DNA of 64,000 nt from Desulfobacula sp. (GTDB lineage: Bacteria; Desulfobacterota; Desulfobacteria; Desulfobacterales; Desulfobacteraceae). Under the pieces are notes generated by a model. It was not told where the DNA came from, did not search any database, and saw only the letters and a list, made by a program, of their open reading frames with translations. The DNA lies in NCBI RefSeq assembly GCF_030145145.1, contig NZ_JAQYWD010000034.1:1-64000 (forward strand), in the 5' to 3' direction. Made by a program: the position numbers and the translations under genes. Every line of letters starts with the position of its first letter. Position 1 is the first letter of the stretch. This document shows, in pieces, positions 1 to 64,000 of the stretch.

Positions 1-317
1 ACAGACCCAAGTATGATCTGGATAAATTCAGGACCTGGATTCGCCTTAATCCTGATGAGCTCAAACAGGTTGCCGCTGAATTTGCCAGAAAGCTCAATGG
101 GGCAAAAGCCCCGGTGAAAATTATGATCCCCTCCCGGGGATGGTCGTCCGTGGATGCTGAGGGCAATCCCACCTTTAATCCGGAAGAAGACCGTATTTTT
201 GTTGAGACATTGAAGGGGCTGCTGGATCCCGGGATAGAAATTATTGAAGTGGATGCGAACATGGAAGATTCTGTTTTCAGTGAACAGGTGACCCAGGCCG
301 CGTTGGCACTTTTTTAG
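1..317 (+). CDS. Tm-1-like ATP-binding (UPF0261) protein, C-terminal part
   Basis: The reading frame is open from the window edge (codons in frame from base 3) to the TAA ending at 317, so the 5' part of the gene lies outside. The visible C-terminus has the pattern of the UPF0261/Tm-1-like family: the stretch IMIPSRGWSSVDAEGNP, then the EVDANMEDSVFSEQV tail. These proteins are proposed ATP-binding enzymes often found in catabolic clusters; the reaction is unknown. A CBS protein follows 56 bp downstream on the same strand. The family is recognised from memory of its C-terminal motif. Confidence 0.75.
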   Translation, partial: RPKYDLDKFRTWIRLNPDELKQVAAEFARKLNGAKAPVKIMIPSRGWSSVDAEGNPTFNPEEDRIFVETLKGLLDPGIEIIEVDANMEDSVFSEQVTQAALALF

Positions 318-373
318 CGATTTTTCACCTGTTCTTTGAACAGGCGTTTTAACTCAACCCAAACGATGGAGAG

Positions 374-1030
374 ATGAAGATGATTGTTAAAAACTGGATG
401 TCCAAAAATCCTGATACAATGTCAAGTGATCTTTCAGCAAGAGAGGCCATGACCCTATTTGAAGAAAAACATGTCCCTTTTATGTCTGTGGTGGATAAGG
501 GTAAATTCAGAGGACTGATTGCCCGGCGGGATTTGAGAGAGGCGGCTGCCTGGGCCATATCCACCCAGGATATTTATGAAATGGAATATTTTAACGAACA
601 ATTGAAAGTCAAAGATATCATGGTCAGAAAACCGGTCACCATTTCTGTGGAGGATTCCGTGGAAACCGCCATTGAAAAGGGGAAAAGGTTCGGCAGAAGC
701 TTTTTGCCGGTCATGGACGGTGACACCCTTGTGGGAAGCCTTGCCAACCGGGATTTTACCCATGCCCTGGGCCAGCTGTTGGGCACCTATGAGGGACTGC
801 ACAGCGCGTCCATTGAGATCAACGGGGATACCAAGGTCACCATAAAAAAAGTCCTGGAAGATATTTTTGAGATGGGCCTTGAAATCAAGGGCCTGTTTAC
901 ATTGAAAAACCCTGATACTGGGGTTAAACGCCTGATCATCCGGTTTGAAGCAAAATGTCTGAAACGGATTGTCTCTTTAATTGAAGACAAGGGATATAAT
1001 TTAATAGAAGTGGTCAAACACGACCAATAG
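374..1030 (+). CDS. Tandem CBS-domain protein
   Basis: The 218-residue protein has two CBS domains: about residues 5-60 (VKNWMSKNPDTMSSDLSARE) and 75-135 (VKDIMVRKPVTISVEDSVET). CBS pairs usually bind adenine nucleotides and act as regulatory modules. The last 75 residues (from about 142) look like a small ACT-like or ferredoxin-fold regulatory domain, but this is only a guess from their length and pattern. The start has the weak RBS GGAGAG. The gene lies between the UPF0261 gene and a UbiX homolog and is probably cotranscribed with them. No enzyme domain is present, so a sensor role is likely. Confidence 0.85.
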   Translation: MKMIVKNWMSKNPDTMSSDLSAREAMTLFEEKHVPFMSVVDKGKFRGLIARRDLREAAAWAISTQDIYEMEYFNEQLKVKDIMVRKPVTISVEDSVETAIEKGKRFGRSFLPVMDGDTLVGSLANRDFTHALGQLLGTYEGLHSASIEINGDTKVTIKKVLEDIFEMGLEIKGLFTLKNPDTGVKRLIIRFEAKCLKRIVSLIEDKGYNLIEVVKHDQ

Positions 1031-1062
1031 GGGTTAACCGACAACATCCAAAGGAGTCAGAT

Positions 1063-1704
1063 ATGGCAAAGCGATTGATCGTAGGGATAGCCGGGGCAAG
1101 TGGTGTGATTTATGGCGTCAGAATGCTTGAAGTACTTAAAAACAGGGGTATTGAAACCCATCTGATTATTTCCGAGGCCGGCAAAATCAATATCCGGATA
1201 GAAACCGATTATGATGTGGATGATGTCCTTGCCATGGCTGATGTCACCTATAACAATAAAGACATTGTCGCATCGGTTGCCAGTGGATCATTTCTGACCA
1301 TGGGTATGGTGGTGGCCCCCTGTACGGTTAAAACCCTTTCGGGAATTGCCAATTCCTATAATGAAAATCTCTTGATCCGGGCCGCAGATGTCCAGTTAAA
1401 AGAAAAACGCAAAGTGGCCCTGTTGTTCAGGGAAACCCCTTTGCATACGGGTCATTTGCGGCTGTTAACCCAGGCTGCTGATATGGGCGCCCATATTATC
1501 CCACCGGTGCCCGCGTTCTATCATCACCCCAAAACCATTGATGATATCATTAACCAGTCCGTGGGAAAGGTCCTGGATTATATGGGGATAGAACATGACC
1601 TGTTTAAGCGCTGGGACAATTCTGAACTGGATAAGCGGATGAACCAAACCACAACCAGCAAAAATGAGAAAATACAAAACGAGAAAGTGGTTGCGATGAA
1701 ATAA
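1063..1704 (+). CDS. ubiX: UbiX-family flavin prenyltransferase
   Basis: A 213-residue flavoprotein of the UbiX/Pad1 family. The N-terminal GIAGASGVIYGVRML motif (residues 8-22) is the FMN-binding signature, VVAPCTVKTLSGIA fits the conserved P-C-S/T loop, and RETPLHTGHLRL and PPVPAFYHHPKT match the C-terminal active-site region. UbiX prenylates FMN to make the cofactor of UbiD-type decarboxylases. No UbiD gene lies in the window, so its client must be elsewhere or in the missing upstream part. It has a good RBS (AAAGGAG). The C-terminal 25 residues after KRWDN are a low-complexity Asn/Lys-rich tail. Confidence 0.88.
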   Translation: MAKRLIVGIAGASGVIYGVRMLEVLKNRGIETHLIISEAGKINIRIETDYDVDDVLAMADVTYNNKDIVASVASGSFLTMGMVVAPCTVKTLSGIANSYNENLLIRAADVQLKEKRKVALLFRETPLHTGHLRLLTQAADMGAHIIPPVPAFYHHPKTIDDIINQSVGKVLDYMGIEHDLFKRWDNSELDKRMNQTTTSKNEKIQNEKVVAMK

Positions 1705-1736
1705 CAACAGCTAAAACCCATAGGAGGAATTGCCCC

Positions 1737-2411
1737 ATGACTGACGACCGACAATTTGAACTCGTTCTGTTTGATCTTGAAGGCACTCTGGTTGATTTCC
1801 AATGGCGACTGGAAGATGCCGTCAAAGAGCTCCTTCCGGTTCTATCCAAGGCAGGTATTAAGCCTTCCCGATACGGAGCGTCTCCAAGCTATGCCGGTAT
1901 TTACAATACCACCCGGGACATTACCCGCGCGTGGGATCCTCAAAAAGCCGATGAATTGTTTGAACAATTGGCGGATATCTATGAGACGTACGACCGGGAT
2001 GCCTTGATCCGGTGGGCGCCCTATGCAGATGCACAGTCTTCACTGGAAAGGCTTTCCGCCTTTAAATACCGGATGGGTGTGGTGAGCAACTGTGGATCCC
2101 ATGCCGCAGATACCGTCCTGGAAAGATTCAATCTGGCTGAATTTTTTGAGATAGCCCTGGCAAGAAATGATGTCTTGTATTTAAAACCCTCTCCCGAAGG
2201 ATTGAACCTGGCCCTGGAAAAACTTGATGTGCCCGCTGATAGAACTTTGTTTGTCGGTGACTCAATCAATGATATCCTGGCTGCAAATAAAGTCCCCATG
2301 CCGTCGTGTTTTCTGTCCGGCGGAGAAAGCAAGGTGACCGGAGAGGACGGTCGGATGGCAACTTTTCAGATCACCTCGCTTTCAGGGCTTGTGGATATGC
2401 TGATCCCCTGA
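1737..2411 (+). CDS. HAD-superfamily hydrolase (phosphoglycolate phosphatase-like)
   Basis: The 224-residue protein has the HAD motifs: motif I as FDLEGTLV (residues 12-19, where the second Asp of DxD is Glu), motif II at VVSNCG, a Lys in YLKPSPEG, and motif IV as FVGDSINDI. The cap between motifs I and II fits the subfamily I alpha-helical cap. These enzymes are Mg-dependent phosphohydrolases; the substrate cannot be read from sequence. The DLEG variant of motif I could weaken phosphatase activity, since the second Asp is the usual general acid. It has a strong RBS (AGGAGGAATT) and is the last gene of the first rightward group, ending 24 bp from a convergent kinase gene. Confidence 0.85.
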   Translation: MTDDRQFELVLFDLEGTLVDFQWRLEDAVKELLPVLSKAGIKPSRYGASPSYAGIYNTTRDITRAWDPQKADELFEQLADIYETYDRDALIRWAPYADAQSSLERLSAFKYRMGVVSNCGSHAADTVLERFNLAEFFEIALARNDVLYLKPSPEGLNLALEKLDVPADRTLFVGDSINDILAANKVPMPSCFLSGGESKVTGEDGRMATFQITSLSGLVDMLIP

Positions 2412-2435
2412 TGGTATGAAATGGGTTAGATGCTG

Positions 2436-4352
2436 CTAATAAACGAATGGTGAGAGGTCGTTTTCCAGTGCGTTTTTGATGGCAACGCCGATTTTTTCAA
2501 CGGAATACGGTTTTTTGATATATTGGCCTGCCCCCAGTGCCTGGGCCTTTCTTACCCTCTCGCTTTCTGAAAACCCACTGGTAAGGACAACCTTTTGCCC
2601 TGGGGTTCGTCTTATGATCCTTCTATAGGCTTCAAGCCCATCAATACCGGGATCCATTATCATATCCAACACCAGCAGATCACAAGAATGATTTTTCAGG
2701 TATTCAACAGCCGCTTCTCCGCTGGAAGCCGTTTCAACAGTGTAGTTCAGTCGGTTTAAAATGGTTTTTGCAATCTGTCTTTGTTCGAGACTATCGTCCA
2801 CAATAAGAATAGTTTCTTTATTTCCCAGGTATGCTTCCATGGGGAGGGGGGCTATTTTTTGGGTTATTGGCTGTTTTGCAACGGGAAAATACAGAGAAAA
2901 TTTTGTGCCTTTGTTTTCCTTGCTTTTAACATTAATATAGCCATAATGATCCTGAACAATTCCCCACACAACGGCCATACCCAGGCCGGTGCCACTACGC
3001 CCCATTATTTTTTTGGTATAAAAAGGTTCAAATATTCTTTGCAGATCCTTAGCGTTGATCCCGATCCCGTTGTCTTCTATGGTAATAACGGCAAAGGCGC
3101 CTTTTTTTATGGACGTATATCCGTGTATGGGAGTATTGATATGCTGGTTCCGGGTAGAGATGATAATTTCTCCCCCGGACGGCTGGGCTTCTGCAGCGTT
3201 GGCGATCAGGTTCATGATGGTCTTTTGCAGATGGATTTCCGACCCGTTTATGTTTGCCAGGTTCTGGTTAAGATGGGTGGTTATCCGGATACGCGGGTGA
3301 TAGGCCAGCAGGTTATGATGTTCAGGAGAATTCAAGTAATCCTTAATTATCGTATTCAGGTTTAATATTTCAGTGGCCATTACCCCTCGCCGGGCCAGCG
3401 TCAAAAGATCGTTCACTATGGCAGATGCCTTCAGACCGGAGGTGTGAATCAGATTCAAAGGTTTCCTGAACCGATGATCATTGGGAAGGCCCATCAATAA
3501 AAGCTCAGGATAAGAGACAAGCCCTGAAAGGACATTGTTTAAATCATGGGCAACCCCCCCCGCCAGAAGACCCAATGCCTCCATTTTTTCCATGCGGGCC
3601 AGTCTTTTTTCCAATTGTTTTTTTTCCTGTTCAGATTTTTTTCTGTCTGTAATGTCAAGAATGGCGGTCTGGGTTGCCGGCTTGCCTTCCCAGGAAATTA
3701 AAGACGGTCTTATTTCACAAACCAGTTCTTCCCCATCGGGTTTTACCATCTTTACCTCATAGGCATCCGGTAATTTTTCCCCTTTGATCCGGCGGTGGTA
3801 GTTGTCCAGTACGATTGCCTGATCATCAACATGTATAAACCTTAAAAAAGAAGTTCCAGCAATGCTTTCCAGCGGTAATCCCAGTCTGTTTCTTAAGGGC
3901 TTGTTCATAAAACAAATTTTACCCTCTCGCACAACCACGATGCCTTCAGCAAGGTTTTCCATCAGGTCCCGATATTTTTCCTCACTTTTTTTTAATGATT
4001 CCTCATGTATTTTGCTTTGGGTTTCATCAACCATAAATGAGATCAGGGCCGGTCTTCCGCAGTGTTCAACGATCCGGGATTTGAAGCGAACCCAAAAGAG
4101 TTCCCCTTTTCTGCCTAAAATTCGATACCGCTGTCCCCCGGGGTGGTCCTGACCTGTCATTATCGCATTGTATCGGGTGATGAGACTTTCATGGTCTTCA
4201 GGGTGGACCAGTTCAAGAAAAGATCGGTTTTCGATTTCTGTAACTGAATATCCGGTAAAGGTATAGGCCCAATTATTCATATGGCAAATATTGCCATCCT
4301 GGGTCAAAATGACTCCCATGGGGATGTTTTGGGCAATCAGATCACTTAACAT
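2436..4352 (-). CDS. Hybrid sensor histidine kinase (PAS-PAS-HisKA-HATPase-REC)
   Basis: A soluble-looking 638-residue hybrid kinase. Two PAS domains (about 5-120 and 125-240) precede a dimerisation domain with the phospho-His in the motif GGVAHDLNNVL near residue 270. An ATPase domain follows with the N box (NLIANAAEA), G1 (IEDNGIGI) and G2 (GRSGTGLGMAVVWGIV). A C-terminal receiver domain (about 515-638) carries ILIVDDS, the phospho-Asp in LLVLDMIMD, and Lys in YIKKPYS. There are no membrane segments, so it probably senses a cytoplasmic signal through PAS. No response regulator is adjacent. The 5' flank holds a fragment of another kinase. Confidence 0.92.
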   Translation of the reverse strand: MLSDLIAQNIPMGVILTQDGNICHMNNWAYTFTGYSVTEIENRSFLELVHPEDHESLITRYNAIMTGQDHPGGQRYRILGRKGELFWVRFKSRIVEHCGRPALISFMVDETQSKIHEESLKKSEEKYRDLMENLAEGIVVVREGKICFMNKPLRNRLGLPLESIAGTSFLRFIHVDDQAIVLDNYHRRIKGEKLPDAYEVKMVKPDGEELVCEIRPSLISWEGKPATQTAILDITDRKKSEQEKKQLEKRLARMEKMEALGLLAGGVAHDLNNVLSGLVSYPELLLMGLPNDHRFRKPLNLIHTSGLKASAIVNDLLTLARRGVMATEILNLNTIIKDYLNSPEHHNLLAYHPRIRITTHLNQNLANINGSEIHLQKTIMNLIANAAEAQPSGGEIIISTRNQHINTPIHGYTSIKKGAFAVITIEDNGIGINAKDLQRIFEPFYTKKIMGRSGTGLGMAVVWGIVQDHYGYINVKSKENKGTKFSLYFPVAKQPITQKIAPLPMEAYLGNKETILIVDDSLEQRQIAKTILNRLNYTVETASSGEAAVEYLKNHSCDLLVLDMIMDPGIDGLEAYRRIIRRTPGQKVVLTSGFSESERVRKAQALGAGQYIKKPYSVEKIGVAIKNALENDLSPFVY

Positions 4353-4442
4353 TATTATCTTTAAAAAATATTTATTTTCAATATCGTATCGTTGCTAAAT
4401 TTTCTATCATTTTTAACTTGAATTTACAAAACAAAAAAAACT

Positions 4443-4565
4443 GGAAAAAGGGGCAGTGATCTGGTGAAACAAATCCTTGCCTTCAGCCGTCAGTCTGAAA
4501 TGGCTGAAACGGTACGAAAGATTTTAAATGCGGAGGAAATCAACCTATCCTGCAATTTATTGTAG
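4443..4565 (+). pseudogene. Decayed histidine-kinase fragment
   Basis: In the 322-bp gap between the hybrid kinase and gpsA, this frame reads SDLVKQILAFSRQSEMAET, very close to the segment after the phospho-His helix of hybrid kinases (consensus like LVKQILTFSRQ). It then runs on to a TAG at 4563-4565. No start codon, RBS or ATPase domain is attached. It is most simply a relic of a deleted kinase gene. The rest of 4353-4674 is AT-rich, must hold the divergent promoters of the kinase and gpsA, and shows nothing else recognisable. Confidence 0.55.
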
Positions 4566-4674
4566 CAGGGTTGCTCCTGACACGGATATAGTGTATAAAC
4601 ACCCATTTATGCTCAATTAGAAGGCAATGACATAATATCAGGATCTTGTCAGATCTGAAAGGGACGTTTAACGC

Positions 4675-5718
4675 ATGAGCAAAAAGGTTGACATAGCAAA
4701 CACCCGGATAGGGGTCGTGGGGGCTGGAAGTTGGGGAACTGCCCTTGCTAAATTGCTTGCAGATAAAGGGTTTGTTCTGGATCTCTGGGTGTTTGAACAG
4801 GACGTAAAAGAACAGATTGAAACGGACAGGGAAAATAAAATTTTTCTTCCCCATATAAAACTGCCGGATAATATCATTCCATCCAATGATCTTGAGAGTG
4901 TGGTAACAGAAAAAGATCTTGTACTTGTGGTGGTCCCCTCTCATTTTACCCGGGATGTGGCAGGCCAGATGAAAAATTTTATCAGCCCTGAGACCATCAT
5001 TGTCACTGCGTCCAAGGGAATCGAGAACAAAACCCACCTGACCATGACCCAGATTATTGAAGAAAAAATTGATTTTATTCCCAAAGAAAATATTGCCGTA
5101 CTCTCAGGACCCAGTTTTGCCAAAGAGGTTGCCAATCGTGTGCCGACAGTTGTTGCTGCCGCATCCATCAGCCGGGAGGTGGCTGAATATGTTCAAGAAA
5201 TATTTTCCTGTCCCACGTTCAGGGTCTATGTGAATGATGACCCCATCGGCACCCAGATCGGTGGCGCCATGAAAAATGTAGTGGCCATTGCTGCCGGTAT
5301 TTGTGATGGGATGAAAATGGGCTTGAATCCCAGAGCAGCGTTGATTACCCGGGGGCTTACCGAGATGAACCGGCTGGGAACAAAATTGGGGGCTGATCCC
5401 CTGACGCTGTCGGGGCTTGCCGGGGTAGGTGACCTTTTATTAACCTGTACCGGCGAACTCAGTCGTAACTATACATTGGGCAAACAGATCGGGCAAGGTA
5501 AGCATCTGGAGGAAATCATTTCCGAAATGAGAATGGTGGCAGAAGGGGTTAAAACAACCCGTTCCGTGTACAACCTGTCAAAAAAGCTGGGAATAGATCT
5601 TCCCATCTGTAATGAAGTCTATGCGATCCTTTTTGAAGGTCTTTCTGTGGAAGAGACGGTAAAACGTCTGATGAATCGTTCTTTAAAACATGAACTGCAT
5701 GGGGTTCTGGACAGTTGA
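4675..5718 (+). CDS. gpsA: NAD(P)H-dependent glycerol-3-phosphate dehydrogenase
   Basis: The 347-residue protein is full length for GpsA, which reduces dihydroxyacetone phosphate to sn-glycerol-3-phosphate for phospholipid synthesis. The N-terminal dinucleotide-binding loop is GAGSWGTALAKLL (residues 16-28). The catalytic lysine region is IGGAMKNVVAIAAGICDG, followed by the substrate-binding ALITRGLTEM and GLAGVGDLLLTC motifs. It appears monocistronic, with a strong inverted repeat just past its stop codon. The start lacks an obvious strong RBS (GAAAGGGACG lies about 10 bp upstream). Confidence 0.96.
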   Translation: MSKKVDIANTRIGVVGAGSWGTALAKLLADKGFVLDLWVFEQDVKEQIETDRENKIFLPHIKLPDNIIPSNDLESVVTEKDLVLVVVPSHFTRDVAGQMKNFISPETIIVTASKGIENKTHLTMTQIIEEKIDFIPKENIAVLSGPSFAKEVANRVPTVVAAASISREVAEYVQEIFSCPTFRVYVNDDPIGTQIGGAMKNVVAIAAGICDGMKMGLNPRAALITRGLTEMNRLGTKLGADPLTLSGLAGVGDLLLTCTGELSRNYTLGKQIGQGKHLEEIISEMRMVAEGVKTTRSVYNLSKKLGIDLPICNEVYAILFEGLSVEETVKRLMNRSLKHELHGVLDS

Positions 5719-5746
5719 TCCTTTAGACATCCTTTCGCTGATGAAT

Positions 5747-5785
5747 TTCCAGGCAGCCCAGGTCCCATCTGCAAGCTGCCTGGAA
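5747..5785. terminator. Hairpin between convergent gpsA and GAF genes
   Basis: Perfect 11-bp inverted repeat: TTCCAGGCAGC (5747-5757) and GCTGCCTGGAA (5775-5785), with a 17-nt loop, in the 89-bp gap between two converging stop codons. Neither side has a clear T-run, so it is a hairpin of terminator type, possibly bidirectional, and not a textbook intrinsic terminator. Confidence 0.6.
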
Positions 5786-5807
5786 GGATGATCACCTGAT
5801 TTAAGGC

Positions 5808-6425
5808 CTAATAATCACAGATGGACTTGTCCACACTTTTCGGCACCCCTTCAAAGGGGGTCCATTTGTTTGACCCATAGGTATTTTTGTCTCTCATGTT
5901 TTTCAAAATTTCAATGCTCGTTTTATACCCTTTATACATCCTGCAGGTATCCATGGCCATGCCGCATATCAATGCAATGGCCTGGGCAAGGGTGATATCA
6001 TTTATCGAAAACTCCCATGGGTTTTTCGTGTAGACCCGAAGGGCACCGATGATTTTATTATGGCTGATAATGGGGACACCCAACAAGGATGCAATGCCCT
6101 CTTTTCTGGCCTCGTCAGGATATTTGATTCTCGGATCATCCATTACATCATAAATGGCAATGGGGACGGCATCCTTTGCTTCCTTAATGTTCTGCATAAA
6201 ATGGGTCGGGCCCTTTGTCAGGTACTCAGTGCTCAATCCTGATGCCGCAACAAGGGACAGCTCTGTGGTCTCCCTGTCCACCAGAAAGACAGCACATCCT
6301 TTGGCATTGAATGCCGTTTTCACACTCTCTGCCGTTATCAGGGCCACTTCTTCCGGGTCCTTGCATTGAGAAATAGCAGTTGTTAATCGGGTAATCGTGT
6401 CATAATACATGGTGTGATTTTCCAT
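5808..6425 (-). CDS. GAF-domain sensor protein
   Basis: A 205-residue protein made of one GAF domain (about residues 10-155: the motif LSLVAASGLSTEYL, then GIASLLGVPIISHNKIIGALRVYT) and a C-terminal helical tail of about 45 residues. GAF domains bind small ligands such as cyclic nucleotides, haem or gases. No output domain is present, so it would act through a partner or as a single-domain regulator. It has a strong RBS (GGAAGGAGG). Convergent with gpsA and followed upstream by a 176-bp gap to the waaA stop. The ligand cannot be predicted. Confidence 0.85.
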   Translation of the reverse strand: MENHTMYYDTITRLTTAISQCKDPEEVALITAESVKTAFNAKGCAVFLVDRETTELSLVAASGLSTEYLTKGPTHFMQNIKEAKDAVPIAIYDVMDDPRIKYPDEARKEGIASLLGVPIISHNKIIGALRVYTKNPWEFSINDITLAQAIALICGMAMDTCRMYKGYKTSIEILKNMRDKNTYGSNKWTPFEGVPKSVDKSICDY

Positions 6426-6601
6426 AAAGGCCTCCTTCCCTTTGGATTATTAAATAGCACCCGGATCGTATCCTGGTACCGGGTAACCCTAAACTTCAGT
6501 TGTAAAAAAAGAGCTGACAAACGAAAGAATATACGCTGCACAAAATGAATCAAAGTAAAAAGAGTGGATCTGTCTGTAAGATATAAATCAGTATATATCA
6601 A

Positions 6602-7900
6602 TCAAATAAATTCGTCAAAGGCTTTTAAGATTTCATCGCACGCCTGCCGGGTACCGCCCTGGTGCCGGATAATATAATCTTGTGCCACCTGTTTGCGGTC
6701 AGATCTATTCTCCGGTGTTTCAAGGGCGGTCAGGATGGTTTGGACCACCGCCGTCCAATGGGTCTTTTTAATGACAATTCTTTTTTTGAAAATGTCATCT
6801 GTTACCCAGGCAAAATCGTCATAATGGGGTCCTATGACTGTCGTTGCGCCTTGCAGGGCCGGTTCAATAAAATTTTGTCCGCCCAGCGGTTTCAGGCTGC
6901 CGCCGACAAAGACAACCGAAGCAAGCGCATAGGCGGTTTTGAGTTCCCCAAACGTATCCCATAAAATAATGCCTGGCTTATCCAGGTGCGGGGGGATGTT
7001 GGATTTTAAGTGGAAATTAAACTTCTGGGCCGTCAATTTTTTTTTCCAGGCGTTGATCCGGTGCATGTGTCTGGGGAAAATGGCGATGACCTGGTCTGGG
7101 AAGGCGTTTAAAAGTTCTTTTGCCATAAGCAATACCTCTTTTTCTTCCTGCCGTCTCACCGATGCCAGAAGGGTCAGCGGTAAGGTCTGGGGGAGAACTC
7201 GCTTGATGTCCAGCAGGAGTCTTGAATCAGGCACCATAGTATCCATGGATTCAAACTTGATATTTGACATGGTTTTAACGATTTTTTTTTCAAACAGTTG
7301 CGCATATCTTTTGGCATCCTGCCTGGACGTTGCAAGGATAACATCCGGTTCAAGATGCTTCCATAACCATTTGGTTTTCAGATAAAGGAGATGACTTTTA
7401 CGGGACAGCCTGGCATTGATGATGAAAATTTTTGTTTGGTTTCGTTTCAGAAAATAGAGCAGGGCGGGCCAGATTTCGGTTTCAAGCAATACCATAATAC
7501 AAGGATTGATAGTTTTTACCGCTTTTTCAATGGTGTGTGGCCGATCAAAGGGAAACCACTCAATGGTTAGATTTATCCGATGGTGGCGCATTTCTCTGGT
7601 TAACCCCTTTTTTAAAATATCCATCCCCTGGGATGTGGTCGTGGTGACCAACACGTTCAGGGGTGTTTTGGGCAACAAGGTCTTGAGAATATGGACAGCA
7701 AGATAGGCTTCACCTGCCGAAGCGGCTTGAATCCAGATATCAGCCCTTGAGTGGTGGCCGGAAGAAATCCGTTTTTGCCATCCCTGTTTCAAGCGGTTGT
7801 TTCTGGCAAGAAAAGGCAGGCTCAGATTCCAGAGCATATTGTAAAGTTTGAAAAAATTGAGTATAAGGGCGTTCTCTGTCATGGGAACATATGCTCTCAT
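6602..7900 (-). CDS. waaA: 3-deoxy-D-manno-octulosonic acid transferase (Kdo transferase)
   Basis: The 432-residue protein matches WaaA/KdtA, the inner-membrane-associated glycosyltransferase that adds Kdo from CMP-Kdo to lipid IVA. Support: an N-terminal hydrophobic segment (about 10-30), the WIQAASAGEAYLA motif near residue 55 carrying the conserved acidic residue, the LLETEIWPALL motif, and the C-terminal VFVGGSLKPLGGQNFIEPA motif of GT-B Kdo transferases. The ATG at 7900 is used; an internal ATG at residue 7 (MTENAL) is an alternative start. It is divergent from msbA with a 46-bp gap, so a lipid A core pair shares a promoter region. Confidence 0.93.
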   Translation of the reverse strand: MRAYVPMTENALILNFFKLYNMLWNLSLPFLARNNRLKQGWQKRISSGHHSRADIWIQAASAGEAYLAVHILKTLLPKTPLNVLVTTTTSQGMDILKKGLTREMRHHRINLTIEWFPFDRPHTIEKAVKTINPCIMVLLETEIWPALLYFLKRNQTKIFIINARLSRKSHLLYLKTKWLWKHLEPDVILATSRQDAKRYAQLFEKKIVKTMSNIKFESMDTMVPDSRLLLDIKRVLPQTLPLTLLASVRRQEEKEVLLMAKELLNAFPDQVIAIFPRHMHRINAWKKKLTAQKFNFHLKSNIPPHLDKPGIILWDTFGELKTAYALASVVFVGGSLKPLGGQNFIEPALQGATTVIGPHYDDFAWVTDDIFKKRIVIKKTHWTAVVQTILTALETPENRSDRKQVAQDYIIRHQGGTRQACDEILKAFDEFI

Positions 7901-7946
7901 GTTTTTTAACTATTGACAATACCCCGGGAAATATTAAATAAGGGCT

Positions 7947-9710
7947 ATGGAAAAGAAAAATCCCAAACTGACCCAGCCACGGCAAAAAAAGATTGTTTCC
8001 CTGGTTTTCATCTACTGGCAGCGGCTTTCCCTGGCGGCGGCATGCATGATAGTGGTTGCTGCTGCCAACGGAGCCATGGCGCTTTTAGTCAAGCCGGTGA
8101 TGGACGATATCTTCATCCGTCAGAACAGGGAAATGCTCTTGATAATTCCCGGGATCGCCATCCTGATTTTTTTTCTGAAAGGGGTGGGCTCTTATGGATC
8201 AGAATATTTGATGAATTATATCGGGGAAAAAATTATCCGGTTTTTCAGGGATTCTTTGTATGAAAAAATTACGGATCTTCCCATTGCTTTTATTCACAAA
8301 GAAAAAACAGGGGCCTTGATGTCCCGGATCACAAATGATGTGAACATCGTTAAGGGCATGGTGTCAACGGCAGTGATCAATGTGTTCAGGGATTTCTTTT
8401 CAGTGATAGCCTTTTTATTTGTTATTTTTTACCGGGACTGGCAACTGGCATTGGGCGCCTTTATTGTACTGCCCCTGGCATTTTATCCCATTGTCCTGTT
8501 TGGTCGGCGGGTTAGAAAATTTTCCACAGGTACCCAGGAAACCATGGCGGATTTGAATTCATTTTTACACGAAACCTTTACCGGCAGCAAGATTATTAAA
8601 ATTTTTAACCTCCAGGATTTTGAAAAAAATCGGTTCAAAAAGAAAACCCAGGCACTGTTCAGGCTTGAGATGAAGAAAACGATTGCCAAAGCCCTGTCTT
8701 CACCTGTCATGGAATTTCTAGGGGGGCTGGGTATTGCATTTATCATCTGGTTTGGCGGCCTTCGCGTGATTAACGGCACCTCCACACCGGGAACATTTTT
8801 TTCTTTTCTGACAGCGGTGATGATGCTCTATGATCCAGTGAAAAGATTGTCCAAACTGAACAATACCATTCAAGAAGGGATTGCTTCCGCCACAAGGATA
8901 TTTGATGTTCTGGAAGAATCGTCACCCATTACGGAAACAAAAACACCCCAATGTCTAACGGGCAGCACCTTTAATGTTGAGTTTGACCGGGTGGGTTTCG
9001 CTTATAATGACAATGAACCGCCGGCATTAACAGATATCAATCTAACGGTGGCACCCGGGGAAGTCCTGGCCCTTGTGGGAATGAGCGGCGGAGGGAAAAC
9101 CAGTCTTGTCAATCTGGTCCCCCGGTTGTATGATGTCACCCATGGCCGGGTGTTGATTGCCGGAAAAGATATTAGAGAGCTGTCCATTAAATCTTTGCGG
9201 GATCATATTTCCATTGTGACCCAGGAACCGATCCTGTTTAATGAATCGGTACGAGACAATATCCGGTACGGCAAAATGGATGCAACGGATCTTGAAATCG
9301 AAACGGCTGCAAAGGCAGCCTATGCCTACGATTTTATTCAGGGATTTCCCCTGGGGTTTGATACCATAATCGGGGAGTTGGGTTCCCGGCTTTCCGGGGG
9401 AGAAAAACAGCGGATCTGTATTGCCAGGGCCCTGATCAAGGATGCACCGATCCTGATCCTGGATGAGGCAACCTCTGCCTTGGATTCAGAGGCGGAAGGG
9501 GTTGTCCAGAAGGCGTTGGAGAATTTGATGAAGGGAAGGACGTCCTTTGTGATCGCCCATCGGCTGTCCACCATTGATTATGCTTCCCGGATCATTCTGT
9601 TGAAAAACGGATCCATTCAAGAGCAAGGCACCCATGATGAGTTAATGGCCCAAAAAGGCGACTATTTTAAACTTCAAACCATGCAGTCAACCAAGGGGTT
9701 GGTTGCGTAA
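7947..9710 (+). CDS. msbA: Lipid A / lipid exporting ABC transporter, MsbA type
   Basis: The 587-residue half-transporter has an N-terminal six-helix exporter domain (about 20-320) and a C-terminal ATPase with Walker A GMSGGGKTS, Q-loop TQEPILFN, signature RLSGGEKQR, Walker B ILILDEATSALD and the H-loop IAHRLST. This arrangement and its position beside waaA fit MsbA, which flips lipid A-core across the inner membrane. Walker A has Met-Ser-Gly-Gly where GSSGSGKS-like is usual, a normal variation. Start ATG at 7947 has only a weak RBS. The next gene begins 11 bp after the stop. Confidence 0.93.
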   Translation: MEKKNPKLTQPRQKKIVSLVFIYWQRLSLAAACMIVVAAANGAMALLVKPVMDDIFIRQNREMLLIIPGIAILIFFLKGVGSYGSEYLMNYIGEKIIRFFRDSLYEKITDLPIAFIHKEKTGALMSRITNDVNIVKGMVSTAVINVFRDFFSVIAFLFVIFYRDWQLALGAFIVLPLAFYPIVLFGRRVRKFSTGTQETMADLNSFLHETFTGSKIIKIFNLQDFEKNRFKKKTQALFRLEMKKTIAKALSSPVMEFLGGLGIAFIIWFGGLRVINGTSTPGTFFSFLTAVMMLYDPVKRLSKLNNTIQEGIASATRIFDVLEESSPITETKTPQCLTGSTFNVEFDRVGFAYNDNEPPALTDINLTVAPGEVLALVGMSGGGKTSLVNLVPRLYDVTHGRVLIAGKDIRELSIKSLRDHISIVTQEPILFNESVRDNIRYGKMDATDLEIETAAKAAYAYDFIQGFPLGFDTIIGELGSRLSGGEKQRICIARALIKDAPILILDEATSALDSEAEGVVQKALENLMKGRTSFVIAHRLSTIDYASRIILLKNGSIQEQGTHDELMAQKGDYFKLQTMQSTKGLVA

Positions 9711-9721
9711 AGGAGAAAAGA

Positions 9722-9889
9722 ATGACCGTTTCCCAAGACCTGTTGGAAATCCTGGTTTGCCCCAAATGCAAGGGTGAGATTCATTTGAATGAAAAAAAAG
9801 ATGGGCTAGTCTGTGAGGCCTGCCGCCTTGTATATGAAATAAAAGATGATATTCCCATCATGCTGATTGACGAAGCAAAGCCGCTTTAA
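9722..9889 (+). CDS. Trm112-like / YcaR family small zinc protein
   Basis: A 55-residue protein. It starts MTVSQDLLEILVCPKCKGEI and carries two CxxC pairs (CPKC near residue 13 and CEAC near residue 34), then the motif DDIPIMLIDEA, all diagnostic of the Trm112p-like/UPF0434 (YcaR) family. RBS AAAGGAGA precedes the ATG. In E. coli the homolog ycaR sits beside lpxK and kdsB downstream of msbA, so the placement after msbA is a familiar one. Its biochemical role in bacteria is not settled. Confidence 0.88.
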   Translation: MTVSQDLLEILVCPKCKGEIHLNEKKDGLVCEACRLVYEIKDDIPIMLIDEAKPL

Positions 9890-9892
9890 CAG

Positions 9893-10441
9893 ATGAGTAT
9901 TCCCAAAAATCCTGACCCGGCAAAACTGGTGGTGGGCTGTATTATGAACGATAAGGCCGCTATTGAGCAGCTCTTTTCCTTGATAGAAGAGACATTCGGT
10001 CCGGTGGACATGATCAGCCGATGGCTTGATTTCGCTTATACTGACTATTATTACAAGGAAATGGGATCTCCGTTGTTTCGAAAGGTTTTTGTTTTGAAGC
10101 ACCTGATTGCCCAAGATGACCTGGCGTTGATCAAAGAAAAGACCAATGATCTTGAAACCCGGTTTATGAGATCAGGAAAGCGAACAGTGAATATTGATCC
10201 GGGATATCTTGTTTCCTCACGGTTTATCCTGGCCACGGGAAAAGAATATTCCCACAGAATTTATATCGGTCGTAACATTTATGCAGATCTGACCTTGATG
10301 TATTCGAAAAAAGAGGGGTTTAAAACCCTGGACTGGACATATCCGGATTATGCATCCCACACCATGATGTCGTTTTTATCAAAGGTTCGGGATAAATACC
10401 TTCTGGACTTGAAGGCAAGCAAAGGAAAAAAAAATGATTAA
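9893..10441 (+). CDS. DUF4416 family protein
   Basis: The 182-residue protein has the DUF4416 pattern: an opening PDPAKLVVGCIMNDKAAIEQ segment, YTDYYYKEMGSPLFRKVFV, and NIDPGYLVSSRFILATGKEYSHRIYI. The function of this family is unknown; it is common in Desulfobacterota and other anaerobes. It starts 3 bp after the Trm112-like gene and overlaps yicC by 8 bp, indicating translational coupling in a msbA-to-comF operon. No membrane segment or known catalytic motif is visible. Confidence 0.85.
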   Translation: MSIPKNPDPAKLVVGCIMNDKAAIEQLFSLIEETFGPVDMISRWLDFAYTDYYYKEMGSPLFRKVFVLKHLIAQDDLALIKEKTNDLETRFMRSGKRTVNIDPGYLVSSRFILATGKEYSHRIYIGRNIYADLTLMYSKKEGFKTLDWTYPDYASHTMMSFLSKVRDKYLLDLKASKGKKND

Positions 10442-11315
10442 AAGCATGACGGCTTTTTCCCAGGGGTTACAGACCTGGGACACCATCACAGCCGATGTTA
10501 CCATCCGGTCCTATAATTCACGCTATCTTGATGTGGCCTTTCATGGCCCGGAATCCTGCCAGGTGTTTGAAGAGGATATTAAAAAAATCATCGCCAAAAC
10601 CCATGCCCGGGGAAGAATTGAGATTCGATTATCTGTCCAGGATGATGCAGGGGATCTGGATCAGTTTGATGTGGACATGGCTAAAGCAACGGCTTATTTT
10701 CAGGCTTTAAAAAAGATAAAAGACGATTTAAACCTGGTTGCCGACATCTCCATGGGTGATATGTTAACCGCCCGTAATGTCATTGTGCCGTCCAAAAAAG
10801 AGCAGGATACAGAAAAATTGTGGCAGGCCATCAAACCCTGCCTGGAAACGGCCAGCATCCATCTGGATCTCATGCGCAGGGCGGAAGGGAAAAACCTTTT
10901 TTCAGATTTGACGGCAAGAATGGATTATATTGAAAAGAATTTGGCACAGATTGAAACAGAGGCAGCAAATATTCCCCTGATTTATAAGCAGCGGCTCATG
11001 GATAGAATCTCCTATCTGACCGCTGATACCGAAGAACTGGACCCGGTCCGGATTTCCCAGGAGGCCGCTATCCTGGCCGACAAGAGTGATGTGTCCGAGG
11101 AAATTGTTAGACTTTACAGTCATATCAAGCAGTTTCGGGATATCCTGGATTCAGAGGATGCCGGAGGGAGAAAACTCAATTTTTTAATCCAGGAATTTAA
11201 CAGGGAGTTTAACACCATCGGGTCAAAGGCGGGTAATGCATCTTTGTCCCATCAGGTGGTTGATCTGAAATCAGAACTTGAAAAGATAAGGGAACAGGTA
11301 CAGAATATTGAATAA
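10434..11315 (+). CDS. yicC: YicC family endoribonuclease-like protein
   Basis: The 293-residue protein is full length for YicC. It opens MIKSMTAFSQG, the family N-terminal signature, and ends with the highly conserved segment GGRKLNFLIQEFNREFNTIG and SKAGNASLSHQVVDLKSELEKIREQVQNIE. YicC proteins are RNases implicated in sRNA turnover in E. coli. The gene overlaps DUF4416 by 8 bp and is followed by the remA-like and gmk genes, a widely conserved order. The start codon sits behind the purine-rich run AAAGGAAAAAAA inside the upstream gene. Confidence 0.93.
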   Translation: MIKSMTAFSQGLQTWDTITADVTIRSYNSRYLDVAFHGPESCQVFEEDIKKIIAKTHARGRIEIRLSVQDDAGDLDQFDVDMAKATAYFQALKKIKDDLNLVADISMGDMLTARNVIVPSKKEQDTEKLWQAIKPCLETASIHLDLMRRAEGKNLFSDLTARMDYIEKNLAQIETEAANIPLIYKQRLMDRISYLTADTEELDPVRISQEAAILADKSDVSEEIVRLYSHIKQFRDILDSEDAGGRKLNFLIQEFNREFNTIGSKAGNASLSHQVVDLKSELEKIREQVQNIE

Positions 11316-11342
11316 TAGTGGTTTATTAAGAAGGGGGGGGCC

Positions 11343-11603
11343 ATGGAACAACTCCTTTTAAATATAGGATTTGGAAATACGGTGGTGGCGGGTAAAATCG
11401 TGGCAATCTTGTCTCCCAACTCTTCTCCCATGAAACGGGTCAAGGATGAAGCCAAAGAGGAAAAACGTCTGGTTGACGTGACCCACGGTAGAAAAACCAG
11501 GGCCATTATCATTATGGAAAGCAATCATGTTGTTCTTTCAGCGATTCAACCGGAGACGATATCCAACCGGTTTGAGTCTTTGATGAACCCGGAAGAAGAT
11601 TAA
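11343..11603 (+). CDS. RemA-like / DUF370 regulatory protein
   Basis: This 86-residue protein belongs to the DUF370/RemA family ([54 protein letters not shown] reads through the whole family signature, given here as positions 7-59). RemA in Bacillus is a DNA-binding activator of matrix genes; in Gram-negatives the role is open. The strong G-rich RBS (AAGGGGGGGG) precedes the ATG. It starts 27 bp after yicC and ends 4 bp before gmk. Confidence 0.9.
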
Positions 11604-11607
11604 TCCC

Positions 11608-12177
11608 ATGAAAGGTACTGGAAAACTGTTTATCATTTCCGCCCCGTCAGGGGCCGGAAAAACGACATTGATCAGAAAGGTATTAAACCGGTTTACATCT
11701 CTTTCATATTCTGTGTCTCACACCACCCGGCACCCAAGAACGAACGAACAGGAGGGGCGGGATTACTTTTTTATCAGTCCCCAGGCGTTTGAACAAAAAA
11801 TAGCCCAAGGCCATTGGCTTGAGTGGGCAAAGGTTCATGGGCACTATTACGGAACTGCCAGGGAATTTGTAAAAAAAAGCCTTGCCAAGGGCCAAAGTCT
11901 TCTCCTGGATATTGATGTCCAGGGTGCCGGACAGATCATGGCATCAGATATGGACCTGGTGTCCATATTTATTATGCCGCCGTCCGTTGACATTTTGTCC
12001 CAGCGGCTGGCGGGCAGGGGAACGGACAACACAGAAGTGATTACCAGACGTCTTGAGAATGCAACAGCTGAGATGGCTCAAAAAGATCGGTATCAATATG
12101 TGGTGATCAATGATGATCTTGATGAAGCCATTGAAGCACTTTGTTCGATTTTTGAACGAGAGATGGGTGAGCCATGA
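11608..12177 (+). CDS. gmk: Guanylate kinase
   Basis: At 189 residues the protein is slightly short but complete for Gmk, which converts GMP and ATP to GDP and ADP. It carries the P-loop SAPSGAGKTTLIRK (residues 10-23), the GMP-binding SVSHTTRHPRTNEQEGRDY region, and LLDIDVQGAGQI in the Walker B position. It is followed by rlmB with a 4-bp ATGA overlap. rpoZ, often next to gmk in other bacteria, is not here. Confidence 0.97.
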   Translation: MKGTGKLFIISAPSGAGKTTLIRKVLNRFTSLSYSVSHTTRHPRTNEQEGRDYFFISPQAFEQKIAQGHWLEWAKVHGHYYGTAREFVKKSLAKGQSLLLDIDVQGAGQIMASDMDLVSIFIMPPSVDILSQRLAGRGTDNTEVITRRLENATAEMAQKDRYQYVVINDDLDEAIEALCSIFEREMGEP

Positions 12178-12917
12178 ATGAGAAGACCGATATCCTGTTT
12201 GGGTTCCATTCCGTGTATGAAGCATTGCGGGCAAAGAAAAGAATGGTTTATCAGCTGCTGATGTCAAAAAAACGATCCCCCGGCAGAACGGAAAAAATCG
12301 AAGCCCTTGCCCGGGAAAGAAATATTCCCATCCAGGGGGTTGATCCTGAACGTCTGGACAAGATGACCCATTTCGCAAATCATCAGGGCATGGTGGCCCA
12401 AACGTCTTTTTTTCCGGTTAAAAAAGCCTCGGAGGTATTGGGCAGGATAAGTGAAAGCCCATCGCCCTGTTTTATCCTGATCCTGGAAAATATTGAAGAC
12501 CCCCATAACCTCGGTGCATTAATCAGAACGGCACTATGTGCCGGCGTTGATTGTGTTCTCATCCCAAAGGACCGGTCTGTTGGGCCTTCTTCAACTGTCT
12601 CCAGAAGTTCTGCCGGTGCCATGGAGCATGCGGATATCTATATGATCACCAATACCGCGTCTATTTTAAGAGCATTGAAGGAAAACGGGGTCTGGATATC
12701 CGGCCTGGATGCAGACGGGGATAGATCTGTGTTTGATGCGGATTTGACAGGAAATATCGCCCTGGTTATCGGTGGGGAACACAAAGGCATCAGGCCCCTT
12801 GTGAAAAAAGAGTGTGATTTTTTATTGTCTATTCCCAATAAAGGCACCATTAATTCCCTGAATGCTTCTGTGGCAGGCGGCATTGCCATGTTTGAAGCCC
12901 TTCGCCAGCGACAGTGA
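12174..12917 (+). CDS. rlmB: 23S rRNA 2'-O-ribose methyltransferase, RlmB/TrmH type
   Basis: The 247-residue SPOUT methyltransferase has the N-terminal substrate-binding domain (about 5-80, starting FGFHSVYEALRAKKRM) and the C-terminal catalytic knot. The knot shows LILENIEDPHNLGALIRTA (motif 1 with the catalytic Asn/Arg), VIGGEHKGIRPLV (motif 2) and IPNKGTINSLNASVAGGIA (motif 3). RlmB methylates Gm2251 in E. coli 23S rRNA; other TrmH-family targets are possible. It overlaps gmk by 4 bp and comF by 4 bp (GTGA), so the three are translationally coupled. Confidence 0.92.
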   Translation: MNEKTDILFGFHSVYEALRAKKRMVYQLLMSKKRSPGRTEKIEALARERNIPIQGVDPERLDKMTHFANHQGMVAQTSFFPVKKASEVLGRISESPSPCFILILENIEDPHNLGALIRTALCAGVDCVLIPKDRSVGPSSTVSRSSAGAMEHADIYMITNTASILRALKENGVWISGLDADGDRSVFDADLTGNIALVIGGEHKGIRPLVKKECDFLLSIPNKGTINSLNASVAGGIAMFEALRQRQ

Positions 12918-13684
12918 AGCTGAAAGGCACCCTCCATTTTTTTGAACAGCTGTTATATCCCTTAAAGTGTTTAAAATGTGGCGCCTATATTGATCCGGAT
13001 ACGGTGGATCCCTGTTCTCTGGAAGCCTGTTTTTGTGACCGCTGCATGGCTGCAGGATTTTATCCCATGGCAGCCCCATTCTGCCCCAAATGTGGTGCTA
13101 AGGTCCAACAGGGAGCCGCTGGAAATCACCGGTGTGAAGCCTGTGTGAAAACCCCTTTGGTGCTTGATCGGGTCAGGGCTGTGGCCGAGTATAAAGGCAT
13201 CACCAAAGAGGCCATTCAGCTGTTTAAATATCATTCAAAACTGGCCGTTGCCCGGGTGTTTGAGCACCTTTTGTTTCAGGCCTTCCTGGCGTATTATGCC
13301 ACCGCCCGGATTGATCTGATCATGCCGATACCATTGCACCGGAAAAAATTGAGACAAAGGGGGTTTAACCAGGCATATCTGGTCATCCGAAATTTTGTAA
13401 AACTTTACCAACACCATTTCGGACAGCGGCCATTGTGGCGAATCGATAGTGGCTCCCTTGTCAAGCTGAAACAGACACCATCGCAAACCGGATTTGATAT
13501 TGAACAAAGAAAATGCAATTTAAACAATGCATTTAAGGTTGTCAGTCAAAAGACAATTGACAACCAACATATCCTGTTGATAGATGATGTGTTTACCACG
13601 GGGGCCACCTGCAATGAAGCTGCCCGGGAATTATTGAACCACGGGGCCGAAAAAGTGGATGCACTGGTGCTGGCCCGAACCTGA
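12914..13684 (+). CDS. ComF-family phosphoribosyltransferase-like protein
   Basis: The 256-residue ComF-like protein starts with GTG inside the rlmB stop. Its N-terminal zinc region carries CxxC pairs (CLKC near 17, CDRC near 41, CPKC near 57, CEAC near 72). It then shows YKGITKEAIQLFKYH, the RKKLRQRGFNQA motif and the PRPP-binding loop HILLIDDVFTTGATCNEAA, all typical of ComF/GntX. Family members act in DNA uptake or purine-related scavenging; the enzyme activity is unproven. It closes the msbA-comF rightward run and converges on the tetR gene with a 25-bp gap. Confidence 0.9.
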   Translation: MKLKGTLHFFEQLLYPLKCLKCGAYIDPDTVDPCSLEACFCDRCMAAGFYPMAAPFCPKCGAKVQQGAAGNHRCEACVKTPLVLDRVRAVAEYKGITKEAIQLFKYHSKLAVARVFEHLLFQAFLAYYATARIDLIMPIPLHRKKLRQRGFNQAYLVIRNFVKLYQHHFGQRPLWRIDSGSLVKLKQTPSQTGFDIEQRKCNLNNAFKVVSQKTIDNQHILLIDDVFTTGATCNEAARELLNHGAEKVDALVLART

Positions 13685-13709
13685 CACCCCATTGATGTTA
13701 TGAAGGCTT

Positions 13710-14321
13710 TTATTCCATTGAAGAAAGTTTCCCTTTGTTGCCAAGTCCGAGAAGAAACGTTTCATAAATTTTTAAGGATAAGGCTTCCGGGCTGATTTCT
13801 CCTTTGGGATCGTACCATCGATAAATCCAGTTGCACATCCCCATGAGGCAATGGGCGTCAATGGCAATATGATCAGTAGACAGGCCTTTTTCCTGGCAAT
13901 ATCTTTCCAAAGCGTTTCTCCAGTATGATAGAGATTTTCTTTGTTTTTTTTTGATCTGTTTGTACCAGTCGCCGGTCAGGCAATCGTCATCATTGAGCAA
14001 TAATTTAAATCGATATCTATCATTGCAATAGCCACTTACTTGATAATAAATATAGCGTTTGATGAGTTCCGATGGGCTGGTGTCCAAGGGAATTTTTTCA
14101 AGTCCGGCTAAAACATCGTCCATATGGTTGTTTAAAATTTGAAAGAGAAGATCTTCTTTGCTTTTGAAATAATAATACAGCCCAGCGGTGGTCATTTCCG
14201 TTGCTTTGGCAATATCCCGGATGGTTGTCTTATCATAGCCTTTTTGAAACAGGGTTTTTGTTGCAATCCGATACACCCTGTTTCTTCTATGTTCATGTTC
14301 TTTTATTTTATATTCTTTCAT
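13710..14321 (-). CDS. TetR-family transcriptional regulator
   Basis: A 203-residue repressor with an N-terminal helix-turn-helix (about 15-62: TKTLFQKGYDKTTIRDIAKA, then MTTAGLYYYFKSKEDLL) and a helical ligand domain. It is the last gene of the leftward DUF169-dctPQM operon, 3 bp after dctM. Its context next to a TRAP carboxylate transporter and acyl-CoA genes recalls fatty-acid responsive TetR regulators such as PsrA and FadR of Gram-positives. Three CWAACN4GTTWG palindromes near 17457, 18430 and 20476 are the best candidate operators for it. The ligand would be an acyl-CoA or carboxylate by inference only. Confidence 0.92.
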   Translation of the reverse strand: MKEYKIKEHEHRRNRVYRIATKTLFQKGYDKTTIRDIAKATEMTTAGLYYYFKSKEDLLFQILNNHMDDVLAGLEKIPLDTSPSELIKRYIYYQVSGYCNDRYRFKLLLNDDDCLTGDWYKQIKKKQRKSLSYWRNALERYCQEKGLSTDHIAIDAHCLMGMCNWIYRWYDPKGEISPEALSLKIYETFLLGLGNKGKLSSME

Positions 14322-14324
14322 GGC

Positions 14325-15623
14325 TTACATCAATCCCGGTAAAAACAGTGCTATTTGAGGAAATATCAGTAAGAGTACATTGCAGATAATCAGTGCAAGT
14401 AAAAAAGGCATCACCCCTTTGAAAATGGTTTGTAACGGTATGGTTTTGGCGACACCGTAAACCACATACACATTAATTCCCACCGGCGGCGTAATGACCC
14501 CCATTTCTGCGATCAGTACGATAATAACACCGAACCAGATGGGATCAAAGCCAAGGGCCAGGGCCACCGGAAAAAAGATGGGCACTGTGAGCATGATCAA
14601 GGCAAATCCGTCCATGAAACAGCCGCCGACCAGATAGATTAAAATGATGACCATCATAATCATCATGCGGGGTAACGGCAGGCCTCCCACCCAGATTGAC
14701 AGGTCAAAGGGTATCCGTGTAACGGCCATGAAATGGCCGAAAACCGTCGCACCTGCCACAATCACCATTACCATGCAGCTTAAGCGGGTGGTATCGGCAA
14801 TGGCTTTTAAAAAATCTTTCCAGGACAATTGTCGCCGGATCACGGACAATAAAAGCGTAAAAAACGCCCCGGTGGCCGCAGCCTCGGTGGGTGTGAAAAG
14901 GCCGACAAAAAGCCCCCCCATGACCGCCCCGAAAATCAGCAGTGCTTCGAGAACACCGGTTAAGGATTTGACCTTTTGGATGAAAGTGGTTTTGGGCCCG
15001 GCAGGTGCCAAAGCAGGATTATGTCTAACGCGCAAGTAAATGGCCAGCATGAAAAGGGCTGCCAGCAAGAGGCCGGGCAAAATGCCCGCCACAAATAATT
15101 TGCCGATGGACTGTTCCGTCAGGATGCCATAGACGATAAACAATGTACTGGGGGGAATCAGAATCCCCAGGCTGCCCGCTGCCGCCACGGCGCCTGTGGC
15201 CAGTCCCATGTCGTAACCAAAGCGTTTCATTTCCGGCAGGGTAACGGTTGCCATGGTGGCTGCGGTGGCATTGGTTGAACCGGAAATGGCTGCAAACCCT
15301 GCACAGGCAGCCACTGTGGCCATTGCCAGACCCCCTTTTCGTGCGCCCATCAACACATAGGCAGAATCATAAAGCCGTCGGCTGATTCCCGAATAAAATG
15401 AGATCTGGCCCATGAACATGAACAATGGAATGACCGTCAAGCTATGGGCGGAAAACATCTGGAAGAAATCTTTGGTCAGCACACTAAATCCGGGTCCCCA
15501 ACCCTTGAGATAGGCAAACCCTAAAAACCCTATCATGGCCATCACAAATCCAACAGGCATGTTTGAAAACAGTAAAATTAAAAGAACAATGATCCCAATG
15601 ACGCCAATTGTTGTTAAACTCAT
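14325..15623 (-). CDS. dctM: TRAP transporter large membrane subunit
   Basis: The 432-residue protein is hydrophobic throughout, with about 12 membrane segments, the size and pattern of DctM (GNMPVGFVMAMIGFLG-type start, VIPLFMFMGQISFYSGIS, CAGFAAISGSTNATAATMATV, GILIPPSTLFIVYGILTEQSIGKLF in the first half, FTPTEAAATGAF, and GVITPPVGINVYVV near the end). It forms the Na+-driven transport channel with DctQ. It overlaps dctQ by 4 bp. A second DctM at 29008 is clearly related, sharing the IPPS..YGILTEQSIGKLF pattern, so the two TRAP systems are paralogous. Confidence 0.95.
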   Translation of the reverse strand: MSLTTIGVIGIIVLLILLFSNMPVGFVMAMIGFLGFAYLKGWGPGFSVLTKDFFQMFSAHSLTVIPLFMFMGQISFYSGISRRLYDSAYVLMGARKGGLAMATVAACAGFAAISGSTNATAATMATVTLPEMKRFGYDMGLATGAVAAAGSLGILIPPSTLFIVYGILTEQSIGKLFVAGILPGLLLAALFMLAIYLRVRHNPALAPAGPKTTFIQKVKSLTGVLEALLIFGAVMGGLFVGLFTPTEAAATGAFFTLLLSVIRRQLSWKDFLKAIADTTRLSCMVMVIVAGATVFGHFMAVTRIPFDLSIWVGGLPLPRMMIMMVIILIYLVGGCFMDGFALIMLTVPIFFPVALALGFDPIWFGVIIVLIAEMGVITPPVGINVYVVYGVAKTIPLQTIFKGVMPFLLALIICNVLLLIFPQIALFLPGLM

Positions 15624-16147
15624 TTGTCCAGCACCTTATTAATGTCTTTGATTATTTCTACCAGAAATACAAGCGTCACCGCTAATGCGGAGAAAGCAAG
15701 CATATAAACAAACGGATGGAACGGCAGCTCCATGGTCATGGAAACTTCACCACTTTCTTTTAACTGCCTGGCGTATATCACTGAACGCCAGGCCAGCACA
15801 CCGAACAAAATGCCTGACAATGTATCGGTTGTCAGTTTGAAAATGGTCTGGGTTTTTTCTGCCAAGGTCCGAACCAGCAATTTGACGGCGACATGTCCGG
15901 CTTCCACAGTGGTGTGAGCCATGGCAAAGGAGGCGGCAACCGCCCCGAACATTGCCACCAAATCATAGGTTCCCGGAAAAGGCCGCCAGGATTCCATAAA
16001 CGGCCATTTGAAGGTCGCATAAAGGGTCACGCAAAATCTTAATGCCACATCCGTGGTGGTGATGACCATCATGAACACAATCGCCAAACCGGCAATATAG
16101 TACATATACCGTGCCATTCCATTGACACTATTTTCAAATTGTTTCAT
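15620..16147 (-). CDS. dctQ: TRAP transporter small membrane subunit
   Basis: The 175-residue protein has four predicted membrane helices (about 12-35, 58-85, 95-118, 145-168) as in DctQ. It lies between dctP and dctM and overlaps dctM by 4 bp. A 258-bp gap with a hairpin separates it from dctP, an arrangement that often lowers membrane-subunit expression relative to the binding protein. The start region is weak in RBS signal. Confidence 0.9.
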   Translation of the reverse strand: MKQFENSVNGMARYMYYIAGLAIVFMMVITTTDVALRFCVTLYATFKWPFMESWRPFPGTYDLVAMFGAVAASFAMAHTTVEAGHVAVKLLVRTLAEKTQTIFKLTTDTLSGILFGVLAWRSVIYARQLKESGEVSMTMELPFHPFVYMLAFSALAVTLVFLVEIIKDINKVLDK

Positions 16148-16309
16148 ATATCAGGGTTTCCAAAATTTTCAACACAGGTTACAGGCCTATATAGATATCG
16201 TATCAAAGCCCCCTCCATCCCGGCTCAAAACTTTTCATTAAGGCCGGGAATGATCCTCCCAAACGGATTGTCCATCAACGGATAACCGCACCTCCTGGGT
16301 CGGTAACTT

Positions 16310-16344
16310 CTCAAATCCGTCGGCATTTTGTCGGCGGATTTGAG
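16310..16344 (-). promoter_or_regulatory. Intercistronic hairpin between dctP and dctQ
   Basis: Perfect 10-bp inverted repeat CTCAAATCCG (16310-16319) and CGGATTTGAG (16335-16344), 62 bp past the dctP stop on the leftward transcript. No T-run follows, so it is more likely a 3'-end stabilising or partial-termination structure than a full terminator. The rest of the dctP-dctQ gap shows nothing recognisable. Confidence 0.5.
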
Positions 16345-16405
16345 GATATGCGGATGATTCAGCACAACCCGGTTGAAGAATCGTTGTCACCTTTTTGAGG
16401 TCGTA

Positions 16406-17422
16406 TCAATATGTTTTTACCGCCTCTTTAAGGAAGTCGACATATTCCTGGGCCGGCAGGCCTTTTTTAGTGGCGTCCTTTACCCAGTCGCCGATAACGG
16501 GCTGAACGGCAGCCTTCCAGCGGGCATTTTCTTCTGCCGTCATTGGAATGATTTCATTGCCCTTCTCCAGGGTATATTCTCGGCCTGCTGCGTCGCTGGC
16601 GTCCCATGCAGCACCAAATTTATCAATCCACTCTTTGTTCACCTGCTCGAAAACGGCCTGAACATCTTTGGGAAGGGAGGCCCATTTGTCTTTGTTCATG
16701 AAAACATATAGACCCGACGTGTAGCCAATGGAAGTGGTTTCAGAGGTATAGTTGATAACTTCAGCCTGATTCCAGCCTTTTAGGGCCTCAATGGGCACCA
16801 GGGTGGCATTGCAGACACCTTTTTGCAGGGCTTCATATGCCTGGCTCTGGCCCATGGCAACGGGCACGCCGCCTAAGGCCTCGATGATTTTAACGCTGAA
16901 GCCGTAACAGCGGACTTTCATGCCCTTTAGATCCTCAAGTTTTCTGACGGGATCTTTACTATGGATTAATCCAGGACCATGGGCATGAAACAGCATGACC
17001 TTGACCTTGTTTAACTCTTTGAGTTTGAATTCTTCAGCGAAGGCGTTGATGATCCGTGTTGCCTGGCTGCCGCTTTTATATCCAAGGGGTAAGTCAATGG
17101 CCTCCAGGGCCGGGAAGACCCCCCGACTATAACCCAGTACGGAAAAGCCGATGTCGGTAATACCGTCAAGGACAGCGCCATAGGTCTTGGCGCCGGTAAC
17201 CAGGGACCCCCCCGGGTAATAGGTCATTTTCACCTTGCCGTTGGTGCGTTTTTCTATAGCGTCACAGTATTCCTGCCCCAATTTACCATGGAAATGTGAT
17301 GGGGGAAAAAAGTTACTAAAACTAATCTCGATTGGCTTGGCAGTGACCGTTCCGGCAAATACTCCGAAAAACGCAACGGAAACTGAAAAAATAAATAATG
17401 CAAACCCGGCTTTTAATTTCAT
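16406..17422 (-). CDS. dctP: TRAP transporter periplasmic solute-binding protein
   Basis: The 338-residue DctP-family protein has a Sec signal peptide (hydrophobic about 6-24, likely cleaved after TVTA near residue 28). The mature protein shows the family pattern ISFSNFFPPSHFHGKLGQEY, MTYYPGGSLVTGAKTYGAVLDGITDIG and LKGMKVRCYG with the Arg expected to bind the substrate carboxylate. The substrate is a carboxylic acid by family knowledge; its identity is not determinable. RBS AGGAGAATG lies just upstream. A CAAACAAACGTTAG operator-like site lies 29-42 bp upstream of the start. Confidence 0.94.
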   Translation of the reverse strand: MKLKAGFALFIFSVSVAFFGVFAGTVTAKPIEISFSNFFPPSHFHGKLGQEYCDAIEKRTNGKVKMTYYPGGSLVTGAKTYGAVLDGITDIGFSVLGYSRGVFPALEAIDLPLGYKSGSQATRIINAFAEEFKLKELNKVKVMLFHAHGPGLIHSKDPVRKLEDLKGMKVRCYGFSVKIIEALGGVPVAMGQSQAYEALQKGVCNATLVPIEALKGWNQAEVINYTSETTSIGYTSGLYVFMNKDKWASLPKDVQAVFEQVNKEWIDKFGAAWDASDAAGREYTLEKGNEIIPMTAEENARWKAAVQPVIGDWVKDATKKGLPAQEYVDFLKEAVKTY

Positions 17423-17450
17423 TTGGCATTCTCCTAATAATTTAGTTAAT

Positions 17451-17464
17451 CAAACAAACGTTAG
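17451..17464. promoter_or_regulatory. CWAACN4GTTWG palindrome upstream of dctP
   Basis: CAAACAAACGTTAG fits the pattern CWAAC-N4-GTTWG, which is shared with sites at 18423 and 20469. It sits 29-42 bp before the dctP start codon, overlapping the expected promoter, which suits repression. The nearest regulator in the same operon is the TetR protein. Binding is inferred, not shown. Confidence 0.5.
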
Positions 17465-17575
17465 AGTTATTTATCATCCGTAAGAAAAAATATCATGACA
17501 ATATTTTGTTGTCAATAGTCATCTTTCAATAACGGCATTCTATCATATCCGGTATGGTGAACGCTCTGTACCGGA

Positions 17576-18325
17576 CTATTCCTTGAGTTCCGCCGCTACT
17601 TCCTGTGCGATTTCTTTCATCCGCTTCACGTGTGCGGTCTTGCCCCAGGAATACTGCGGCAATTCCCATTCCATTACTTGTAAATTTCTTGTAACTTCAG
17701 GAATCAGGTTATATGGAATGGTTAACAAAATTAACCCCTCAGGAAAGGTCTTCCGTGCTGTCATGCCATGAAGAAGTCCGGTAATCATCATATTCAATTC
17801 TCCGGTAGCATAGGGATACATATACAGATAAGCGCACCCCACCACAGAGGTTCCCTTGGCATTCCATGCCGCACCGGTTCGATAGCCATGGGCCCTGAGC
17901 AAAATTTCTGCCTGGCTTGGTTTTGCTGTAATGATCAATAGATCAGGGTCAAAAGACAACTTGTCCAGAGAAGAAAAAGCGACATAATTAACGCTGTCTT
18001 TTGCCATTTTGTGCATGTCCATATAAATCTTGCGATTCGCCCGTGGATCTTCATAAACACCCAGCTTGGGTCCGATCTGTCCACTTTCAAAAATAGGATT
18101 AGACGACTCCATGCCCAGCAGAAAAGGACCTGCTTTGCATTCATGATTGTCTTTTGTCGTATAAAAAGGGGCTGAGTCCTGTGCCTCTTTAAGCATTTCA
18201 CAAAAAGCCAGTTTCTTTTCAAGCCTGGAAAGGCCTTCAGGTTTTGTTAATAAGAATTTCACGCCTACGGGTTGATATTCAAAATTAAACCTTTCAAATA
18301 TGGATAACGCTTTTTCATTTTTCAT
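17576..18325 (-). CDS. DUF169 family protein
   Basis: A 249-residue protein of the DUF169 family (MKNEKALSIFERFNFEYQPV at the start; later LLGMESSNPIFESGQIG, PSQAEILLRAHGYRTGAAWN, CAYLYMYPYATGELNMMI). Start ATG at 18325 is chosen because of the RBS GAGGAG just before it; the frame extends 31 codons further upstream. DUF169 proteins recur near anaerobic catabolic and redox genes; the function is unknown. A conserved Cys near residue 28 (KKLAFCEMLKEA) could bind a metal or cofactor. It lies first in the leftward TRAP operon, 153 bp before dctP, with an operator-like palindrome in that gap and another upstream. Confidence 0.8.
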   Translation of the reverse strand: MKNEKALSIFERFNFEYQPVGVKFLLTKPEGLSRLEKKLAFCEMLKEAQDSAPFYTTKDNHECKAGPFLLGMESSNPIFESGQIGPKLGVYEDPRANRKIYMDMHKMAKDSVNYVAFSSLDKLSFDPDLLIITAKPSQAEILLRAHGYRTGAAWNAKGTSVVGCAYLYMYPYATGELNMMITGLLHGMTARKTFPEGLILLTIPYNLIPEVTRNLQVMEWELPQYSWGKTAHVKRMKEIAQEVAAELKE

Positions 18326-18422
18326 AAAATTCTCCTCATTCCAATGGAGGGTTATGGGTAAAGGTTTTTTTGCCTGGAAAGCATCGTCTATTGCCCATGA
18401 CGATCCATCCGGGCGCAATAAC

Positions 18423-18436
18423 CTAACAGTCGTTTG
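18423..18436. promoter_or_regulatory. CWAACN4GTTWG palindrome upstream of the DUF169 gene
   Basis: CTAACAGTCGTTTG fits CWAAC-N4-GTTWG and lies 98-111 bp before the DUF169 start. Together with the sites at 17451 and 20469 it forms a three-copy set in about 3 kb, all upstream of transport or CoA-activation genes. Confidence 0.5.
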
Positions 18437-18442
18437 ATTTTT

Positions 18443-18470
18443 TTATCATATGTTAATAAACATATGATAA
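18443..18470. promoter_or_regulatory. Perfect 12-bp inverted repeat, likely operator
   Basis: TTATCATATGTT (18443-18454) and AACATATGATAA (18459-18470) are perfect reverse complements with a 4-bp spacer. It lies 118 bp upstream of the leftward DUF169 gene and 400 bp upstream of the rightward marR gene, on the far side of a MITE-like insertion. Size and symmetry suit a MarR- or TetR-type dimer. It differs from the CWAACN4GTTWG set only 7 bp away, so two regulators may act here. Confidence 0.5.
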
Positions 18471-18631
18471 TATGTATGGTAAAATTGTGATTTTTGTCAA
18501 GGAAAAGAAAAAAAATATCCTGAAGGCGAATTCCGGTAATTCTATCCGTTTTTTGTGTGAAAGACGTATCAACCCAGTGAAATTTTTTTAATACTAACTG
18601 ACTGCAATTAAATAAATTAACCCTATTGATT

Positions 18632-18812
18632 CCGCAATTCTCATTATGGCGATAACTAAACCGGTTCAGGCTTGTGTTATTGGCGGCTGAATCTTTTATC
18701 AGACTCCATGCTTTTGACCAAACCCTTCACAATTAAGGGCATCAGCCGGCAAAAGTGTCAATAATGCAACACCATTGTTCGGCGACTATTGCGTTTATAA
18801 TGAGAATTGCTG
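18632..18812. mobile_element. MITE-like element, copy A
   Basis: A 181-bp intergenic element with terminal inverted repeats: GCAATTCTCATTAT (18634-18647) and ATAATGAGAATTGC (18797-18810) are perfect complements. It is flanked by near-identical 9-bp repeats, CTATTGATT (18623-18631) and TTATTGATT (18813-18821), as expected for a target-site duplication. Its interior (18665-18711) is nearly identical, on the opposite strand, to part of copy B at 34135-34302. No coding capacity is visible, so mobilisation would need a transposase in trans. It separates the DUF169 promoter from the marR gene. The remaining bases of the 18326-18869 gap hold only operator-like palindromes. Confidence 0.7.
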
Positions 18813-18814
18813 TT

Positions 18815-18830
18815 ATTGATTTTAATCAAT
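18815..18830. promoter_or_regulatory. Inverted repeat upstream of marR
   Basis: ATTGATTTTAATCAAT has 7-bp arms and a 2-bp spacer, 39-54 bp upstream of the marR start. It overlaps the inner copy of the 9-bp duplication that flanks MITE copy A. A second AT-rich repeat, AATATAT (18828-18834) and ATATATT (18844-18850), follows. Either could be an autoregulatory MarR site; AT-richness makes chance palindromes common. Confidence 0.35.
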
Positions 18831-18869
18831 ATATTAATGTAGTATATATTTCTATCGTATAAATCTTTA

Positions 18870-19367
18870 ATGACAATCCAAATAGGAAAAAGAAAAGTGG
18901 ATGTAAACGGTTATAAAAGCGATTTGACTGAGAATGAAAAGGTGGTGATGGGCATTGTCAGGGCAGCGGAACTTTTTAAAAGAGCTCAAGCTGCAATTTT
19001 TAAGAATTACAATCTCTCATTTCCCCAGTACAATATGCTCCGGGTGCTGGATTGTTCACATAACGGTCAGAACAAGATCACAACCGTCAGTAAAATCATG
19101 CTTTCACCCGGGGCAAATATGACCGGCATTGCCAAGCGGTTGGAAAAAAACGGATTTATTCTTCGAAAAGGGGATCCCCTTGACGAGCGAGTCACCCTGT
19201 TGGAAATAACGCCCAAAGGGAGAAAAATATTATTAAAAATAGAGCATCAAAAAGATGAGAACCTGGCCATCATCATGAACGGGATTTCCTCGGAGGAAAA
19301 AAAGATGCTTTCCCGATACACACGGCAGTTGATGAAAAATGGCAGGAGCCCTGACGGCATATCGTAA
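18870..19367 (+). CDS. MarR-family transcriptional regulator (paralog 1)
   Basis: The 165-residue protein has the MarR winged-helix fold: ITTVSKIMLSPGANMTGIAK as the recognition helix region and the wing with DERVTLLEITPKGR. It is about two thirds identical over roughly 100 residues to the tail-to-tail neighbour at 19371. No RBS is visible before the ATG, so leaderless or weak translation is possible. MarR proteins often control genes for aromatic or acyl substrates and are released by the ligand, which suits the CoA-ligase genes downstream. The target genes are unknown. Confidence 0.9.
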   Translation: MTIQIGKRKVDVNGYKSDLTENEKVVMGIVRAAELFKRAQAAIFKNYNLSFPQYNMLRVLDCSHNGQNKITTVSKIMLSPGANMTGIAKRLEKNGFILRKGDPLDERVTLLEITPKGRKILLKIEHQKDENLAIIMNGISSEEKKMLSRYTRQLMKNGRSPDGIS

Positions 19368-19370
19368 CAC

Positions 19371-19838
19371 TTATCCCAGGGACTTACTGATCTGCTTAAG
19401 TTCTGCCAGCATCTGTTCTTTTCTGTTTAAGGAGGCACTGATCATGAACTCTTTTAAGTGATCCTCTTTTCCTTTGTGGATATTTTTTAAGGTTTCTCTT
19501 CCTTTGGGGGTGATTTCCAGTAAGGTTATTCGCTCATCCTTGGCATCACTCCGTCTGATAAGAAATCCGTTTTTCTCCATCCGTTTGGCTACCCCTGTCA
19601 TGTTGGCACCTGAAACCAACATCAATCGGCTGACATTGGTGATGGTATTCATGCCATTTGTTGAAGTGTCCAGTATCCTGAGAACATTGTATTGTGAAAA
19701 CGTTAACCCATAGTTTTTGAATATGGCACCCATCTTTTTCTTGAAAAGTTCTGCCGTCCTTACAATGGACATCATTACTTTTTCATCTGTATTCGCATTG
19801 CTTTTGTACCCGCCTCTATCTGTTTGCTTGTGTGACAT
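19371..19838 (-). CDS. MarR-family transcriptional regulator (paralog 2)
   Basis: The 155-residue winged-helix protein is a paralog of the convergent gene at 18870; both keep a shared N-terminal GYKS motif and the segment ANMTG.AKR.EKNGF. Their stop codons are 3 bp apart, so the pair is an inverted duplication. Upstream, on the leftward strand, lies an ATAATAT/ATATTAT inverted repeat in a very AT-rich promoter region. Two near-identical regulators could compete for one operator or form heterodimers. Confidence 0.9.
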   Translation of the reverse strand: MSHKQTDRGGYKSNANTDEKVMMSIVRTAELFKKKMGAIFKNYGLTFSQYNVLRILDTSTNGMNTITNVSRLMLVSGANMTGVAKRMEKNGFLIRRSDAKDERITLLEITPKGRETLKNIHKGKEDHLKEFMISASLNRKEQMLAELKQISKSLG

Positions 19839-20281
19839 ACGAAAAAATCCTTAATAGATGAATGATTAATAGATAATATAGAACATAATTGACAAGCATA
19901 TTATAGATGTGTTTTGAAGTCAAACAACAAATAACACACTGAAATATAATGGATTGTGTATTTGAATTCGAACTTGGATCGGCCTTTGAATTAACCTGAC
20001 ATGAGTTGGCTTGGTATGGACGACTAATTCATATCAGCAAAACCATCAAGGATATTTTTCATCACATGGAATGCCCTGAGCCGATGTTAGAAACCATCAG
20101 ACTATAAACGGATATAACTTATTATAACTTACTGGTATAATGGGCTATTTATAATATATTTCATTAGGGAAATTATACTTGGCAATAAGTATTTAATATA
20201 TTAACAATAAATAGATTTAATATGAAATTTATATTTCAATTTAATTTTTATTAAGGGTAAATCTTCATTAGGAAAGAGAAC

Positions 20282-20350
20282 ATGGCAGGAAAAAACGAAT
20301 TGTATACTTCATTTCAAAGCCCGTATCTGATTCAATCCCTGAAACCATAA
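20282..20350 (+). pseudogene. Short ORF resembling the start of an OYE-type flavin reductase
   Basis: ATG follows a good RBS (AGGAAAGAGA) and opens a 22-codon frame, MAGKNELYTSFQSPYLIQSL ending in KP. The segment F-SPY-I-SLK resembles the N-terminus of NADH:flavin oxidoreductases/2,4-dienoyl-CoA reductases, which usually continue with LKNR. Here a TAA follows at once. It may be a truncated relic of a dienoyl-CoA reductase gene, or simply a leader peptide. The match is short and rests on memory. Confidence 0.25.
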
Positions 20351-20468
20351 GTCATATTTTGTATAATTATTTGTTTGCCGCTCCCTAATCTGTTTTGTCT
20401 GGAGAGAATAATTATTGACAATGAAATTTTTTTTATGCTATTTATTATTTGTCGGACGATAAAAAAAA

Positions 20469-20482
20469 CTAACAAATGTTAG
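20469..20482. promoter_or_regulatory. CWAACN4GTTWG palindrome upstream of the acyl-CoA ligase operon
   Basis: CTAACAAATGTTAG has perfectly complementary 5-bp-plus outer arms and lies 71-84 bp before the ligase start codon. It matches sites at 17451 and 18423. The pattern resembles the known box of the fatty-acid responsive TetR regulator PsrA (CAAAC and GTTTG halves with a short spacer). Confidence 0.55.
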
Positions 20483-20552
20483 ATGAATTCGACTTGGACG
20501 GTTTTATGGGGAAATAGTCAATAATTCTCAACAAAGAAGGGGATTTCAAAAA

Positions 20553-22055
20553 ATGAATATAGCAAACAATCTGGAGAATGCTGCTTTCCATTTCCCGAAA
20601 AATATTGCTTTGATTGATGGGAAAAATCAATTGTCCTATCAGGAATTGAATCAGGAATCAAACCAAATTGCCTTGGCATTGCAAAAAATGGGCGTGCAGC
20701 CCGGAGACCACATTGCATTATGCGCCCCCAATTCGTTCGCATGGATTGGGTTTTATTTTGGCATTCTTAAAATGGGTGGTGTCGCTGTAACACTTCCCTA
20801 TGCCATGACCCGTAATGAATTGCGGCCTGTTCTGGCGGATTGCAAACCCAAAATTATTTTTACGATTGACGCCAAAAGGGATGATTTAGATCAAAAATCC
20901 CATGGGGGAAAAATCATATGTGAACACGGTGATATGTCTTATGCAAAGATGCTGTCAAACGGAACCCATCACTTCACGGCCGTGGATCTAAATCCGGATG
21001 AAACAGCTGCAATCCTTTACACGGGCGGGACAACCGGTGTCCCCAAAGGGGTGATGCTGAGCCATAAAAATATCATGACATCAGCATATAATGTTGCCCA
21101 CAATGAACGATCCAATGAAAAAGATCGGGCGTTATGCTTTCTTCCCCTTAACCATGTTTTTGCTCAAATGCATATTATGAATTCCACCATATACAGTGCA
21201 GGAGGGTTGGTTATCCTACCTTCCTTTAATATGGACGCTTTGCTGGGTGCCATTTCGGAATCAAGCGTTACCAAGCTTTACGCGGTACCAACGGTTTACA
21301 TCCGTCTGCTGACGCTTTCAGATCTTAAAGAAAAACTGGGGTCGGTACGATATTGTTTTTCCGCCGCAGCCAGTATGGCAAGCGAACTGGTTCGGGAATG
21401 GAAAACACGAACCGGACTGGATATTTATGAAGCCTACGGAATGACGGAAAGTGCCTCCATGGTCACTTTTAATCACTATTATACCCATGTGGTGGGATCG
21501 GTGGGTACGCCGGTGGCCAATGTTGAAGTACAGATTCGGGATAAAAATGGAAATGTGCTGGAGAAAAATACAGAAGGAGAAATCTGTATATCCGGCCCCA
21601 ATATCATGAAAGGATATCTCAACAGGCCGGAAGATACCCAGAATGCCTTCTGGGGCAGATGGTTTCGTTCCGGGGATGTGGGTATTATCGATGATCATTC
21701 CTACCTTTATATTGTTGACCGGATCAAAGAATTGATCATAACCGGTGGAGAGAATGTTTCACCAAGGGAAGTTGAAGAGATCTTATATACGCGCCATGAA
21801 ATAGAAGAATGTGCGGTTATCGGGCTTCCCGATAAAGAATACGGAGAAAGGATTGTGGCATATATGGTCCCTAAATCCGGACAGAAAATTGATGGGGTTG
21901 AACTCAAGGCGTATCTGAAAACGCAATTGTCACCCTTTAAAGTGCCAAAGGCGTTTATCTCGGTTCCGGAACTTCCCAAAACCAGTGCCGGGAAATTGTC
22001 AAAGATCGAACTTAAAAAACAAGCGATGGAAAAACCAGAATACACAAACAAATGA
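20553..22055 (+). CDS. AMP-forming acyl-CoA synthetase (first copy)
   Basis: The 500-residue ANL-superfamily ligase has the P-loop LYTGGTTGVPKGVMLSHKN, the YGMTES motif, the GRWFRSGDVG and DRIKELIITGGENVSPREVEEI hinge motifs, and the C-terminal catalytic Lys in PKTSAGKLSKIEL. It would activate a carboxylate to its CoA thioester with ATP. The acyl pocket cannot be read reliably; fatty or alicyclic acids fit the context. RBS AAGAAGGGG precedes the ATG. It is followed 26 bp later by the dehydrogenase/hydratase fusion in the same operon. Confidence 0.93.
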   Translation: MNIANNLENAAFHFPKNIALIDGKNQLSYQELNQESNQIALALQKMGVQPGDHIALCAPNSFAWIGFYFGILKMGGVAVTLPYAMTRNELRPVLADCKPKIIFTIDAKRDDLDQKSHGGKIICEHGDMSYAKMLSNGTHHFTAVDLNPDETAAILYTGGTTGVPKGVMLSHKNIMTSAYNVAHNERSNEKDRALCFLPLNHVFAQMHIMNSTIYSAGGLVILPSFNMDALLGAISESSVTKLYAVPTVYIRLLTLSDLKEKLGSVRYCFSAAASMASELVREWKTRTGLDIYEAYGMTESASMVTFNHYYTHVVGSVGTPVANVEVQIRDKNGNVLEKNTEGEICISGPNIMKGYLNRPEDTQNAFWGRWFRSGDVGIIDDHSYLYIVDRIKELIITGGENVSPREVEEILYTRHEIEECAVIGLPDKEYGERIVAYMVPKSGQKIDGVELKAYLKTQLSPFKVPKAFISVPELPKTSAGKLSKIELKKQAMEKPEYTNK

Positions 22056-22081
22056 TACAATATAGAATTAAAGGAGAAAAA

Positions 22082-24124
22082 ATGACACAGATGAATAAAA
22101 TTGGCATTGTAGGTGCCGGAAACATGGGCAGTGGGATTGTACAGAAAACTGCCATGGAAGGATTGCAAGTGGTCATGCTGGATATCAAGGAAGATTTTGT
22201 TCAGCGGGGACTGGAGACCATTCGCACGACCTTTGCCGAAGCTGTTGAGCGGAAAATTCTTCGGCCGGAACAGGTGGAAGACATCATGGGGCGTATTCAG
22301 GGTACAACGAATATGGAAGACGTAAAAGATTGTGACTTGGTTATCGAGGCGGTTTTCGAGGACATGAACGTGAAAAAAGAGTTGTTTGCCAATCTTGACA
22401 AGATTTGTGATGAAAAAACCATTCTCGCGACCAATACCTCCTCTTTTTCCGTTGAAGAAATGGCCAAGGCAACCCATCGGCCGGATCGATTCGTCGGGCT
22501 TCACTTTTTTTACCATCCGGCAAAAAACCGTCTTCTTGAAATTATCCCCGGTCCCCAGACCTCAAATGACACCATTAAAGCAGCCCAGAAATATTCCAAA
22601 CTCACGGGAAAGACCGATATCACGGTTAAAGACTCGCCGGGATTTGCCGTCAACCGATTTTTTACCCCGTTGAACAACGAAGCGTTCCGGGTCCTTGAAG
22701 AAGGCATTGCCAATACCGTCACCATTGATGAAGCCTTTAAAAAAATGCTCAATGTCGGTATGGGTCCCTTTCTGCTGGTAAACGTAACAGGGGTTCCCAT
22801 TGCCCTGCATGCACAGGTGACCCTGCACCAGGAACTGGGTGAATTTTTTAAACCGGCTGAAATTTTGAAAAAACAGATCGACCTTAAAGAAGACTGGCCT
22901 TTGGACGGTGAAGTGGACGAAAGTAAATTTGAACAGGTTACTGACCGTCTGCTGGGATCGGTTTTCTATGATGCGGTCTCTTTACTCCAGGATGGCGTTA
23001 CCGATATCCTGGATACGGACGTGGGGGCAAAAGTGGGGTTGAGATGGCGTAAGGGACCCTTTGAGATGATGAATGAACTGGGCATTGATAAATCCTATGC
23101 CATGGTGGAAAAAGTCCTGGCACCTTACCCGAACCTGGACGTTCCCCAGGTACTCAAAGACCAGAAAGCAAAAGGCGAACCCTGGGATATCCGATATGTC
23201 AAATATACAAGAGATGGCGCCATCGGCCGAGTAAGGATCTCCCGCCCAGATGCACTTAACGCTTTGAATCATGCGGTTGTCAAACAATTGGATGAGGCGT
23301 TTGCCCAGGCAGAAGCAGATACCCAGACCACCGCCATTGTCCTGGAAGCGGCCGGAAAGGCATTTGTCGCCGGTGCAGACATCAAGTTTTTCGTGGACTG
23401 CATCAAAGGGGATAAGCTTGATGACAACTATGCGTTTACCGCTTATGGACAGGAAGTCCTTAACCGCATTGATGACAGCAAAAAGCTGGTTGTTGCCAAA
23501 ATGGAAGGCCTTGCACTGGGTGGCGGTCTGGAACTTGCGATGTCAACGGATGTCATGGTCGCCACGCCCAAAGTGGTGATGAGTTTTCCCGAAACAGGCA
23601 TCGGCATTACGCCGGGACTTGGCGGAACCCAGAGAACCAGTCGATTTGTCGGCAAGGAACTGGGCAAATATCTTGTGTTCACAGGCCGCACGATTTCGGC
23701 TGTTGATGCCAATGCCATTGGTTTGGTAGATTATGTATTCAATCCGGATGAAATTGATGAAAAAATTGTTGAAATGATTACCGCCGGCACCCTGAAGCCC
23801 CAAAAAGGGTGTGCGGACAATGAACTGCCGGCTGAATGGAAACAGATCAAAGCACTTTTTGCCGACGAGAACATTGACGGCCTGCTGAAAGGAAAATATG
23901 CCGGCAGCAGTGACAAGGTTGAAGCCAAAATTGCCAAAATCCTTGCGGCCAAGGCGCCGCTTGCCTTAACATTATCCAATCAAATCATGGATAAAGGGTA
24001 TGCGATGTCCTTAAAAGACGGTTTGAAAGAAGAACTGGCCCACCTGTACGAGATATTTTCCACAGAGGATGCCCTCCTCGGATTGACCAATATTGGGAAA
24101 AAAGTACAATACGCAGGTAAATAA
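22082..24124 (+). CDS. Fused 3-hydroxyacyl-CoA dehydrogenase / enoyl-CoA hydratase
   Basis: The 680-residue protein begins at ATG 22082 behind AAAGGAG (an in-frame ATG 30 bp upstream lacks an RBS). The N-terminal dehydrogenase (about 1-370) has GIVGAGNMGSGIVQ for NAD, FVGLHFFYHPAKNRLLEII with the catalytic His, and VKDSPGFAVNRF. The C-terminal crotonase (about 375-570) has an oxyanion AGKAFVAGADIKFF, the Glu in ALGGGLELAMS and the Glu in FPETGIGITPGLGGTQR. The order is dehydrogenase first, the reverse of E. coli FadB and like archaeal crotonyl-CoA hydratase/hydroxybutyryl-CoA dehydrogenase fusions. It does two beta-oxidation steps, hydration and oxidation. Confidence 0.94.
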   Translation: MTQMNKIGIVGAGNMGSGIVQKTAMEGLQVVMLDIKEDFVQRGLETIRTTFAEAVERKILRPEQVEDIMGRIQGTTNMEDVKDCDLVIEAVFEDMNVKKELFANLDKICDEKTILATNTSSFSVEEMAKATHRPDRFVGLHFFYHPAKNRLLEIIPGPQTSNDTIKAAQKYSKLTGKTDITVKDSPGFAVNRFFTPLNNEAFRVLEEGIANTVTIDEAFKKMLNVGMGPFLLVNVTGVPIALHAQVTLHQELGEFFKPAEILKKQIDLKEDWPLDGEVDESKFEQVTDRLLGSVFYDAVSLLQDGVTDILDTDVGAKVGLRWRKGPFEMMNELGIDKSYAMVEKVLAPYPNLDVPQVLKDQKAKGEPWDIRYVKYTRDGAIGRVRISRPDALNALNHAVVKQLDEAFAQAEADTQTTAIVLEAAGKAFVAGADIKFFVDCIKGDKLDDNYAFTAYGQEVLNRIDDSKKLVVAKMEGLALGGGLELAMSTDVMVATPKVVMSFPETGIGITPGLGGTQRTSRFVGKELGKYLVFTGRTISAVDANAIGLVDYVFNPDEIDEKIVEMITAGTLKPQKGCADNELPAEWKQIKALFADENIDGLLKGKYAGSSDKVEAKIAKILAAKAPLALTLSNQIMDKGYAMSLKDGLKEELAHLYEIFSTEDALLGLTNIGKKVQYAGK

Positions 24125-24212
24125 GGCCGAATAGATGTAAGGCGGGTTGGAAGCCGCCCGTATGCAATTATTTTCAATCGGGTGTAAGATCACACGAGAA
24201 AGGAACCTAAAT

Positions 24213-25409
24213 ATGTTTAACAAATCCTATATTCCGTTTAACGGATATTATTCATCTCCATTTTGCAAGTGGCAAGGCAGTTTCCAGAATGAGAACGCCA
24301 TTGAGTTAGGGGCAAAAACAGCCCGCTCATGGCTGCTGAAGAAAAACATAGACCCCACGATTATCGATTATCTGTATTTTGGCAATACCGTGGCCCAGCA
24401 TCGCATTTTTCACGGCCACAACTGGGCCGCTGCAATGGTGGTGGACAATGAAAAGAATCTGCCTGGCCTGTTTGTACACCAGGCGTGTTCAACAAGTGCC
24501 ACCTGTATCTACCTGGCCGCTTTAAATATTGAAGCCGGTATCTATGACACAGGGTTTGCACTGATGTCCGACAGATGCTCCAATGGTCCGCATACCATCT
24601 GGCCTAACCCTAAAGGACCGGGGGGAGAGGTGATCTCTGAAAACTGGAATATGGACAACATGAATTTTGATCCCAATGCCGGATTGAAAATGGTCCAGAC
24701 CGGTGAAAACGTTGCCAGGGAAGTCAGTGCCACCCGGGAAGAAGCGGATGCCATGACCCTACGCCGTTATGAGCAGTACCTGGATGCCCTGAAAGATGAC
24801 CGGGCTTTCCAGAAACGCTATATGATGCCCGTGGAAATACAGGTAAACCGGAAAAAAACCATTGTTGTTGAAGCGGATGAAGGCATAACGCCCTGCACGG
24901 CTGATGGTCTTGCAAAACTGAGACCCGTCGAACAGGGAGGCATTCACACCTTCGGTTCCCAGACCCATCCCGCCGACGGCAATTGCGGTATCATTGTTAC
25001 GACAAAGGACAAAGCAAAAGAACTCAGCGCGGACAAGAACATTGAAGTTCAGATTATTGCGTACGGATTCGCAAGGGTAAAAAAAGGCTTCATGCCTGCT
25101 GCACCGGTGCCTGCTGCTCAAATGGCACTGGACCAGGCGGGTCTTACCATGGATGACATCAAGGCCATCAAGACCCATAACCCATTTGCCATCAACGACC
25201 TTAACCTGGCAAAGATGATGAACATTGATGTCATGAAAATGAACAACTACGGCAGCAGTCTGATTTTCGGTCACCCCCAGGGGCCCACTGCCGGTCGTCT
25301 GATTTGTGAACTCATTGAAGAGTTAGCCCTCATTGGCGGTGGATACGGCATGTTTGCAGGGTGTGCTGCCGGTGACACCGGTGTGGGGATGATTTTTAAG
25401 GTCAGTTAA
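24213..25409 (+). CDS. Thiolase-family acetyl-CoA acyltransferase
   Basis: The 398-residue protein starts at ATG 24213 behind AGAAAGGAA. It has the nucleophile Cys in VHQACSTSATCIY near residue 88, the His in IFGHPQGPTAGRL, and the C-terminal Cys in FAGCAAGDTG. This is the full catalytic set of a degradative thiolase, cleaving 3-oxoacyl-CoA with CoA. The sequence around the His (NNYGSSLIFGHPQGP) differs from the common NGGAIALGHPLG form, so it belongs to a less usual thiolase branch. It is the last gene before a terminator-like hairpin. Confidence 0.9.
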   Translation: MFNKSYIPFNGYYSSPFCKWQGSFQNENAIELGAKTARSWLLKKNIDPTIIDYLYFGNTVAQHRIFHGHNWAAAMVVDNEKNLPGLFVHQACSTSATCIYLAALNIEAGIYDTGFALMSDRCSNGPHTIWPNPKGPGGEVISENWNMDNMNFDPNAGLKMVQTGENVAREVSATREEADAMTLRRYEQYLDALKDDRAFQKRYMMPVEIQVNRKKTIVVEADEGITPCTADGLAKLRPVEQGGIHTFGSQTHPADGNCGIIVTTKDKAKELSADKNIEVQIIAYGFARVKKGFMPAAPVPAAQMALDQAGLTMDDIKAIKTHNPFAINDLNLAKMMNIDVMKMNNYGSSLIFGHPQGPTAGRLICELIEELALIGGGYGMFAGCAAGDTGVGMIFKVS

Positions 25410-25454
25410 CCAGACCACGTCTCAACGAGCGGTAGGCATCGGATGAACTTTTTA

Positions 25455-25493
25455 TCAAAACGGGCCCTTTTTTCCATAATGGACCCGTTTTGA
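25455..25493 (+). terminator. Terminator after the thiolase gene
   Basis: Inverted repeat TCAAAACGGGCCC (25455-25467) and GGACCCGTTTTGA (25481-25493), 12 of 13 positions paired, with a 13-nt loop. It is followed by a T-rich stretch and lies 46 bp past the thiolase stop. It would end the first ligase-fusion-thiolase operon. Confidence 0.7.
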
Positions 25494-25523
25494 TTCACTT
25501 ATTTAAAGAGGGGAGGGGATCGT

Positions 25524-27110
25524 ATGCAGGGAAAATATGTTTTAAAGGAATTGAGCCGCTACCGGCTGGGGACTTTTGCAGATTTAATATATCGGAATGC
25601 CATTCTTTACCCCGAAGCAGAGGCCTTTGTCTGCAGCGCCGAAAGGATCAGTTTCAGGCGGTTCAACGAGCGAGTGAACCGTCTCATAAACGGTCTCGGC
25701 GCCAGGGGTATCCGGAAGGGAGATGTCCTGGGGATACTTTCCTGGAATCGGAATGAATACCCTGAGGTTTTTGGGGCGGCAATGAAGGGAGGATATATTG
25801 CGGCCCATCTGAATCCCCGCCTTAAATCCGAAGAGCTGCTTCATCAGATTGAGGATTCCATGGCACGTGTGTTGTTTATAGGCGGTGAATTCGTAGAAGT
25901 AATAGAAACGATAAGACATCAATTCACCAGAACAGAACTGATTATCCTCTTTGACCCACCCCGTGAAAATATGTCGGAATACAAGACCTTTCTCCAGGGG
26001 AATTCCCCGGATGAACCTGATGTCGATGTCATGGAGGATGATCCCGTGACGATACTCTATACCAGCGGAACCACCGGTATTCCCCGGGGAGCTGTCTACA
26101 CGCACAGGCAGAAGATGGAGAGTACTATTTCCAAGGCCCTGGATATTGGGGTTCAGTTCGGGGACAGGCATCTTGTGGTGATCCCCATGTTTCACGTGGG
26201 GGGGGACAGCCATATCTGGCCCTTTTTTTTAACGGGTGGCTGTAATGTGGTTATTCCCAGTGCTTCATTCGATCCGGAGATGGCACTCCAGACCATTGAA
26301 AAGGAGCAGATTACCGACATTCATATCGTTCCCACCCAGCTGGTTTCTCTAATCAATTTTCCAAGTGTTCGGGAGTTTGAACTCAAAACCCTGAAGCGGG
26401 TATGGTATGCAGCATCTCCAATGCCTGTGGAGATTATCAAACAGGGGCTTTCCATCTTTGGCCCCATATTCATGCAGGGCTACGGGCAAACGGAATCCGG
26501 CCCCCACGCAACGGTTCTCAAGCAGGCGAACCATACTGCCGCAGAAATCCAAGAAAATCCCCATGTGCTGGAATCCTGCGGGCAGCCATGTCTCGGGGTG
26601 CATATCCGGATCGTTGATGAAAAGGGGGACGATCTTGAGGCCGGTCAGATCGGTGAGATTATCATAAACAGCAGACGGAATATGACCGGGTACTGGAACA
26701 AGCCCCGGGAAACGGAAGATGCCGTAAAAGACGGATGGCTGTACACCGGGGATATGGGGTATTGCGACCAGCGGGGATTTATCTATATTGCTGACAGAAA
26801 AAAGGATATGATCGTTACGGGGGGGGAAAATGTCTACCCCAAAGAGGTGGAAGAGATTCTTTACCGACATCCGCTGGTCATGGAAGCCGCTGTAATCGGT
26901 ATTCCGGACCCGTATTGGGTTGAGAGTGTGCATGCCGTGGTGGTTCTCAAAGAAGGGGCACAGGTAGCTGAAAAGGATATCCTTGATTTTTGCAAGGAAA
27001 ATATTGCCAGTTACAAAGCACCAAAGACCATAGAGCTCGTGGAATCCCTGCCCAAAAGTCCCCAGGGGAAGGTTCTCAAAAAGGAGATCAGGAAAAGACT
27101 CAGTTCTTGA
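25524..27110 (+). CDS. AMP-forming acyl-CoA synthetase (second copy)
   Basis: The 528-residue ANL ligase has LYTSGTTGIPRGAVYTHRQ, the YGQTES motif, DGWLYTGDMGYCDQRGFIYI, DRKKDMIVTGGENVYPKEV and the catalytic Lys in PKSPQGKVLKKEI. It is related to but distinct from the ligase at 20553, so two substrates or affinities are likely. RBS GGGGAGGGG sits 6 bp before ATG. It precedes the second TRAP transporter, suggesting an uptake-plus-activation pair, with a 214-bp gap between. Confidence 0.92.
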   Translation: MQGKYVLKELSRYRLGTFADLIYRNAILYPEAEAFVCSAERISFRRFNERVNRLINGLGARGIRKGDVLGILSWNRNEYPEVFGAAMKGGYIAAHLNPRLKSEELLHQIEDSMARVLFIGGEFVEVIETIRHQFTRTELIILFDPPRENMSEYKTFLQGNSPDEPDVDVMEDDPVTILYTSGTTGIPRGAVYTHRQKMESTISKALDIGVQFGDRHLVVIPMFHVGGDSHIWPFFLTGGCNVVIPSASFDPEMALQTIEKEQITDIHIVPTQLVSLINFPSVREFELKTLKRVWYAASPMPVEIIKQGLSIFGPIFMQGYGQTESGPHATVLKQANHTAAEIQENPHVLESCGQPCLGVHIRIVDEKGDDLEAGQIGEIIINSRRNMTGYWNKPRETEDAVKDGWLYTGDMGYCDQRGFIYIADRKKDMIVTGGENVYPKEVEEILYRHPLVMEAAVIGIPDPYWVESVHAVVVLKEGAQVAEKDILDFCKENIASYKAPKTIELVESLPKSPQGKVLKKEIRKRLSS

Positions 27111-27324
27111 TGATTTGAAAAAAGAAATTGCCTAGGGATCGGATCTTCCTTTGATCTTGACTCTTCTGATATTTTTATAGATAGTTTTGGAAAGGAAATT
27201 CCAGTGTTGAGATCTCCGATGCCTCGTTTGGGGGAAAATAGCATTCGGGTGTATGATGAAGTGTTCATTGCTGTGCTGTTTGTGTCGGATTACAAATAAT
27301 AACGTTTTTTTTGGAGGTGTGAGC

Positions 27325-28350
27325 ATGAAAAGTGTTACAGGAAAAGGTATTTTTGTTTTTATTTTGTTGGGTGTACTTGTTTTTTGGATGTCTCCGGCCA
27401 GCGCAAAACAGATTACTCTGAGGTTTGCAAGTGGTTTCCCCACCATGCAGGTCATTACCGGAAAAATAATTGTGCCCTGGATTGAAGAGATCAACAAAAA
27501 AGGCCAAGGCAAGGTCAATATCAAGTTATATCCTGCCGGTGCCCTGGGTAAAGCGCCGGATTCTTATGATCTTGCGGAAAAAGGTATCGCAGATCTATCC
27601 TATCACCTGGCGGATTACACTCCCGGGCGGTTTCCCATGACAACTGTTTTTTCCCTGCCCTTTGTTATCCCGTCCGGCCAGATCGCTTCCGAGGCCATGT
27701 GGAAAACTTATCAAAAGGAACCCAAATTCCGGGAAGAATACAGCAAAGTCAAAGTTCTGGCATTGTTCTGCCATTCAGGCGGCCATTTTCATACCGTAAA
27801 AAAACCCATTTACACTATGTCTGATTTCAATGGCTTGAAAATGCGGACGGCAAATCCCAGCATCAGCAATGCATTAAAGCTCTGGGGAGCCATCCCTGTG
27901 TCCATGCCCGTTACTGAAACCTATCAGTCCCTGGAACGAAATGTGCTTGATGGAACGGTTATGGTCTGGGAGGGCATGGGTGTCTTTAAATTGAATGAAG
28001 TGACAAAATATGCCACAATTGCCGACTTATACACCATGCCCATGATGATTGTCATGAACAAAGACAGCTGGGAAAAGCTTCCCGCAGATGTGCAAGCGCT
28101 GATTGACAGCACGACGGGATTGCAGATGTCTTCCGCTTCCGGCAAGGCATTTGACAACCTGGAAGTCCCTTTCAGGGCAATGTCCTTAAAAAAAGGGATA
28201 AAAGAGATTATCATGGAGCCTTCTGAGATGGCAAAAATGAAAGAATCAGTCCTGCCCCTGAGAGCGGAATGGGTCAAGGATATGGAAAAAAAGGGATTGC
28301 CCGGACAACAGGTTCTGGATACGGCGCTGGGTTTTCTTGGCGTGGAATAG
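27325..28350 (+). CDS. dctP: TRAP transporter periplasmic solute-binding protein (second system)
   Basis: A 341-residue DctP-type protein from ATG 27325 behind TTGGAGGTG. The signal peptide spans residues 1-27 (a lipid-rich run ending SPASA). The mature protein shows ITLRFASGFPTMQ, VNIKLYPAGALGKAPDSYDLAEKGIADLSYH and GLKMRTANPS with the Arg that normally pairs with a carboxylate. The binding protein is divergent from the one at 16406, so the two TRAP systems probably take different acids. It is followed by dctQ and dctM. Confidence 0.93.
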   Translation: MKSVTGKGIFVFILLGVLVFWMSPASAKQITLRFASGFPTMQVITGKIIVPWIEEINKKGQGKVNIKLYPAGALGKAPDSYDLAEKGIADLSYHLADYTPGRFPMTTVFSLPFVIPSGQIASEAMWKTYQKEPKFREEYSKVKVLALFCHSGGHFHTVKKPIYTMSDFNGLKMRTANPSISNALKLWGAIPVSMPVTETYQSLERNVLDGTVMVWEGMGVFKLNEVTKYATIADLYTMPMMIVMNKDSWEKLPADVQALIDSTTGLQMSSASGKAFDNLEVPFRAMSLKKGIKEIIMEPSEMAKMKESVLPLRAEWVKDMEKKGLPGQQVLDTALGFLGVE

Positions 28351-28504
28351 GAAACTACCTGAATCGTCCCCGGGGCGATGCAAGACACCAATGGCAGCGT
28401 TTTTTTTGGGGGGAATTTCAAAGAAGGCTTGTCCCCCCTGCGCTGCCGGAATTTCAGTGGGTTTTTTTGATATTATTTTTAGACAGAATAGAAAGTTTGG
28501 GTAT

Positions 28505-29011
28505 ATGAATTTTAGAAACAGCGTAAATATAATGGGAGTATTCAGCCATTACCTGTCCAGGCTGGGGTGTGTGTCCCTTTTTGCCATGATGTGCTTGACG
28601 GTTGTGGATGTTGTGGGCCGGTATGTTTTCAATTCCCCCATCCTGGGGGCTTTTGAACTCACCGAATTCCTTGTGTCGATAACGGTTTTCTCTTTTCTTG
28701 GATATGCACAATCCCAGAAAATACATGTTACCGTGGATATTTTATTTGACCGCTTTCCGAAAAATTTCCAGGGCTTGATTAATCTGGTTAATTATACGGT
28801 CTGTGTCATCCTCCTTTTCCTGATATCATGGAAAGGGTTTGAAAAAGCACTGGAAGCACTTGAAACCGGAGAAAAACCCATGAATCTTCCCGTTTTTGAT
28901 TATCCGTTTGTTTTTTTCCTGTCCCTGGGATGTGCGGTGATGTGCATTGAATTTATAAGAGATATCATTAGAACAATTGTAAAACGAAAAAAAGGTGAAA
29001 TGATTAAATGA
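28505..29011 (+). CDS. dctQ: TRAP transporter small membrane subunit (second system)
   Basis: The 168-residue protein (from ATG 28505) has four membrane helices, with the family motif VVDVVGRYVFNSPILGAFELTE in the first half. The frame is open back to 28337 but the upstream part would overlap the dctP end and is rich in unusual residues, so the later ATG is preferred; the RBS is weak. It overlaps dctM by 4 bp (ATGA). It is the standard partner of dctM in TRAP systems. Confidence 0.88.
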   Translation: MNFRNSVNIMGVFSHYLSRLGCVSLFAMMCLTVVDVVGRYVFNSPILGAFELTEFLVSITVFSFLGYAQSQKIHVTVDILFDRFPKNFQGLINLVNYTVCVILLFLISWKGFEKALEALETGEKPMNLPVFDYPFVFFLSLGCAVMCIEFIRDIIRTIVKRKKGEMIK

Positions 29012-30306
29012 GCCCAGAGATGATCGGAATTATAGGTGTTGTAGCATTATTTGTTTTTCTGGCATTCAAGATGTATATTGGTGTGGCCATGGCCCTGATC
29101 GGGTTTGTGGGCATCAGCTTAATCATCAATGTGAATGCCGGCCTGAATATCTTGGGAATGGTACCCTGGTCAGAGGGATCATCTTATACCATGAGTGTTA
29201 TTCCGCTTTTTGTTCTCATGGGACAGTTTGCCTTTGTTTCCGGCATCAGCCAGGATATTTACAAGGCAGTCAATTCCTGGATGGGACATCTTCGGGGAGG
29301 GCTGGCCATGGCAACCATTATGGCCTGTGCCGGTTTTGCAGCCGTATGCGGATCTTCCCTTGCCACCGGTGCCACCATGGGAAGGGTAGCCATACCTGAA
29401 ATGGATAAGTACGGTTATGATCCCAGTTTATCCACGGGCTGCGTTGCCGCCGGCGGTACCCTCGGCATCCTGATCCCGCCCAGTATCGGGTTTGTCATTT
29501 ATGGTATTCTGACGGAACAATCCATTGGCAAACTTTTTATGGCGGGGATTTTACCGGGCGTTTTACTGGCAGCTCTTTTTATGCTGGCAATTTATGTAAA
29601 ATGTCGGCTAAATCCCCAGGCAGGACCCAAGGCGGAACCCACCACATGGTTGGTCAAGTTTAAATCCCTGTACAGCACCTGGCCCATGCTATTGTTGTTT
29701 GCCCTGGTGATGGGGGGGATATACTATGGCATTTTTACTCCCACCGAGGCAGCCGGGATTGGTGCTTTTGGGGCATTTGTTATCGCCGTTGTCAAGCGAA
29801 AGCTTTCCTGGCAGGTCTTTATTGAGAGCCTGTTGGCAACAGGGAATATGACGGCCATGATTTTCTTGATCATTATCGGTGCCAATATATTTTCGTCTTT
29901 TCTCGCATTGACGGGTATCCCCATGTTACTGGCCGACTCCATTGTCACGCTGGCTTTGCCCAAATTAGCGATTCTAATGATTATCATCCTGATTTTTGTT
30001 GCCCTGGGTTGTGTGATGGATTGTTTTGCCATCATGATTTTAATGGTTCCCATCCTTTATCCCATTATTCAGACATTGGAATTCGATCCCTTGTGGTTTG
30101 GCGTTATCATGGTGATTGTGCTGGAGGTCGGGCTCATAACCCCTCCTGTGGGCTTGAATGTTTTTGTGATCAAGGGGGCCGCCCCGGATGTGCCGCTAAC
30201 CACAATTTTCAGGGGTATCTGGCCGTTTATGATTGCTGCCGTTGCCTGTATTGCCATCATCATTCTCATTCCCCAGGTTGCATTGTTTCTTCCATCAAAA
30301 ATGTAA
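29008..30306 (+). CDS. dctM: TRAP transporter large membrane subunit (second system)
   Basis: The 432-residue channel subunit, about 12 helices, has MSVIPLFVLMGQFAFVSGIS, CAGFAAVCGSSLATGATMGRVA, GILIPPSIGFVIYGILTEQ, FTPTEAAGIGAFGAF and GLITPPVGLNVFVIKG, the DctM signature series. It is a paralog of the protein at 14325 and is the same length. It ends the dctPQM set; an NTF2-like gene follows after 83 bp. Confidence 0.95.
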   Translation: MSPEMIGIIGVVALFVFLAFKMYIGVAMALIGFVGISLIINVNAGLNILGMVPWSEGSSYTMSVIPLFVLMGQFAFVSGISQDIYKAVNSWMGHLRGGLAMATIMACAGFAAVCGSSLATGATMGRVAIPEMDKYGYDPSLSTGCVAAGGTLGILIPPSIGFVIYGILTEQSIGKLFMAGILPGVLLAALFMLAIYVKCRLNPQAGPKAEPTTWLVKFKSLYSTWPMLLLFALVMGGIYYGIFTPTEAAGIGAFGAFVIAVVKRKLSWQVFIESLLATGNMTAMIFLIIIGANIFSSFLALTGIPMLLADSIVTLALPKLAILMIIILIFVALGCVMDCFAIMILMVPILYPIIQTLEFDPLWFGVIMVIVLEVGLITPPVGLNVFVIKGAAPDVPLTTIFRGIWPFMIAAVACIAIIILIPQVALFLPSKM

Positions 30307-30389
30307 TCAAACTAGCATAAATATAGAAATGTTCAGGGATCGTTTGTTTCCCTGGGTGATTTTTCAAAACTTCTCAAGGAGGAACCAAT

Positions 30390-30770
30390 ATGACATCCGT
30401 TCAGGAAATCAATAAAGACATCGTAAAAAAATTTTATGACTTGATTATCAACAAAAAAGATTATGAAGCCGCCAGACCGTATATCGGGCCGCGCTACAAA
30501 CAGCACAATCCTCTTGTTAAAGATCGTCCTGAAGGGCTCAAGGAATTTATAGAATTCCTTAAAAAAAATTATCCGGAAGCCCGAAGTGACATCAAGCGAG
30601 TCATCGCTGAAGAGGATTATGTCGTGCTCCATGTTCATTCAACCCGTTCACCAACCGTACACCGTGCCATTATTGAAATCTTTCGGCTGGAAAACGGCAA
30701 GATTGACGAGCACTGGGACGTTATTCAGGAAATCCCTGTAACCTCGGCCAATGAGAATGGGATGTTCTAA
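30390..30770 (+). CDS. SnoaL/NTF2-like domain protein
   Basis: The 126-residue protein has the cone-shaped NTF2-like pattern of predicted SnoaL-like polyketide cyclases: NKDIVKKFYDLIINKKDYEAA at the start, YIGPRYKQHNPLVKDRPEGLKEFI, then DYVVLHVHSTRS and VEIFRLENGKIDEHWDVIQEIP-type end. This fold serves as an isomerase, hydratase or ligand-binding scaffold; the substrate is unknown. It has a strong RBS (AAGGAGGA). It may be the last gene of the ligase-TRAP operon. Confidence 0.85.
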   Translation: MTSVQEINKDIVKKFYDLIINKKDYEAARPYIGPRYKQHNPLVKDRPEGLKEFIEFLKKNYPEARSDIKRVIAEEDYVVLHVHSTRSPTVHRAIIEIFRLENGKIDEHWDVIQEIPVTSANENGMF

Positions 30771-30782
30771 TAATGAGAATTT

Positions 30783-30821
30783 GACCCCGTCCATCAAAGT
30801 TGAAGTCTGAGAGCTGAATAA
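30783..30821 (+). repeat. Solo end of repeat C
   Basis: Bases 30783-30821 start GACCCCGTCCAT and match the right end of repeat C (34491-34529) at 30 of 39 positions, but the left half and hairpin core are missing. It lies just downstream of the NTF2-like gene. The flanking TAATGAGAATT resembles a MITE A end. It looks like a relic of an old insertion. Confidence 0.45.
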
Positions 30822-30865
30822 CAAATATTCAAGGATTTGAGGCTATTTTTTTTGAGGGGTAGGCC

Positions 30866-31300
30866 TCAGCAGCCTTGAGATCTTTCGGCAAAATAATCCA
30901 GGAGGGCGTTTTTTTTATGAAGCCTGCCAGACGTATCCAGGTGGTTGGATTTCAGGAGTGCGACGATGAAATCAACAATACCGCTGCCGCAGACCTCTTT
31001 GATCCTGCTGTCACCAATGGTGTGAAAGGCAAGGGTGCCAGCCTGGCAGTCGACCCGATCAACAGCACCATCTGTGCCACGCATGCCCGAGGACAGCCCC
31101 ATACCTTCAAAGGACGGGCCGGCAGCGGTTGACGGTACTTTATCCGGAGCGTTCACCCACACGTTGCAAGCACCGCAAATGCCTAACCCACCGCAGGGTT
31201 TTTCAATGCTGATGCCGGCATTTTCAAGTCAGTCATGCAGGTTTTCTCCTTTTTTTATCTGAACAGTGATTCCCAACGGTTCCACCAAAATACTGATCAT
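30866..31300 (-). pseudogene. Wrecked corrinoid-protein activator gene (RACo/DUF4445 type)
   Basis: The gene opens at ATG 31300 behind GGAGGG and encodes an N-terminal [2Fe-2S] ferredoxin segment, with an in-frame TGA at codon 24. After the TGA the frame continues through GISIEKPCGGLGICGACNV (a CGGxGxCGxC cluster motif) to the ASKHA/DUF4445 part: PSTAAGPSFEGMGLSSGMRG, then KEVCGSGIVDFIVALL. The middle (hundreds of residues in normal family members) is missing, so ferredoxin joins the ASKHA end directly near 31130, and the 3' end is also short. These proteins reactivate Co(II) corrinoid proteins with ATP. The loss leaves the neighbouring UroD-type methyltransferase without an activator here. 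Confidence 0.8.
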
Positions 31301-31578
31301 TTAAACCCTCCGGTATTAAAACGGGTATATGTGCGGTCAGTTTTTTTGATTTTTCAAAATGACCTTTCCAACGGGGTACGACTTTTATAAAACACGATAA
31401 AATCAACTATTTCGACACACATGTCAATGCAGTTAGCACAAATAACCGTCTGTCAGCCTCCAGACAGTGAACAAGGGTCCAGCATGAATAAAGGACGATT
31501 CCAGAGTGGCCAGAAGAAGTTGATTCTGCTATCATGCTGGTACTTTTTAAGACCCGATTTAGTGCCTGACGGAAACCC

Positions 31579-31704
31579 GTGTTTGGACGAAAAGTTGCCC
31601 ATATGCAAGGCGCAAGAAACTCTGAAACCGGAGTGTACCGCTGTACATGAGGATTTCAGAGTTTTGCAGCAACGCAGCAGATGGGTGAGTTTTCGTCTAA
31701 ACAC
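31579..31704. repeat. 126-bp imperfect palindrome (repeat D)
   Basis: The outer arms GTGTTTGGACGAAAA (31579-31593) and TTTTCGTCTAAACAC (31690-31704) pair at 14 of 15 positions. Inward, segments such as GAAACTCTGAAA and TTTCAGAGTTTT pair again, and the centre holds TGTAC-CGCT-GTACA. The whole can fold into one long hairpin, so both strands are open as ORFs. It ends 24 bp before the methyltransferase start codon. It may be a mobile hairpin, a REP-like unit or a transcriptional barrier. No transposase or similar copy was found in the window. Confidence 0.6.
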
Positions 31705-31728
31705 AATTTAAATATGATGTGAGATGTT

Positions 31729-32631
31729 ATGCACGACTCAATGAACAGAATAAACATTAGTATGTCAAACCGGCCTGTCCATTCTATTCCCAGGGGTGAA
31801 CTCTGGCTCGGAACCGACCTTCTCAAAAGAGCGGGTTATACAGATACGCTTGAAAATCACTTTCGTCTGGTGGATCAATTGGGCCAGGATATGATCTGCC
31901 TGCCGATTGCCGATGACACCTCCCACAGGCCCGTCCTGGGGTATCGATATTTTGACTGCCGAGACCTTAACCAAGCGACCCGGAACCGGGACCGATTCGT
32001 GGCTGCGGTTGTGGACGGTCCGTTCCAGGAATTGACCAACCGGATGGGATTGATGGCAGTTTTGACAGGGTGGGTTCAAAAGCGGCCGGAGATGGCCAGG
32101 GCCTATGCAGTGGAACAGACAAAAGTGCTGGAGTTGATCTCCGGGTGCCTGGACCAGGGGGTTCATGCCGTGGTCATAGCAGAAGATCTTGCTGCTGATC
32201 AGGGGCTGCTGATGAGTCCCACAGATATAGGAACCCTCTGTTCATCCTTCTACACCCGGGCGGTTCCGATCATTCACGAGGCAAACGCCCGGGCGTTTTT
32301 ACACTCCTGCGGCAATATTACGCAACTGATAACACTGATCAAGACGTGGCAGGTTGACGGCCTGGCGTCAGTGCAGCATCGTGCCAATGATCTTCCGGGG
32401 CTGCGAAACGCCTTGGGGTCTTCCCTGGTGATCATGGCCGGAATCGATGCCGAGTTGCTGGCATCGGATGACCCTCGGCCGGACGTGTTGAAAGATTTCG
32501 AGAATCTTATCACTTCCCTGGCGCCTGGCGGCGGACTGATTCTCAGCTCCAGCTGTGGCCTTTACAGTGGTGATTTTTTTGAACGGATTCAAAGGATTTA
32601 TGCCATGGCAGACCGTCTTGTCGAGGACTGA
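31729..32631 (+). CDS. UroD-family corrinoid methyltransferase (MtaA/MtbA type)
   Basis: The 300-residue protein has the uroporphyrinogen-decarboxylase-like TIM barrel but carries the zinc ligands of corrinoid-dependent methyltransferases: HSCGN near residue 190 and the later Cys in LSSSCGLYSG near residue 280, i.e. the H-x-C...C pattern. Such enzymes move methyl groups between a corrinoid protein and a thiol or tetrahydrofolate. True UroD lacks this motif. No corrinoid protein lies in the window, and the activator next door is broken. The start ATG at 31729 is near a GAG-type RBS; ATG 31741 is an alternative. Confidence 0.82.
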   Translation: MHDSMNRINISMSNRPVHSIPRGELWLGTDLLKRAGYTDTLENHFRLVDQLGQDMICLPIADDTSHRPVLGYRYFDCRDLNQATRNRDRFVAAVVDGPFQELTNRMGLMAVLTGWVQKRPEMARAYAVEQTKVLELISGCLDQGVHAVVIAEDLAADQGLLMSPTDIGTLCSSFYTRAVPIIHEANARAFLHSCGNITQLITLIKTWQVDGLASVQHRANDLPGLRNALGSSLVIMAGIDAELLASDDPRPDVLKDFENLITSLAPGGGLILSSSCGLYSGDFFERIQRIYAMADRLVED

Positions 32632-32778
32632 TCTAAGCCTTATATTAACCGGGATTTTCTTTAAAAACAATATGGGTTGCTTCAGGCAGGGCCGGATGAC
32701 CCATAAAAACACCCTATCCGTCAATGCTGAGGGGGTTGAAAAAGGGGTGGCTAAAAATCGATGTGTTTCCAGCCCGGA

Positions 32779-34014
32779 TTAATGCCGGCAAACAATGGGG
32801 TGGCCTTCCGCATCAATATCAATACCGATGGTATCGCCTGTTTTAAATCCAAGACGTGAAAATTCCTTGACCACACTGTCGTGTCGGTCAATGTGCCAGT
32901 AGACGGACCAGAGGGGATTCCGCACAGAGTCAATACCATAGGCATCATGGCTGCACAGGTTGATTCTGAATTTGTCTTTGGCGATTAATGTATCTGCTTC
33001 GGCCAGGAAAATATCGATTCTATAAAGGAAGTTGTGAAGGGCTTGGGACAGTTCTTTTTGAAGCTCAGGGGAATCGTCCAGGTAATGGCTGGCAATCTGG
33101 TAGAGCTCACCGGTATCCTGGATGGAAAAGCCCAGAACGGCAAACCGCGGATGCCTGAGAGCGAAAGATTCAAGTCCTTTTTCATAGGCGCGTATGCTGG
33201 AAAGAATGTCATTGATGTCCGGCTTTGTTTTTTTGCTCTCCTGAAGCAGATCCTCGCACAGGCTGATGATATGGATATAAAAAGCCTTGTTGTTCATCAC
33301 ATACACCGGCCGTTCCCTGTAATTTTTCCGTTTTCGGATACGCCGGATGCCATCCAGCTTGATGGATCGTTCGCTCTCTTTTTCTTCCAGGGTTTCAATA
33401 TTTGAAATGTCTTTGGCCTGTACAACATAAATTTCGCCTTCCGTGGAGATGATATACTCAATTTCGCATCTGAACCCCAGGGCTTTTTGGATGTCTATTG
33501 ACAACTTCACAAGTTTTCGGTCATGGGGGACCCTTGTGATGTAAGGCTCTCTTTGAACCTTGTGGTCGCGGTTTTTGCAATAGCCAAATTCCCATTGATT
33601 GGCGATCATTTTTGCCATAACGCTGGAGCCGTTGACAAAGGGCATGACAATGACGCCCATTTCATTCATATCAAAATCCGGTGCATGGTTGAACCGCTGC
33701 TGCCGCCGGATGGAAAGCCGTTTTGAGGTTTGGGCCAGTTTGATGATTCGGTTTCTTGCGTATTTTATGCCGCCAATATCTGCATATGTTTCAAGAGAAT
33801 CAAAGGTACCGCCTTTATACTTTGATTCCAGGGGGTGGGCACTTCTTGCAATGACTTTATAACTTTCCCGGTGCTTATCTAAAAATGAATCCAGTTGCTG
33901 AAAGTCTTCATTGATGAATTTTTCTGCAGGCACATAAATAAATTCCGGAACATTAAATCCAATTTTTTGAAGTTTTTCCAGCAGGTTTGCTTTTTCAGGC
34001 ATCTTATTTTCCAT
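32779..34014 (-). CDS. PEP/pyruvate-binding domain protein without phosphotransfer domains
   Basis: The 411-residue protein has the ATP-grasp-like N-terminal domain of PEP synthase/PPDK (VIARSAHPLESKYKGGTFDSLE, MPFVNGSSVMAKM, EIEYIISTEGEIYVVQAKDI), about residues 40-215. The rest is helical and shows no catalytic His phosphocarrier domain or PEP TIM barrel. The usual family is a three-domain enzyme, so this shortened form might bind nucleotide or phosphorylate something else. It has no clear partner: the neighbours are a methyltransferase and repeats. The function is unknown. Confidence 0.7.
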   Translation of the reverse strand: MENKMPEKANLLEKLQKIGFNVPEFIYVPAEKFINEDFQQLDSFLDKHRESYKVIARSAHPLESKYKGGTFDSLETYADIGGIKYARNRIIKLAQTSKRLSIRRQQRFNHAPDFDMNEMGVIVMPFVNGSSVMAKMIANQWEFGYCKNRDHKVQREPYITRVPHDRKLVKLSIDIQKALGFRCEIEYIISTEGEIYVVQAKDISNIETLEEKESERSIKLDGIRRIRKRKNYRERPVYVMNNKAFYIHIISLCEDLLQESKKTKPDINDILSSIRAYEKGLESFALRHPRFAVLGFSIQDTGELYQIASHYLDDSPELQKELSQALHNFLYRIDIFLAEADTLIAKDKFRINLCSHDAYGIDSVRNPLWSVYWHIDRHDSVVKEFSRLGFKTGDTIGIDIDAEGHPIVCRH

Positions 34015-34134
34015 GGTTAACCTTGACCGTTATAACAGCATTCAAAAATTCCCAGGATACAAATTGTTGGTTTGATGACATGTACTTTTAGGTAACATAT
34101 GTCATGAAAAAATGCAATACCTGCCCAAGCCCAC

Positions 34135-34302
34135 CAGCAATTCTAAATATGAAACATCAGGCCAGGGTCAGGCTTGCTTTATTGCGCTTTTAGCCTCTTC
34201 AAGAACCGATTTTTGATAAAAAGCATGGAGCCTGATAAAAGATTCAGCCTCCAATAACACAAGCCTGATCCGTTCAAGAAAATGCCAAAATTAGAATTGC
34301 TG
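34135..34302. mobile_element. MITE-like element, copy B
   Basis: A 168-bp element bounded by perfect 12-bp terminal inverted repeats, CAGCAATTCTAA (34135-34146) and TTAGAATTGCTG (34291-34302). It is flanked by CAAGCCCAC (34126-34134) and CAAGCTCAC (34303-34311), a 9-bp duplication with one mismatch. Its interior 34224-34272 is nearly identical on the opposite strand to copy A (18632-18812). It is non-coding. It sits in the 541-bp gap between the divergent PEP-binding and response-regulator genes. A TGACAT/ATGTCA repeat lies upstream near 34075-34105. Confidence 0.7.
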
Positions 34303-34400
34303 CAAGCTCACCGGCGATTCTCACTGATGAGAAAAAGAAATTTTGATAAGTACTTTTGTTTATGTGAAGAATTCTTTATACTTTGAATATCCTTTATGCA

Positions 34401-34526
34401 CTCAACTTTCAAAGTTGGTCATTTTTACATGGGGTCAGGCTTTTTTTATTGGAGCCTGATAAAAGATTCAGCTGCCAATAAAAAAAGCCTGACCCCGTCC
34501 ATTAACGTTAACGTCCGAAAGTTGAG
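34401..34526. repeat. Repeat C: 126-bp palindromic element
   Basis: Outer ends CTCAACTTTC (34401-34410) and GAAAGTTGAG (34517-34526) are complementary. Inside, a perfect 22-bp inverted repeat (34431-34452 and 34475-34496, starting GGGGTCAGGCTTTTT) encloses a 22-nt loop. The core GGAGCCTGATAAAAGATTCA is shared with MITE copy B and, inverted, nearly with copy A, though the ends are unrelated. Near-direct repeats TTATGCA and TTATGAA flank it. It ends 30 bp before the sigma-54 regulator start and would form a strong hairpin in that gene's leader. Confidence 0.65.
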
Positions 34527-34555
34527 TTATGAACAATCGGATAAGGAGAAAACGT

Positions 34556-35899
34556 ATGGAGCAGGCCAGAATTCTGGTGGTAGATGATGAGCTGGTGATC
34601 CGCGAATCTCTGGCCGGCTGGCTAAAGAGAGACGGGCATCAGGTCAGCACGGTGGAAAGCGGGGAGGGCGCCCTTGCCATATTAAAACAGCAAAGTTTTG
34701 ATATCCTGCTGTTGGATATTCAACTGGAAGGGATCAGTGGGCTGGATGTTCTCAGCCGTGTTAAAGAAGAGTATGATGATATCGATGTGATCATGATAAC
34801 GGCATTCGGATCAATCCCTTCCGCAGTTCAGGCCATGAAATCCCATGCATTTGATTATATATTAAAACCCTTTGATCCGGATGAGCTGGGCGTGCTGATC
34901 GAAAAACTGATAGACCACCGGGCCCAGAAGAAAGAAAATGTTTTTTTAAAAGAAGAATATGAAAACCGAACCCGGTTTGAGAGCATGATCGGCCAGTCAA
35001 AACCCATGCAGGAGATTTTCAGCCTCATCCAGGACATCCGGGAGGTGACCTCCTCGGTTTTGATCACCGGTGAAACCGGTTCCGGAAAAGGTCTGGCTGC
35101 CAAGGCCATTCACTCCAACAGCCGGGCCAGGAATGGCCCTTTTGTCAGTGTGAATTGCGGCGCCATTCCCAGGCATATCATGGAAAGTGAATTGTTCGGC
35201 CATCGGAAGGGTGCTTTTACCGATGCCAGGGAAACCCGGAAGGGTCGCCTGGAAATGGCAGGCGGGGGTACCCTTTTTCTGGATGAAATCGGTGAGATCA
35301 GCATGCGGATGCAGATCGATCTGCTCCAGGTGTTGGAGGATAAGATTTTTTACAGAGTTGGGGGAACCCAGCCCATTACTGCTGATTTCAGGGTGATTGC
35401 CGCCACCAATGCTGACCTTGAACAGGCCATACGCAACCGGACCTTTCGGGAGGACCTGTTTTACCGCCTTAATGTGATCTCCTTTACCATGCCGACCCTT
35501 CGGGAACGGAAAGAAGATATCCCGCTTCTGGCGCAACATTTTCTGACCCAGTTTACCCAGGAGGTAAACCGGGGGGTGGAACGGATCAGCCGGGATGCCA
35601 TGGACGAGCTGATGCTGTATGAATGGCCGGGAAATGTCCGGGAATTGTCCAATGCCATTGAACGGGCGGTGGTGGTATGCAAGACCGGCACCATAACCCC
35701 CCATGACCTTCCCATTGGCGCCTCCCTGGAAGAGGAGCTGAAAACCCGGTATTTTTCCTTGAATGACGTGGAAAAACAGCATATCCGAAAAATTCTGGAA
35801 CAGACCGGCTGGAATATTTCCAAAAGTTCTGCCGTCCTTGGGATTGACCGATCAACCCTTTACAATAAGATCAAACGGTACGAATTGAAACCGGATTGA
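34556..35899 (+). CDS. Sigma-54-dependent response regulator (NtrC type)
   Basis: The 447-residue protein starts at ATG 34556 behind AAGGAG. It has a receiver domain (residues 5-115, VDDELV, phospho-Asp in LLLDIQL, Lys in ILKPFDP), an AAA+ domain with GETGSGKGLAAK and GTLFLDEIGEI, and a C-terminal Fis-type helix-turn-helix (GWNISKSSAVLGIDRSTLYN). The sigma-54 contact loop is GAFTDA where NtrC has GAFTGA, a common variant. Its likely partner kinase is at 38775. The target promoters are unknown. An archaemetzincin gene overlaps its stop. Confidence 0.94.
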   Translation: MEQARILVVDDELVIRESLAGWLKRDGHQVSTVESGEGALAILKQQSFDILLLDIQLEGISGLDVLSRVKEEYDDIDVIMITAFGSIPSAVQAMKSHAFDYILKPFDPDELGVLIEKLIDHRAQKKENVFLKEEYENRTRFESMIGQSKPMQEIFSLIQDIREVTSSVLITGETGSGKGLAAKAIHSNSRARNGPFVSVNCGAIPRHIMESELFGHRKGAFTDARETRKGRLEMAGGGTLFLDEIGEISMRMQIDLLQVLEDKIFYRVGGTQPITADFRVIAATNADLEQAIRNRTFREDLFYRLNVISFTMPTLRERKEDIPLLAQHFLTQFTQEVNRGVERISRDAMDELMLYEWPGNVRELSNAIERAVVVCKTGTITPHDLPIGASLEEELKTRYFSLNDVEKQHIRKILEQTGWNISKSSAVLGIDRSTLYNKIKRYELKPD

Positions 35900-36474
35900 A
35901 CTGCGTGATTTCCAACTTAAGGCATATGCATCCATCAGGGAGCATTCTGATCTCACCGGTGGGGGATATCCCCTCTTGGATCACCGCCATCATTGCCGAC
36001 AGGATCAAGGCGATTTTTGGATTCAGAACCCGGGTTTCGCCGTTGCTGGACAACCTTTCTTTTGCGTATGATCAGAAACGCAACCAGTATTATTCCACCG
36101 TTATTTTAGAGGCACTGGCGGCCAGGGCACCCAAAGGCTGCATAAAACTTTTGGCAGTGACACGGGAGGATCTGTTTATTCCCATTTTGACCCATGTCTA
36201 TGGGGAAGCCCAACTGGGGGGAATTGCCAGTATTATTTCCATTGCCCGGCTCATGGCATATCCGGATGTCGGCTCCCGGGAAAAAAGCCGCGGCCGAATC
36301 ATCAAGGAAGCCGCGCATGAACTGGGGCATGCCTTTGACCTTCGGCATTGTGAAGATGACCACTGTATCATGCACTATTGTCGCAAGCTGGCGGATGTGG
36401 ACCTGAAATCAGATCAATTCTGCCGGTATTGTACGATTCTTTTGGCCGACTATATCAAGACCCTTGGGGGATAA
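35896..36474 (+). CDS. amzA: Archaemetzincin-type zinc metalloprotease
   Basis: The 192-residue protein opens at TTG overlapping the regulator stop; ATG 35926 (MHPSGSILISPVGDIP) is a plausible better start. The metzincin core reads HELGHAFDLRHCEDDHCIM, i.e. HExxHxxGxxH with the usual Gly replaced by Asp, followed by Cys-rich zinc-knuckle positions and CRYC near the end. Archaemetzincins are zinc proteases found in archaea, vertebrates and some bacteria; substrates are unknown. It is the second gene of the regulator cluster. Its 3' end overlaps by 20 bp the convergent GcvH-like gene. Confidence 0.88.
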   Translation: MNCVISNLRHMHPSGSILISPVGDIPSWITAIIADRIKAIFGFRTRVSPLLDNLSFAYDQKRNQYYSTVILEALAARAPKGCIKLLAVTREDLFIPILTHVYGEAQLGGIASIISIARLMAYPDVGSREKSRGRIIKEAAHELGHAFDLRHCEDDHCIMHYCRKLADVDLKSDQFCRYCTILLADYIKTLGG

Positions 36475-37375
36475 ATTTTTTTACCAGGGCTTTCCAGGAA
36501 ATTCCGGGAAGGTTGCCGAAAAGATCAGACACAAGGGTGCCGCCGTCAGCTGCCTTGACCTGGGTTTTTTCCTCAAGAAACGTGTACAGTCGGTGGACCT
36601 GCTGTTCCATAAATCCCCTGGAGGACTCCATGAACATCAATTGTTTAAGATCCTGTTTCAGGCCGGGACAATAAAGGATAAACATCCAGCCGTCCGTATA
36701 AGGGGACTGGTTGATTCGGCCGGGTGTTTTTCTGACCCGGGCATTCACCGCTGTGATGATTCCACTGACAGGGGATAGAAAACAAACGTCATGCCCCTGC
36801 CGGGACAGGGTGACGGCCGGCATGCCCTGTGTCAGCTTTTTCCCCATCAACGGGGCGGTAAATGTGTCAAATTCGCCCAATAACCTGCAGGCAAAATCAT
36901 CAATCCCAACGCGTACCATGCCCTGGTCTTCAATTTTGATCCAGGTGTGCCCCGGGTGAAGATAGTAGCCCATGGGCAGTGAAATGCCGTTGATATCCTC
37001 AAAGTTCACTGGTTTTAAAACGGTATGGACCTTGAACTGATCCTGAAAATACTGGTCAAATTCACAATCAGCGCATTGATAGGATTTCGGGCAGTTTTTA
37101 AATCCAATATGACCTTTCATGTGATGGATACAGGGCCGCTGGGCAGGGGGCAGTTTCCGGAGCCGCTCTTCCCAGAAAACAAAGCCCCTTTGTTTTCCTT
37201 CCACGGCGTTGCCTTGGTTTTTAAGGGTTTCATTGGCCCGGCAGACCTTGGTCAACGCCCTGTCAAACCGGCAGTCCATGCATAAAAAGTCTTTATAGCA
37301 GTGTTTTTTTTTGACCACCCCTGCCTGCATCCAGAGGCAGGCAGGTAAGGTCAATTGTTTTAATACAATATCCAT
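36455..37375 (-). CDS. Cys-rich GcvH-like protein (paralog 1)
   Basis: A 306-residue protein from ATG 37375 (RBS AAAGGA 9 bp before; the frame also opens from a TTG 21 bp upstream). Two N-terminal modules have identical spacing C-x12-C-x5-C-x2-C-x-F-D (Cys 13/26/32/35 and 82/95/101/104). A glycine-cleavage H-like domain follows (about 130-230: YLHPGHTWIKI, VRVGIDDFACRLLG, LSPVSGIITAVNARV, SPYTDGWMFILYCP). The lipoyl-lysine position holds no Lys (segment SRQGHDVCFLSPVSG), so it cannot be lipoylated in the usual way. A C-terminal helical region follows. The paralog is next upstream. A signalling or redox role is inferred from the two-component neighbours. Confidence 0.75.
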   Translation of the reverse strand: MDIVLKQLTLPACLWMQAGVVKKKHCYKDFLCMDCRFDRALTKVCRANETLKNQGNAVEGKQRGFVFWEERLRKLPPAQRPCIHHMKGHIGFKNCPKSYQCADCEFDQYFQDQFKVHTVLKPVNFEDINGISLPMGYYLHPGHTWIKIEDQGMVRVGIDDFACRLLGEFDTFTAPLMGKKLTQGMPAVTLSRQGHDVCFLSPVSGIITAVNARVRKTPGRINQSPYTDGWMFILYCPGLKQDLKQLMFMESSRGFMEQQVHRLYTFLEEKTQVKAADGGTLVSDLFGNLPGISWKALVKKFIPQGS

Positions 37376-37403
37376 GGGTGTCATTCCTTTGTTCAAATGG
37401 TCA

Positions 37404-38330
37404 TCAGGTCTTAAGAAAAGTTTGGGTCAGGTTTTTCCATCCCAGGGTGGGAAGATTGCCGTAGACATCACGGGTCAGAAATCCACCATCCGCACTCAGG
37501 GGACCGGTGACATCCTCTATCATTTCTTCAAGGGTGGTCACCTCCCGGCTTAGCCAGGCCTCACTCTTTTCATCTGCCATCAGGTGTTTGACTGCCCCTT
37601 TGATATCGGAATTATGAACCGTAAACAGCCACCCGTCCTGATAAGGCCGTTTTCCGGGAAGATCCGGAGCGGTTTTCACGGAAGGATTCACCCGGGTAAT
37701 CACCCCGTTGACCGGGGACAGGATATCGGCAAGGTTCTGGTTGCGCTGGATGCCCCAGCCGGCTTTGCCCTGGTTCAGCTCCTGGCCGATCAACGGTAGA
37801 TCAAACCCATCCGGTCCCCCCAATACCTTGAAGGCAAAATCATCCATACCCACCCGCATGATGCCGCCGCTGTCAACGCAGGTCCAGGTATGGCCGGAAT
37901 GAAAATAATACCCATGGGCAAGCTTGAATCCTTTTACATCCCCCATCTCCAACCGGGTATGGCCTGAGCCGGGGGACAGGCAATCCTCAAACAATTGATC
38001 AAACTCACACCTGTCACAATTATAATTCATGGGACAAGCCCGGTGATCCGTTCTGCCGGTCAGGGTATGGCGACAGGTCCTGTCCCTGCTGTCCCTCTGC
38101 CGCATGGCATCCTGCCAGGACAGATGTTTTCCCGCACTTGCAAGTTTTCCCATTGTTGCATCATATTTGCAGGAGGTGCAGTCATGATAATGGTTACAGG
38201 TCTTTTTGGAAACCACGCCTGCCTGCATCCAGATACAGGGATGCGGGCATTTATCTTTTCCAGATGGCCACAAGGTTGGGGTTTTTGAATAAGGGGTTTC
38301 TTTTGATTGGGTTTTCAGGGTCTCAGTCAT
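37404..38330 (-). CDS. Cys-rich GcvH-like protein (paralog 2)
   Basis: The 308-residue protein (RBS AAAAAGGAGG before ATG 38330) repeats the plan of its neighbour. It has two modules C-x12-C-x5-C-x2-C-x-[FY]-D at Cys 32/45/51/54 and 86/99/105/108, then a GcvH-like domain (YYFHSGHTWTCV, MRVGMDDFAFKVLGG, LSPVNGVITRVNPSV, PYQDGWLFTVHNSD), and a similar C-terminus ending near NLPTLGWKNLTQTF. The lipoyl-lysine segment reads RNQNLADILSPV, again without Lys. The two genes lie 28 bp apart and are a tandem duplication. The Cys modules may bind zinc or an Fe-S cluster; which is not decidable from sequence. Confidence 0.75.
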   Translation of the reverse strand: MTETLKTQSKETPYSKTPTLWPSGKDKCPHPCIWMQAGVVSKKTCNHYHDCTSCKYDATMGKLASAGKHLSWQDAMRQRDSRDRTCRHTLTGRTDHRACPMNYNCDRCEFDQLFEDCLSPGSGHTRLEMGDVKGFKLAHGYYFHSGHTWTCVDSGGIMRVGMDDFAFKVLGGPDGFDLPLIGQELNQGKAGWGIQRNQNLADILSPVNGVITRVNPSVKTAPDLPGKRPYQDGWLFTVHNSDIKGAVKHLMADEKSEAWLSREVTTLEEMIEDVTGPLSADGGFLTRDVYGNLPTLGWKNLTQTFLKT

Positions 38331-38774
38331 CTGGGGCCTCCTTTTTAATTCGGGTTTGTTTTCTTCTTGGTCTTTCCATGAATCTTAAGGACATATATAG
38401 CAAAAAGGAGGCCATCCGTTGTTTTGACAAGCATAATAATTGAACCGTCCTTTTTTCCCGGGCTGCTTCAGGGAGGATCGGACTTTTTTGAAAAACTCGA
38501 GAATTTCAGAAGATGGGGTTTTTTGCAACAACAGGGGGTGTCCTGAACCGGCAATGATACTGGAATCCTTTGCCAGGCACTGGGATAAGGGACCTGTTGG
38601 ATTTTGCCCCAGGCGTGTCGATATTTCCCCCAGTCCCCCCCACTGGTTTCCAAAAAGGGGTGTTTTCCCGGTGTCAGGAATCTGAAAGGAATTAGATCTT
38701 GCCCCCATACACGGTTCTATGGTAAAAATTAAAATCATTCCACGCTTTTTCACCCGTTTCAAAAGGAAATCATC
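38331..38774. other. 444-bp intergenic region
   Basis: This lies between the divergent GcvH-like gene (leftward) and the sensor kinase (rightward). It must contain both promoters. I see no RNA gene, clear sigma-54 box or strong repeat. The open frames crossing it have no recognisable protein features. Confidence 0.5.
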
Positions 38775-39989
38775 ATGACCCTTCCTCAAACTGAAATGGA
38801 AACGATCCTTAATGGTATCCGGGATTTTATTCTGATCATATCCCCTGATCGGGAAATTCTGGAAGTCAATGATGCCTTTTTAAAGCACATGAATTATGCC
38901 CGGGAGGATGTCCTAGGCCGGAAATGCCATGAAGTCTTCAAAGAAGCCACTCGGAAAAGCAGCAATTGTCATGAAAAATGCCCCCTGGAAGCAGTGATCC
39001 GTGAAAAGCGGCACTGCCAGACAGAATTGATCCGGCTGGGAAATGACGGCAACCCCAGGTACACGGAATTGACGATTTTCCCGGTCTGGGAGAAGAAGGG
39101 GAAAATTTCCAAATTCATTGAAATCAGCCGGGATATTACCCAGCGCAAAATTGATGAAAAGCAGAATCAGGATTATCTGATCAAAATGGTGGAGGACCGC
39201 ACAAGACAGCTGAAAGAGACCCATGAACGGCTGCTTCACCAGGATAAAATGGCCTCCCTGGGAAAGCTGTCTTCCTGTGTGGTGCACGAGATCAATAACC
39301 CGGTGGCCGGGATTTTGAACCTGGTGATGCTGTCCAAACGCATTCTCAAGGAAGATGAGATTAAACAGGACGAGCTGGATCTGTTTGATCAATACCTGGG
39401 GCTAATGGAAACAGAAATTCGGCGGATCGGTCGGATTGTCAGTAATCTTCTGGTCTTTGCCCGGCAGTCCAAATTTAAGGTGGTCAAGTTTGATGTGAAT
39501 GAGTTGATTGAACAGACATTGATCCTGAATTCAAATTTGTTAAAAATAAATAAAATACGGGTCATAGAAGAGCTTGAACATAACCTGCCGTTAATCAGTG
39601 CCTCTGAAGATCAACTCAAGCAGGTGATCATGAATCTGATTTCCAATGCAGTGGAAAGCATGTCAACGGCTTCAACGAAACGGTTGACCATCAAAACCTT
39701 TGGTAAACCTGAAAAAAAAGCCGTGGGAATTCAGGTGGCAGATACCGGCGCCGGCATCTGCCAGGAAACGATTTCAAAGATATTTGAACCGTTTTTTACC
39801 ACCAAGAAGAACGGCAAAGGGGTTGGACTTGGCCTGTCCGTGGTATATGGGATTATCAAGGAACATGGCGGCCAGTTGTATGTGGATTCAACACCGGGAA
39901 AAGGGACCCGGTTTTCCATCACCCTTTTCCAGGACTTTGATGGTAACAGAAAAGCGTCAGCATCATCTCCGCCCGGATCAGCCGGCTGA
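38775..39989 (+). CDS. PAS-domain sensor histidine kinase
   Basis: The 404-residue kinase has an N-terminal PAS domain (about 5-125, ILIISPDREILEVNDAFLKHMNY) with an extra Cys pair in SSNCHEKCPLEA that could hold a metal, a coiled coil (about 130-160), the phospho-His in SSCVVHEINNPVAGIL, and an ATPase domain with N box NLISNAVES, G1 VADTGAGI and G2 GKGVGLGLSVVYGII. There is no membrane segment. RBS AAAGGAAA precedes ATG. It is the likely partner of the sigma-54 regulator at 34556, with the GcvH-like pair between. Confidence 0.92.
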   Translation: MTLPQTEMETILNGIRDFILIISPDREILEVNDAFLKHMNYAREDVLGRKCHEVFKEATRKSSNCHEKCPLEAVIREKRHCQTELIRLGNDGNPRYTELTIFPVWEKKGKISKFIEISRDITQRKIDEKQNQDYLIKMVEDRTRQLKETHERLLHQDKMASLGKLSSCVVHEINNPVAGILNLVMLSKRILKEDEIKQDELDLFDQYLGLMETEIRRIGRIVSNLLVFARQSKFKVVKFDVNELIEQTLILNSNLLKINKIRVIEELEHNLPLISASEDQLKQVIMNLISNAVESMSTASTKRLTIKTFGKPEKKAVGIQVADTGAGICQETISKIFEPFFTTKKNGKGVGLGLSVVYGIIKEHGGQLYVDSTPGKGTRFSITLFQDFDGNRKASASSPPGSAG

Positions 39990-40010
39990 ATGATAAAGGA
40001 GCCTGTTCTT

Positions 40011-43000
40011 TTAATTTATTTTATTAAGAATTTTTTCAACTACTTTTTCTGCGGTATCACCAAACAGGGTTTCAACTTCCACCAGGTTAAGATATTTGTC
40101 ATCCCATTGAAAATTATCACTTTCAAGAATCCAGTCTTTGAGACGGTTGTATTTGCCGCCCAGGGCTTTTATTTTTTTCAAAAGCGGTACGTCGCTGGAG
40201 GGTTTAAAACAGATATTTAAAGACAGGATGTATTCAATGATGTTGGGGGTGGCAGGATTTGAAGAAATAACCGGAATGACCAGGATGTTTTTATTGTCTT
40301 TTCTGCCCTTCCCAATGTACACATTTCCCTCCCTGACAATGATATTTTTTGTTCCTTTAAGTCTGGGGTCTGTTTCTACTCTTGAGTGTTCATCTTTTAA
40401 TAAACCGGTTTTATTCTTTATTTTTATTTTGGTCTCCTGGGTCACTTCTCCTAAAAGGCTTAATCCTGAGATCTGGTAGAGAAGGGCGCCATTGATGCCG
40501 GCAATGACCTCCTGGAGATTTTTAATCACCAGGACATTTTTGTTGGTGATCTGGGCAATGTGAATATCATTGGCCACCAGTTCACTAAAGACAAGGCCTT
40601 CAAATTTTTCACTGATTCTGCTGGTGCCGACGGTGACTGTTTTGGCCTGGTGCTTGATGGCATCCACCGGCCTTGCCAAGGTGTTAATGGCATGGCCAAT
40701 GGTATCGAAAAAGGTCTGTAACATGTTGGAAGGGGTTCCCTTTGTTTCAAAATCAATTTCAAAATCTGAAACCGGTAATCTGCCGGACAAATATTTTAAC
40801 AGCAGTGTGAGGTTGGCCACCGTATCCAGCCCCATGGCAGCCGGAAATTCACCTTGCCGCCGTTTTTTTGAAAATTTGTTATAGAAGAGGGCAATGGTTT
40901 CCCTGAATTTTTTTTCCAGGAGAACTTCATATACATCATGTCCCATGGAGGTATATTCGTCTAAAAGCTCCTGTATTTCAGCCTTTCCTTTGTACATGAA
41001 TCTGGACCCCTCATTGATGGCAAGGGCCGCGTAATACCCCCATATGTGTCCGACAAGGGTGTTCAGGACAGGGGCAAAGTGTTCTTTTGTCGCAGGAATT
41101 TTAAATACATCCCGGGCATAAATGTCAAACCGGTCTTCTCCAATGGTGGTGATGACCACTGGTGTGGCCTTGTGCGCATGGAAAATAGCGGTATCCTTGA
41201 TGATATCGCCCAACACACTTTCCCGTGTGCTGGCAGCACAAATGATGATTAAGGGTTCACTGGACAGGTCAATATGTTTTTTATCTTCAATAAAGTCCGA
41301 TGAAATGGTTTTATAGCAAAGTTCACTGAGTTTGATCCGGATTTCATCTGCTGATGTTTTGTTTGATCCGGATCCCACAGTGGCCCAGTATTGTTTTGCG
41401 ACGGCAAGCCGGAACGCTGAATCTTTGATCTGATCTTTCATTCCCAGAATGGTTCTCATCTTATCCGGCAGGCTCATGATTTCGTTGATCTGTTCGGTAA
41501 TAAACTCACTGGATCTTGTTTGGGCAATGCCGGCCAAGTGGAGGCCTAAAATAGCCCCGGCAGTAATTTGTGAATAAAATGCTTTTGTGGATGCCACAGA
41601 CATTTCAATGTCACGGCCGGAGCTGGTGTATAACACACCATCGGTTTTAAAGGTCAGATCAGAATCCCGCCTGTTGACGATGGCCAGTGTTTTTGCACCA
41701 CAGGCTTTGACCATGTCCACTGTTCGGTTGGTATCGGTGGTGGTGCCGGACTGGCTGATGGCCACCACAAGTGTGTTGTTCATGGAGCATTCAGCACCTT
41801 CCCCTTCTACCAGACAGAATCCGGAAAGCTCTGATGATTTTAAGGCTCTGGTATCAATCCCCTTATCACCCAGGTAGACATTCAACAGATCAGAGCAGGC
41901 CTGGGCAGCTATTCCAGCTGTGCCCTGACCGATAAAATAGACTTTTTTGATCCGGTCATTTTTAAAGTCCTGTTCCAGGGATGATGGGATGACCGTCTCA
42001 TCAAGACATGTGGTAAACAGGTGAGTGCCCGGGGATTGTTTGACTTTGTTTTCCAGGGTTTTTTCCACCGAGCCCGGGGATTCTGAAATTTCTTTTAAAA
42101 AATAGTGAGGGAAGTTTTGTCGGTCAATATCCCGGGATGTAATCTGGCTTGTGAGCACCTGATTTTCTTCCAGGTTGATCAAGGTATTATCATAGTAGAA
42201 GGACCGGATACCGGATACACCGCCTTCTGATCGCTGGTCAAGAATGACAATCTGGCCTTTATCCTCTCCGTTGAGCTTGATGTAATCCTGGGTTTCCTCG
42301 ACAATGCCGTACAATTCTGATGCAGCAATATAATGATCCTTGGCAATCCCGACAAAAATCGCCTGGCCGCTTCCCTTCTGGGCTAAAAACAATTTTCCAG
42401 GGGCTAAATCGGCATGCATGCTGATGGCATGGGAGCCTTCAAAATCATTGACCGCCATCCTGAACGCATCTTCAATGGGGTGATGTTGTTTCAGGTAATG
42501 CTCGATTTGAAGGGGGATCAGTTTAGTGTCTGTATTAATATCGGTATGGATTTTATCATACCTGGCCTCATACTCTGTTTTTAATTCAAGATAATTGTCA
42601 ATATCACCGTTTAAACAGACATGGATGATGCCTGATTTGCCGATTTCTTTAACCGTGGGGGTGTTGTCCTGGGGATGGCAGTTGGCCAGGGAAATGTCTC
42701 CCACAGATGCCCATCGGGTGTGAGCGGATACGGAATTTGCCACAAAAGGATATTGGGCGATCAACTGGAGCAAAAGATCGTTTTTAATCTGGCTGCGGAT
42801 AAACGTGACATTGTCCCCCAGGGCACCGATCTCCGCTGCAAATTTATAGACAAAGGAAATGGTAACCAAATGCTCACCATTTTCCGGAAACGTATCATTT
42901 ATGGTAATACTGTTATTGGCCAGGATCAGGTGGTTTGTTCTCTGTTTCAGCCGTTCCGAAAGGCCTTCCTTGATCAGATCCTCTCTGAAATTTTCAAACC

Positions 43001-43709
43001 CCTGTTTGGGAAAGGTGAGAATGACGGATATTCCGGCAGAATCCCTTCCCCGGACTTCAAGCCGGTCAATACTGTTTAACACGGCATTTATCCGTTTAAA
43101 GACCGTTAATGCCCCCGTGTTTGCTGAAGCTGCCAGACCCGTGGAAAGATTGCCAATGGCAGCGATGTTATCTATAATTTCCTTTTTAAGGCACCAGTGA
43201 ATATCCCGAAGTTTTTCAAGGCGCAGAGAAATCGTATCAACATCTGAGGATGAAAGTGTTGAAATCTTTCGTTTAAACAAACCGGTTTGATCTTCAATCA
43301 ATTGTTCCATGTTCGTTATAATTGAAGCGAGCCGTTCTTTTTTTTCTTTGTTGAAATAAAGATCTAAAAAAATATTTTCCTGCTTGAATTCCTGGCAGCG
43401 TTCAAATAACCGGTTTAAAAAATCATCACCGCAAAGAAAGTCGTTGCAGATGGTGTCAGCAGGGGAGGACAGGCAGTTGTCTTTTAAAGAAAGGGCCATT
43501 TCGTTTATTTCGTGTAAATGAAACGCCTGGGGAATGCTGTTTCCCTTAAAGGCAACAAAGGCAGAAATACCGCAGGACAAGGTATTGGGTTGATCCGGAA
43601 AAAAGATGAGGGTATTTTCCCGGGCAGTGGTTATGGGTTTCCCAAATTCAATGGTCAGTGACATTAGTTGTTTAATCCGGTTCAAAAAAGCGGTTCCATA
43701 CATCATCAT
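40011..43709 (-). CDS. Giant GlmS-like protein (GATase II + two SIS domains + C-terminal extension)
   Basis: A 1232-residue protein from ATG 43709 behind GAGGGGAAG; normal GlmS is about 610. GATase II motifs are all present: internal Cys46 in LSCGISAF, RGRDSAGIS, AHTRWASVGDISLANCHP, LNGDIDNYLELK and SDTKLIP. But Cys46 follows about 45 residues that would have to be cleaved for an N-terminal nucleophile, and about 150 extra residues sit between Cys46 and RDSAGIS. FLKEISESPGSVEKTL leads to SIS 1 (VAISQSGTTTDT, VASTKAFYSQ) and SIS 2. About 330 C-terminal residues, from near TSMGHDVYEV, match no domain I know. GlmS makes glucosamine-6-phosphate from fructose-6-phosphate and glutamine; activity here is unproven. 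Confidence 0.75.
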   Translation of the reverse strand: MMMYGTAFLNRIKQLMSLTIEFGKPITTARENTLIFFPDQPNTLSCGISAFVAFKGNSIPQAFHLHEINEMALSLKDNCLSSPADTICNDFLCGDDFLNRLFERCQEFKQENIFLDLYFNKEKKERLASIITNMEQLIEDQTGLFKRKISTLSSSDVDTISLRLEKLRDIHWCLKKEIIDNIAAIGNLSTGLAASANTGALTVFKRINAVLNSIDRLEVRGRDSAGISVILTFPKQGFENFREDLIKEGLSERLKQRTNHLILANNSITINDTFPENGEHLVTISFVYKFAAEIGALGDNVTFIRSQIKNDLLLQLIAQYPFVANSVSAHTRWASVGDISLANCHPQDNTPTVKEIGKSGIIHVCLNGDIDNYLELKTEYEARYDKIHTDINTDTKLIPLQIEHYLKQHHPIEDAFRMAVNDFEGSHAISMHADLAPGKLFLAQKGSGQAIFVGIAKDHYIAASELYGIVEETQDYIKLNGEDKGQIVILDQRSEGGVSGIRSFYYDNTLINLEENQVLTSQITSRDIDRQNFPHYFLKEISESPGSVEKTLENKVKQSPGTHLFTTCLDETVIPSSLEQDFKNDRIKKVYFIGQGTAGIAAQACSDLLNVYLGDKGIDTRALKSSELSGFCLVEGEGAECSMNNTLVVAISQSGTTTDTNRTVDMVKACGAKTLAIVNRRDSDLTFKTDGVLYTSSGRDIEMSVASTKAFYSQITAGAILGLHLAGIAQTRSSEFITEQINEIMSLPDKMRTILGMKDQIKDSAFRLAVAKQYWATVGSGSNKTSADEIRIKLSELCYKTISSDFIEDKKHIDLSSEPLIIICAASTRESVLGDIIKDTAIFHAHKATPVVITTIGEDRFDIYARDVFKIPATKEHFAPVLNTLVGHIWGYYAALAINEGSRFMYKGKAEIQELLDEYTSMGHDVYEVLLEKKFRETIALFYNKFSKKRRQGEFPAAMGLDTVANLTLLLKYLSGRLPVSDFEIDFETKGTPSNMLQTFFDTIGHAINTLARPVDAIKHQAKTVTVGTSRISEKFEGLVFSELVANDIHIAQITNKNVLVIKNLQEVIAGINGALLYQISGLSLLGEVTQETKIKIKNKTGLLKDEHSRVETDPRLKGTKNIIVREGNVYIGKGRKDNKNILVIPVISSNPATPNIIEYILSLNICFKPSSDVPLLKKIKALGGKYNRLKDWILESDNFQWDDKYLNLVEVETLFGDTAEKVVEKILNKIN

Positions 43710-43741
43710 TTCTTCCCCTCTCATCTAAACGGTTTTGCCCA

Positions 43742-45106
43742 TCACAATTGTGCGGTGACAGCGGTTTTTTTAAAATATTTTTTTAAAATATTTTTTGCAT
43801 AAGTCCCGGCTCTTGTCCCAATATATTTCCGATGGCCGACAACAACGGACAGGGCTATTTTTTTAGGTCCTTTTTTTTCAGCTCCGAAACCGGTGAACCA
43901 GTCGTATTTAACCGTGTGCGCCCTGTTGTAAAGGGACCCGGTCTTCCCGCCAATCAATAGTTTTGAAAGAACGGCATCTTTGGAAAACCCTCTGAAAGAT
44001 TTTCTGGCAGTCCCTTTTGAGATGGTTTTTTCCATCAACTGCATCATGGTGGCAGCCGTTTCCGGACGTATGGCGTTTTTATAGGCGGTTTCTTTGTTCG
44101 CGTAGATGACCGCGCCACTGGCATCTGTTACATGCTCAACAATACTGGGCAGCATGATATTGCCGGCATTGATAATGGCCGAGGTGAGCATGGCACCAAA
44201 TACCGGGGAGATTGTGGTCTCATGATTAAATCCGCATCCAAGTTCAGCCAGGTGGTAGTCTTTGCTGTTGGTTTTAAATGCACCTGAAACAAAGGTAATT
44301 TCCGAGTTGACGACCTGGTTGAACCCAAAAGCGTCTGCATAAGACTCCAGTTTTTCTTTTCCCAGGCTATTTTTCCCGATTTTCCCGAATATCGGGTTTA
44401 CGGATTGTGCAAACGCACTGGAAAAAGAAATTTTATACGAGTATTTGTTTTTTTTCCCCTTGAGCTGGCGTTTGTATAATGTGTATTTATTCCCATTAAA
44501 GAACAATGGCGTTTGAGGCGTATAGCCTAATGTTTCAATTGCTGCGGAGGCGGTTATGATCTTGAAGATGCTGGCTGCGGGATAGTTGGATTCAATACAG
44601 GGGTTGGCATCGGGATTTTCAAGATCAAACCCTGTCATGGCAATGATTTTACCGGTATTTGCTTCCATGACCACAAAGGCGATCCGTTGGGGTTTTCCCC
44701 GGGTCAGGGTTTTGAGCCGGTCCAACACCGACAATAAATATTCCTGAAGATCAACATCGATACTGGTGGTAATTTTATAACGGGTTTCCGGGGCATCCAC
44801 AAACAAGGTGTTTTTATCCGTTTGGATAAAATTCGTCGTGCCGATCATATGGCTTAATTGATTTTTTGACAAACGGGTTTGTGGTTCAGGTGTTTCCGGA
44901 ATGCTGGCAGTCAACTCATTTTTGATCGGACCATCGCTCCCGTAAAAACAGATGCCCGCAATCAAAAGCAGGAGGATCGCCAAACCGACCAGTATTTTTG
45001 CCGTTTTAGAAACCCATCGGGATTTTCTTTTGTTGATCAGATATCCAGATTGAAAATTCCGCCAGGCGGGTTCTTTTTTATCGATATACAACGGAACCCC
45101 TAACAC
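43742..45106 (-). CDS. Penicillin-binding transpeptidase-domain protein
   Basis: The 454-residue protein has one N-terminal membrane segment (about 36-56) and a periplasmic transpeptidase domain. The active-site triad motifs are SxxK as SIFK (in YPAASIFKIITASAAIE), SxN as SVN (in AQSVNPIFGKIG) and KTG as KTGS (in LLIGGKTGSLYN). This makes a DD-transpeptidase of class B/FtsI-PbpA type, but without the N-terminal dimerisation domain. It starts at GTG 45106; no RBS is visible. It sits between the GlmS-like gene and metG, so cell-wall precursor and crosslinking genes are adjacent. Confidence 0.88.
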   Translation of the reverse strand: MLGVPLYIDKKEPAWRNFQSGYLINKRKSRWVSKTAKILVGLAILLLLIAGICFYGSDGPIKNELTASIPETPEPQTRLSKNQLSHMIGTTNFIQTDKNTLFVDAPETRYKITTSIDVDLQEYLLSVLDRLKTLTRGKPQRIAFVVMEANTGKIIAMTGFDLENPDANPCIESNYPAASIFKIITASAAIETLGYTPQTPLFFNGNKYTLYKRQLKGKKNKYSYKISFSSAFAQSVNPIFGKIGKNSLGKEKLESYADAFGFNQVVNSEITFVSGAFKTNSKDYHLAELGCGFNHETTISPVFGAMLTSAIINAGNIMLPSIVEHVTDASGAVIYANKETAYKNAIRPETAATMMQLMEKTISKGTARKSFRGFSKDAVLSKLLIGGKTGSLYNRAHTVKYDWFTGFGAEKKGPKKIALSVVVGHRKYIGTRAGTYAKNILKKYFKKTAVTAQL

Positions 45107-45163
45107 GGATCGTGTCTTTGACCATATCCATTACCGGCAATGGCGCAAAGGTCATAAAAGCCA

Positions 45164-47092
45164 TCATTTTACAGGATTTCCCGGTGAAAGTTCTTTGTCA
45201 AAACCAGAAAGTACCAGCTTTTTTTTATGGGTTGCGGCAAGGATCATGCCTTGAGAAATCTCTCCCATAAGCGTTGCTTCTTTTAAGTTGGCAACCACGA
45301 TGACCTGTTTGCCGATGATGTCTTCCGGGGCATAATCCTTTGCAATACCCGCAATGACCTGCCTTACCTCAGCACCCAGATCCACCGTAAGTTTTAAGAG
45401 CTTTTTGGATTTTTCGATTCGTTCCGCTGTCATGACGATCCCGGCCCTTAAATCAATTTTTGCAAAATCATCAATGGTGATCTGCTTTTTTAATGCCGGT
45501 TTAAACGCTTTGGTGATGATGGCAGGGGCCTGGGGTCTGGTTTTATCTGTATCAATCCTGGGAAATAAACTGTCTGGGGTTGCAATGCAGGTTCCTTTCC
45601 GGGTCTGCCCCCAGGGAATGGTTTCCGCCAACGTGTAAAACCCATTATCCTTTTTTGCCATGCAAAGGGTTTTCTGCATTTTATAGGATGTCGCCGGCAT
45701 AATGGGATAAATCAGGCAGGAAACGACCCGCAACCCCTCGATCAAGTTATAGAGAACGGTTTCAAGGATCGGCGTAAGGTCGTCATTCTTGGCTAAACTC
45801 CAGGGCTCATTTGTATCAATATATTTATTCATGATACTGATAAATTGCCAGATGGCCCCGACACCTTTATGAAATTCACACACCGACATGGCCTGTTGAA
45901 ATTTGTCAATGGCAGTCTTTGCATCAGATGCCAGAGACAGGGATTTTTCTTGTTGAATGTGTGTGTCCGGTTCTCTTGCTTCACCCTTGAAATATCGCTG
46001 GTTCATGGAAAGGATTCTTGAAAAAACATTTCCAAGATCATTGGCAAGGTCTGAATTGATTCTGGACACAAGGGTTTCTTCTGTAAAATTGGCATCCAGG
46101 CCAAACACCATTTCCCTCATGAGAAAGTATCTGAACGGATCCACTCCGTATGCCGCGGTTACCTGCAGGGGGTCTGTGACATTACCGATACTTTTTGACA
46201 TTTTGCTGCCTTTGACATTCCAGAACCCGTGGACATTTAAGCCCTTATAAATCGGTATACCGGCAGCTTTCAGCATGATGGGCCAGTAAATACCATGGGG
46301 TTTGATAATGTCTTTTGCCACAAAATGGCGGGTTGTGGGCCAGAATTTTTTGAACAGTTCCCCATCCGGGTATCCCAACGCTGAAATATAATTTACAAGG
46401 GCATCAAACCAGACATAGGTGACATACGCTTCGTCAAAGGGCAGGGTGATACCCCATGTCAGTCGGGATTTCGGCCGGGAAATGCAGAGGTCTTCCAAGG
46501 GCTCTTTTAAAAAAGAAAGGATTTCAGTCCTGTATTGCGCCGGTTGGATAAAATCCGGGTTGGTTTTAATATGGTTGATCAGCCACGCCTGGTATTTGCT
46601 CATTTTGAAAAAGTAATTGGATTCTTTGATCACCTCGGGAGCTACCCCATGGTCCGGGCATTTGCCATCAACCAGCTCTCTTTCCTGGTAAAAGCGTTCG
46701 CATCCAAAACAATATAGCCCCTCATAGCTTGAAAAATAAATATCCCCGGACGCATGGATTTTTGAGAGAACCTGTTTGACCACCTGAATATGCCCGGGAT
46801 CGGTTGTGCGGATAAACCGGTCGTTATTGACGTTCAATACCGGTAGCAGATCCTGAAACAGACGGCTGATCTTGTCTGCATATTCTTTGGGGGTTGTTCC
46901 CTGGGTTTGGGCAGCCTGAACAATCTTATCTCCGTGTTCATCTGTTCCGGTTAGAAAAAATGTTTCATGGCCATCCATCTGTTTGAATCGGGTTGAAACA
47001 TCAGCAGAGATGGAGGTATAGGCATGCCCCAGATGGGGTTTGGCATTGACATAATAGATGGGGGTTGTAAAATATTGTTTTTGGGTGTTCAT
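45164..47092 (-). CDS. metG: Methionyl-tRNA synthetase
   Basis: The 642-residue class I synthetase has the HIGH-type motif (PHLGHAYTS), zinc ligands (CFGCERFY and CPDHGV), and KMSKS as SKMSKSIGN. Its C-terminal 100 residues (FAKIDLRAGIVMTAERIEKSKKLLKL) are the OB-fold tRNA-binding domain found in many bacterial MetRS. It charges tRNA-Met and initiator tRNA. It overlaps ricT by 4 bp. Confidence 0.97.
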   Translation of the reverse strand: MNTQKQYFTTPIYYVNAKPHLGHAYTSISADVSTRFKQMDGHETFFLTGTDEHGDKIVQAAQTQGTTPKEYADKISRLFQDLLPVLNVNNDRFIRTTDPGHIQVVKQVLSKIHASGDIYFSSYEGLYCFGCERFYQERELVDGKCPDHGVAPEVIKESNYFFKMSKYQAWLINHIKTNPDFIQPAQYRTEILSFLKEPLEDLCISRPKSRLTWGITLPFDEAYVTYVWFDALVNYISALGYPDGELFKKFWPTTRHFVAKDIIKPHGIYWPIMLKAAGIPIYKGLNVHGFWNVKGSKMSKSIGNVTDPLQVTAAYGVDPFRYFLMREMVFGLDANFTEETLVSRINSDLANDLGNVFSRILSMNQRYFKGEAREPDTHIQQEKSLSLASDAKTAIDKFQQAMSVCEFHKGVGAIWQFISIMNKYIDTNEPWSLAKNDDLTPILETVLYNLIEGLRVVSCLIYPIMPATSYKMQKTLCMAKKDNGFYTLAETIPWGQTRKGTCIATPDSLFPRIDTDKTRPQAPAIITKAFKPALKKQITIDDFAKIDLRAGIVMTAERIEKSKKLLKLTVDLGAEVRQVIAGIAKDYAPEDIIGKQVIVVANLKEATLMGEISQGMILAATHKKKLVLSGFDKELSPGNPVK

Positions 47093-47901
47093 CGTCTGGG
47101 GGATCCTGTTATTGATTCGTTCAGTTGCTGGATGGTTTTTTCGATTTCCGTATGATCCTCTAACCGAACGGTGATGCTTTCTTTTAACACATTCTGGCGG
47201 ACCACTTTTCCTTTGCCCTCTTCTAAGGTGATGGATTTTCCCAGTTTGGGCATCTGGCGTTTAAGGCTCTTATAGGTTTCATTTTCAAAGGTCAGACAGC
47301 ACATTAACCGGCCGCAAACCCCTGAAATTTTAGTGGGATTCAAAGACAGTCCCTGCTCTTTTGCCATCTTTATGGAAACCGGCTCAAACGTGTGCATAAA
47401 AGAGGAACAGCAAAGCTCTCTTCCGCATTTGCCAACCCCCCCACAATGTTTAGACAGATTGCGAATTCCCACCTGGCGCATTTCAATTCGAATACTGAAT
47501 TCTTTTACCAGCAGCTTGATTAATTCTCTGAAATCAATTCTGCCATCGGCTGTGTAGAAAAAAGTCAACTTGTTTCGATCAAAGGTGCTCTCAACACTGA
47601 ACAGGTTCATTAACAGACCGATATCAGTGATACATTGAATACAAAAAGTGAACGCTTTTTTTTCAAGCGTTTGTATTTCCTCTCTTCTAAGAAAGTCTTC
47701 TTTGGTGGCAATACGGACAATCTGTTTTAATTTTTTTTCAACAGTTTCAACTTCAACGGGTGGTATGGCAATTTTACCAAACCCTAAACCCTGTTCAGTT
47801 TCTACAATTACAGCGGTGCCTTGTTTCAGTACAAAAGCACCACTGTTAAAATCATATATTTTTCCTGCTGTTTTAAATTTAACACCAGCAACTTTAACCA
47901 T
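47089..47901 (-). CDS. ricT: PSP1/RicT-type protein
   Basis: The 270-residue protein starts at ATG 47901 (RBS AAAGGAAC), with the frame open nine codons upstream. It has the PSP1 C-terminal domain: FFYTADGRIDFRELIKLLVKEF, IEMRQVGIRNLSKHCGGVGKCGRELCC and NPTKISGVCGRLMCCLTFE. The clustered Cys residues probably bind an Fe-S cluster as in Bacillus RicT (YaaT). The metG-ricT-holB gene order is common in bacteria. It overlaps holB by 8 bp. Confidence 0.92.
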   Translation of the reverse strand: MVKVAGVKFKTAGKIYDFNSGAFVLKQGTAVIVETEQGLGFGKIAIPPVEVETVEKKLKQIVRIATKEDFLRREEIQTLEKKAFTFCIQCITDIGLLMNLFSVESTFDRNKLTFFYTADGRIDFRELIKLLVKEFSIRIEMRQVGIRNLSKHCGGVGKCGRELCCSSFMHTFEPVSIKMAKEQGLSLNPTKISGVCGRLMCCLTFENETYKSLKRQMPKLGKSITLEEGKGKVVRQNVLKESITVRLEDHTEIEKTIQQLNESITGSPRR

Positions 47902-48946
47902 AAACACCCGTTCCTTTGTTCGTAACAATTTTAAGGAAAAATCTATCCAATGTTAATCTGAGCGTACTGTTTGCGGTTACCCTTTTTTCTGTTTCATAAA
48001 GCATTTTTATCCATTCTAAAAAGTTATGGGAGGGTACCCGCTGATTAATATCGGCAAAAGTATCAAAAAAATCAAGGTTAACTATTTTTTTGGGATCAAA
48101 TTTAAAAATCATCAGATCCCGGAAAAAAGTGGTTAGAATGGCCATTGTGTAAGGCATAAGATCGGGGTCACGGCTTAACCGTTGTGACAGCATCAACCCG
48201 TTTGATATGCCCCTGGCCGGTTTTGTTCTGATCATACTTGCCAGGGTATCCAGTAACCATAATCGCCGTTTGATCCAGTCGACCTCTCGTTGTTCTGTAT
48301 CCTGGTTTACATACATCATGGCCCTTTTCAGATCAGCATCGGCTGTTCTTGATGCAATATGGGCAAGGGGGTTGTCAACGTTGAAATGCTGGATCAGATG
48401 TTGCTCAATGACCGTGTCCGTCAGGGGCTTGAATCTGATCTTACGACATCTTGAAGCAATGGTTGGCAAAAGAAAAGATACCTTGTGGGCAACAAGGATG
48501 AAAAAGGTCCGTTCCGGCGGCTCTTCAAGCATTTTCAGCAGTGCATTCTGGGCCTGACGGTTCATCAGGTCTGCCGTTAAAATTAATACCATCCTGAACC
48601 TGGCCTCATTGGGCCTGGAAGAAAGGGTTACCCCCATTTCACGAATCTGGGATATGGAAATTGATTTTTTCCCCTGTTGAAGGGTCAGACACAGGATATC
48701 GGGATGGCTTTTGGCATCAATTTTGCGGCATGACGTGCAATGGTTGCAGGCAAGGTCCATCCCGCTCAAACAATTACATCCCTTTGCAAACAAATATGCG
48801 GCTTGTTTTCTTCCGGTATTCTCACTCCCGGAAAAAAGAAACGCATTGGGGATTTTTTTTGTCTGAAGGATATGGTTTAACTCCAGGAGGACGGTTGCTT
48901 GGTATTGCAGGTGATCAAAATCAGACATGGTTTGATCCATACCCAT
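47894..48946 (-). CDS. holB: DNA polymerase III delta' subunit
   Basis: The 350-residue clamp-loader AAA+ protein has an altered P-loop (FSGSENTGRKQAAYLFAKGC), a zinc module with Cys in CNCLSGMDLACNHCTSC, and the SRC motif (IASRCRKIRF). The altered P-loop fits delta', which does not hydrolyse ATP. It loads the beta clamp with DnaX and HolA. It starts 4 bp after the HU/IHF stop; ATG 48946 is used, with two further Met (residues 3 and 7) possible. Confidence 0.9.
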   Translation of the reverse strand: MGMDQTMSDFDHLQYQATVLLELNHILQTKKIPNAFLFSGSENTGRKQAAYLFAKGCNCLSGMDLACNHCTSCRKIDAKSHPDILCLTLQQGKKSISISQIREMGVTLSSRPNEARFRMVLILTADLMNRQAQNALLKMLEEPPERTFFILVAHKVSFLLPTIASRCRKIRFKPLTDTVIEQHLIQHFNVDNPLAHIASRTADADLKRAMMYVNQDTEQREVDWIKRRLWLLDTLASMIRTKPARGISNGLMLSQRLSRDPDLMPYTMAILTTFFRDLMIFKFDPKKIVNLDFFDTFADINQRVPSHNFLEWIKMLYETEKRVTANSTLRLTLDRFFLKIVTNKGTGVYG

Positions 48947-48949
48947 GGG

Positions 48950-49225
48950 TTAATAATCCACTCGCTCCTTGAGCTCTTTCCCACATTTAAAAAATGGCAA
49001 CCGTTTGGGCGGTATGGTGACTTTTTGACCGGTTTTAGGATTTCTGCCGGTATAGCTTTTGTACTCTTTGATATGAAAGCTGCAAAATCCCCTTATTTCC
49101 ACCCGTTCCCCTTTTGCAAAGGATTCCGCCAATGAGTCGAAAAATATTTTAATGATTTCTGAGGCCTCGGATTTTGTCAGGTTTGCCCGCTCTTTTAATG
49201 TGGAAATTAATTCAAGTTTATTCAT
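48950..49225 (-). CDS. HU/IHF-family DNA-binding protein
   Basis: The 91-residue protein starts at ATG 49225 behind AGAGGACG. The pattern MNKLELISTLKERANLTKSEASEIIKIFFDSLAESFAKGERVEIRGFCSFHIKEYKSYTGRNPKTG spans residues 1-66 and is typical of HU/IHF, with the arm GRNPKTGQKVTIPPKRLPFFKCG. It bends DNA as a dimer; alpha or beta type cannot be decided. It sits between holB and a NusG paralog. Confidence 0.94.
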   Translation of the reverse strand: MNKLELISTLKERANLTKSEASEIIKIFFDSLAESFAKGERVEIRGFCSFHIKEYKSYTGRNPKTGQKVTIPPKRLPFFKCGKELKERVDY

Positions 49226-49307
49226 ACGTCCTCTTTCTATAATGAAGGGTACAATCTCGTTGGTTTTTACAATGGTTCTAATTAAGATTTGATAAAAAGT
49301 CAAGGGG

Positions 49308-49832
49308 TTATGCTAATAATTCAGGGAGTTTTTCAACATTGTCTTCTGATATATTCACTCCGGCATACTGCCCTAGAACAGTGATTTTGATAACAACGCG
49401 GCCCTTGCCTCTATAGGTGATGAACTCTCCCTTTGCCCCTGCCATGGGACCTTCTAAAATCATTACAGGGTCACCCTTTTTCATTCGAATCGTTGTTCCG
49501 GTAATCAAATCCATATTTGCGCTTGTCAGAATTTTCAGGGATTCAACCTGGGTTGAGGGTATGGATAACGGTCCGGATGTATTGCCTAAAAGTCTGACGG
49601 CCCCGATCGTTTTCAGGATATTCAGCTGGAAGGCCGGTTCAAACGTGGATTTTACAAAAATATATCCCGGGAAAAGCGGCCGTTCTATCATGAGTTTTCT
49701 ATCTTTTCGTCGGCTTTTCTGTCGGGTTGTGGGTAAAAAGGCTTCGATTTTTTTTTTAACCATACTCGTGTAGACGGTTTGCTCAAAGTTGCTTCTGGTC
49801 AGAAGCGCAAACCAGTTTAATTTTTCAATCAT
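49308..49832 (-). CDS. NusG-paralog transcription elongation factor (RfaH/UpxY-like)
   Basis: The 174-residue protein has a NusG N-terminal domain (WFALLTRSNFEQTVYTSM, RPLFPGYIFVK) and a C-terminal KOW domain (IRMKKGDPVMILEGPMAGAKGEF). Its position next to lptD is not the usual secE-nusG operon, so it is probably a specialised paralog that antiterminates one long operon, as RfaH and LoaP do for polysaccharide genes. It overlaps lptD by 4 bp. The target operon is unknown and may be outside the window. Confidence 0.88.
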   Translation of the reverse strand: MIEKLNWFALLTRSNFEQTVYTSMVKKKIEAFLPTTRQKSRRKDRKLMIERPLFPGYIFVKSTFEPAFQLNILKTIGAVRLLGNTSGPLSIPSTQVESLKILTSANMDLITGTTIRMKKGDPVMILEGPMAGAKGEFITYRGKGRVVIKITVLGQYAGVNISEDNVEKLPELLA

Positions 49833-52075
49833 TTTGTGCCCAACTCTCCGATGCCATGAAGATTTATTAGAAAGGTGATACTCTGTTCGTCCTGGGAGTC
49901 TGCAAAATAAAGATGAAACGTCCAGCAGGATTTTTTCAGGGATAATCCGGCCTGTGTTTCCAAGGTATTGTTGTTCTTGAGGTTTTTTTCAATCGAAGTA
50001 TATGCGGTGAATTCATCTGTGAAGGTGACATTGACTTTGGCGTACAGCGATTCTGACAGACTGCCGGCATATCGATATTCCGTCCTTAACTGGTCACCCC
50101 GGTTGTCTTTGAGGGTGTTCCCGATGTTAAAAGAATTAAACTGGTTGTCATAGGGAGACCAGGAAAGATCCATATCAACACGGATAAAATCGTTTAAGGG
50201 AAGCTCTGTATCAAGGGCGATATCTGAAAACGGGTGTGATTCGTGGTCCCTTTCCTTGTTGATATCATAACTTTGATAGAGCCTGATATACGCAAAATTG
50301 CGGTAGGTGAGGACCTCTTCTCCCTCAGGGGTTAAACTGGATTTCCGGGAAGTGAAATTTTGAATCAACGACCAGGTGATCTGATTTTGTTCCTCAATCC
50401 TGTCTAAGTCATCAAAGTAAGGCAGGTCATCTTGAAAGATATCCGGGGTGAAGGCATAGTCTATTTCCGGGATGATCTCATGCTGGATTTTATCTGCAAA
50501 CGCGGTATTGGGATTAAAGATCCTTGTAAGTTTTGTAGACAATAATGCACCGATATCATACATCTGTCGTGTTCTGAGACTGTCTGAATGACCATTGATA
50601 TCCGTGAAATCATTGGTATGCCAGGCGGTTTGCCGGATACCAACGGACGGCTCAAAATGAACAGAATTGCCCAGTTTTATCGGTAGATATATTTTGGGGT
50701 AGATGTCGGTTCGCTGGCCGTTTACAAGCGTTGAGGTGGTGTCTTTCCTGTAAAAAGAACGATACTCGCTATCCAGCGAATAATAGAAGTTTGAAGCCCC
50801 GATTTTTTCTTTTGCAGCGTCAAACTGAATGCTGGGCAGCGTCTGCAGGGTGGTGTCGGCCGTATTCTGCCGCCGGGCAGAAACATTGTCATACCATACG
50901 GCATCGGCATTGAATGCATAAGTAGACCAGGATTTACTGATATTCAGCCGGTTTTTTCGGATCGTATCATCATATTCATCCAGGTCCCGGCCAAACTCTT
51001 TTTCATAATAGGCACTGGTTTCAGTGTACCCGGTAAATCCATCTTTAAATTCCTGAAGATAATCTTCATCACTGACCACGTCGATATCCAGCTTTGCCGT
51101 AACCCCATGGTCAAAGTTCTGGTTGTGTTTCATTCTGAACCAGAACCGGTCGGTATTGGTTCTCTGGGGGGTTTCAGAAAAACGATAATCTTTTGTTTGA
51201 TCTGTTCCGTCATCAATCTTGTCATCTTCGAGCACATCCAGGAACATGGACCCCTTTGACGTGTTGTCCAGGATATATCGGTATTCAGCCCCCAGTTTTG
51301 TGCCCCGATCCGTCATGTAATCGGTATAAAATGTTGCATCAGAACTTCTTGATATGGCGATGAAAAAAGGCTGTTCAACCTCAAATCCCTTTCTGTCGGA
51401 GGAAGTGATTCGCGGGGTTAAAAGACCGGTTTGTCGTTTGGTCTGGACGGGGAATATCAGAAAAGGACTATAAAGGGTGGGGATTTTTTTGGCCCAGAGA
51501 ACGGTATGCTTTGCAACGCCGTATCCTTCAACAGTCACTTTGATGTTTTCGCCGGTGATTTTCCAGTCGGGTGAGTCGCCTGGGCAGGAGGTGATGGATC
51601 CTTTATCCGCACTATAGGAAAACCGTCCTGTTTTCTTGATGTTTTCACCCTGGACATAGAAATTATTTTTTTGAAGGTAAATGGTCCCTTTGTCAATGGT
51701 GCCGATCTGTGTTGATAGATTGATTTGCATCGCATTGCAGGAAATGGAGTCTTCTCCGGATATAAACAGCACATGGCCCTGGGCTGATGCATCCTTTGTT
51801 TTGTTTGAAAATTCAACATAATCTGCTTCAAGACGTGTTTTTCCGCCGGTTATGAAAACATTGCCTTCGGCAATATACAGGTTTCGTTGATTATCAAAGG
51901 TTACGGTCCGGGCGGAGATATGCCAGGAAATCTCTTTTGGATTTTGAGACAGGGCATTTGCGGCTGCAGGTCTTTTGATTGAAATAAAGAGCATAAAAAA
52001 AACAACGGCCGCTAAAAATGACGGGTGGTTTTGCCTAAACCAACAGAGCATGTTCTTTCCAGTAAAAAATTGCAC
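49829..52075 (-). CDS. lptD: LPS-assembly protein LptD
   Basis: The 748-residue protein begins with a signal-like hydrophobic segment (about 15-33; ATG 52051 with GGAAAG may be the true start). An OstA/LptA-like domain follows (residues about 45-140, VEFSNKTKDASAQGHVLFISG) and then the large C-terminal beta barrel (RQTGLLTPRITSSDRKGFEVEQPFFIAI onward), which is rich in alternating strands. LptD with LptE inserts LPS in the outer membrane. There is no LptE gene next to it. The Cys residues of E. coli LptD disulfides are not conserved here. Confidence 0.92.
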   Translation of the reverse strand: MQFFTGKNMLCWFRQNHPSFLAAVVFFMLFISIKRPAAANALSQNPKEISWHISARTVTFDNQRNLYIAEGNVFITGGKTRLEADYVEFSNKTKDASAQGHVLFISGEDSISCNAMQINLSTQIGTIDKGTIYLQKNNFYVQGENIKKTGRFSYSADKGSITSCPGDSPDWKITGENIKVTVEGYGVAKHTVLWAKKIPTLYSPFLIFPVQTKRQTGLLTPRITSSDRKGFEVEQPFFIAISRSSDATFYTDYMTDRGTKLGAEYRYILDNTSKGSMFLDVLEDDKIDDGTDQTKDYRFSETPQRTNTDRFWFRMKHNQNFDHGVTAKLDIDVVSDEDYLQEFKDGFTGYTETSAYYEKEFGRDLDEYDDTIRKNRLNISKSWSTYAFNADAVWYDNVSARRQNTADTTLQTLPSIQFDAAKEKIGASNFYYSLDSEYRSFYRKDTTSTLVNGQRTDIYPKIYLPIKLGNSVHFEPSVGIRQTAWHTNDFTDINGHSDSLRTRQMYDIGALLSTKLTRIFNPNTAFADKIQHEIIPEIDYAFTPDIFQDDLPYFDDLDRIEEQNQITWSLIQNFTSRKSSLTPEGEEVLTYRNFAYIRLYQSYDINKERDHESHPFSDIALDTELPLNDFIRVDMDLSWSPYDNQFNSFNIGNTLKDNRGDQLRTEYRYAGSLSESLYAKVNVTFTDEFTAYTSIEKNLKNNNTLETQAGLSLKKSCWTFHLYFADSQDEQSITFLINLHGIGELGTK

Positions 52076-52171
52076 ATCAATTAAAATTATTGTATAAAGC
52101 CATTTTATACTTTAAAAGTCAAGTCTGAATGAAGGGCTTGGATAGATCACAGGGCAGAGGGCAAATATAAA

Positions 52172-54457
52172 ATGACCATATCAATTATTGATTCTATTGG
52201 TAACACCCCCATCGTTGAGATAACAAACATGAATCCTGAAAAAGGGGTTAAGATTTTTGCCAAACTTGAGTATATGAACCCTGGCGGTTCCATTAAGGAT
52301 CGGGCAGCCCTTTATATGATCAATGCGGCAGAAAAATCCGGTGAACTGACCCACGATAAAACCGTTATCGAAGCCACCAGTGGAAATACAGGTATCGGAC
52401 TGGCGATGATTTGTGCGGTTAAAGGGTATAAAATCGCACTGGCCATGGCAGAAAATGCCAGTGTTGAACGAAAGAGTATCCTGCGCGCAAGGGGGGCTCA
52501 ACTTATTTTGACCCCCAAGCATCTGGGGTCTGATGGTGCCATCGAGGAAGCCTACAGGCTTGCCCGGGAAAACCCGGATAAATATTTTCTCACCGACCAG
52601 TACAATAATGAAGCCAATTGGAAAGCGCATTATTATACCACGGGACCTGAAATCATTGAACAGACCAACGGTAAAGTGTCCAGTGTGGTCGCCACCATAG
52701 GGACCAGCGGAACCCTCATGGGGCTTTCCAGGTGTTTGAAAGAATTTAATAAGGATATCCGGATTGTCTGTGCTGAGCCGTATCTTGGGCATAAGATCCA
52801 GGGGCTGAAAAACATGAAAGAATCTTATACCCCTGAGATCATGGATAAAAATCGTCTGGATGAAAAAATTAATATTGACGATGAAACAGCGTTTGATACT
52901 GCCCGCAGGCTTGCGGTAGAGGAAGGACTTTTTGTGGGCATGAGCAGTGGCGCAGCCATGGCAGTTGCCATTGAGGAAGCTCAAAGGATTAAAAACGGTG
53001 TTATCGTGGTTATTTTTCCGGATAGTGGTGAACGCTATCTGTCCACCAGTCTTTTTTCTGTGGAAAAGCCCATTGCCCTGTCCCTTTTTAATACCGTTAC
53101 AAAATCCAAAATGCCATTTGAAGCCCTTGAAAAAGAAAAGATATCGGTCTATACCTGCGGTCCCACTGTTCATAAAAGACTCAATGTCGGTCAGCTCAGA
53201 CGATATGCATTTACGGATCTGCTCATCCGATACATTGAGTATCATAAAATTAGTGTCAACCATGTGGTCAATATCACAGACTATGATGATAAGACCATCC
53301 AGGGATCCCAGGCGGCAGGGATGACGAATTCTGAGTTTACCCAGATGTATATTGATTTTTTTAAGAAAGATATGTTGAAATTAAATATTCGGGAAGCAGA
53401 TGCGTATCCAAAAGTATCAGATCATTTTGATGAAATGATTGATGTGGCAACACAGCTGCAATCAAAACAACATGCCTATGAAAAATTGCATTCTCTGTAT
53501 TTTAATATTGCCAGTCTACCCGAGTATGGTGATTTCTCCAGCATCAATCTGGATAAAATAAAGGTCGGTGCAACGGTTGATCTTGATGCGTATGAAAAGT
53601 TGAACCCAAAGGATTTTACATTGTTAAAACGCGTTCGCCTTTCAGAACTCAAAAGAGGCGTAGGGATTAAGACCCGGTGGGGAAATGTAAGACCCTCTCT
53701 TCATTTGCAGTGTGCGGCCATTGCCATGAAGTTTTTAGGAGATACCTTTGACATTCAAACCGGTAGCCGGGAACTGATATTCCCCCATCATGAAAACGAA
53801 GTTGCCATTTCCCGGGCAGCAAAGGGGGCAAGTCTTGCAAGGTATTGGGTGCACTGTGATCCGGTTCGTTATGATGGGTCTTTAGGGACGTCCACCATTG
53901 AATCCCTGACCCTTGATGTCCTTGTTGATCAGGGGTGGACCCTTAAAACCATTCGATTTTGGCTGATTTCCAATCATTATCGAAAAACCCTTGTGTTGTC
54001 AGAACAATCCTTGAATCAGGCTCAGTATACACTGGATAAAATTAACCGGTGTCTTGCAACCTTGAGTGCCATTAAAGAGGGGCATCCTTTTGAAGAACTG
54101 GATCAATTTGTCTATGATATAAAATCATCTTTTCTTCACTTCATGGAAGATGATTTGAAAATATCCGGTATCATTTCTTCCTTGCTGGCAACGGTGAAAA
54201 CCATTAACCGACGGATCAATCAGTGCAGAATTGATTTGGGTAGCGCCCGGAAATTGTTGCATTGCTTTAAAGACATCAATTCTGTTCTTCAGATATTTGA
54301 TTTTAATCAAAAAGCGGAATATTCAGAGAAAATACAAGATTTAATAAAGGAACGTGACCGTGCAAGAGATCAAAATGACTGGGAACTGTCAGATAAGATT
54401 CGGGAACAGCTATCCGATCTGGGCATAAGCGTTCATGATAAAAAGGCGGATGTATGA
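52172..54457 (+). CDS. Fusion of cysteine synthase and a degenerate cysteinyl-tRNA synthetase-like domain
   Basis: A 761-residue fusion. Residues 1-300 are a CysK-like PLP enzyme: Lys42 in MNPGGSIKDRA, EATSGNTGIG and FPDSGERYL, the full catalytic set. Residues about 305-761 are CysRS-like (CGPTVH, FPHHENE, RPSLHLQCAAIAMKFLGD). The CysRS zinc ligands (CGP Cys, QCA Cys, PHHENE His and Glu) are conserved, but HIGH reads NVGQ and the KMSKS region reads RYDGSLGT, without Lys. Charging activity is doubtful. The link of cysteine production to a CysRS-like, perhaps persulfide-forming or cysteine-sensing, domain is inference. It is divergent from lptD (96-bp gap). The next gene overlaps by 4 bp. Confidence 0.88.
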   Translation: MTISIIDSIGNTPIVEITNMNPEKGVKIFAKLEYMNPGGSIKDRAALYMINAAEKSGELTHDKTVIEATSGNTGIGLAMICAVKGYKIALAMAENASVERKSILRARGAQLILTPKHLGSDGAIEEAYRLARENPDKYFLTDQYNNEANWKAHYYTTGPEIIEQTNGKVSSVVATIGTSGTLMGLSRCLKEFNKDIRIVCAEPYLGHKIQGLKNMKESYTPEIMDKNRLDEKINIDDETAFDTARRLAVEEGLFVGMSSGAAMAVAIEEAQRIKNGVIVVIFPDSGERYLSTSLFSVEKPIALSLFNTVTKSKMPFEALEKEKISVYTCGPTVHKRLNVGQLRRYAFTDLLIRYIEYHKISVNHVVNITDYDDKTIQGSQAAGMTNSEFTQMYIDFFKKDMLKLNIREADAYPKVSDHFDEMIDVATQLQSKQHAYEKLHSLYFNIASLPEYGDFSSINLDKIKVGATVDLDAYEKLNPKDFTLLKRVRLSELKRGVGIKTRWGNVRPSLHLQCAAIAMKFLGDTFDIQTGSRELIFPHHENEVAISRAAKGASLARYWVHCDPVRYDGSLGTSTIESLTLDVLVDQGWTLKTIRFWLISNHYRKTLVLSEQSLNQAQYTLDKINRCLATLSAIKEGHPFEELDQFVYDIKSSFLHFMEDDLKISGIISSLLATVKTINRRINQCRIDLGSARKLLHCFKDINSVLQIFDFNQKAEYSEKIQDLIKERDRARDQNDWELSDKIREQLSDLGISVHDKKADV

Positions 54458-55422
54458 CAATCAGATGTTTATTTTTCCCATTTACGCATATCACCGGAAA
54501 TCAGTTGAACACCCTGTTGGCTTTTTTCCCATCATTTCAACATTTTCCGATTAGTGCAGATTTTAAACACGATCTCCCCTTGCAGACATTATGTGAACAG
54601 GGAAAAATTATTCCGGTTTTTTCGTCTCCCCAGGAAATTTCAAGTGTTGAACTGAAAGTTGAACAGTATCTGGCATGGGCCCAGATCCACAAGGGAAATA
54701 AGGGGAATCTTAAATCTCTTTTAAAGAATGCCCCTTATTTTACGAATGATACCCATGTGACGGCCATTAAATCGCAGATCAAAGGGATGAAAGATGACCC
54801 CTCAGCATCTTTGACGGATGAGTCCGTTCTGCAGCGCGATGGGTTGTTTTTGAAGATGGCACAGTTGTTTGATATGCAGAATGAGCGGATTGATCTGGCG
54901 TTAAAAGATCTGGACAAGGACCGGGATAAGCTTGTTTCAACCTTGCGAGGATTGGAAAGCGTGTCCACTGAAACCGAAAACAGCCCGGCAGAAGACCACA
55001 ACGATTTCGGGGCAATGATGACCCGGGAACGGATTATGGCCTGGTCAGGGTGTATGGCCCGGAAAGGGATCTGGCAACAAGCAGACAGCCGCCGCCGTTT
55101 ATTTGTCACTACCAGCAAAGCGGTTTTTGACTATATGACGTCTAATTGCGAAGATGTTGTAAATACCCTTGACATTGATCAGATAAAAGTGCATGAAAAT
55201 TATTGTGAAAATAAAAGCGAATGGCAACATCAATTTTGTGAGTATTTGATGGGGGTCATTCAAGGTGATGGCAACCGGAAAAATGATTTGCCAGAAGTGA
55301 ATGACGGATGTTCTCTTTCCGGGCAGATGAAATTTGGTTTTTTTTCCGGGCGTAATATTAATACTCTCTTTAATATATCAGACGAGCAAATACCTGTGTG
55401 TTTGATCAAATTAAAGGGATAA
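54454..55422 (+). CDS. Unknown protein coupled to the CysK-CysRS fusion
   Basis: The 322-residue protein starts in an ATGA overlap with the fusion gene, so translation is coupled. I do not recognise the family. It is soluble, with no signal or membrane segment. A charged helical stretch at residues about 135-180 (MQNERIDLALKDLDKDRDKLV) looks like a coiled coil, and a Cys/Trp-containing segment (MAWSGCMARKGIWQQADSRR) follows. No metal or nucleotide motif is clear. Coupling implies a partner or regulator of the fusion protein. The next gene is a ferredoxin after 110 bp. Confidence 0.6.
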   Translation: MTIRCLFFPFTHITGNQLNTLLAFFPSFQHFPISADFKHDLPLQTLCEQGKIIPVFSSPQEISSVELKVEQYLAWAQIHKGNKGNLKSLLKNAPYFTNDTHVTAIKSQIKGMKDDPSASLTDESVLQRDGLFLKMAQLFDMQNERIDLALKDLDKDRDKLVSTLRGLESVSTETENSPAEDHNDFGAMMTRERIMAWSGCMARKGIWQQADSRRRLFVTTSKAVFDYMTSNCEDVVNTLDIDQIKVHENYCENKSEWQHQFCEYLMGVIQGDGNRKNDLPEVNDGCSLSGQMKFGFFSGRNINTLFNISDEQIPVCLIKLKG

Positions 55423-55532
55423 AAGACTTGATTTTAATTAATTACATGTTATAAAAGCATTTTTTGTACAGATGATAGTTGAGAGATGAGTTTATAATAT
55501 AATTGTTCAAATTTTTTAAGGAGGCTATTAAA

Positions 55533-55721
55533 ATGGCATTTCACCCAATTGTTGATCAAGCAAAATGTGTTGGCTGCGAAGAGTGTGTAGACGTTTGTCC
55601 CGTAGAAGTTTTTGAGATGCAGGATGAAAAATCTTTCCCGGTTAATGCAGAAGAATGCATGGGCTGTGAAAGTTGCGTAGAAGTTTGTGAAGAAGACGCT
55701 ATTACCATTGAAGAAGATTAA
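55533..55721 (+). CDS. 2[4Fe-4S] ferredoxin
   Basis: The 62-residue protein starts at ATG 55533 (RBS AAGGAGG). Two cluster motifs are present: CVGCEECVDVCP and CMGCESCVEVCEED. Each provides CxxCxxCxxxC, and the second lacks the usual Pro. It is a low-potential electron carrier, common in sulfate reducers. A strong terminator follows, so it is likely monocistronic or the end of the fusion operon. Confidence 0.95.
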   Translation: MAFHPIVDQAKCVGCEECVDVCPVEVFEMQDEKSFPVNAEECMGCESCVEVCEEDAITIEED

Positions 55722-55748
55722 ATAAAAAATACCGTCTGACAATACAGT

Positions 55749-55789
55749 AAAATGCCGGGTGTGGGGTATCCTCTTTCCCGGCATTTTTT
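55749..55789 (+). terminator. Rho-independent terminator after ferredoxin
   Basis: Perfect 11-bp inverted repeat AAAATGCCGGG (55749-55759) and CCCGGCATTTT (55777-55787), followed by a T-run to 55789. It lies 28 bp past the ferredoxin stop. Confidence 0.85.
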
Positions 55790-55926
55790 AACCGGTTTGT
55801 TTCCCAAATTCCGTTTCTATCCGGCACCACACCCGCTGCCCCATATCCTCCCACAGTTCTTAGGACCACAAATTTTATAAGTATAAGCTGGGCGAAATGA
55901 CTTGCCCTTTGACTCATCTGCAGTCC

Positions 55927-56805
55927 TTACCGTTTAAAATTAACGGTAGTGGTAATGTAAACCCCTGTGATGACCATAATGGCGCCGATAATGAGAGAGA
56001 GGGTCATTGGCTCATTTAAAATGAAAAATGAAAGAACAATGGCGCTGATGGGGACAAAGTTAATAAAAATGCCGGCTTTCATGGGACCGATTTGTTTGAT
56101 CCCTTCATAGTACCAGAAAAATCCAAGCACCGTACCGAAAAAGCCCAGGTAAAAAAGACTTGCCCATTCAAGGGGCTGGTACGATGCCATGTTTGAAAAG
56201 ACCCCCTTAAAAAAAGCAGGGAAAAACAGCAGCAGGGTCCCGGCAATGGATGAATAGCAAACCGAAACAATGGGGGATAAATCGTTCATGGCTTTTTTCC
56301 CCAGGATCGAATAGGTTACCCAGGAGGCCACACACCCAAAAATGAGCAATTCTCCTTTTCCAATCTTAAGTGCTAAAATATCAAAAAGGTTTCCTTTTGA
56401 TATAACAATCAAGGCCCCGGTGACAGACAGACAGAGCCCGGCTATCTTCAGGGTATTCAGCCGTTCCTTAAAAAAGAGGACAGCACAAAGACTGATGAAA
56501 ATAGGATTGTTGGCAATAATCAACGAAGCCTGGTTGGCCTGGATATACTTCAGCCCTGAGAAAAAAAACAGGTTATAGGAAAAGATACCGGTTAACCCTA
56601 ATAAACAGATGATCCATATTTTATTGGGCGCAATTCTGGGCAGATGTCCTTCGATTTTCACGGTCAAAAGGATGAGAAAAAAAGAGGCGATTAAGAATCT
56701 TATAAACGCCGCAGAATAGGGGTCAATCGTGTGGGAGATGAATTTTCCCGCAATAAAGGTCCCCCCCCAGAACACGGCCGTCAATATCAGTTTAAAATAT
56801 ATCAA
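55927..56805 (-). CDS. EamA/DMT-family permease
   Basis: A 292-residue integral membrane protein with about ten helices in two related five-helix halves. The first half opens with LILTAVFWGGTFIAGKFISHTIDPYSAAFIRF and the second reads GKGELLIFGCVASWVTYSILGKKAM, both typical of EamA (RhaT/RarD-type) transporters. Substrates of this family include amino acids and metabolites; none is indicated here. It is monocistronic, convergent with the ferredoxin gene. The terminator at 55749 lies between them. Confidence 0.92.
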   Translation of the reverse strand: MIYFKLILTAVFWGGTFIAGKFISHTIDPYSAAFIRFLIASFFLILLTVKIEGHLPRIAPNKIWIICLLGLTGIFSYNLFFFSGLKYIQANQASLIIANNPIFISLCAVLFFKERLNTLKIAGLCLSVTGALIVISKGNLFDILALKIGKGELLIFGCVASWVTYSILGKKAMNDLSPIVSVCYSSIAGTLLLFFPAFFKGVFSNMASYQPLEWASLFYLGFFGTVLGFFWYYEGIKQIGPMKAGIFINFVPISAIVLSFFILNEPMTLSLIIGAIMVITGVYITTTVNFKR

Positions 56806-56981
56806 AGGTTTTTCCTTTCCATGGAAATGATTTTTGTATTTGCACAGACAACGGTTTGAATGTCAAGGAAAAGAGCGGTAAGTCCGAAAGAGTTGAGTTT
56901 AGACCTTTACAAATTCAATTGCTATCCATTATATATATAACAGTCGAAGCTAACCCTATATTTTTCAGGACAACTATTTTT

Positions 56982-58805
56982 ATGCAGGATCAACGAGACA
57001 AACGATTCTCTTCACAAACCATCTGTAAAATTCTAATGGCTGCTGAATTGATGACCGGGGAGCAGGCCCGGGACCTTTTGAAAAAAGAGAATCGGGTCAA
57101 AAATATTCTTCTCAAGAGACAGGCCAAACCATCAGATAAAGAACTGTCAAGGGTCCGGAAAACCACCCGGATTTCTTTTGTTGATGTTATTTTGTATATG
57201 AAAATAGAACGGAAGGATCAACCCGGCAAAATAATGGATGAAGATTTGATCTACCAGACGCTGGCGAAAGCCTGGAAGGTCCCGTATAAAAAAATTGATC
57301 CGTTGAAACTTGAATTGAGTCTTGTAACAGGGACCATATCAAAATCATTTGCCGCAAAGTATTTGTTGCTGCCATTAATGGTTGAGGAGGGAAAGCTGAT
57401 TGTGGCAACTCCTGATCCGTTTAATTATGAGGCCATTAAAGATATTGAGATGGTGTCAAAACTGAAAGTAAAGACAGTGGTCAGCTCAAAATCAGATGTT
57501 GAAAAACTGATCAATGAATTTTTTGGTTTTCGGTATTCCATTTCCGCAGCAGAAGATCTGTTTTCAACCAAAGGGATTGATATCGGTAATCTTGAACAAT
57601 TTGTAAGTTTAACCTCTCTTGATGACCTGCCTTCAACAGATCAGCATATTGTCAATGCCGTCAATCACCTGTTTACCTATTCATTTGATCAAAAAGCCTC
57701 TGATATTCATATTGAGCCCAAGCGGGATGTCTGCCTTATCCGGATGAGAATCGACGGGGTGCTCAATACGGTCTATAAGCTCCCTAAAAAGCTTCATAAT
57801 GCTGTGGTAAGCCGGATTAAAACACTCTCCCGGCTGGATATGGCAGAAAAAAGAAGACCCCAGGACGGCCGGATTAAAATGGAAAAAGATAAAGCAGAGG
57901 TTGAAATAAGGGTTTCTACCATACCGGTGGCATTTGGTGAAAAAGTGGTATTAAGAATTATGGATCCGGATGTTCTTTTTCAGGATCTGGAAATGCTGGG
58001 ATTTTTTAAGGCGGATTTTGAAAGATATAAACGGCTGATTTCCCTGCCATTTGGTATCGTGCTTGTGACCGGCCCAACGGGATCAGGCAAGTCTACGACC
58101 CTTTATTCAAGCTTGAGAATGCTGTCTTCATCGGAAATCAATATTACGACCATTGAAGATCCCATTGAAATGATAAACGAAGAATTCAACCAGATTGCGG
58201 TACAGCCTGCCATCAATGTGACATTCGGCTCCGTCTTGAGGAATATCCTCCGCCAGGACCCGGACATTATCATGGTGGGTGAAATAAGAGACCTTGAAAC
58301 GGCCCAGGCAGCAGTTCAGGCGGCATTGACAGGACACCTGGTGCTTTCCACACTTCATACAAGCGATGCAGCTTCCACCATTTTCAGATTGCTGGATCTG
58401 GGGATTCCTCCCTATCTTATCCATTCGTCGCTGAATGGGATTGTGGCGCAACGGTTGGTGAGAAAAATATGTCCATATTGTGCCCAGGAATTTGAAATGG
58501 ATGCAAAAGAACTGGCTGATCTTGGACTTAAGATTACACCCCAGGGGCGTATCCGCCTGAAACACGGCAGCGGGTGTGTGAAATGCAGAAATACCGGTTA
58601 TAAGGGGCGTACAGGGATATATGAAATACTGCCATACTCAGATGCCCTCAAACAATTGACCACTGACGATGCCGGTTTGGACCGTCTGAGAAAAAAAGCC
58701 GTAGAAGAAGGGCTTGTCCTTTTGCGTCAAAACGGAATCAAAAAAATGCTTGCCGGGCAGACCACCTACCAGGAAATTCTAAGGGTCACCTGGGACCAGA
58801 CATGA
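56982..58805 (+). CDS. GspE/PilB-type secretion ATPase
   Basis: A 607-residue ATPase. The ATG at 56982 is preferred; the frame is open 42 codons upstream but that part is unlike the family. An N-terminal MshEN/GspE-N domain (about 75-180) precedes the core: Walker A GPTGSGKSTT, Asp box IEDPIEM, Walker B QDPDIIMVGEIRD, His box LSTLHTSDAAS. A tetracysteine zinc site follows (CPYC and CVKC). It powers type IV pilus or type II secretion assembly. No pilus or secretion neighbours occur in the window, so the partner genes lie elsewhere. Confidence 0.92.
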   Translation: MQDQRDKRFSSQTICKILMAAELMTGEQARDLLKKENRVKNILLKRQAKPSDKELSRVRKTTRISFVDVILYMKIERKDQPGKIMDEDLIYQTLAKAWKVPYKKIDPLKLELSLVTGTISKSFAAKYLLLPLMVEEGKLIVATPDPFNYEAIKDIEMVSKLKVKTVVSSKSDVEKLINEFFGFRYSISAAEDLFSTKGIDIGNLEQFVSLTSLDDLPSTDQHIVNAVNHLFTYSFDQKASDIHIEPKRDVCLIRMRIDGVLNTVYKLPKKLHNAVVSRIKTLSRLDMAEKRRPQDGRIKMEKDKAEVEIRVSTIPVAFGEKVVLRIMDPDVLFQDLEMLGFFKADFERYKRLISLPFGIVLVTGPTGSGKSTTLYSSLRMLSSSEINITTIEDPIEMINEEFNQIAVQPAINVTFGSVLRNILRQDPDIIMVGEIRDLETAQAAVQAALTGHLVLSTLHTSDAASTIFRLLDLGIPPYLIHSSLNGIVAQRLVRKICPYCAQEFEMDAKELADLGLKITPQGRIRLKHGSGCVKCRNTGYKGRTGIYEILPYSDALKQLTTDDAGLDRLRKKAVEEGLVLLRQNGIKKMLAGQTTYQEILRVTWDQT

Positions 58806-58831
58806 CGGGGTGCGCTCTTTCCACGAAGCCT

Positions 58832-59863
58832 CTAATTTACCATATCATCCGGATGAATAGCATACTTTGAAGATAAAATCATTATTGTTGATGCAATACC
58901 TTCAGTATGAAGCACAATCAGCCGTCCGGATTCCAGGTTCTCCAGCTGAATTGATTCGGTTGGTTTTTTTGACGGCCACCGGCTAGGGTCTGTCAAGTCA
59001 TTTTTTCTGAGAATCGAATATATCTGTCCCGGTTTTACCCTGGATTTGCCCGCATCCATAAACGCGATTCGATAGTCATTTATCATGAGATGATTGTCTT
59101 CGGAACAGATGATTCTTGCATCAATGGGGGCGGGGTTTTCTTCCACTGTTAAAATCGAATCCTTCTGATAATATTCCATGATCGAGTCCCCGTTATATAC
59201 GGTTCTGTAGGCGTTGGTGATACGTCCGGTTACATAGGTAACGTTATGTTCAAGTATTTTGACCTGTGCTTTGATCAGGTGCTTGACCGCTTTAAAGGTC
59301 TGTTGATGAATTTTTTCTTCAACCGGAAGGGTGGTAAAAATTTGATAGATCCTGCCGGGAACCAATGTGCCTGTGCCGGATGGTTTGATATAAATAATAT
59401 CATTGGTCGACATCATCAGATTGTTGTCCTGTTCCTTGATGATCCGTCCAAGGGAGGGCTGGGTCTGTTTTTTAAGGAATCCGATACGATCTATTTTTGA
59501 ATAGGAAAAAGACGGTTCAACCATGACAGGTATCTCTTCTCGTTTAGTGTTTCGGACCATTGCCGTCTTGGGGGGATAAGATATTTTATCTTTTAAAAAA
59601 ATTTGTATCTGCTTGCCGGGGTATATCCTGTGGGGATTCTTTATGTCATCATTCATTTGCCAAAGTCCCGGCCAGTCCCATTGGGACTGATAGAATTTTT
59701 CAGATAAATCCCACAGGGTATCCCCTTTTTTTATGGTATAATAAAACCCTGGGGTTTCCCCCGGAATAAAGCCTTTATGATCTTCAGCAAATCCTGTTGA
59801 ACCTAATGCAACCCCCAGAATAGTAAGAATAAAAGCTGCAATTCGTGTTCTATGGTTTCGCAT
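58832..59863 (-). CDS. Secreted LysM-domain protein
   Basis: The 343-residue protein has a signal peptide (residues 1-26, hydrophobic AAFILTILGVALGSTGFA). One LysM domain (about 42-92: YTIKKGDTLWDLSEKFYQSQ, NPHRIYPGKQIQIF) should bind peptidoglycan. The remaining 240 residues are beta-rich with no familiar motif, including LVPGRIYQIF-like and VKPGQIYSIL-like segments that may be a duplicated unit. It ends convergently with the GspE/PilB gene (26-bp gap) and is divergent from the HD gene. Confidence 0.88.
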   Translation of the reverse strand: MRNHRTRIAAFILTILGVALGSTGFAEDHKGFIPGETPGFYYTIKKGDTLWDLSEKFYQSQWDWPGLWQMNDDIKNPHRIYPGKQIQIFLKDKISYPPKTAMVRNTKREEIPVMVEPSFSYSKIDRIGFLKKQTQPSLGRIIKEQDNNLMMSTNDIIYIKPSGTGTLVPGRIYQIFTTLPVEEKIHQQTFKAVKHLIKAQVKILEHNVTYVTGRITNAYRTVYNGDSIMEYYQKDSILTVEENPAPIDARIICSEDNHLMINDYRIAFMDAGKSRVKPGQIYSILRKNDLTDPSRWPSKKPTESIQLENLESGRLIVLHTEGIASTIMILSSKYAIHPDDMVN

Positions 59864-59972
59864 ATGTTCCTCCTGATTGGGGTTGGTTCCATCTTGAAAA
59901 CTTGACTTTATTTAACCTCCTGTTCTATAAAAAGTCAAGAATTGTTGTGAATATAATGGGATTGGAAAGAAA

Positions 59973-60524
59973 ATGAAAAAGATTGCCAACCTGCTGTTTG
60001 AAGTACGAATGCTAAAGGATATCATCCGATCCGGATATGCTTTTTTAGGGTCTGGAAAAGAAAGTATTGCCGAACATAGTTTTATGACAGCCTTTATCTG
60101 TTTTGCCATGGCCAAAATAGACGGGGATATTGATAGTGAAAAATTAGTGACCATGGCATTGATTCATGATATAGCCGAGGCAAGAACCGGCGATTTTAAT
60201 TATGTAGAAAAAAAATATTCAACCGTTGATGAGGCCAGGGCAATTTCCCATTTGATAAAGCATCTTTCTTTTGGTAAAGATATTAAAACTTTGATGGATG
60301 AATTCAATGCAGGGAAAACAAAGGAAGCACAACTTGCCAATGATGCCGATCAGATATCTTTTATTCTTGAATTAAAAAAAATAGATGATACCGGCGCAAA
60401 AGGCCCTGAAATCTGGTTCCCGGTTGTCCTCAAACGCCTGAAAACGGATATGGGTAAAGAAATGGCTCAAAGTATCATGGAAACCCGTTGGGATGAATGG
60501 TGGATGAATGATTACGCCGAATAA
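59973..60524 (+). CDS. HD-domain nucleotide phosphohydrolase (YfbR/HDDC2-like)
   Basis: The 183-residue HD protein has metal ligands in ESIAEHSFMTAFIC, the HD pair in MALIHDIAEARTGDF, and a later Asp in LANDADQISFILELKK. This fits the 5'-deoxynucleotidase/HDDC2 family, which dephosphorylates deoxynucleoside monophosphates. It opens a rightward run of HD, HD-GYP-like, motA and motB, with a 29-bp gap to the next start. Confidence 0.9.
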   Translation: MKKIANLLFEVRMLKDIIRSGYAFLGSGKESIAEHSFMTAFICFAMAKIDGDIDSEKLVTMALIHDIAEARTGDFNYVEKKYSTVDEARAISHLIKHLSFGKDIKTLMDEFNAGKTKEAQLANDADQISFILELKKIDDTGAKGPEIWFPVVLKRLKTDMGKEMAQSIMETRWDEWWMNDYAE

Positions 60525-60553
60525 ATCAGGTTCAATTGCTTTTTAAGGATGCC

Positions 60554-61894
60554 ATGGCGAAAGACGTTATTTCTTTACTGTATATCTATGATACCGAAAC
60601 CCGTGAAGATGTGTCGAAATTTTCCAAGCAGAATGGATTTATTCTCCAGACATGTGATGACTTTTTAAATTCCTTTGACCGGGTTAAATTACAGCACCTT
60701 GATCTTATTCTGATTGAGACGGACCGTATCACCTCACCCCAGTTTGAAAAAGGCATCAATGAGCTCCTTAAACTGCCATTTCATTTCAATCCCCCAATTT
60801 TTCTGGTTTTACCTGAATTGCCGGAATCTGAAAAAAGATTAACATTGCTGCATCAAGGTGTGGATGAATTTTTAATCCAGCCGTTTTTAACACAAGAAGT
60901 GATGGATAAATTTGCCCTTTATTCCGAGCTGAAGCATCTTCGCCAAACGAATTTTTTACAGAATAAGAAAATAGAAAAAAGCTTTGCCTATCTGGATAAA
61001 TTTAAGACGGAGTTAAAACAAACAAAAACGATCCTTTTTGAAGAGCGAAGCACCTTGAATAATGCGTTGAAACAAATCAACCAGATGACCCGGGAACGCC
61101 ATCGATTAAAGAAAGAAAAAAAAGAAAGCCATCAAATCCTGAGAGACAATATGCAAGGATTCGGACAACTCCTTTCCAACTTGATTAAAGCCAGAATTGA
61201 AAAAAACAGGGGGCATGGTGAGCGTGTTGCCCATATTGCCCATTTTATTGGCGCACAGCTTAAATTTGATGAAAAAAAGTTGGAGGATCTTCGAAAAGCT
61301 GCTATGTTGCATGAGGTCGGACTTCTTTTTATTCCGGAAGAGATATTACAGAAAGCAAAAGGCCGGCTGACACAGTATGAAAAAGATTTGTTCGTTCAGT
61401 ATCCGGTCAAAGGTGCTGATCTTCTTTCGATCTGTACTGAATTTGACAATTGTGCGCAGATTATTCGGTATTTGAATGAAAATTCCGATGGAACGGGCAG
61501 CCCGCAGGGCTTAAAAAGAAGATATATTCCTTTATTATCAAGGATCCTGGCGGGAGCAGATGCATATGACACGTTAAAAGATGAAAAAGATGTGACCTGT
61601 CTGGAAAAATTTCTGGAAAAATTAGAACTGTTTTCCGGTACAAAACTTGATCCGAATATTGTGGCCTGGCTGGAAAAATATGCAGTGCTGCATATGGGAT
61701 CGGATTCATACCAGGTCAAAGGGGTGGGCATCCATCAACTTGAGCCCGGGATGACACTTGGAACGGCGCTTTTTACAAATACAGGGACCAAGCTTTTTTC
61801 TGTGAACACACAACTGACAACAGAGGCGATTGATAAAATTAAAAAATATAACAGGGAGTATCCTGTTGATGAAACTGTTTATATAAGGGCTTAA
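60554..61894 (+). CDS. Degenerate HD-GYP-like protein with receiver-like N-terminus
   Basis: A 446-residue protein from ATG 60554 (RBS TAAGGA). The N-terminal 115 residues look like a receiver fold, but the acceptor position has Glu (LDLILIETD). A coiled coil follows (about 130-205). The C-terminal HD-GYP region (about 215-345) has lost its metal ligands: HDxGK reads HEVGL, the HP motif reads YP, HHE reads LNEN, and GYP reads GSP. It should not cut c-di-GMP. It stands 3 bp before motA, so a regulatory or scaffold role for the flagellar motor is plausible. Confidence 0.88.
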   Translation: MAKDVISLLYIYDTETREDVSKFSKQNGFILQTCDDFLNSFDRVKLQHLDLILIETDRITSPQFEKGINELLKLPFHFNPPIFLVLPELPESEKRLTLLHQGVDEFLIQPFLTQEVMDKFALYSELKHLRQTNFLQNKKIEKSFAYLDKFKTELKQTKTILFEERSTLNNALKQINQMTRERHRLKKEKKESHQILRDNMQGFGQLLSNLIKARIEKNRGHGERVAHIAHFIGAQLKFDEKKLEDLRKAAMLHEVGLLFIPEEILQKAKGRLTQYEKDLFVQYPVKGADLLSICTEFDNCAQIIRYLNENSDGTGSPQGLKRRYIPLLSRILAGADAYDTLKDEKDVTCLEKFLEKLELFSGTKLDPNIVAWLEKYAVLHMGSDSYQVKGVGIHQLEPGMTLGTALFTNTGTKLFSVNTQLTTEAIDKIKKYNREYPVDETVYIRA

Positions 61895-61897
61895 TAA

Positions 61898-62665
61898 ATG
61901 GATATCTCTTCGATTATCGGCGTTGTCTCTGGTATGGGGTTTGTCCTTGGAACCATACTGTTGGGCGGCAGTATCATGATGTTTGTCAATATTCCTTCCA
62001 TTTTGATTGTCGTGGGGGGGACCTTGGCCGCGTCAATGATTGCCTATCCTCTCGGGGATTTTCTCAGTATTTTCAAAACAGCCGTAAAAATTTTCATGTT
62101 TAAACTTCAACCACCGGATGAGATTATTAACAACCTGGTGGAAATTTCAAATAAAGCAAGAAAAGGGGGGCTTCTGTCCATTGAAGGGGACATCCAGAAT
62201 ACCAGTGATCCCTATCTTGCCCAGGCCCTGCAGATGACGGTGGATGGTGTAAAAACGGCTGATATTGCCGTGATTATGCAAAAAAAAATGGCGTTGACCA
62301 AAAAAAGCCTGGATGTCGGGGCCAATATTTTTGGCAGCATGGGGTCTTTTGCGCCTGCCTTTGGAATGATCGGGACATTGATTGGACTGGTTCAGATGCT
62401 CGCCGGTCTTGATGATCCCTCGTCCATTGGTCCGAAGATGGCGGTGGCAATGATTACAACCTTTTATGGATCGGTTCTGGCCAACTTGTTTTTTATCCCC
62501 ATGTCGGATAAACTGGCCGGTCGAAATGCAGAAGAGATTACCAATATGAATATCATTTTTGAAGGGATTATTTCCATAAGGGAAGGGGAACATCCGAAAC
62601 TGATGGAAGATAAGCTGAATATTTATCTGGGTGATACAAAAAAAACCACAGAAGAGACGGGATAA
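61898..62665 (+). CDS. motA: Flagellar motor stator protein MotA
   Basis: The 255-residue protein has four membrane helices in pairs (about 5-55 and 150-205). The second pair includes GSFAPAFGMIGTLIGLVQMLAGLDD and MAVAMITTFYGSVLANLFFIPMSDKL, the MotA/ExbB signature. The cytoplasmic loop between the pairs, about residues 60-145, is normal. It forms the stator ion channel with MotB. Confidence 0.95.
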   Translation: MDISSIIGVVSGMGFVLGTILLGGSIMMFVNIPSILIVVGGTLAASMIAYPLGDFLSIFKTAVKIFMFKLQPPDEIINNLVEISNKARKGGLLSIEGDIQNTSDPYLAQALQMTVDGVKTADIAVIMQKKMALTKKSLDVGANIFGSMGSFAPAFGMIGTLIGLVQMLAGLDDPSSIGPKMAVAMITTFYGSVLANLFFIPMSDKLAGRNAEEITNMNIIFEGIISIREGEHPKLMEDKLNIYLGDTKKTTEETG

Positions 62666-62679
62666 AAAGAGAATAAAAA

Positions 62680-63498
62680 ATGGCTGATGATGTTGCCTCA
62701 CTAGAAGCAGAAGACGAGATAATCCTTTCGGCTCCACCAGCGGAGGAGAAAAAACAAAAATCAGGTTCACCGGAATGGATGGCAACATTTGCCGATCTGG
62801 TAACCCTTTTGATGTGTTTTTTTGTTCTTCTGTTTGCCATGAGTACCACCCAGCAGGAAACCTATAAAGAACTTGTAAAATCATTAAGAAGCGCATTGGG
62901 TGCCCAGGCAGTTCCTGAATCCGGTACAAGGGAAGGCCTTACCATGCATGCGATCCCATCTGAAGAACCGTCTGAAAGCCAAATGATTGATGAACTTGGC
63001 GGGATGATTGAAAAAGAGATGGAGGAGATCGTCAGTGAAGTCAGAGAGCTTGTTTTGTTCAATAAACTGGGGGGGGAGGTCAGCGTGACAAAAACCGAAG
63101 ATGGTGTTGTGATTACCCTGTCTGACCTTTTGTTGTTTTCAGAAGGGGGGACCCATCTGTCTGAAAAAGGAATGGATATTTTAAAAAAAGTAGCTGCAGT
63201 GCTATCCAAGCTGGCCTATCATGTTAAAATTAAAGGGCATACAGACAGTTCACCCATTTCATCTGCCGTGTTTCCTTCAAACTGGGAGTTGTCAAGTGCC
63301 AGGGCCTCAACCGTTGTTCGGTTGCTGGTGAGCAACGGGGTTCCGCCGCAATATATTTCCGCTGAAGGATATGCCCAGTATCATCCGGTCACCACCAATG
63401 ATACGGCCAAGGGAAGGGCCTTGAATCGACGCGTTGAAATCGTTTATGAAAGGGACAGTATTGCCAGGCAATTTGCCGATATGGCCATGGGAAAATAG
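62680..63498 (+). CDS. motB: Flagellar motor stator protein MotB
   Basis: The 272-residue protein has a single membrane helix (about 28-48) with the ion-binding Asp in ATFADLVTLLMCFF, a plug-like linker, and a C-terminal OmpA domain (ITLSDLLLFSEGG, IKGHTDSSPI, LSSARASTVVRLLVSNG, NRRVEIVYER) that holds peptidoglycan. It follows motA by 14 bp. Proton or sodium coupling cannot be decided. Confidence 0.95.
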   Translation: MADDVASLEAEDEIILSAPPAEEKKQKSGSPEWMATFADLVTLLMCFFVLLFAMSTTQQETYKELVKSLRSALGAQAVPESGTREGLTMHAIPSEEPSESQMIDELGGMIEKEMEEIVSEVRELVLFNKLGGEVSVTKTEDGVVITLSDLLLFSEGGTHLSEKGMDILKKVAAVLSKLAYHVKIKGHTDSSPISSAVFPSNWELSSARASTVVRLLVSNGVPPQYISAEGYAQYHPVTTNDTAKGRALNRRVEIVYERDSIARQFADMAMGK

Positions 63499-63508
63499 GA
63501 CATCCGCG

Positions 63509-63922
63509 TTACGGTTCTAATTTGTTTCGTTCAATGGTGAGGATGTCTATCAGGGCTTTATGCGGGATATCTTTTTTCATGCCGGGGCAGGAATTTGCCA
63601 TGATATTCCAGTTTTCAGGATGCAGTATCACCGTTTGAATGAAGGGCCAGGCTTTGCACATATAGGGTTTCACCGGATGGATCGTACATTGCCTGGCCTT
63701 ATCAAAGAAGATACAGTATCCATCGGCACCCCGTGTTAAAACATGCCTTGACCCCGATGTGTCGCAATATCGGCTGATAAATTTGTCCGGATCAAAATGG
63801 ATATAGGTTGAAATATTGAGAATATCCTGTTGTGTAACATAGGTGCCGCCGAATCCGTTGCAGCAATCGCCACATTGTTGGCAGTCGAAAATATCCTTAC
63901 CGGTTTTATATTCAGAATCCAT
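63509..63922 (-). CDS. YkgJ-family Cys-rich metal-binding protein
   Basis: The 137-residue protein has the family N-terminal CQQCGDCCNGFG motif (CxxCxxCC), then GADGYCIFF, CTIHPVKPYMCKAWPF and a late Cys in ANSCPGMKK. These Cys residues bind zinc or an Fe-S cluster. The family function is not established. Its start codon overlaps the recR end by 11 bp, and it is convergent with motB (10-bp gap). Confidence 0.9.
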   Translation of the reverse strand: MDSEYKTGKDIFDCQQCGDCCNGFGGTYVTQQDILNISTYIHFDPDKFISRYCDTSGSRHVLTRGADGYCIFFDKARQCTIHPVKPYMCKAWPFIQTVILHPENWNIMANSCPGMKKDIPHKALIDILTIERNKLEP

Positions 63923-64000
63923 ATCTTTTTTCCAGTGCTGTTTGCATGGTCAGCGGGTCAATATATTGCAAATCACCTCCCATGGGGATACCGGAAGCAA
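63912..64000 (-). CDS. recR: Recombination protein RecR, C-terminal end
   Basis: The frame entering from the right edge encodes 28 residues, ASGIPMGGDLQYIDPLTMQT onward, ending TGA at 63912-63914. This matches the RecR C-terminus ([22 protein letters not shown]-type). RecR with RecO loads RecA in gap repair. The rest of the gene is outside the window. It overlaps the YkgJ-type start by 11 bp, so the two are probably cotranscribed. Confidence 0.85.
   Translation of the reverse strand, partial: ASGIPMGGDLQYIDPLTMQTALEKRYGF

Follow-up and report, generated by a model that had tools for sequence, protein, structure and literature searches.

Relatives of Desulfobacula appear to make their cell-wall amino sugar with a double-length form of GlmS, the leader of which is probably cut off before the enzyme works. 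The window, a 64,000-nucleotide stretch of DNA, encodes such a protein. We are confident, on balance, that this is the housekeeping GlmS in a long form, made as a precursor whose extension is cut just before Cys51, freeing the glutaminase, and that the insert and the C-terminal domain are additions.

A divergent GlmS in one long reading frame

The nucleophile given as Cys46 in the first-pass annotation is Cys51 here, because that annotation started at the in-frame ATG at 43709, which is codon 6 of the 1237-codon frame (Table 1). The frame from 43709 has 1232 residues, and the earlier description of a 1232-residue GlmS-like protein in one polypeptide holds. A single open frame is present, and relatives with about 39–83% identity to the window protein keep intact frames of similar length and the same layout, which rules out a frameshift or fusion artefact. 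Among plasmid records, 231 matched the query and none covered 80% of it.

The GlmS motifs reported earlier were also recovered. TIGR01135 matched residues 309–902 (E = 5.1e-70) with 236.6 bits, below its curated cut-off of 418 bits. Pfam found one SIS stretch, with GATase_6 and GATase_7 slightly over their cut-offs, and the profile match of the long form to eight canonical sequences, including E. coli GlmS, gave E = 3.6e-88. We mapped 22 catalytic positions of E. coli GlmS by alignment onto 83 full-length long forms; 18 of them, the Cys included, were invariant and identical to those of E. coli. The remaining four were S347 (Ser or Thr), T76 (Ser), S303 (Ala) and H77, which varies. The glutaminase residues C1, R26, R73, W74, N98, G99 and D123 (E. 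coli numbers) were invariant in 83/83, and the isomerase-site residues T302, Q348, S349, T352, V399, S401, K485, E488 and H504 were retained just as fully. In the model of the mature protein, VIA-align matched mature residues 480–856 (precursor about 530–906) to the isomerase domains of GFAT/GlmS with Z of about 29. The window protein is a divergent GlmS.

Table 1. Position and basis of the features of the long GlmS gene and its upstream neighbour
Feature	Position in window	Strand	Basis or remark
Penicillin-binding-type transpeptidase gene, upstream of long GlmS gene	43742..45106	(-)	PF00905; 17 bases before long GlmS gene
Long GlmS gene	40011..43724	(-)	1237 codons + stop; one intact frame from upstream ATG
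N-terminal extension, residues 1-50, putative propeptide	43575..43724	(-)	Constrained as protein, judging by substitutions; Pro at -8
Cys51, predicted Ntn nucleophile	43572..43574	(-)	Aligned to E. coli GlmS Cys1; invariant 83/83
Insert of about 150 residues in glutaminase domain, about residues 61-211	43092..43544	(-)	Predicted helical; 33-row alignment
Rest of glutaminase (GATase) domain, about residues 212-530	42135..43091	(-)	Pfam, TIGR01135, alignment to E. coli GlmS
Isomerase region, two SIS domains, about residues 531-905	41010..42134	(-)	Pfam (one SIS stretch), TIGR01135, fold match
Helical linker, residues 908-1017	40674..41003	(-)	Predicted structure
Internal GlmS C-tail RPVDAIKHQAKTVTVGTSR, residues 1018-1036	40617..40673	(-)	AKTVTV in 83/83; K1028 = E. 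coli K603
C-terminal alpha/beta domain, residues 1043-1237	40014..40598	(-)	AF2 of tail; at most weakly PAS/GAF-like

Distribution and gene neighbourhood

The first-pass annotation had proposed a search of the genome for a normal GlmS. No protein of this genome (completeness 100, 89 contigs) exceeded the TIGR01135 cut-off, and the window protein was the only full GlmS-type protein found; a 346-codon frame (G000:C49) gave a weak SIS-type match. The same genome had no match to classical NagB (TIGR00502). Only one of the 58 genomes searched as relatives, G039, was over the GlmS cut-off, and its sole match to the window protein was its 614-codon canonical frame. The tail profile was found in 231 of 241 genomes of the same class; six of the 241 yielded no GlmS of either kind, long or full canonical. 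Canonical GlmS was found in 80 genomes of the phylum, of which one (G215) also had the tail and hence both forms. Among 394 genomes sampled from the phylum, 318 were over the GlmS cut-off, 374 had a match at 1e-45, and 20 had neither form at the limits used. Weak matches only (1.6e-50 to 6.5e-73) were obtained for 54 genomes of this sample, and all 54 matched the long-form or the tail profile (36 + 18). The canonical enzyme was over the cut-off in 14/14 control genomes. The long form takes the place of the short enzyme in the phylum and, since the curated model scores it under the cut-off, genomes of the class can seem to lack GlmS.

A relative of the upstream transpeptidase gene preceded the long GlmS gene at 19 of 20 close, named loci where sufficient sequence was present, and at none of six more distant loci. 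No Rfam family reached its gathering score between positions 38000 and 53000, and thus no glmS ribozyme was found in that part of the window. Promoter-like sites numbered 12 (9.1 expected) and terminator-like sites 4 (7.0 expected). The GlmU of this genome is a 249-codon uridyltransferase half. The tail as a substitute for the missing GlmU acetyltransferase was considered and rejected, as short GlmU and long GlmS are not tied: short GlmU occurs with canonical GlmS in G365, G068, G069, G083 and G134, and full GlmU with long GlmS in G123, G146, G330, G347, G413 and G428. The PurF-like protein of the genome carries a 13-residue leader past its Met.

The N-terminal extension and rival readings

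The extension was present in 73 of the 83 full-length relatives, and the other 10 begin with Met/Val-Cys. These 10 fall into three groups on a tree that left out identical copies and frames with a mature part below 1080 residues; presence and absence of the extension required three state changes there, three of them forced by starred branches. Counted at a fixed distance from the Cys, Pro occupied -8 in all 73 extended forms, Phe -9 in 68 and Gly -23 in 64. The extended set had been chosen by an [FSL]P pair anywhere in the last 16 residues, and not by Pro at exactly -8. The residue at -1 was variable (Ser 19, Cys 19, Asn 15, Phe 9). Judging by substitution patterns, the extension is constrained at the protein level: in seven comparisons, pS was 0.68–0.88 against a pN of 0.19–0.32, an excess of synonymous change. 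The pN of the insert was 0.22–0.30 and that of the catalytic parts 0.04–0.11, meaning that extension and insert evolve faster. These comparisons were confined to relatives with a mature length of 1187 and took in, of the L01- and L02-prefixed rows, only L029; most of the others duplicate named loci, the exceptions being L014, L016, L021 and L026.

A translated extension that ends at the Cys nucleophile, as in the PurF/GltB-type propeptide class, was found on sequence evidence, and a cleavable propeptide that would expose Cys51, as in PurF, is the best explanation. The first-pass annotation had left the choice between a propeptide and an inactive amidotransferase. The propeptide gains from the Met/Val-Cys start of 10/83 relatives, the unchanged glutaminase residues and the constraint on the extension. 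The other option was not supported, since the glutaminase residues are free of drift and the search of the genome gave no other full GlmS. It would make the protein a glucosamine-6-P synthase that depends on ammonia, or else a sugar isomerase, with a glutaminase inactivated by the internal position of Cys51. The Cys is indeed internal in 73/83 relatives, and H77 of the E. coli Q-loop is not retained, but the equivalents of the seven glutaminase residues listed above and of H86 are invariant in the 73 extended and the 10 Cys-2 forms alike. As a dead domain would be expected to drift, we consider this reading quite improbable. It is very unlikely that the long protein is a paralogue acting on some other sugar, in a cell that obtains its glucosamine-6-P by a different route. 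The score under the equivalog cut-off, the S303A change and the presence of both forms in G215 are compatible with a paralogue; however, almost every genome with the long form has it in place of canonical GlmS, the genome of the window gave no TIGR00502 match, and the isomerase-site positions and the C-tail are retained.

Two further readings concern the extension itself. One is an annotation artefact, with the real start beside the Cys and untranslated codons upstream. In its favour, the window gene has a TTG two codons 5′ of the Cys codon, and an ATG, GTG or TTG lies within 12 codons upstream in 33/73 extended forms. Nevertheless, a start codon immediately 5′ of the Cys codon was found in 0/73 extended and 10/10 non-extended forms. 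The excess of synonymous change, the invariant spacing of the Pro and the locus L046, where the ATG overlaps the stop codon of the preceding gene, also argue against an artefact, which is largely refuted and extremely improbable. A targeting, membrane-anchoring or lipoprotein signal, in place of an Ntn-type propeptide, is suggested by the first part of the extension, which on visual inspection looks both hydrophobic and basic in many of the relatives. We give it hardly any likelihood, for the conserved stretch adjoins the Cys, a lipobox-like triplet precedes the Cys in 1/73, and only 1/73 (L110) attains 1.6 as a 19-residue Kyte-Doolittle mean anywhere in the 60 upstream residues.

Added domains, proposed working and known systems

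An insertion of about 150 residues after the GATase Cys, as noted in the first pass, was borne out. Structure prediction had been recommended for residues about 70–215 and 900–1232. The models were built from 22–23 alignment rows, and the full-length one is of modest confidence (pLDDT 63, pTM 0.50). The insert was predicted to be helical (block pLDDT about 69–90), and the tail to comprise a helical linker, the internal C-tail and, tentatively, an alpha/beta domain. At E ≤ 1, no Pfam family was shared by even two of the 33 inserts or by two of the 33 tails. The PDB profile search returned 34 weak matches for the insert (best E 0.0021), many to designed or coiled-coil helical proteins, and no sequence relatives for the tail. 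The stretch past the second SIS domain has the length of about 330 residues claimed before. It cannot be called unknown throughout, as the GlmS C-tail lies inside it. The C-tail Lys is retained in 83/83 long forms, in a motif that lies inside the chain, with about 200 more residues behind it; in canonical GlmS, AKSVTVE or AKTVTVG forms the chain end. The five AF2 models of the tail spread over pLDDT 51.7–79.4, so its fold is tentative. The modelled C-terminal domain is at most weakly PAS/GAF-like, with VIA Z of 5–6 to PAS/GAF/sensor chains and, among the matches listed, a best Z of 8.7 (7jsr_A) and a Foldseek best E of 0.022.

GlmS catalyses the first committed step toward cell-envelope amino sugars. 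We propose that the long GlmS would be translated as a precursor, from which an extension of roughly 45–50 residues would be removed just ahead of Cys51; as in PurF, the Ntn fold itself would most likely make this cut. With the alpha-amino group of Cys51 freed, the glutaminase domain could release NH3 from glutamine, which the SIS domains and the internal C-tail (K1028) would combine with fructose-6-P to give the glucosamine-6-P needed for peptidoglycan and LPS. Both added parts, the helical insert and the C-terminal domain, would probably serve assembly or regulation. It is also possible, though doubtful, that an essential enzyme has become a self-activating precursor class-wide, a conserved propeptide and a ligand-sensing domain behind the internalised C-tail uniting maturation and amino-sugar feedback in one chain.

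If true, the class-wide swap for a double-length propeptide GlmS would be a new route for GlmS to its N-terminal nucleophile. The Cys-2 relatives are natural built-in controls for the propeptide reading, and the insert and the C-terminal domain are two conserved additions, now directly testable. To our knowledge, no propeptide has been described for any GlmS. Neither such a GlmS nor the long form was described in the titles and abstract openings covered by our literature search.

GltB, the large subunit of glutamate synthase, falls in class II of the amidotransferases; its propeptide measures some tens of residues, and its synthase domain and product differ from those of GlmS. The propeptide of B. 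subtilis PurF has about 11 residues, whereas the present extension has about 50 and is conserved; the PurF synthase domain also differs from that of GlmS. PurF of the B. subtilis type belongs to the class II Ntn amidotransferases and carries an N-terminal propeptide up to its Cys, as the present extension runs up to Cys51. PurF propeptides are cleaved autocatalytically (PMC7056826), and in GFAT Met1 must be removed to expose Cys2 (PMC7948480). With GlmS/GFAT (E. coli GlmS, human GFAT-1), the long form shares the Ntn glutaminase, the SIS domains and a C-tail with the catalytic Lys. It differs from them in being twice as long, in having Cys51 behind an extension, a helical insert and Ala at S303, in scoring under the TIGR01135 cut-off, and in continuing beyond a C-tail that has become internal.

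Gene, catalytic residues and added domains

The first-pass annotation of a long GlmS-like protein at this locus holds: the gene is a single uninterrupted frame. The start proposed there, 43709, is an in-frame ATG, yet it is codon 6 of our frame, in which the glutaminase Cys is residue 51. The TIGR01135 (glmS) profile matched residues 309–902 (E=5.1e-70) at 236.6 bits, under its curated cut-off of 418 bits. Pfam returned GATase_6, GATase_7 and one SIS stretch, and a PDB sequence search led to E. coli GlmS and human GFAT-1. Profile comparison of the long form (this protein and relatives of the same layout) with canonical GlmS gave E 5.7e-88, and 3.6e-88 with E. coli GlmS among the 8 canonical rows.

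To gauge conservation, 83 full-length long forms were compared at positions matched by alignment to E. coli GlmS; the set of positions, and most of their roles, follow general background on the enzyme. C1, R26, H71, R73, W74, H86, N98, G99 and D123 were unchanged in 83/83, as were T302, Q348, S349, T352, V399, S401, K485, E488 and H504. The S347 position held S or T, that of H77 V, I, M or N, and those of T76 and S303 were S and A, respectively, in all 83. The GlmS C-tail AKTVTV, overlooked when the residues after the second SIS domain were first described as unknown, is present in 83/83 and is internal, whereas the 8 canonical chains end in AKSVTVE (7) or AKTVTVG (1). Published work on GlmS/GFAT names Cys2, Lys485/Glu488, Trp74 and the C-tail (PMC7948480, PMC8041777). 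The inactive amidotransferase initially offered as an alternative to a propeptide is not supported.

Structure prediction, proposed earlier for both added segments, gave long helices for the insert (~150 residues within the glutaminase domain), where a 33-row alignment left C, G and one Asp as the only invariant residues over the aligned stretch. The tail (~330 residues) is predicted to run from a helical linker through the C-tail to a terminal alpha/beta domain. For the latter, the top VIA-align row was the large glutamate dehydrogenase 7jsr_A (Z 8.7, rmsd 5.1, 168 aligned, 10% identity), followed by PAS/GAF/sensor chains with Z 5–6, and Foldseek gave nothing below E 0.02; a sensor-like role can only be suggested. 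The model of the mature part (from the Cys onward) matched GFAT isomerase domains with Z about 29.

Coordinates of the long GlmS gene and of other features observed
Feature	Location	Strand	Description
Long GlmS	window 40011-43724	-	1237 codons
PALP fusion	window 52172-54457	+	PALP domain (cysteine-synthase-type) fused to cysteinyl-tRNA-synthetase catalytic domain; HIGH motif apparently degenerate by eye
Tandem paralogue pair	window 36455-38330	-	glycine-cleavage-H-type domain and Cys-rich N-terminal part (by eye)
GlmU	L133:4915-5664 (own genome, contig C67)		249-codon uridyltransferase half without acetyltransferase half
G215 locus	G215:C29:21768-22748		sole genome seen with canonical GlmS and long form together

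Relation to canonical GlmS

A search of the protein's own genome (completeness 100, 89 contigs) for the normal GlmS contemplated in the first-pass annotation found no protein over the TIGR01135 cut-off. The best match was the window protein itself, and the second-best a 536-codon frame with a PurF-like Cys region; no classical NagB was found there. The window protein had matches in 55/58 genomes, including G039 solely via a 614-codon canonical GlmS; G039 alone among the 58 exceeded the cut-off. G007, G029 and G054 matched neither the window protein nor the long-form profile.

Of 394 genomes sampled from the phylum, 318 exceeded the cut-off and 374 had a match at 1e-45. The 56 with such a match yet under the cut-off comprised 54 weak matches (1.6e-50 to 6.5e-73) and G219 and G224, whose two matches each (E about 1e-111 and 1e-123) resemble canonical genes that have been split. 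All 36 weak-match genomes outside the class matched the long-form profile (for G173 as two fragments on separate contigs), and all 18 inside it matched the tail profile. The long-form profile search took in 64 genomes: 42 matched, namely those 36 and, weakly, 6 canonical ones, and 22 did not, among them all 20 phylum-sample genomes without a match at 1e-45. The tail profile was present in 231 of 241 class genomes (completeness at least 90%; genomes listed all of one order); of the other 10, 4 were over the GlmS cut-off (G039, G365, G557, G559) and 6 under, G527 with one partial GlmS match. These six genomes (G054, G458, G459, G460, G464, G527), 91–98% complete, lack the long form as well as a full canonical GlmS, which suggests assembly gaps or a further variant.

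Among 80 phylum-sample genomes with canonical-type matches (two matches in 18), the tail occurred in one, G215, within a 1277-codon frame. On these counts the long form replaces the short GlmS, with this one coexistence seen; G215 is a candidate for replacement in progress or recent transfer.

GlmU exceeded its cut-off in 23 of the 80 genomes examined, 56 of which carry long GlmS; many genomes therefore probably rely on another acetyltransferase.

Gene neighbourhood

Only 17 bases separate the long GlmS gene from the end of the transpeptidase gene upstream, ahead of which lie MetG, PSP1, HolB, two short genes and LptD. Twenty of 24 named loci had enough upstream DNA, and 19/20 carried a transpeptidase relative there, in L050 with two genes intervening. 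At the exception, L046, the stop of the upstream gene, which looks like CMP-KDO synthetase, overlaps the extension's ATG. These neighbours were found in 0/6 more distant loci (1–3 kb upstream), so the context is local to close relatives. It fits, and does not prove, amino-sugar supply to the envelope.

The N-terminal extension

The extension (residues 1–50 here), labelled by an [FSL]P pair within 16 residues before the Cys, occurs in 73/83 relatives and is lacking in 10. Independently of this label, a start codon immediately precedes the Cys in 0/73 extended forms and 10/10 others. At fixed distances from the Cys, Pro occupies -8 in 73/73, Phe -9 in 68/73 and Gly -23 in 64/73. The last 28 codons gave pS 0.68–0.88 against pN 0.19–0.32 in seven comparisons with relatives, so the extension is translated and constrained; it changes at the insert's pace, faster than the catalytic parts. 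A lipobox-like and an anchor-like feature each occurred in 1/73. Upstream DNA of six Cys-2 loci (Met or Val directly before the Cys), inspected by eye, held no extension remnant; five f82 loci lay outside this set.

A maximum-likelihood tree built quickly from the mature parts, with midpoint rooting and SH-aLRT as its sole support measure, shows three changes of extension state, all three forced by starred branches; 0/500 shuffles had as few changes. One gain with two losses (L127; L069/L071/L075/L076) would be the simplest history, because canonical GlmS is Cys-2; an ancestral extension with three losses would cost the same. The f82 loci (L115–L119) form a deep long-form branch of 1137–1170 codons with Cys-2 starts, GTG standing immediately before the Cys in 3/5.

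The thread common to extended and Cys-2 forms appears to be a Cys able to end up first. The propeptide proposed in the first-pass annotation is supported comparatively, by the Cys-2 relatives and the conserved, translated extension, with cleavage still putative. Judged from sequence, the protein is best filed as a propeptide-bearing long variant, GlmS-like in its working, under the family's curated cut-off. Among open-access texts, no paper describing the long form was found by title or abstract start. The nearest established mechanism to the putative propeptide is that of PurF, whose propeptide is described as autocatalytically cleaved (PMC7056826); the PurF-like protein of the same genome likewise bears a leader.
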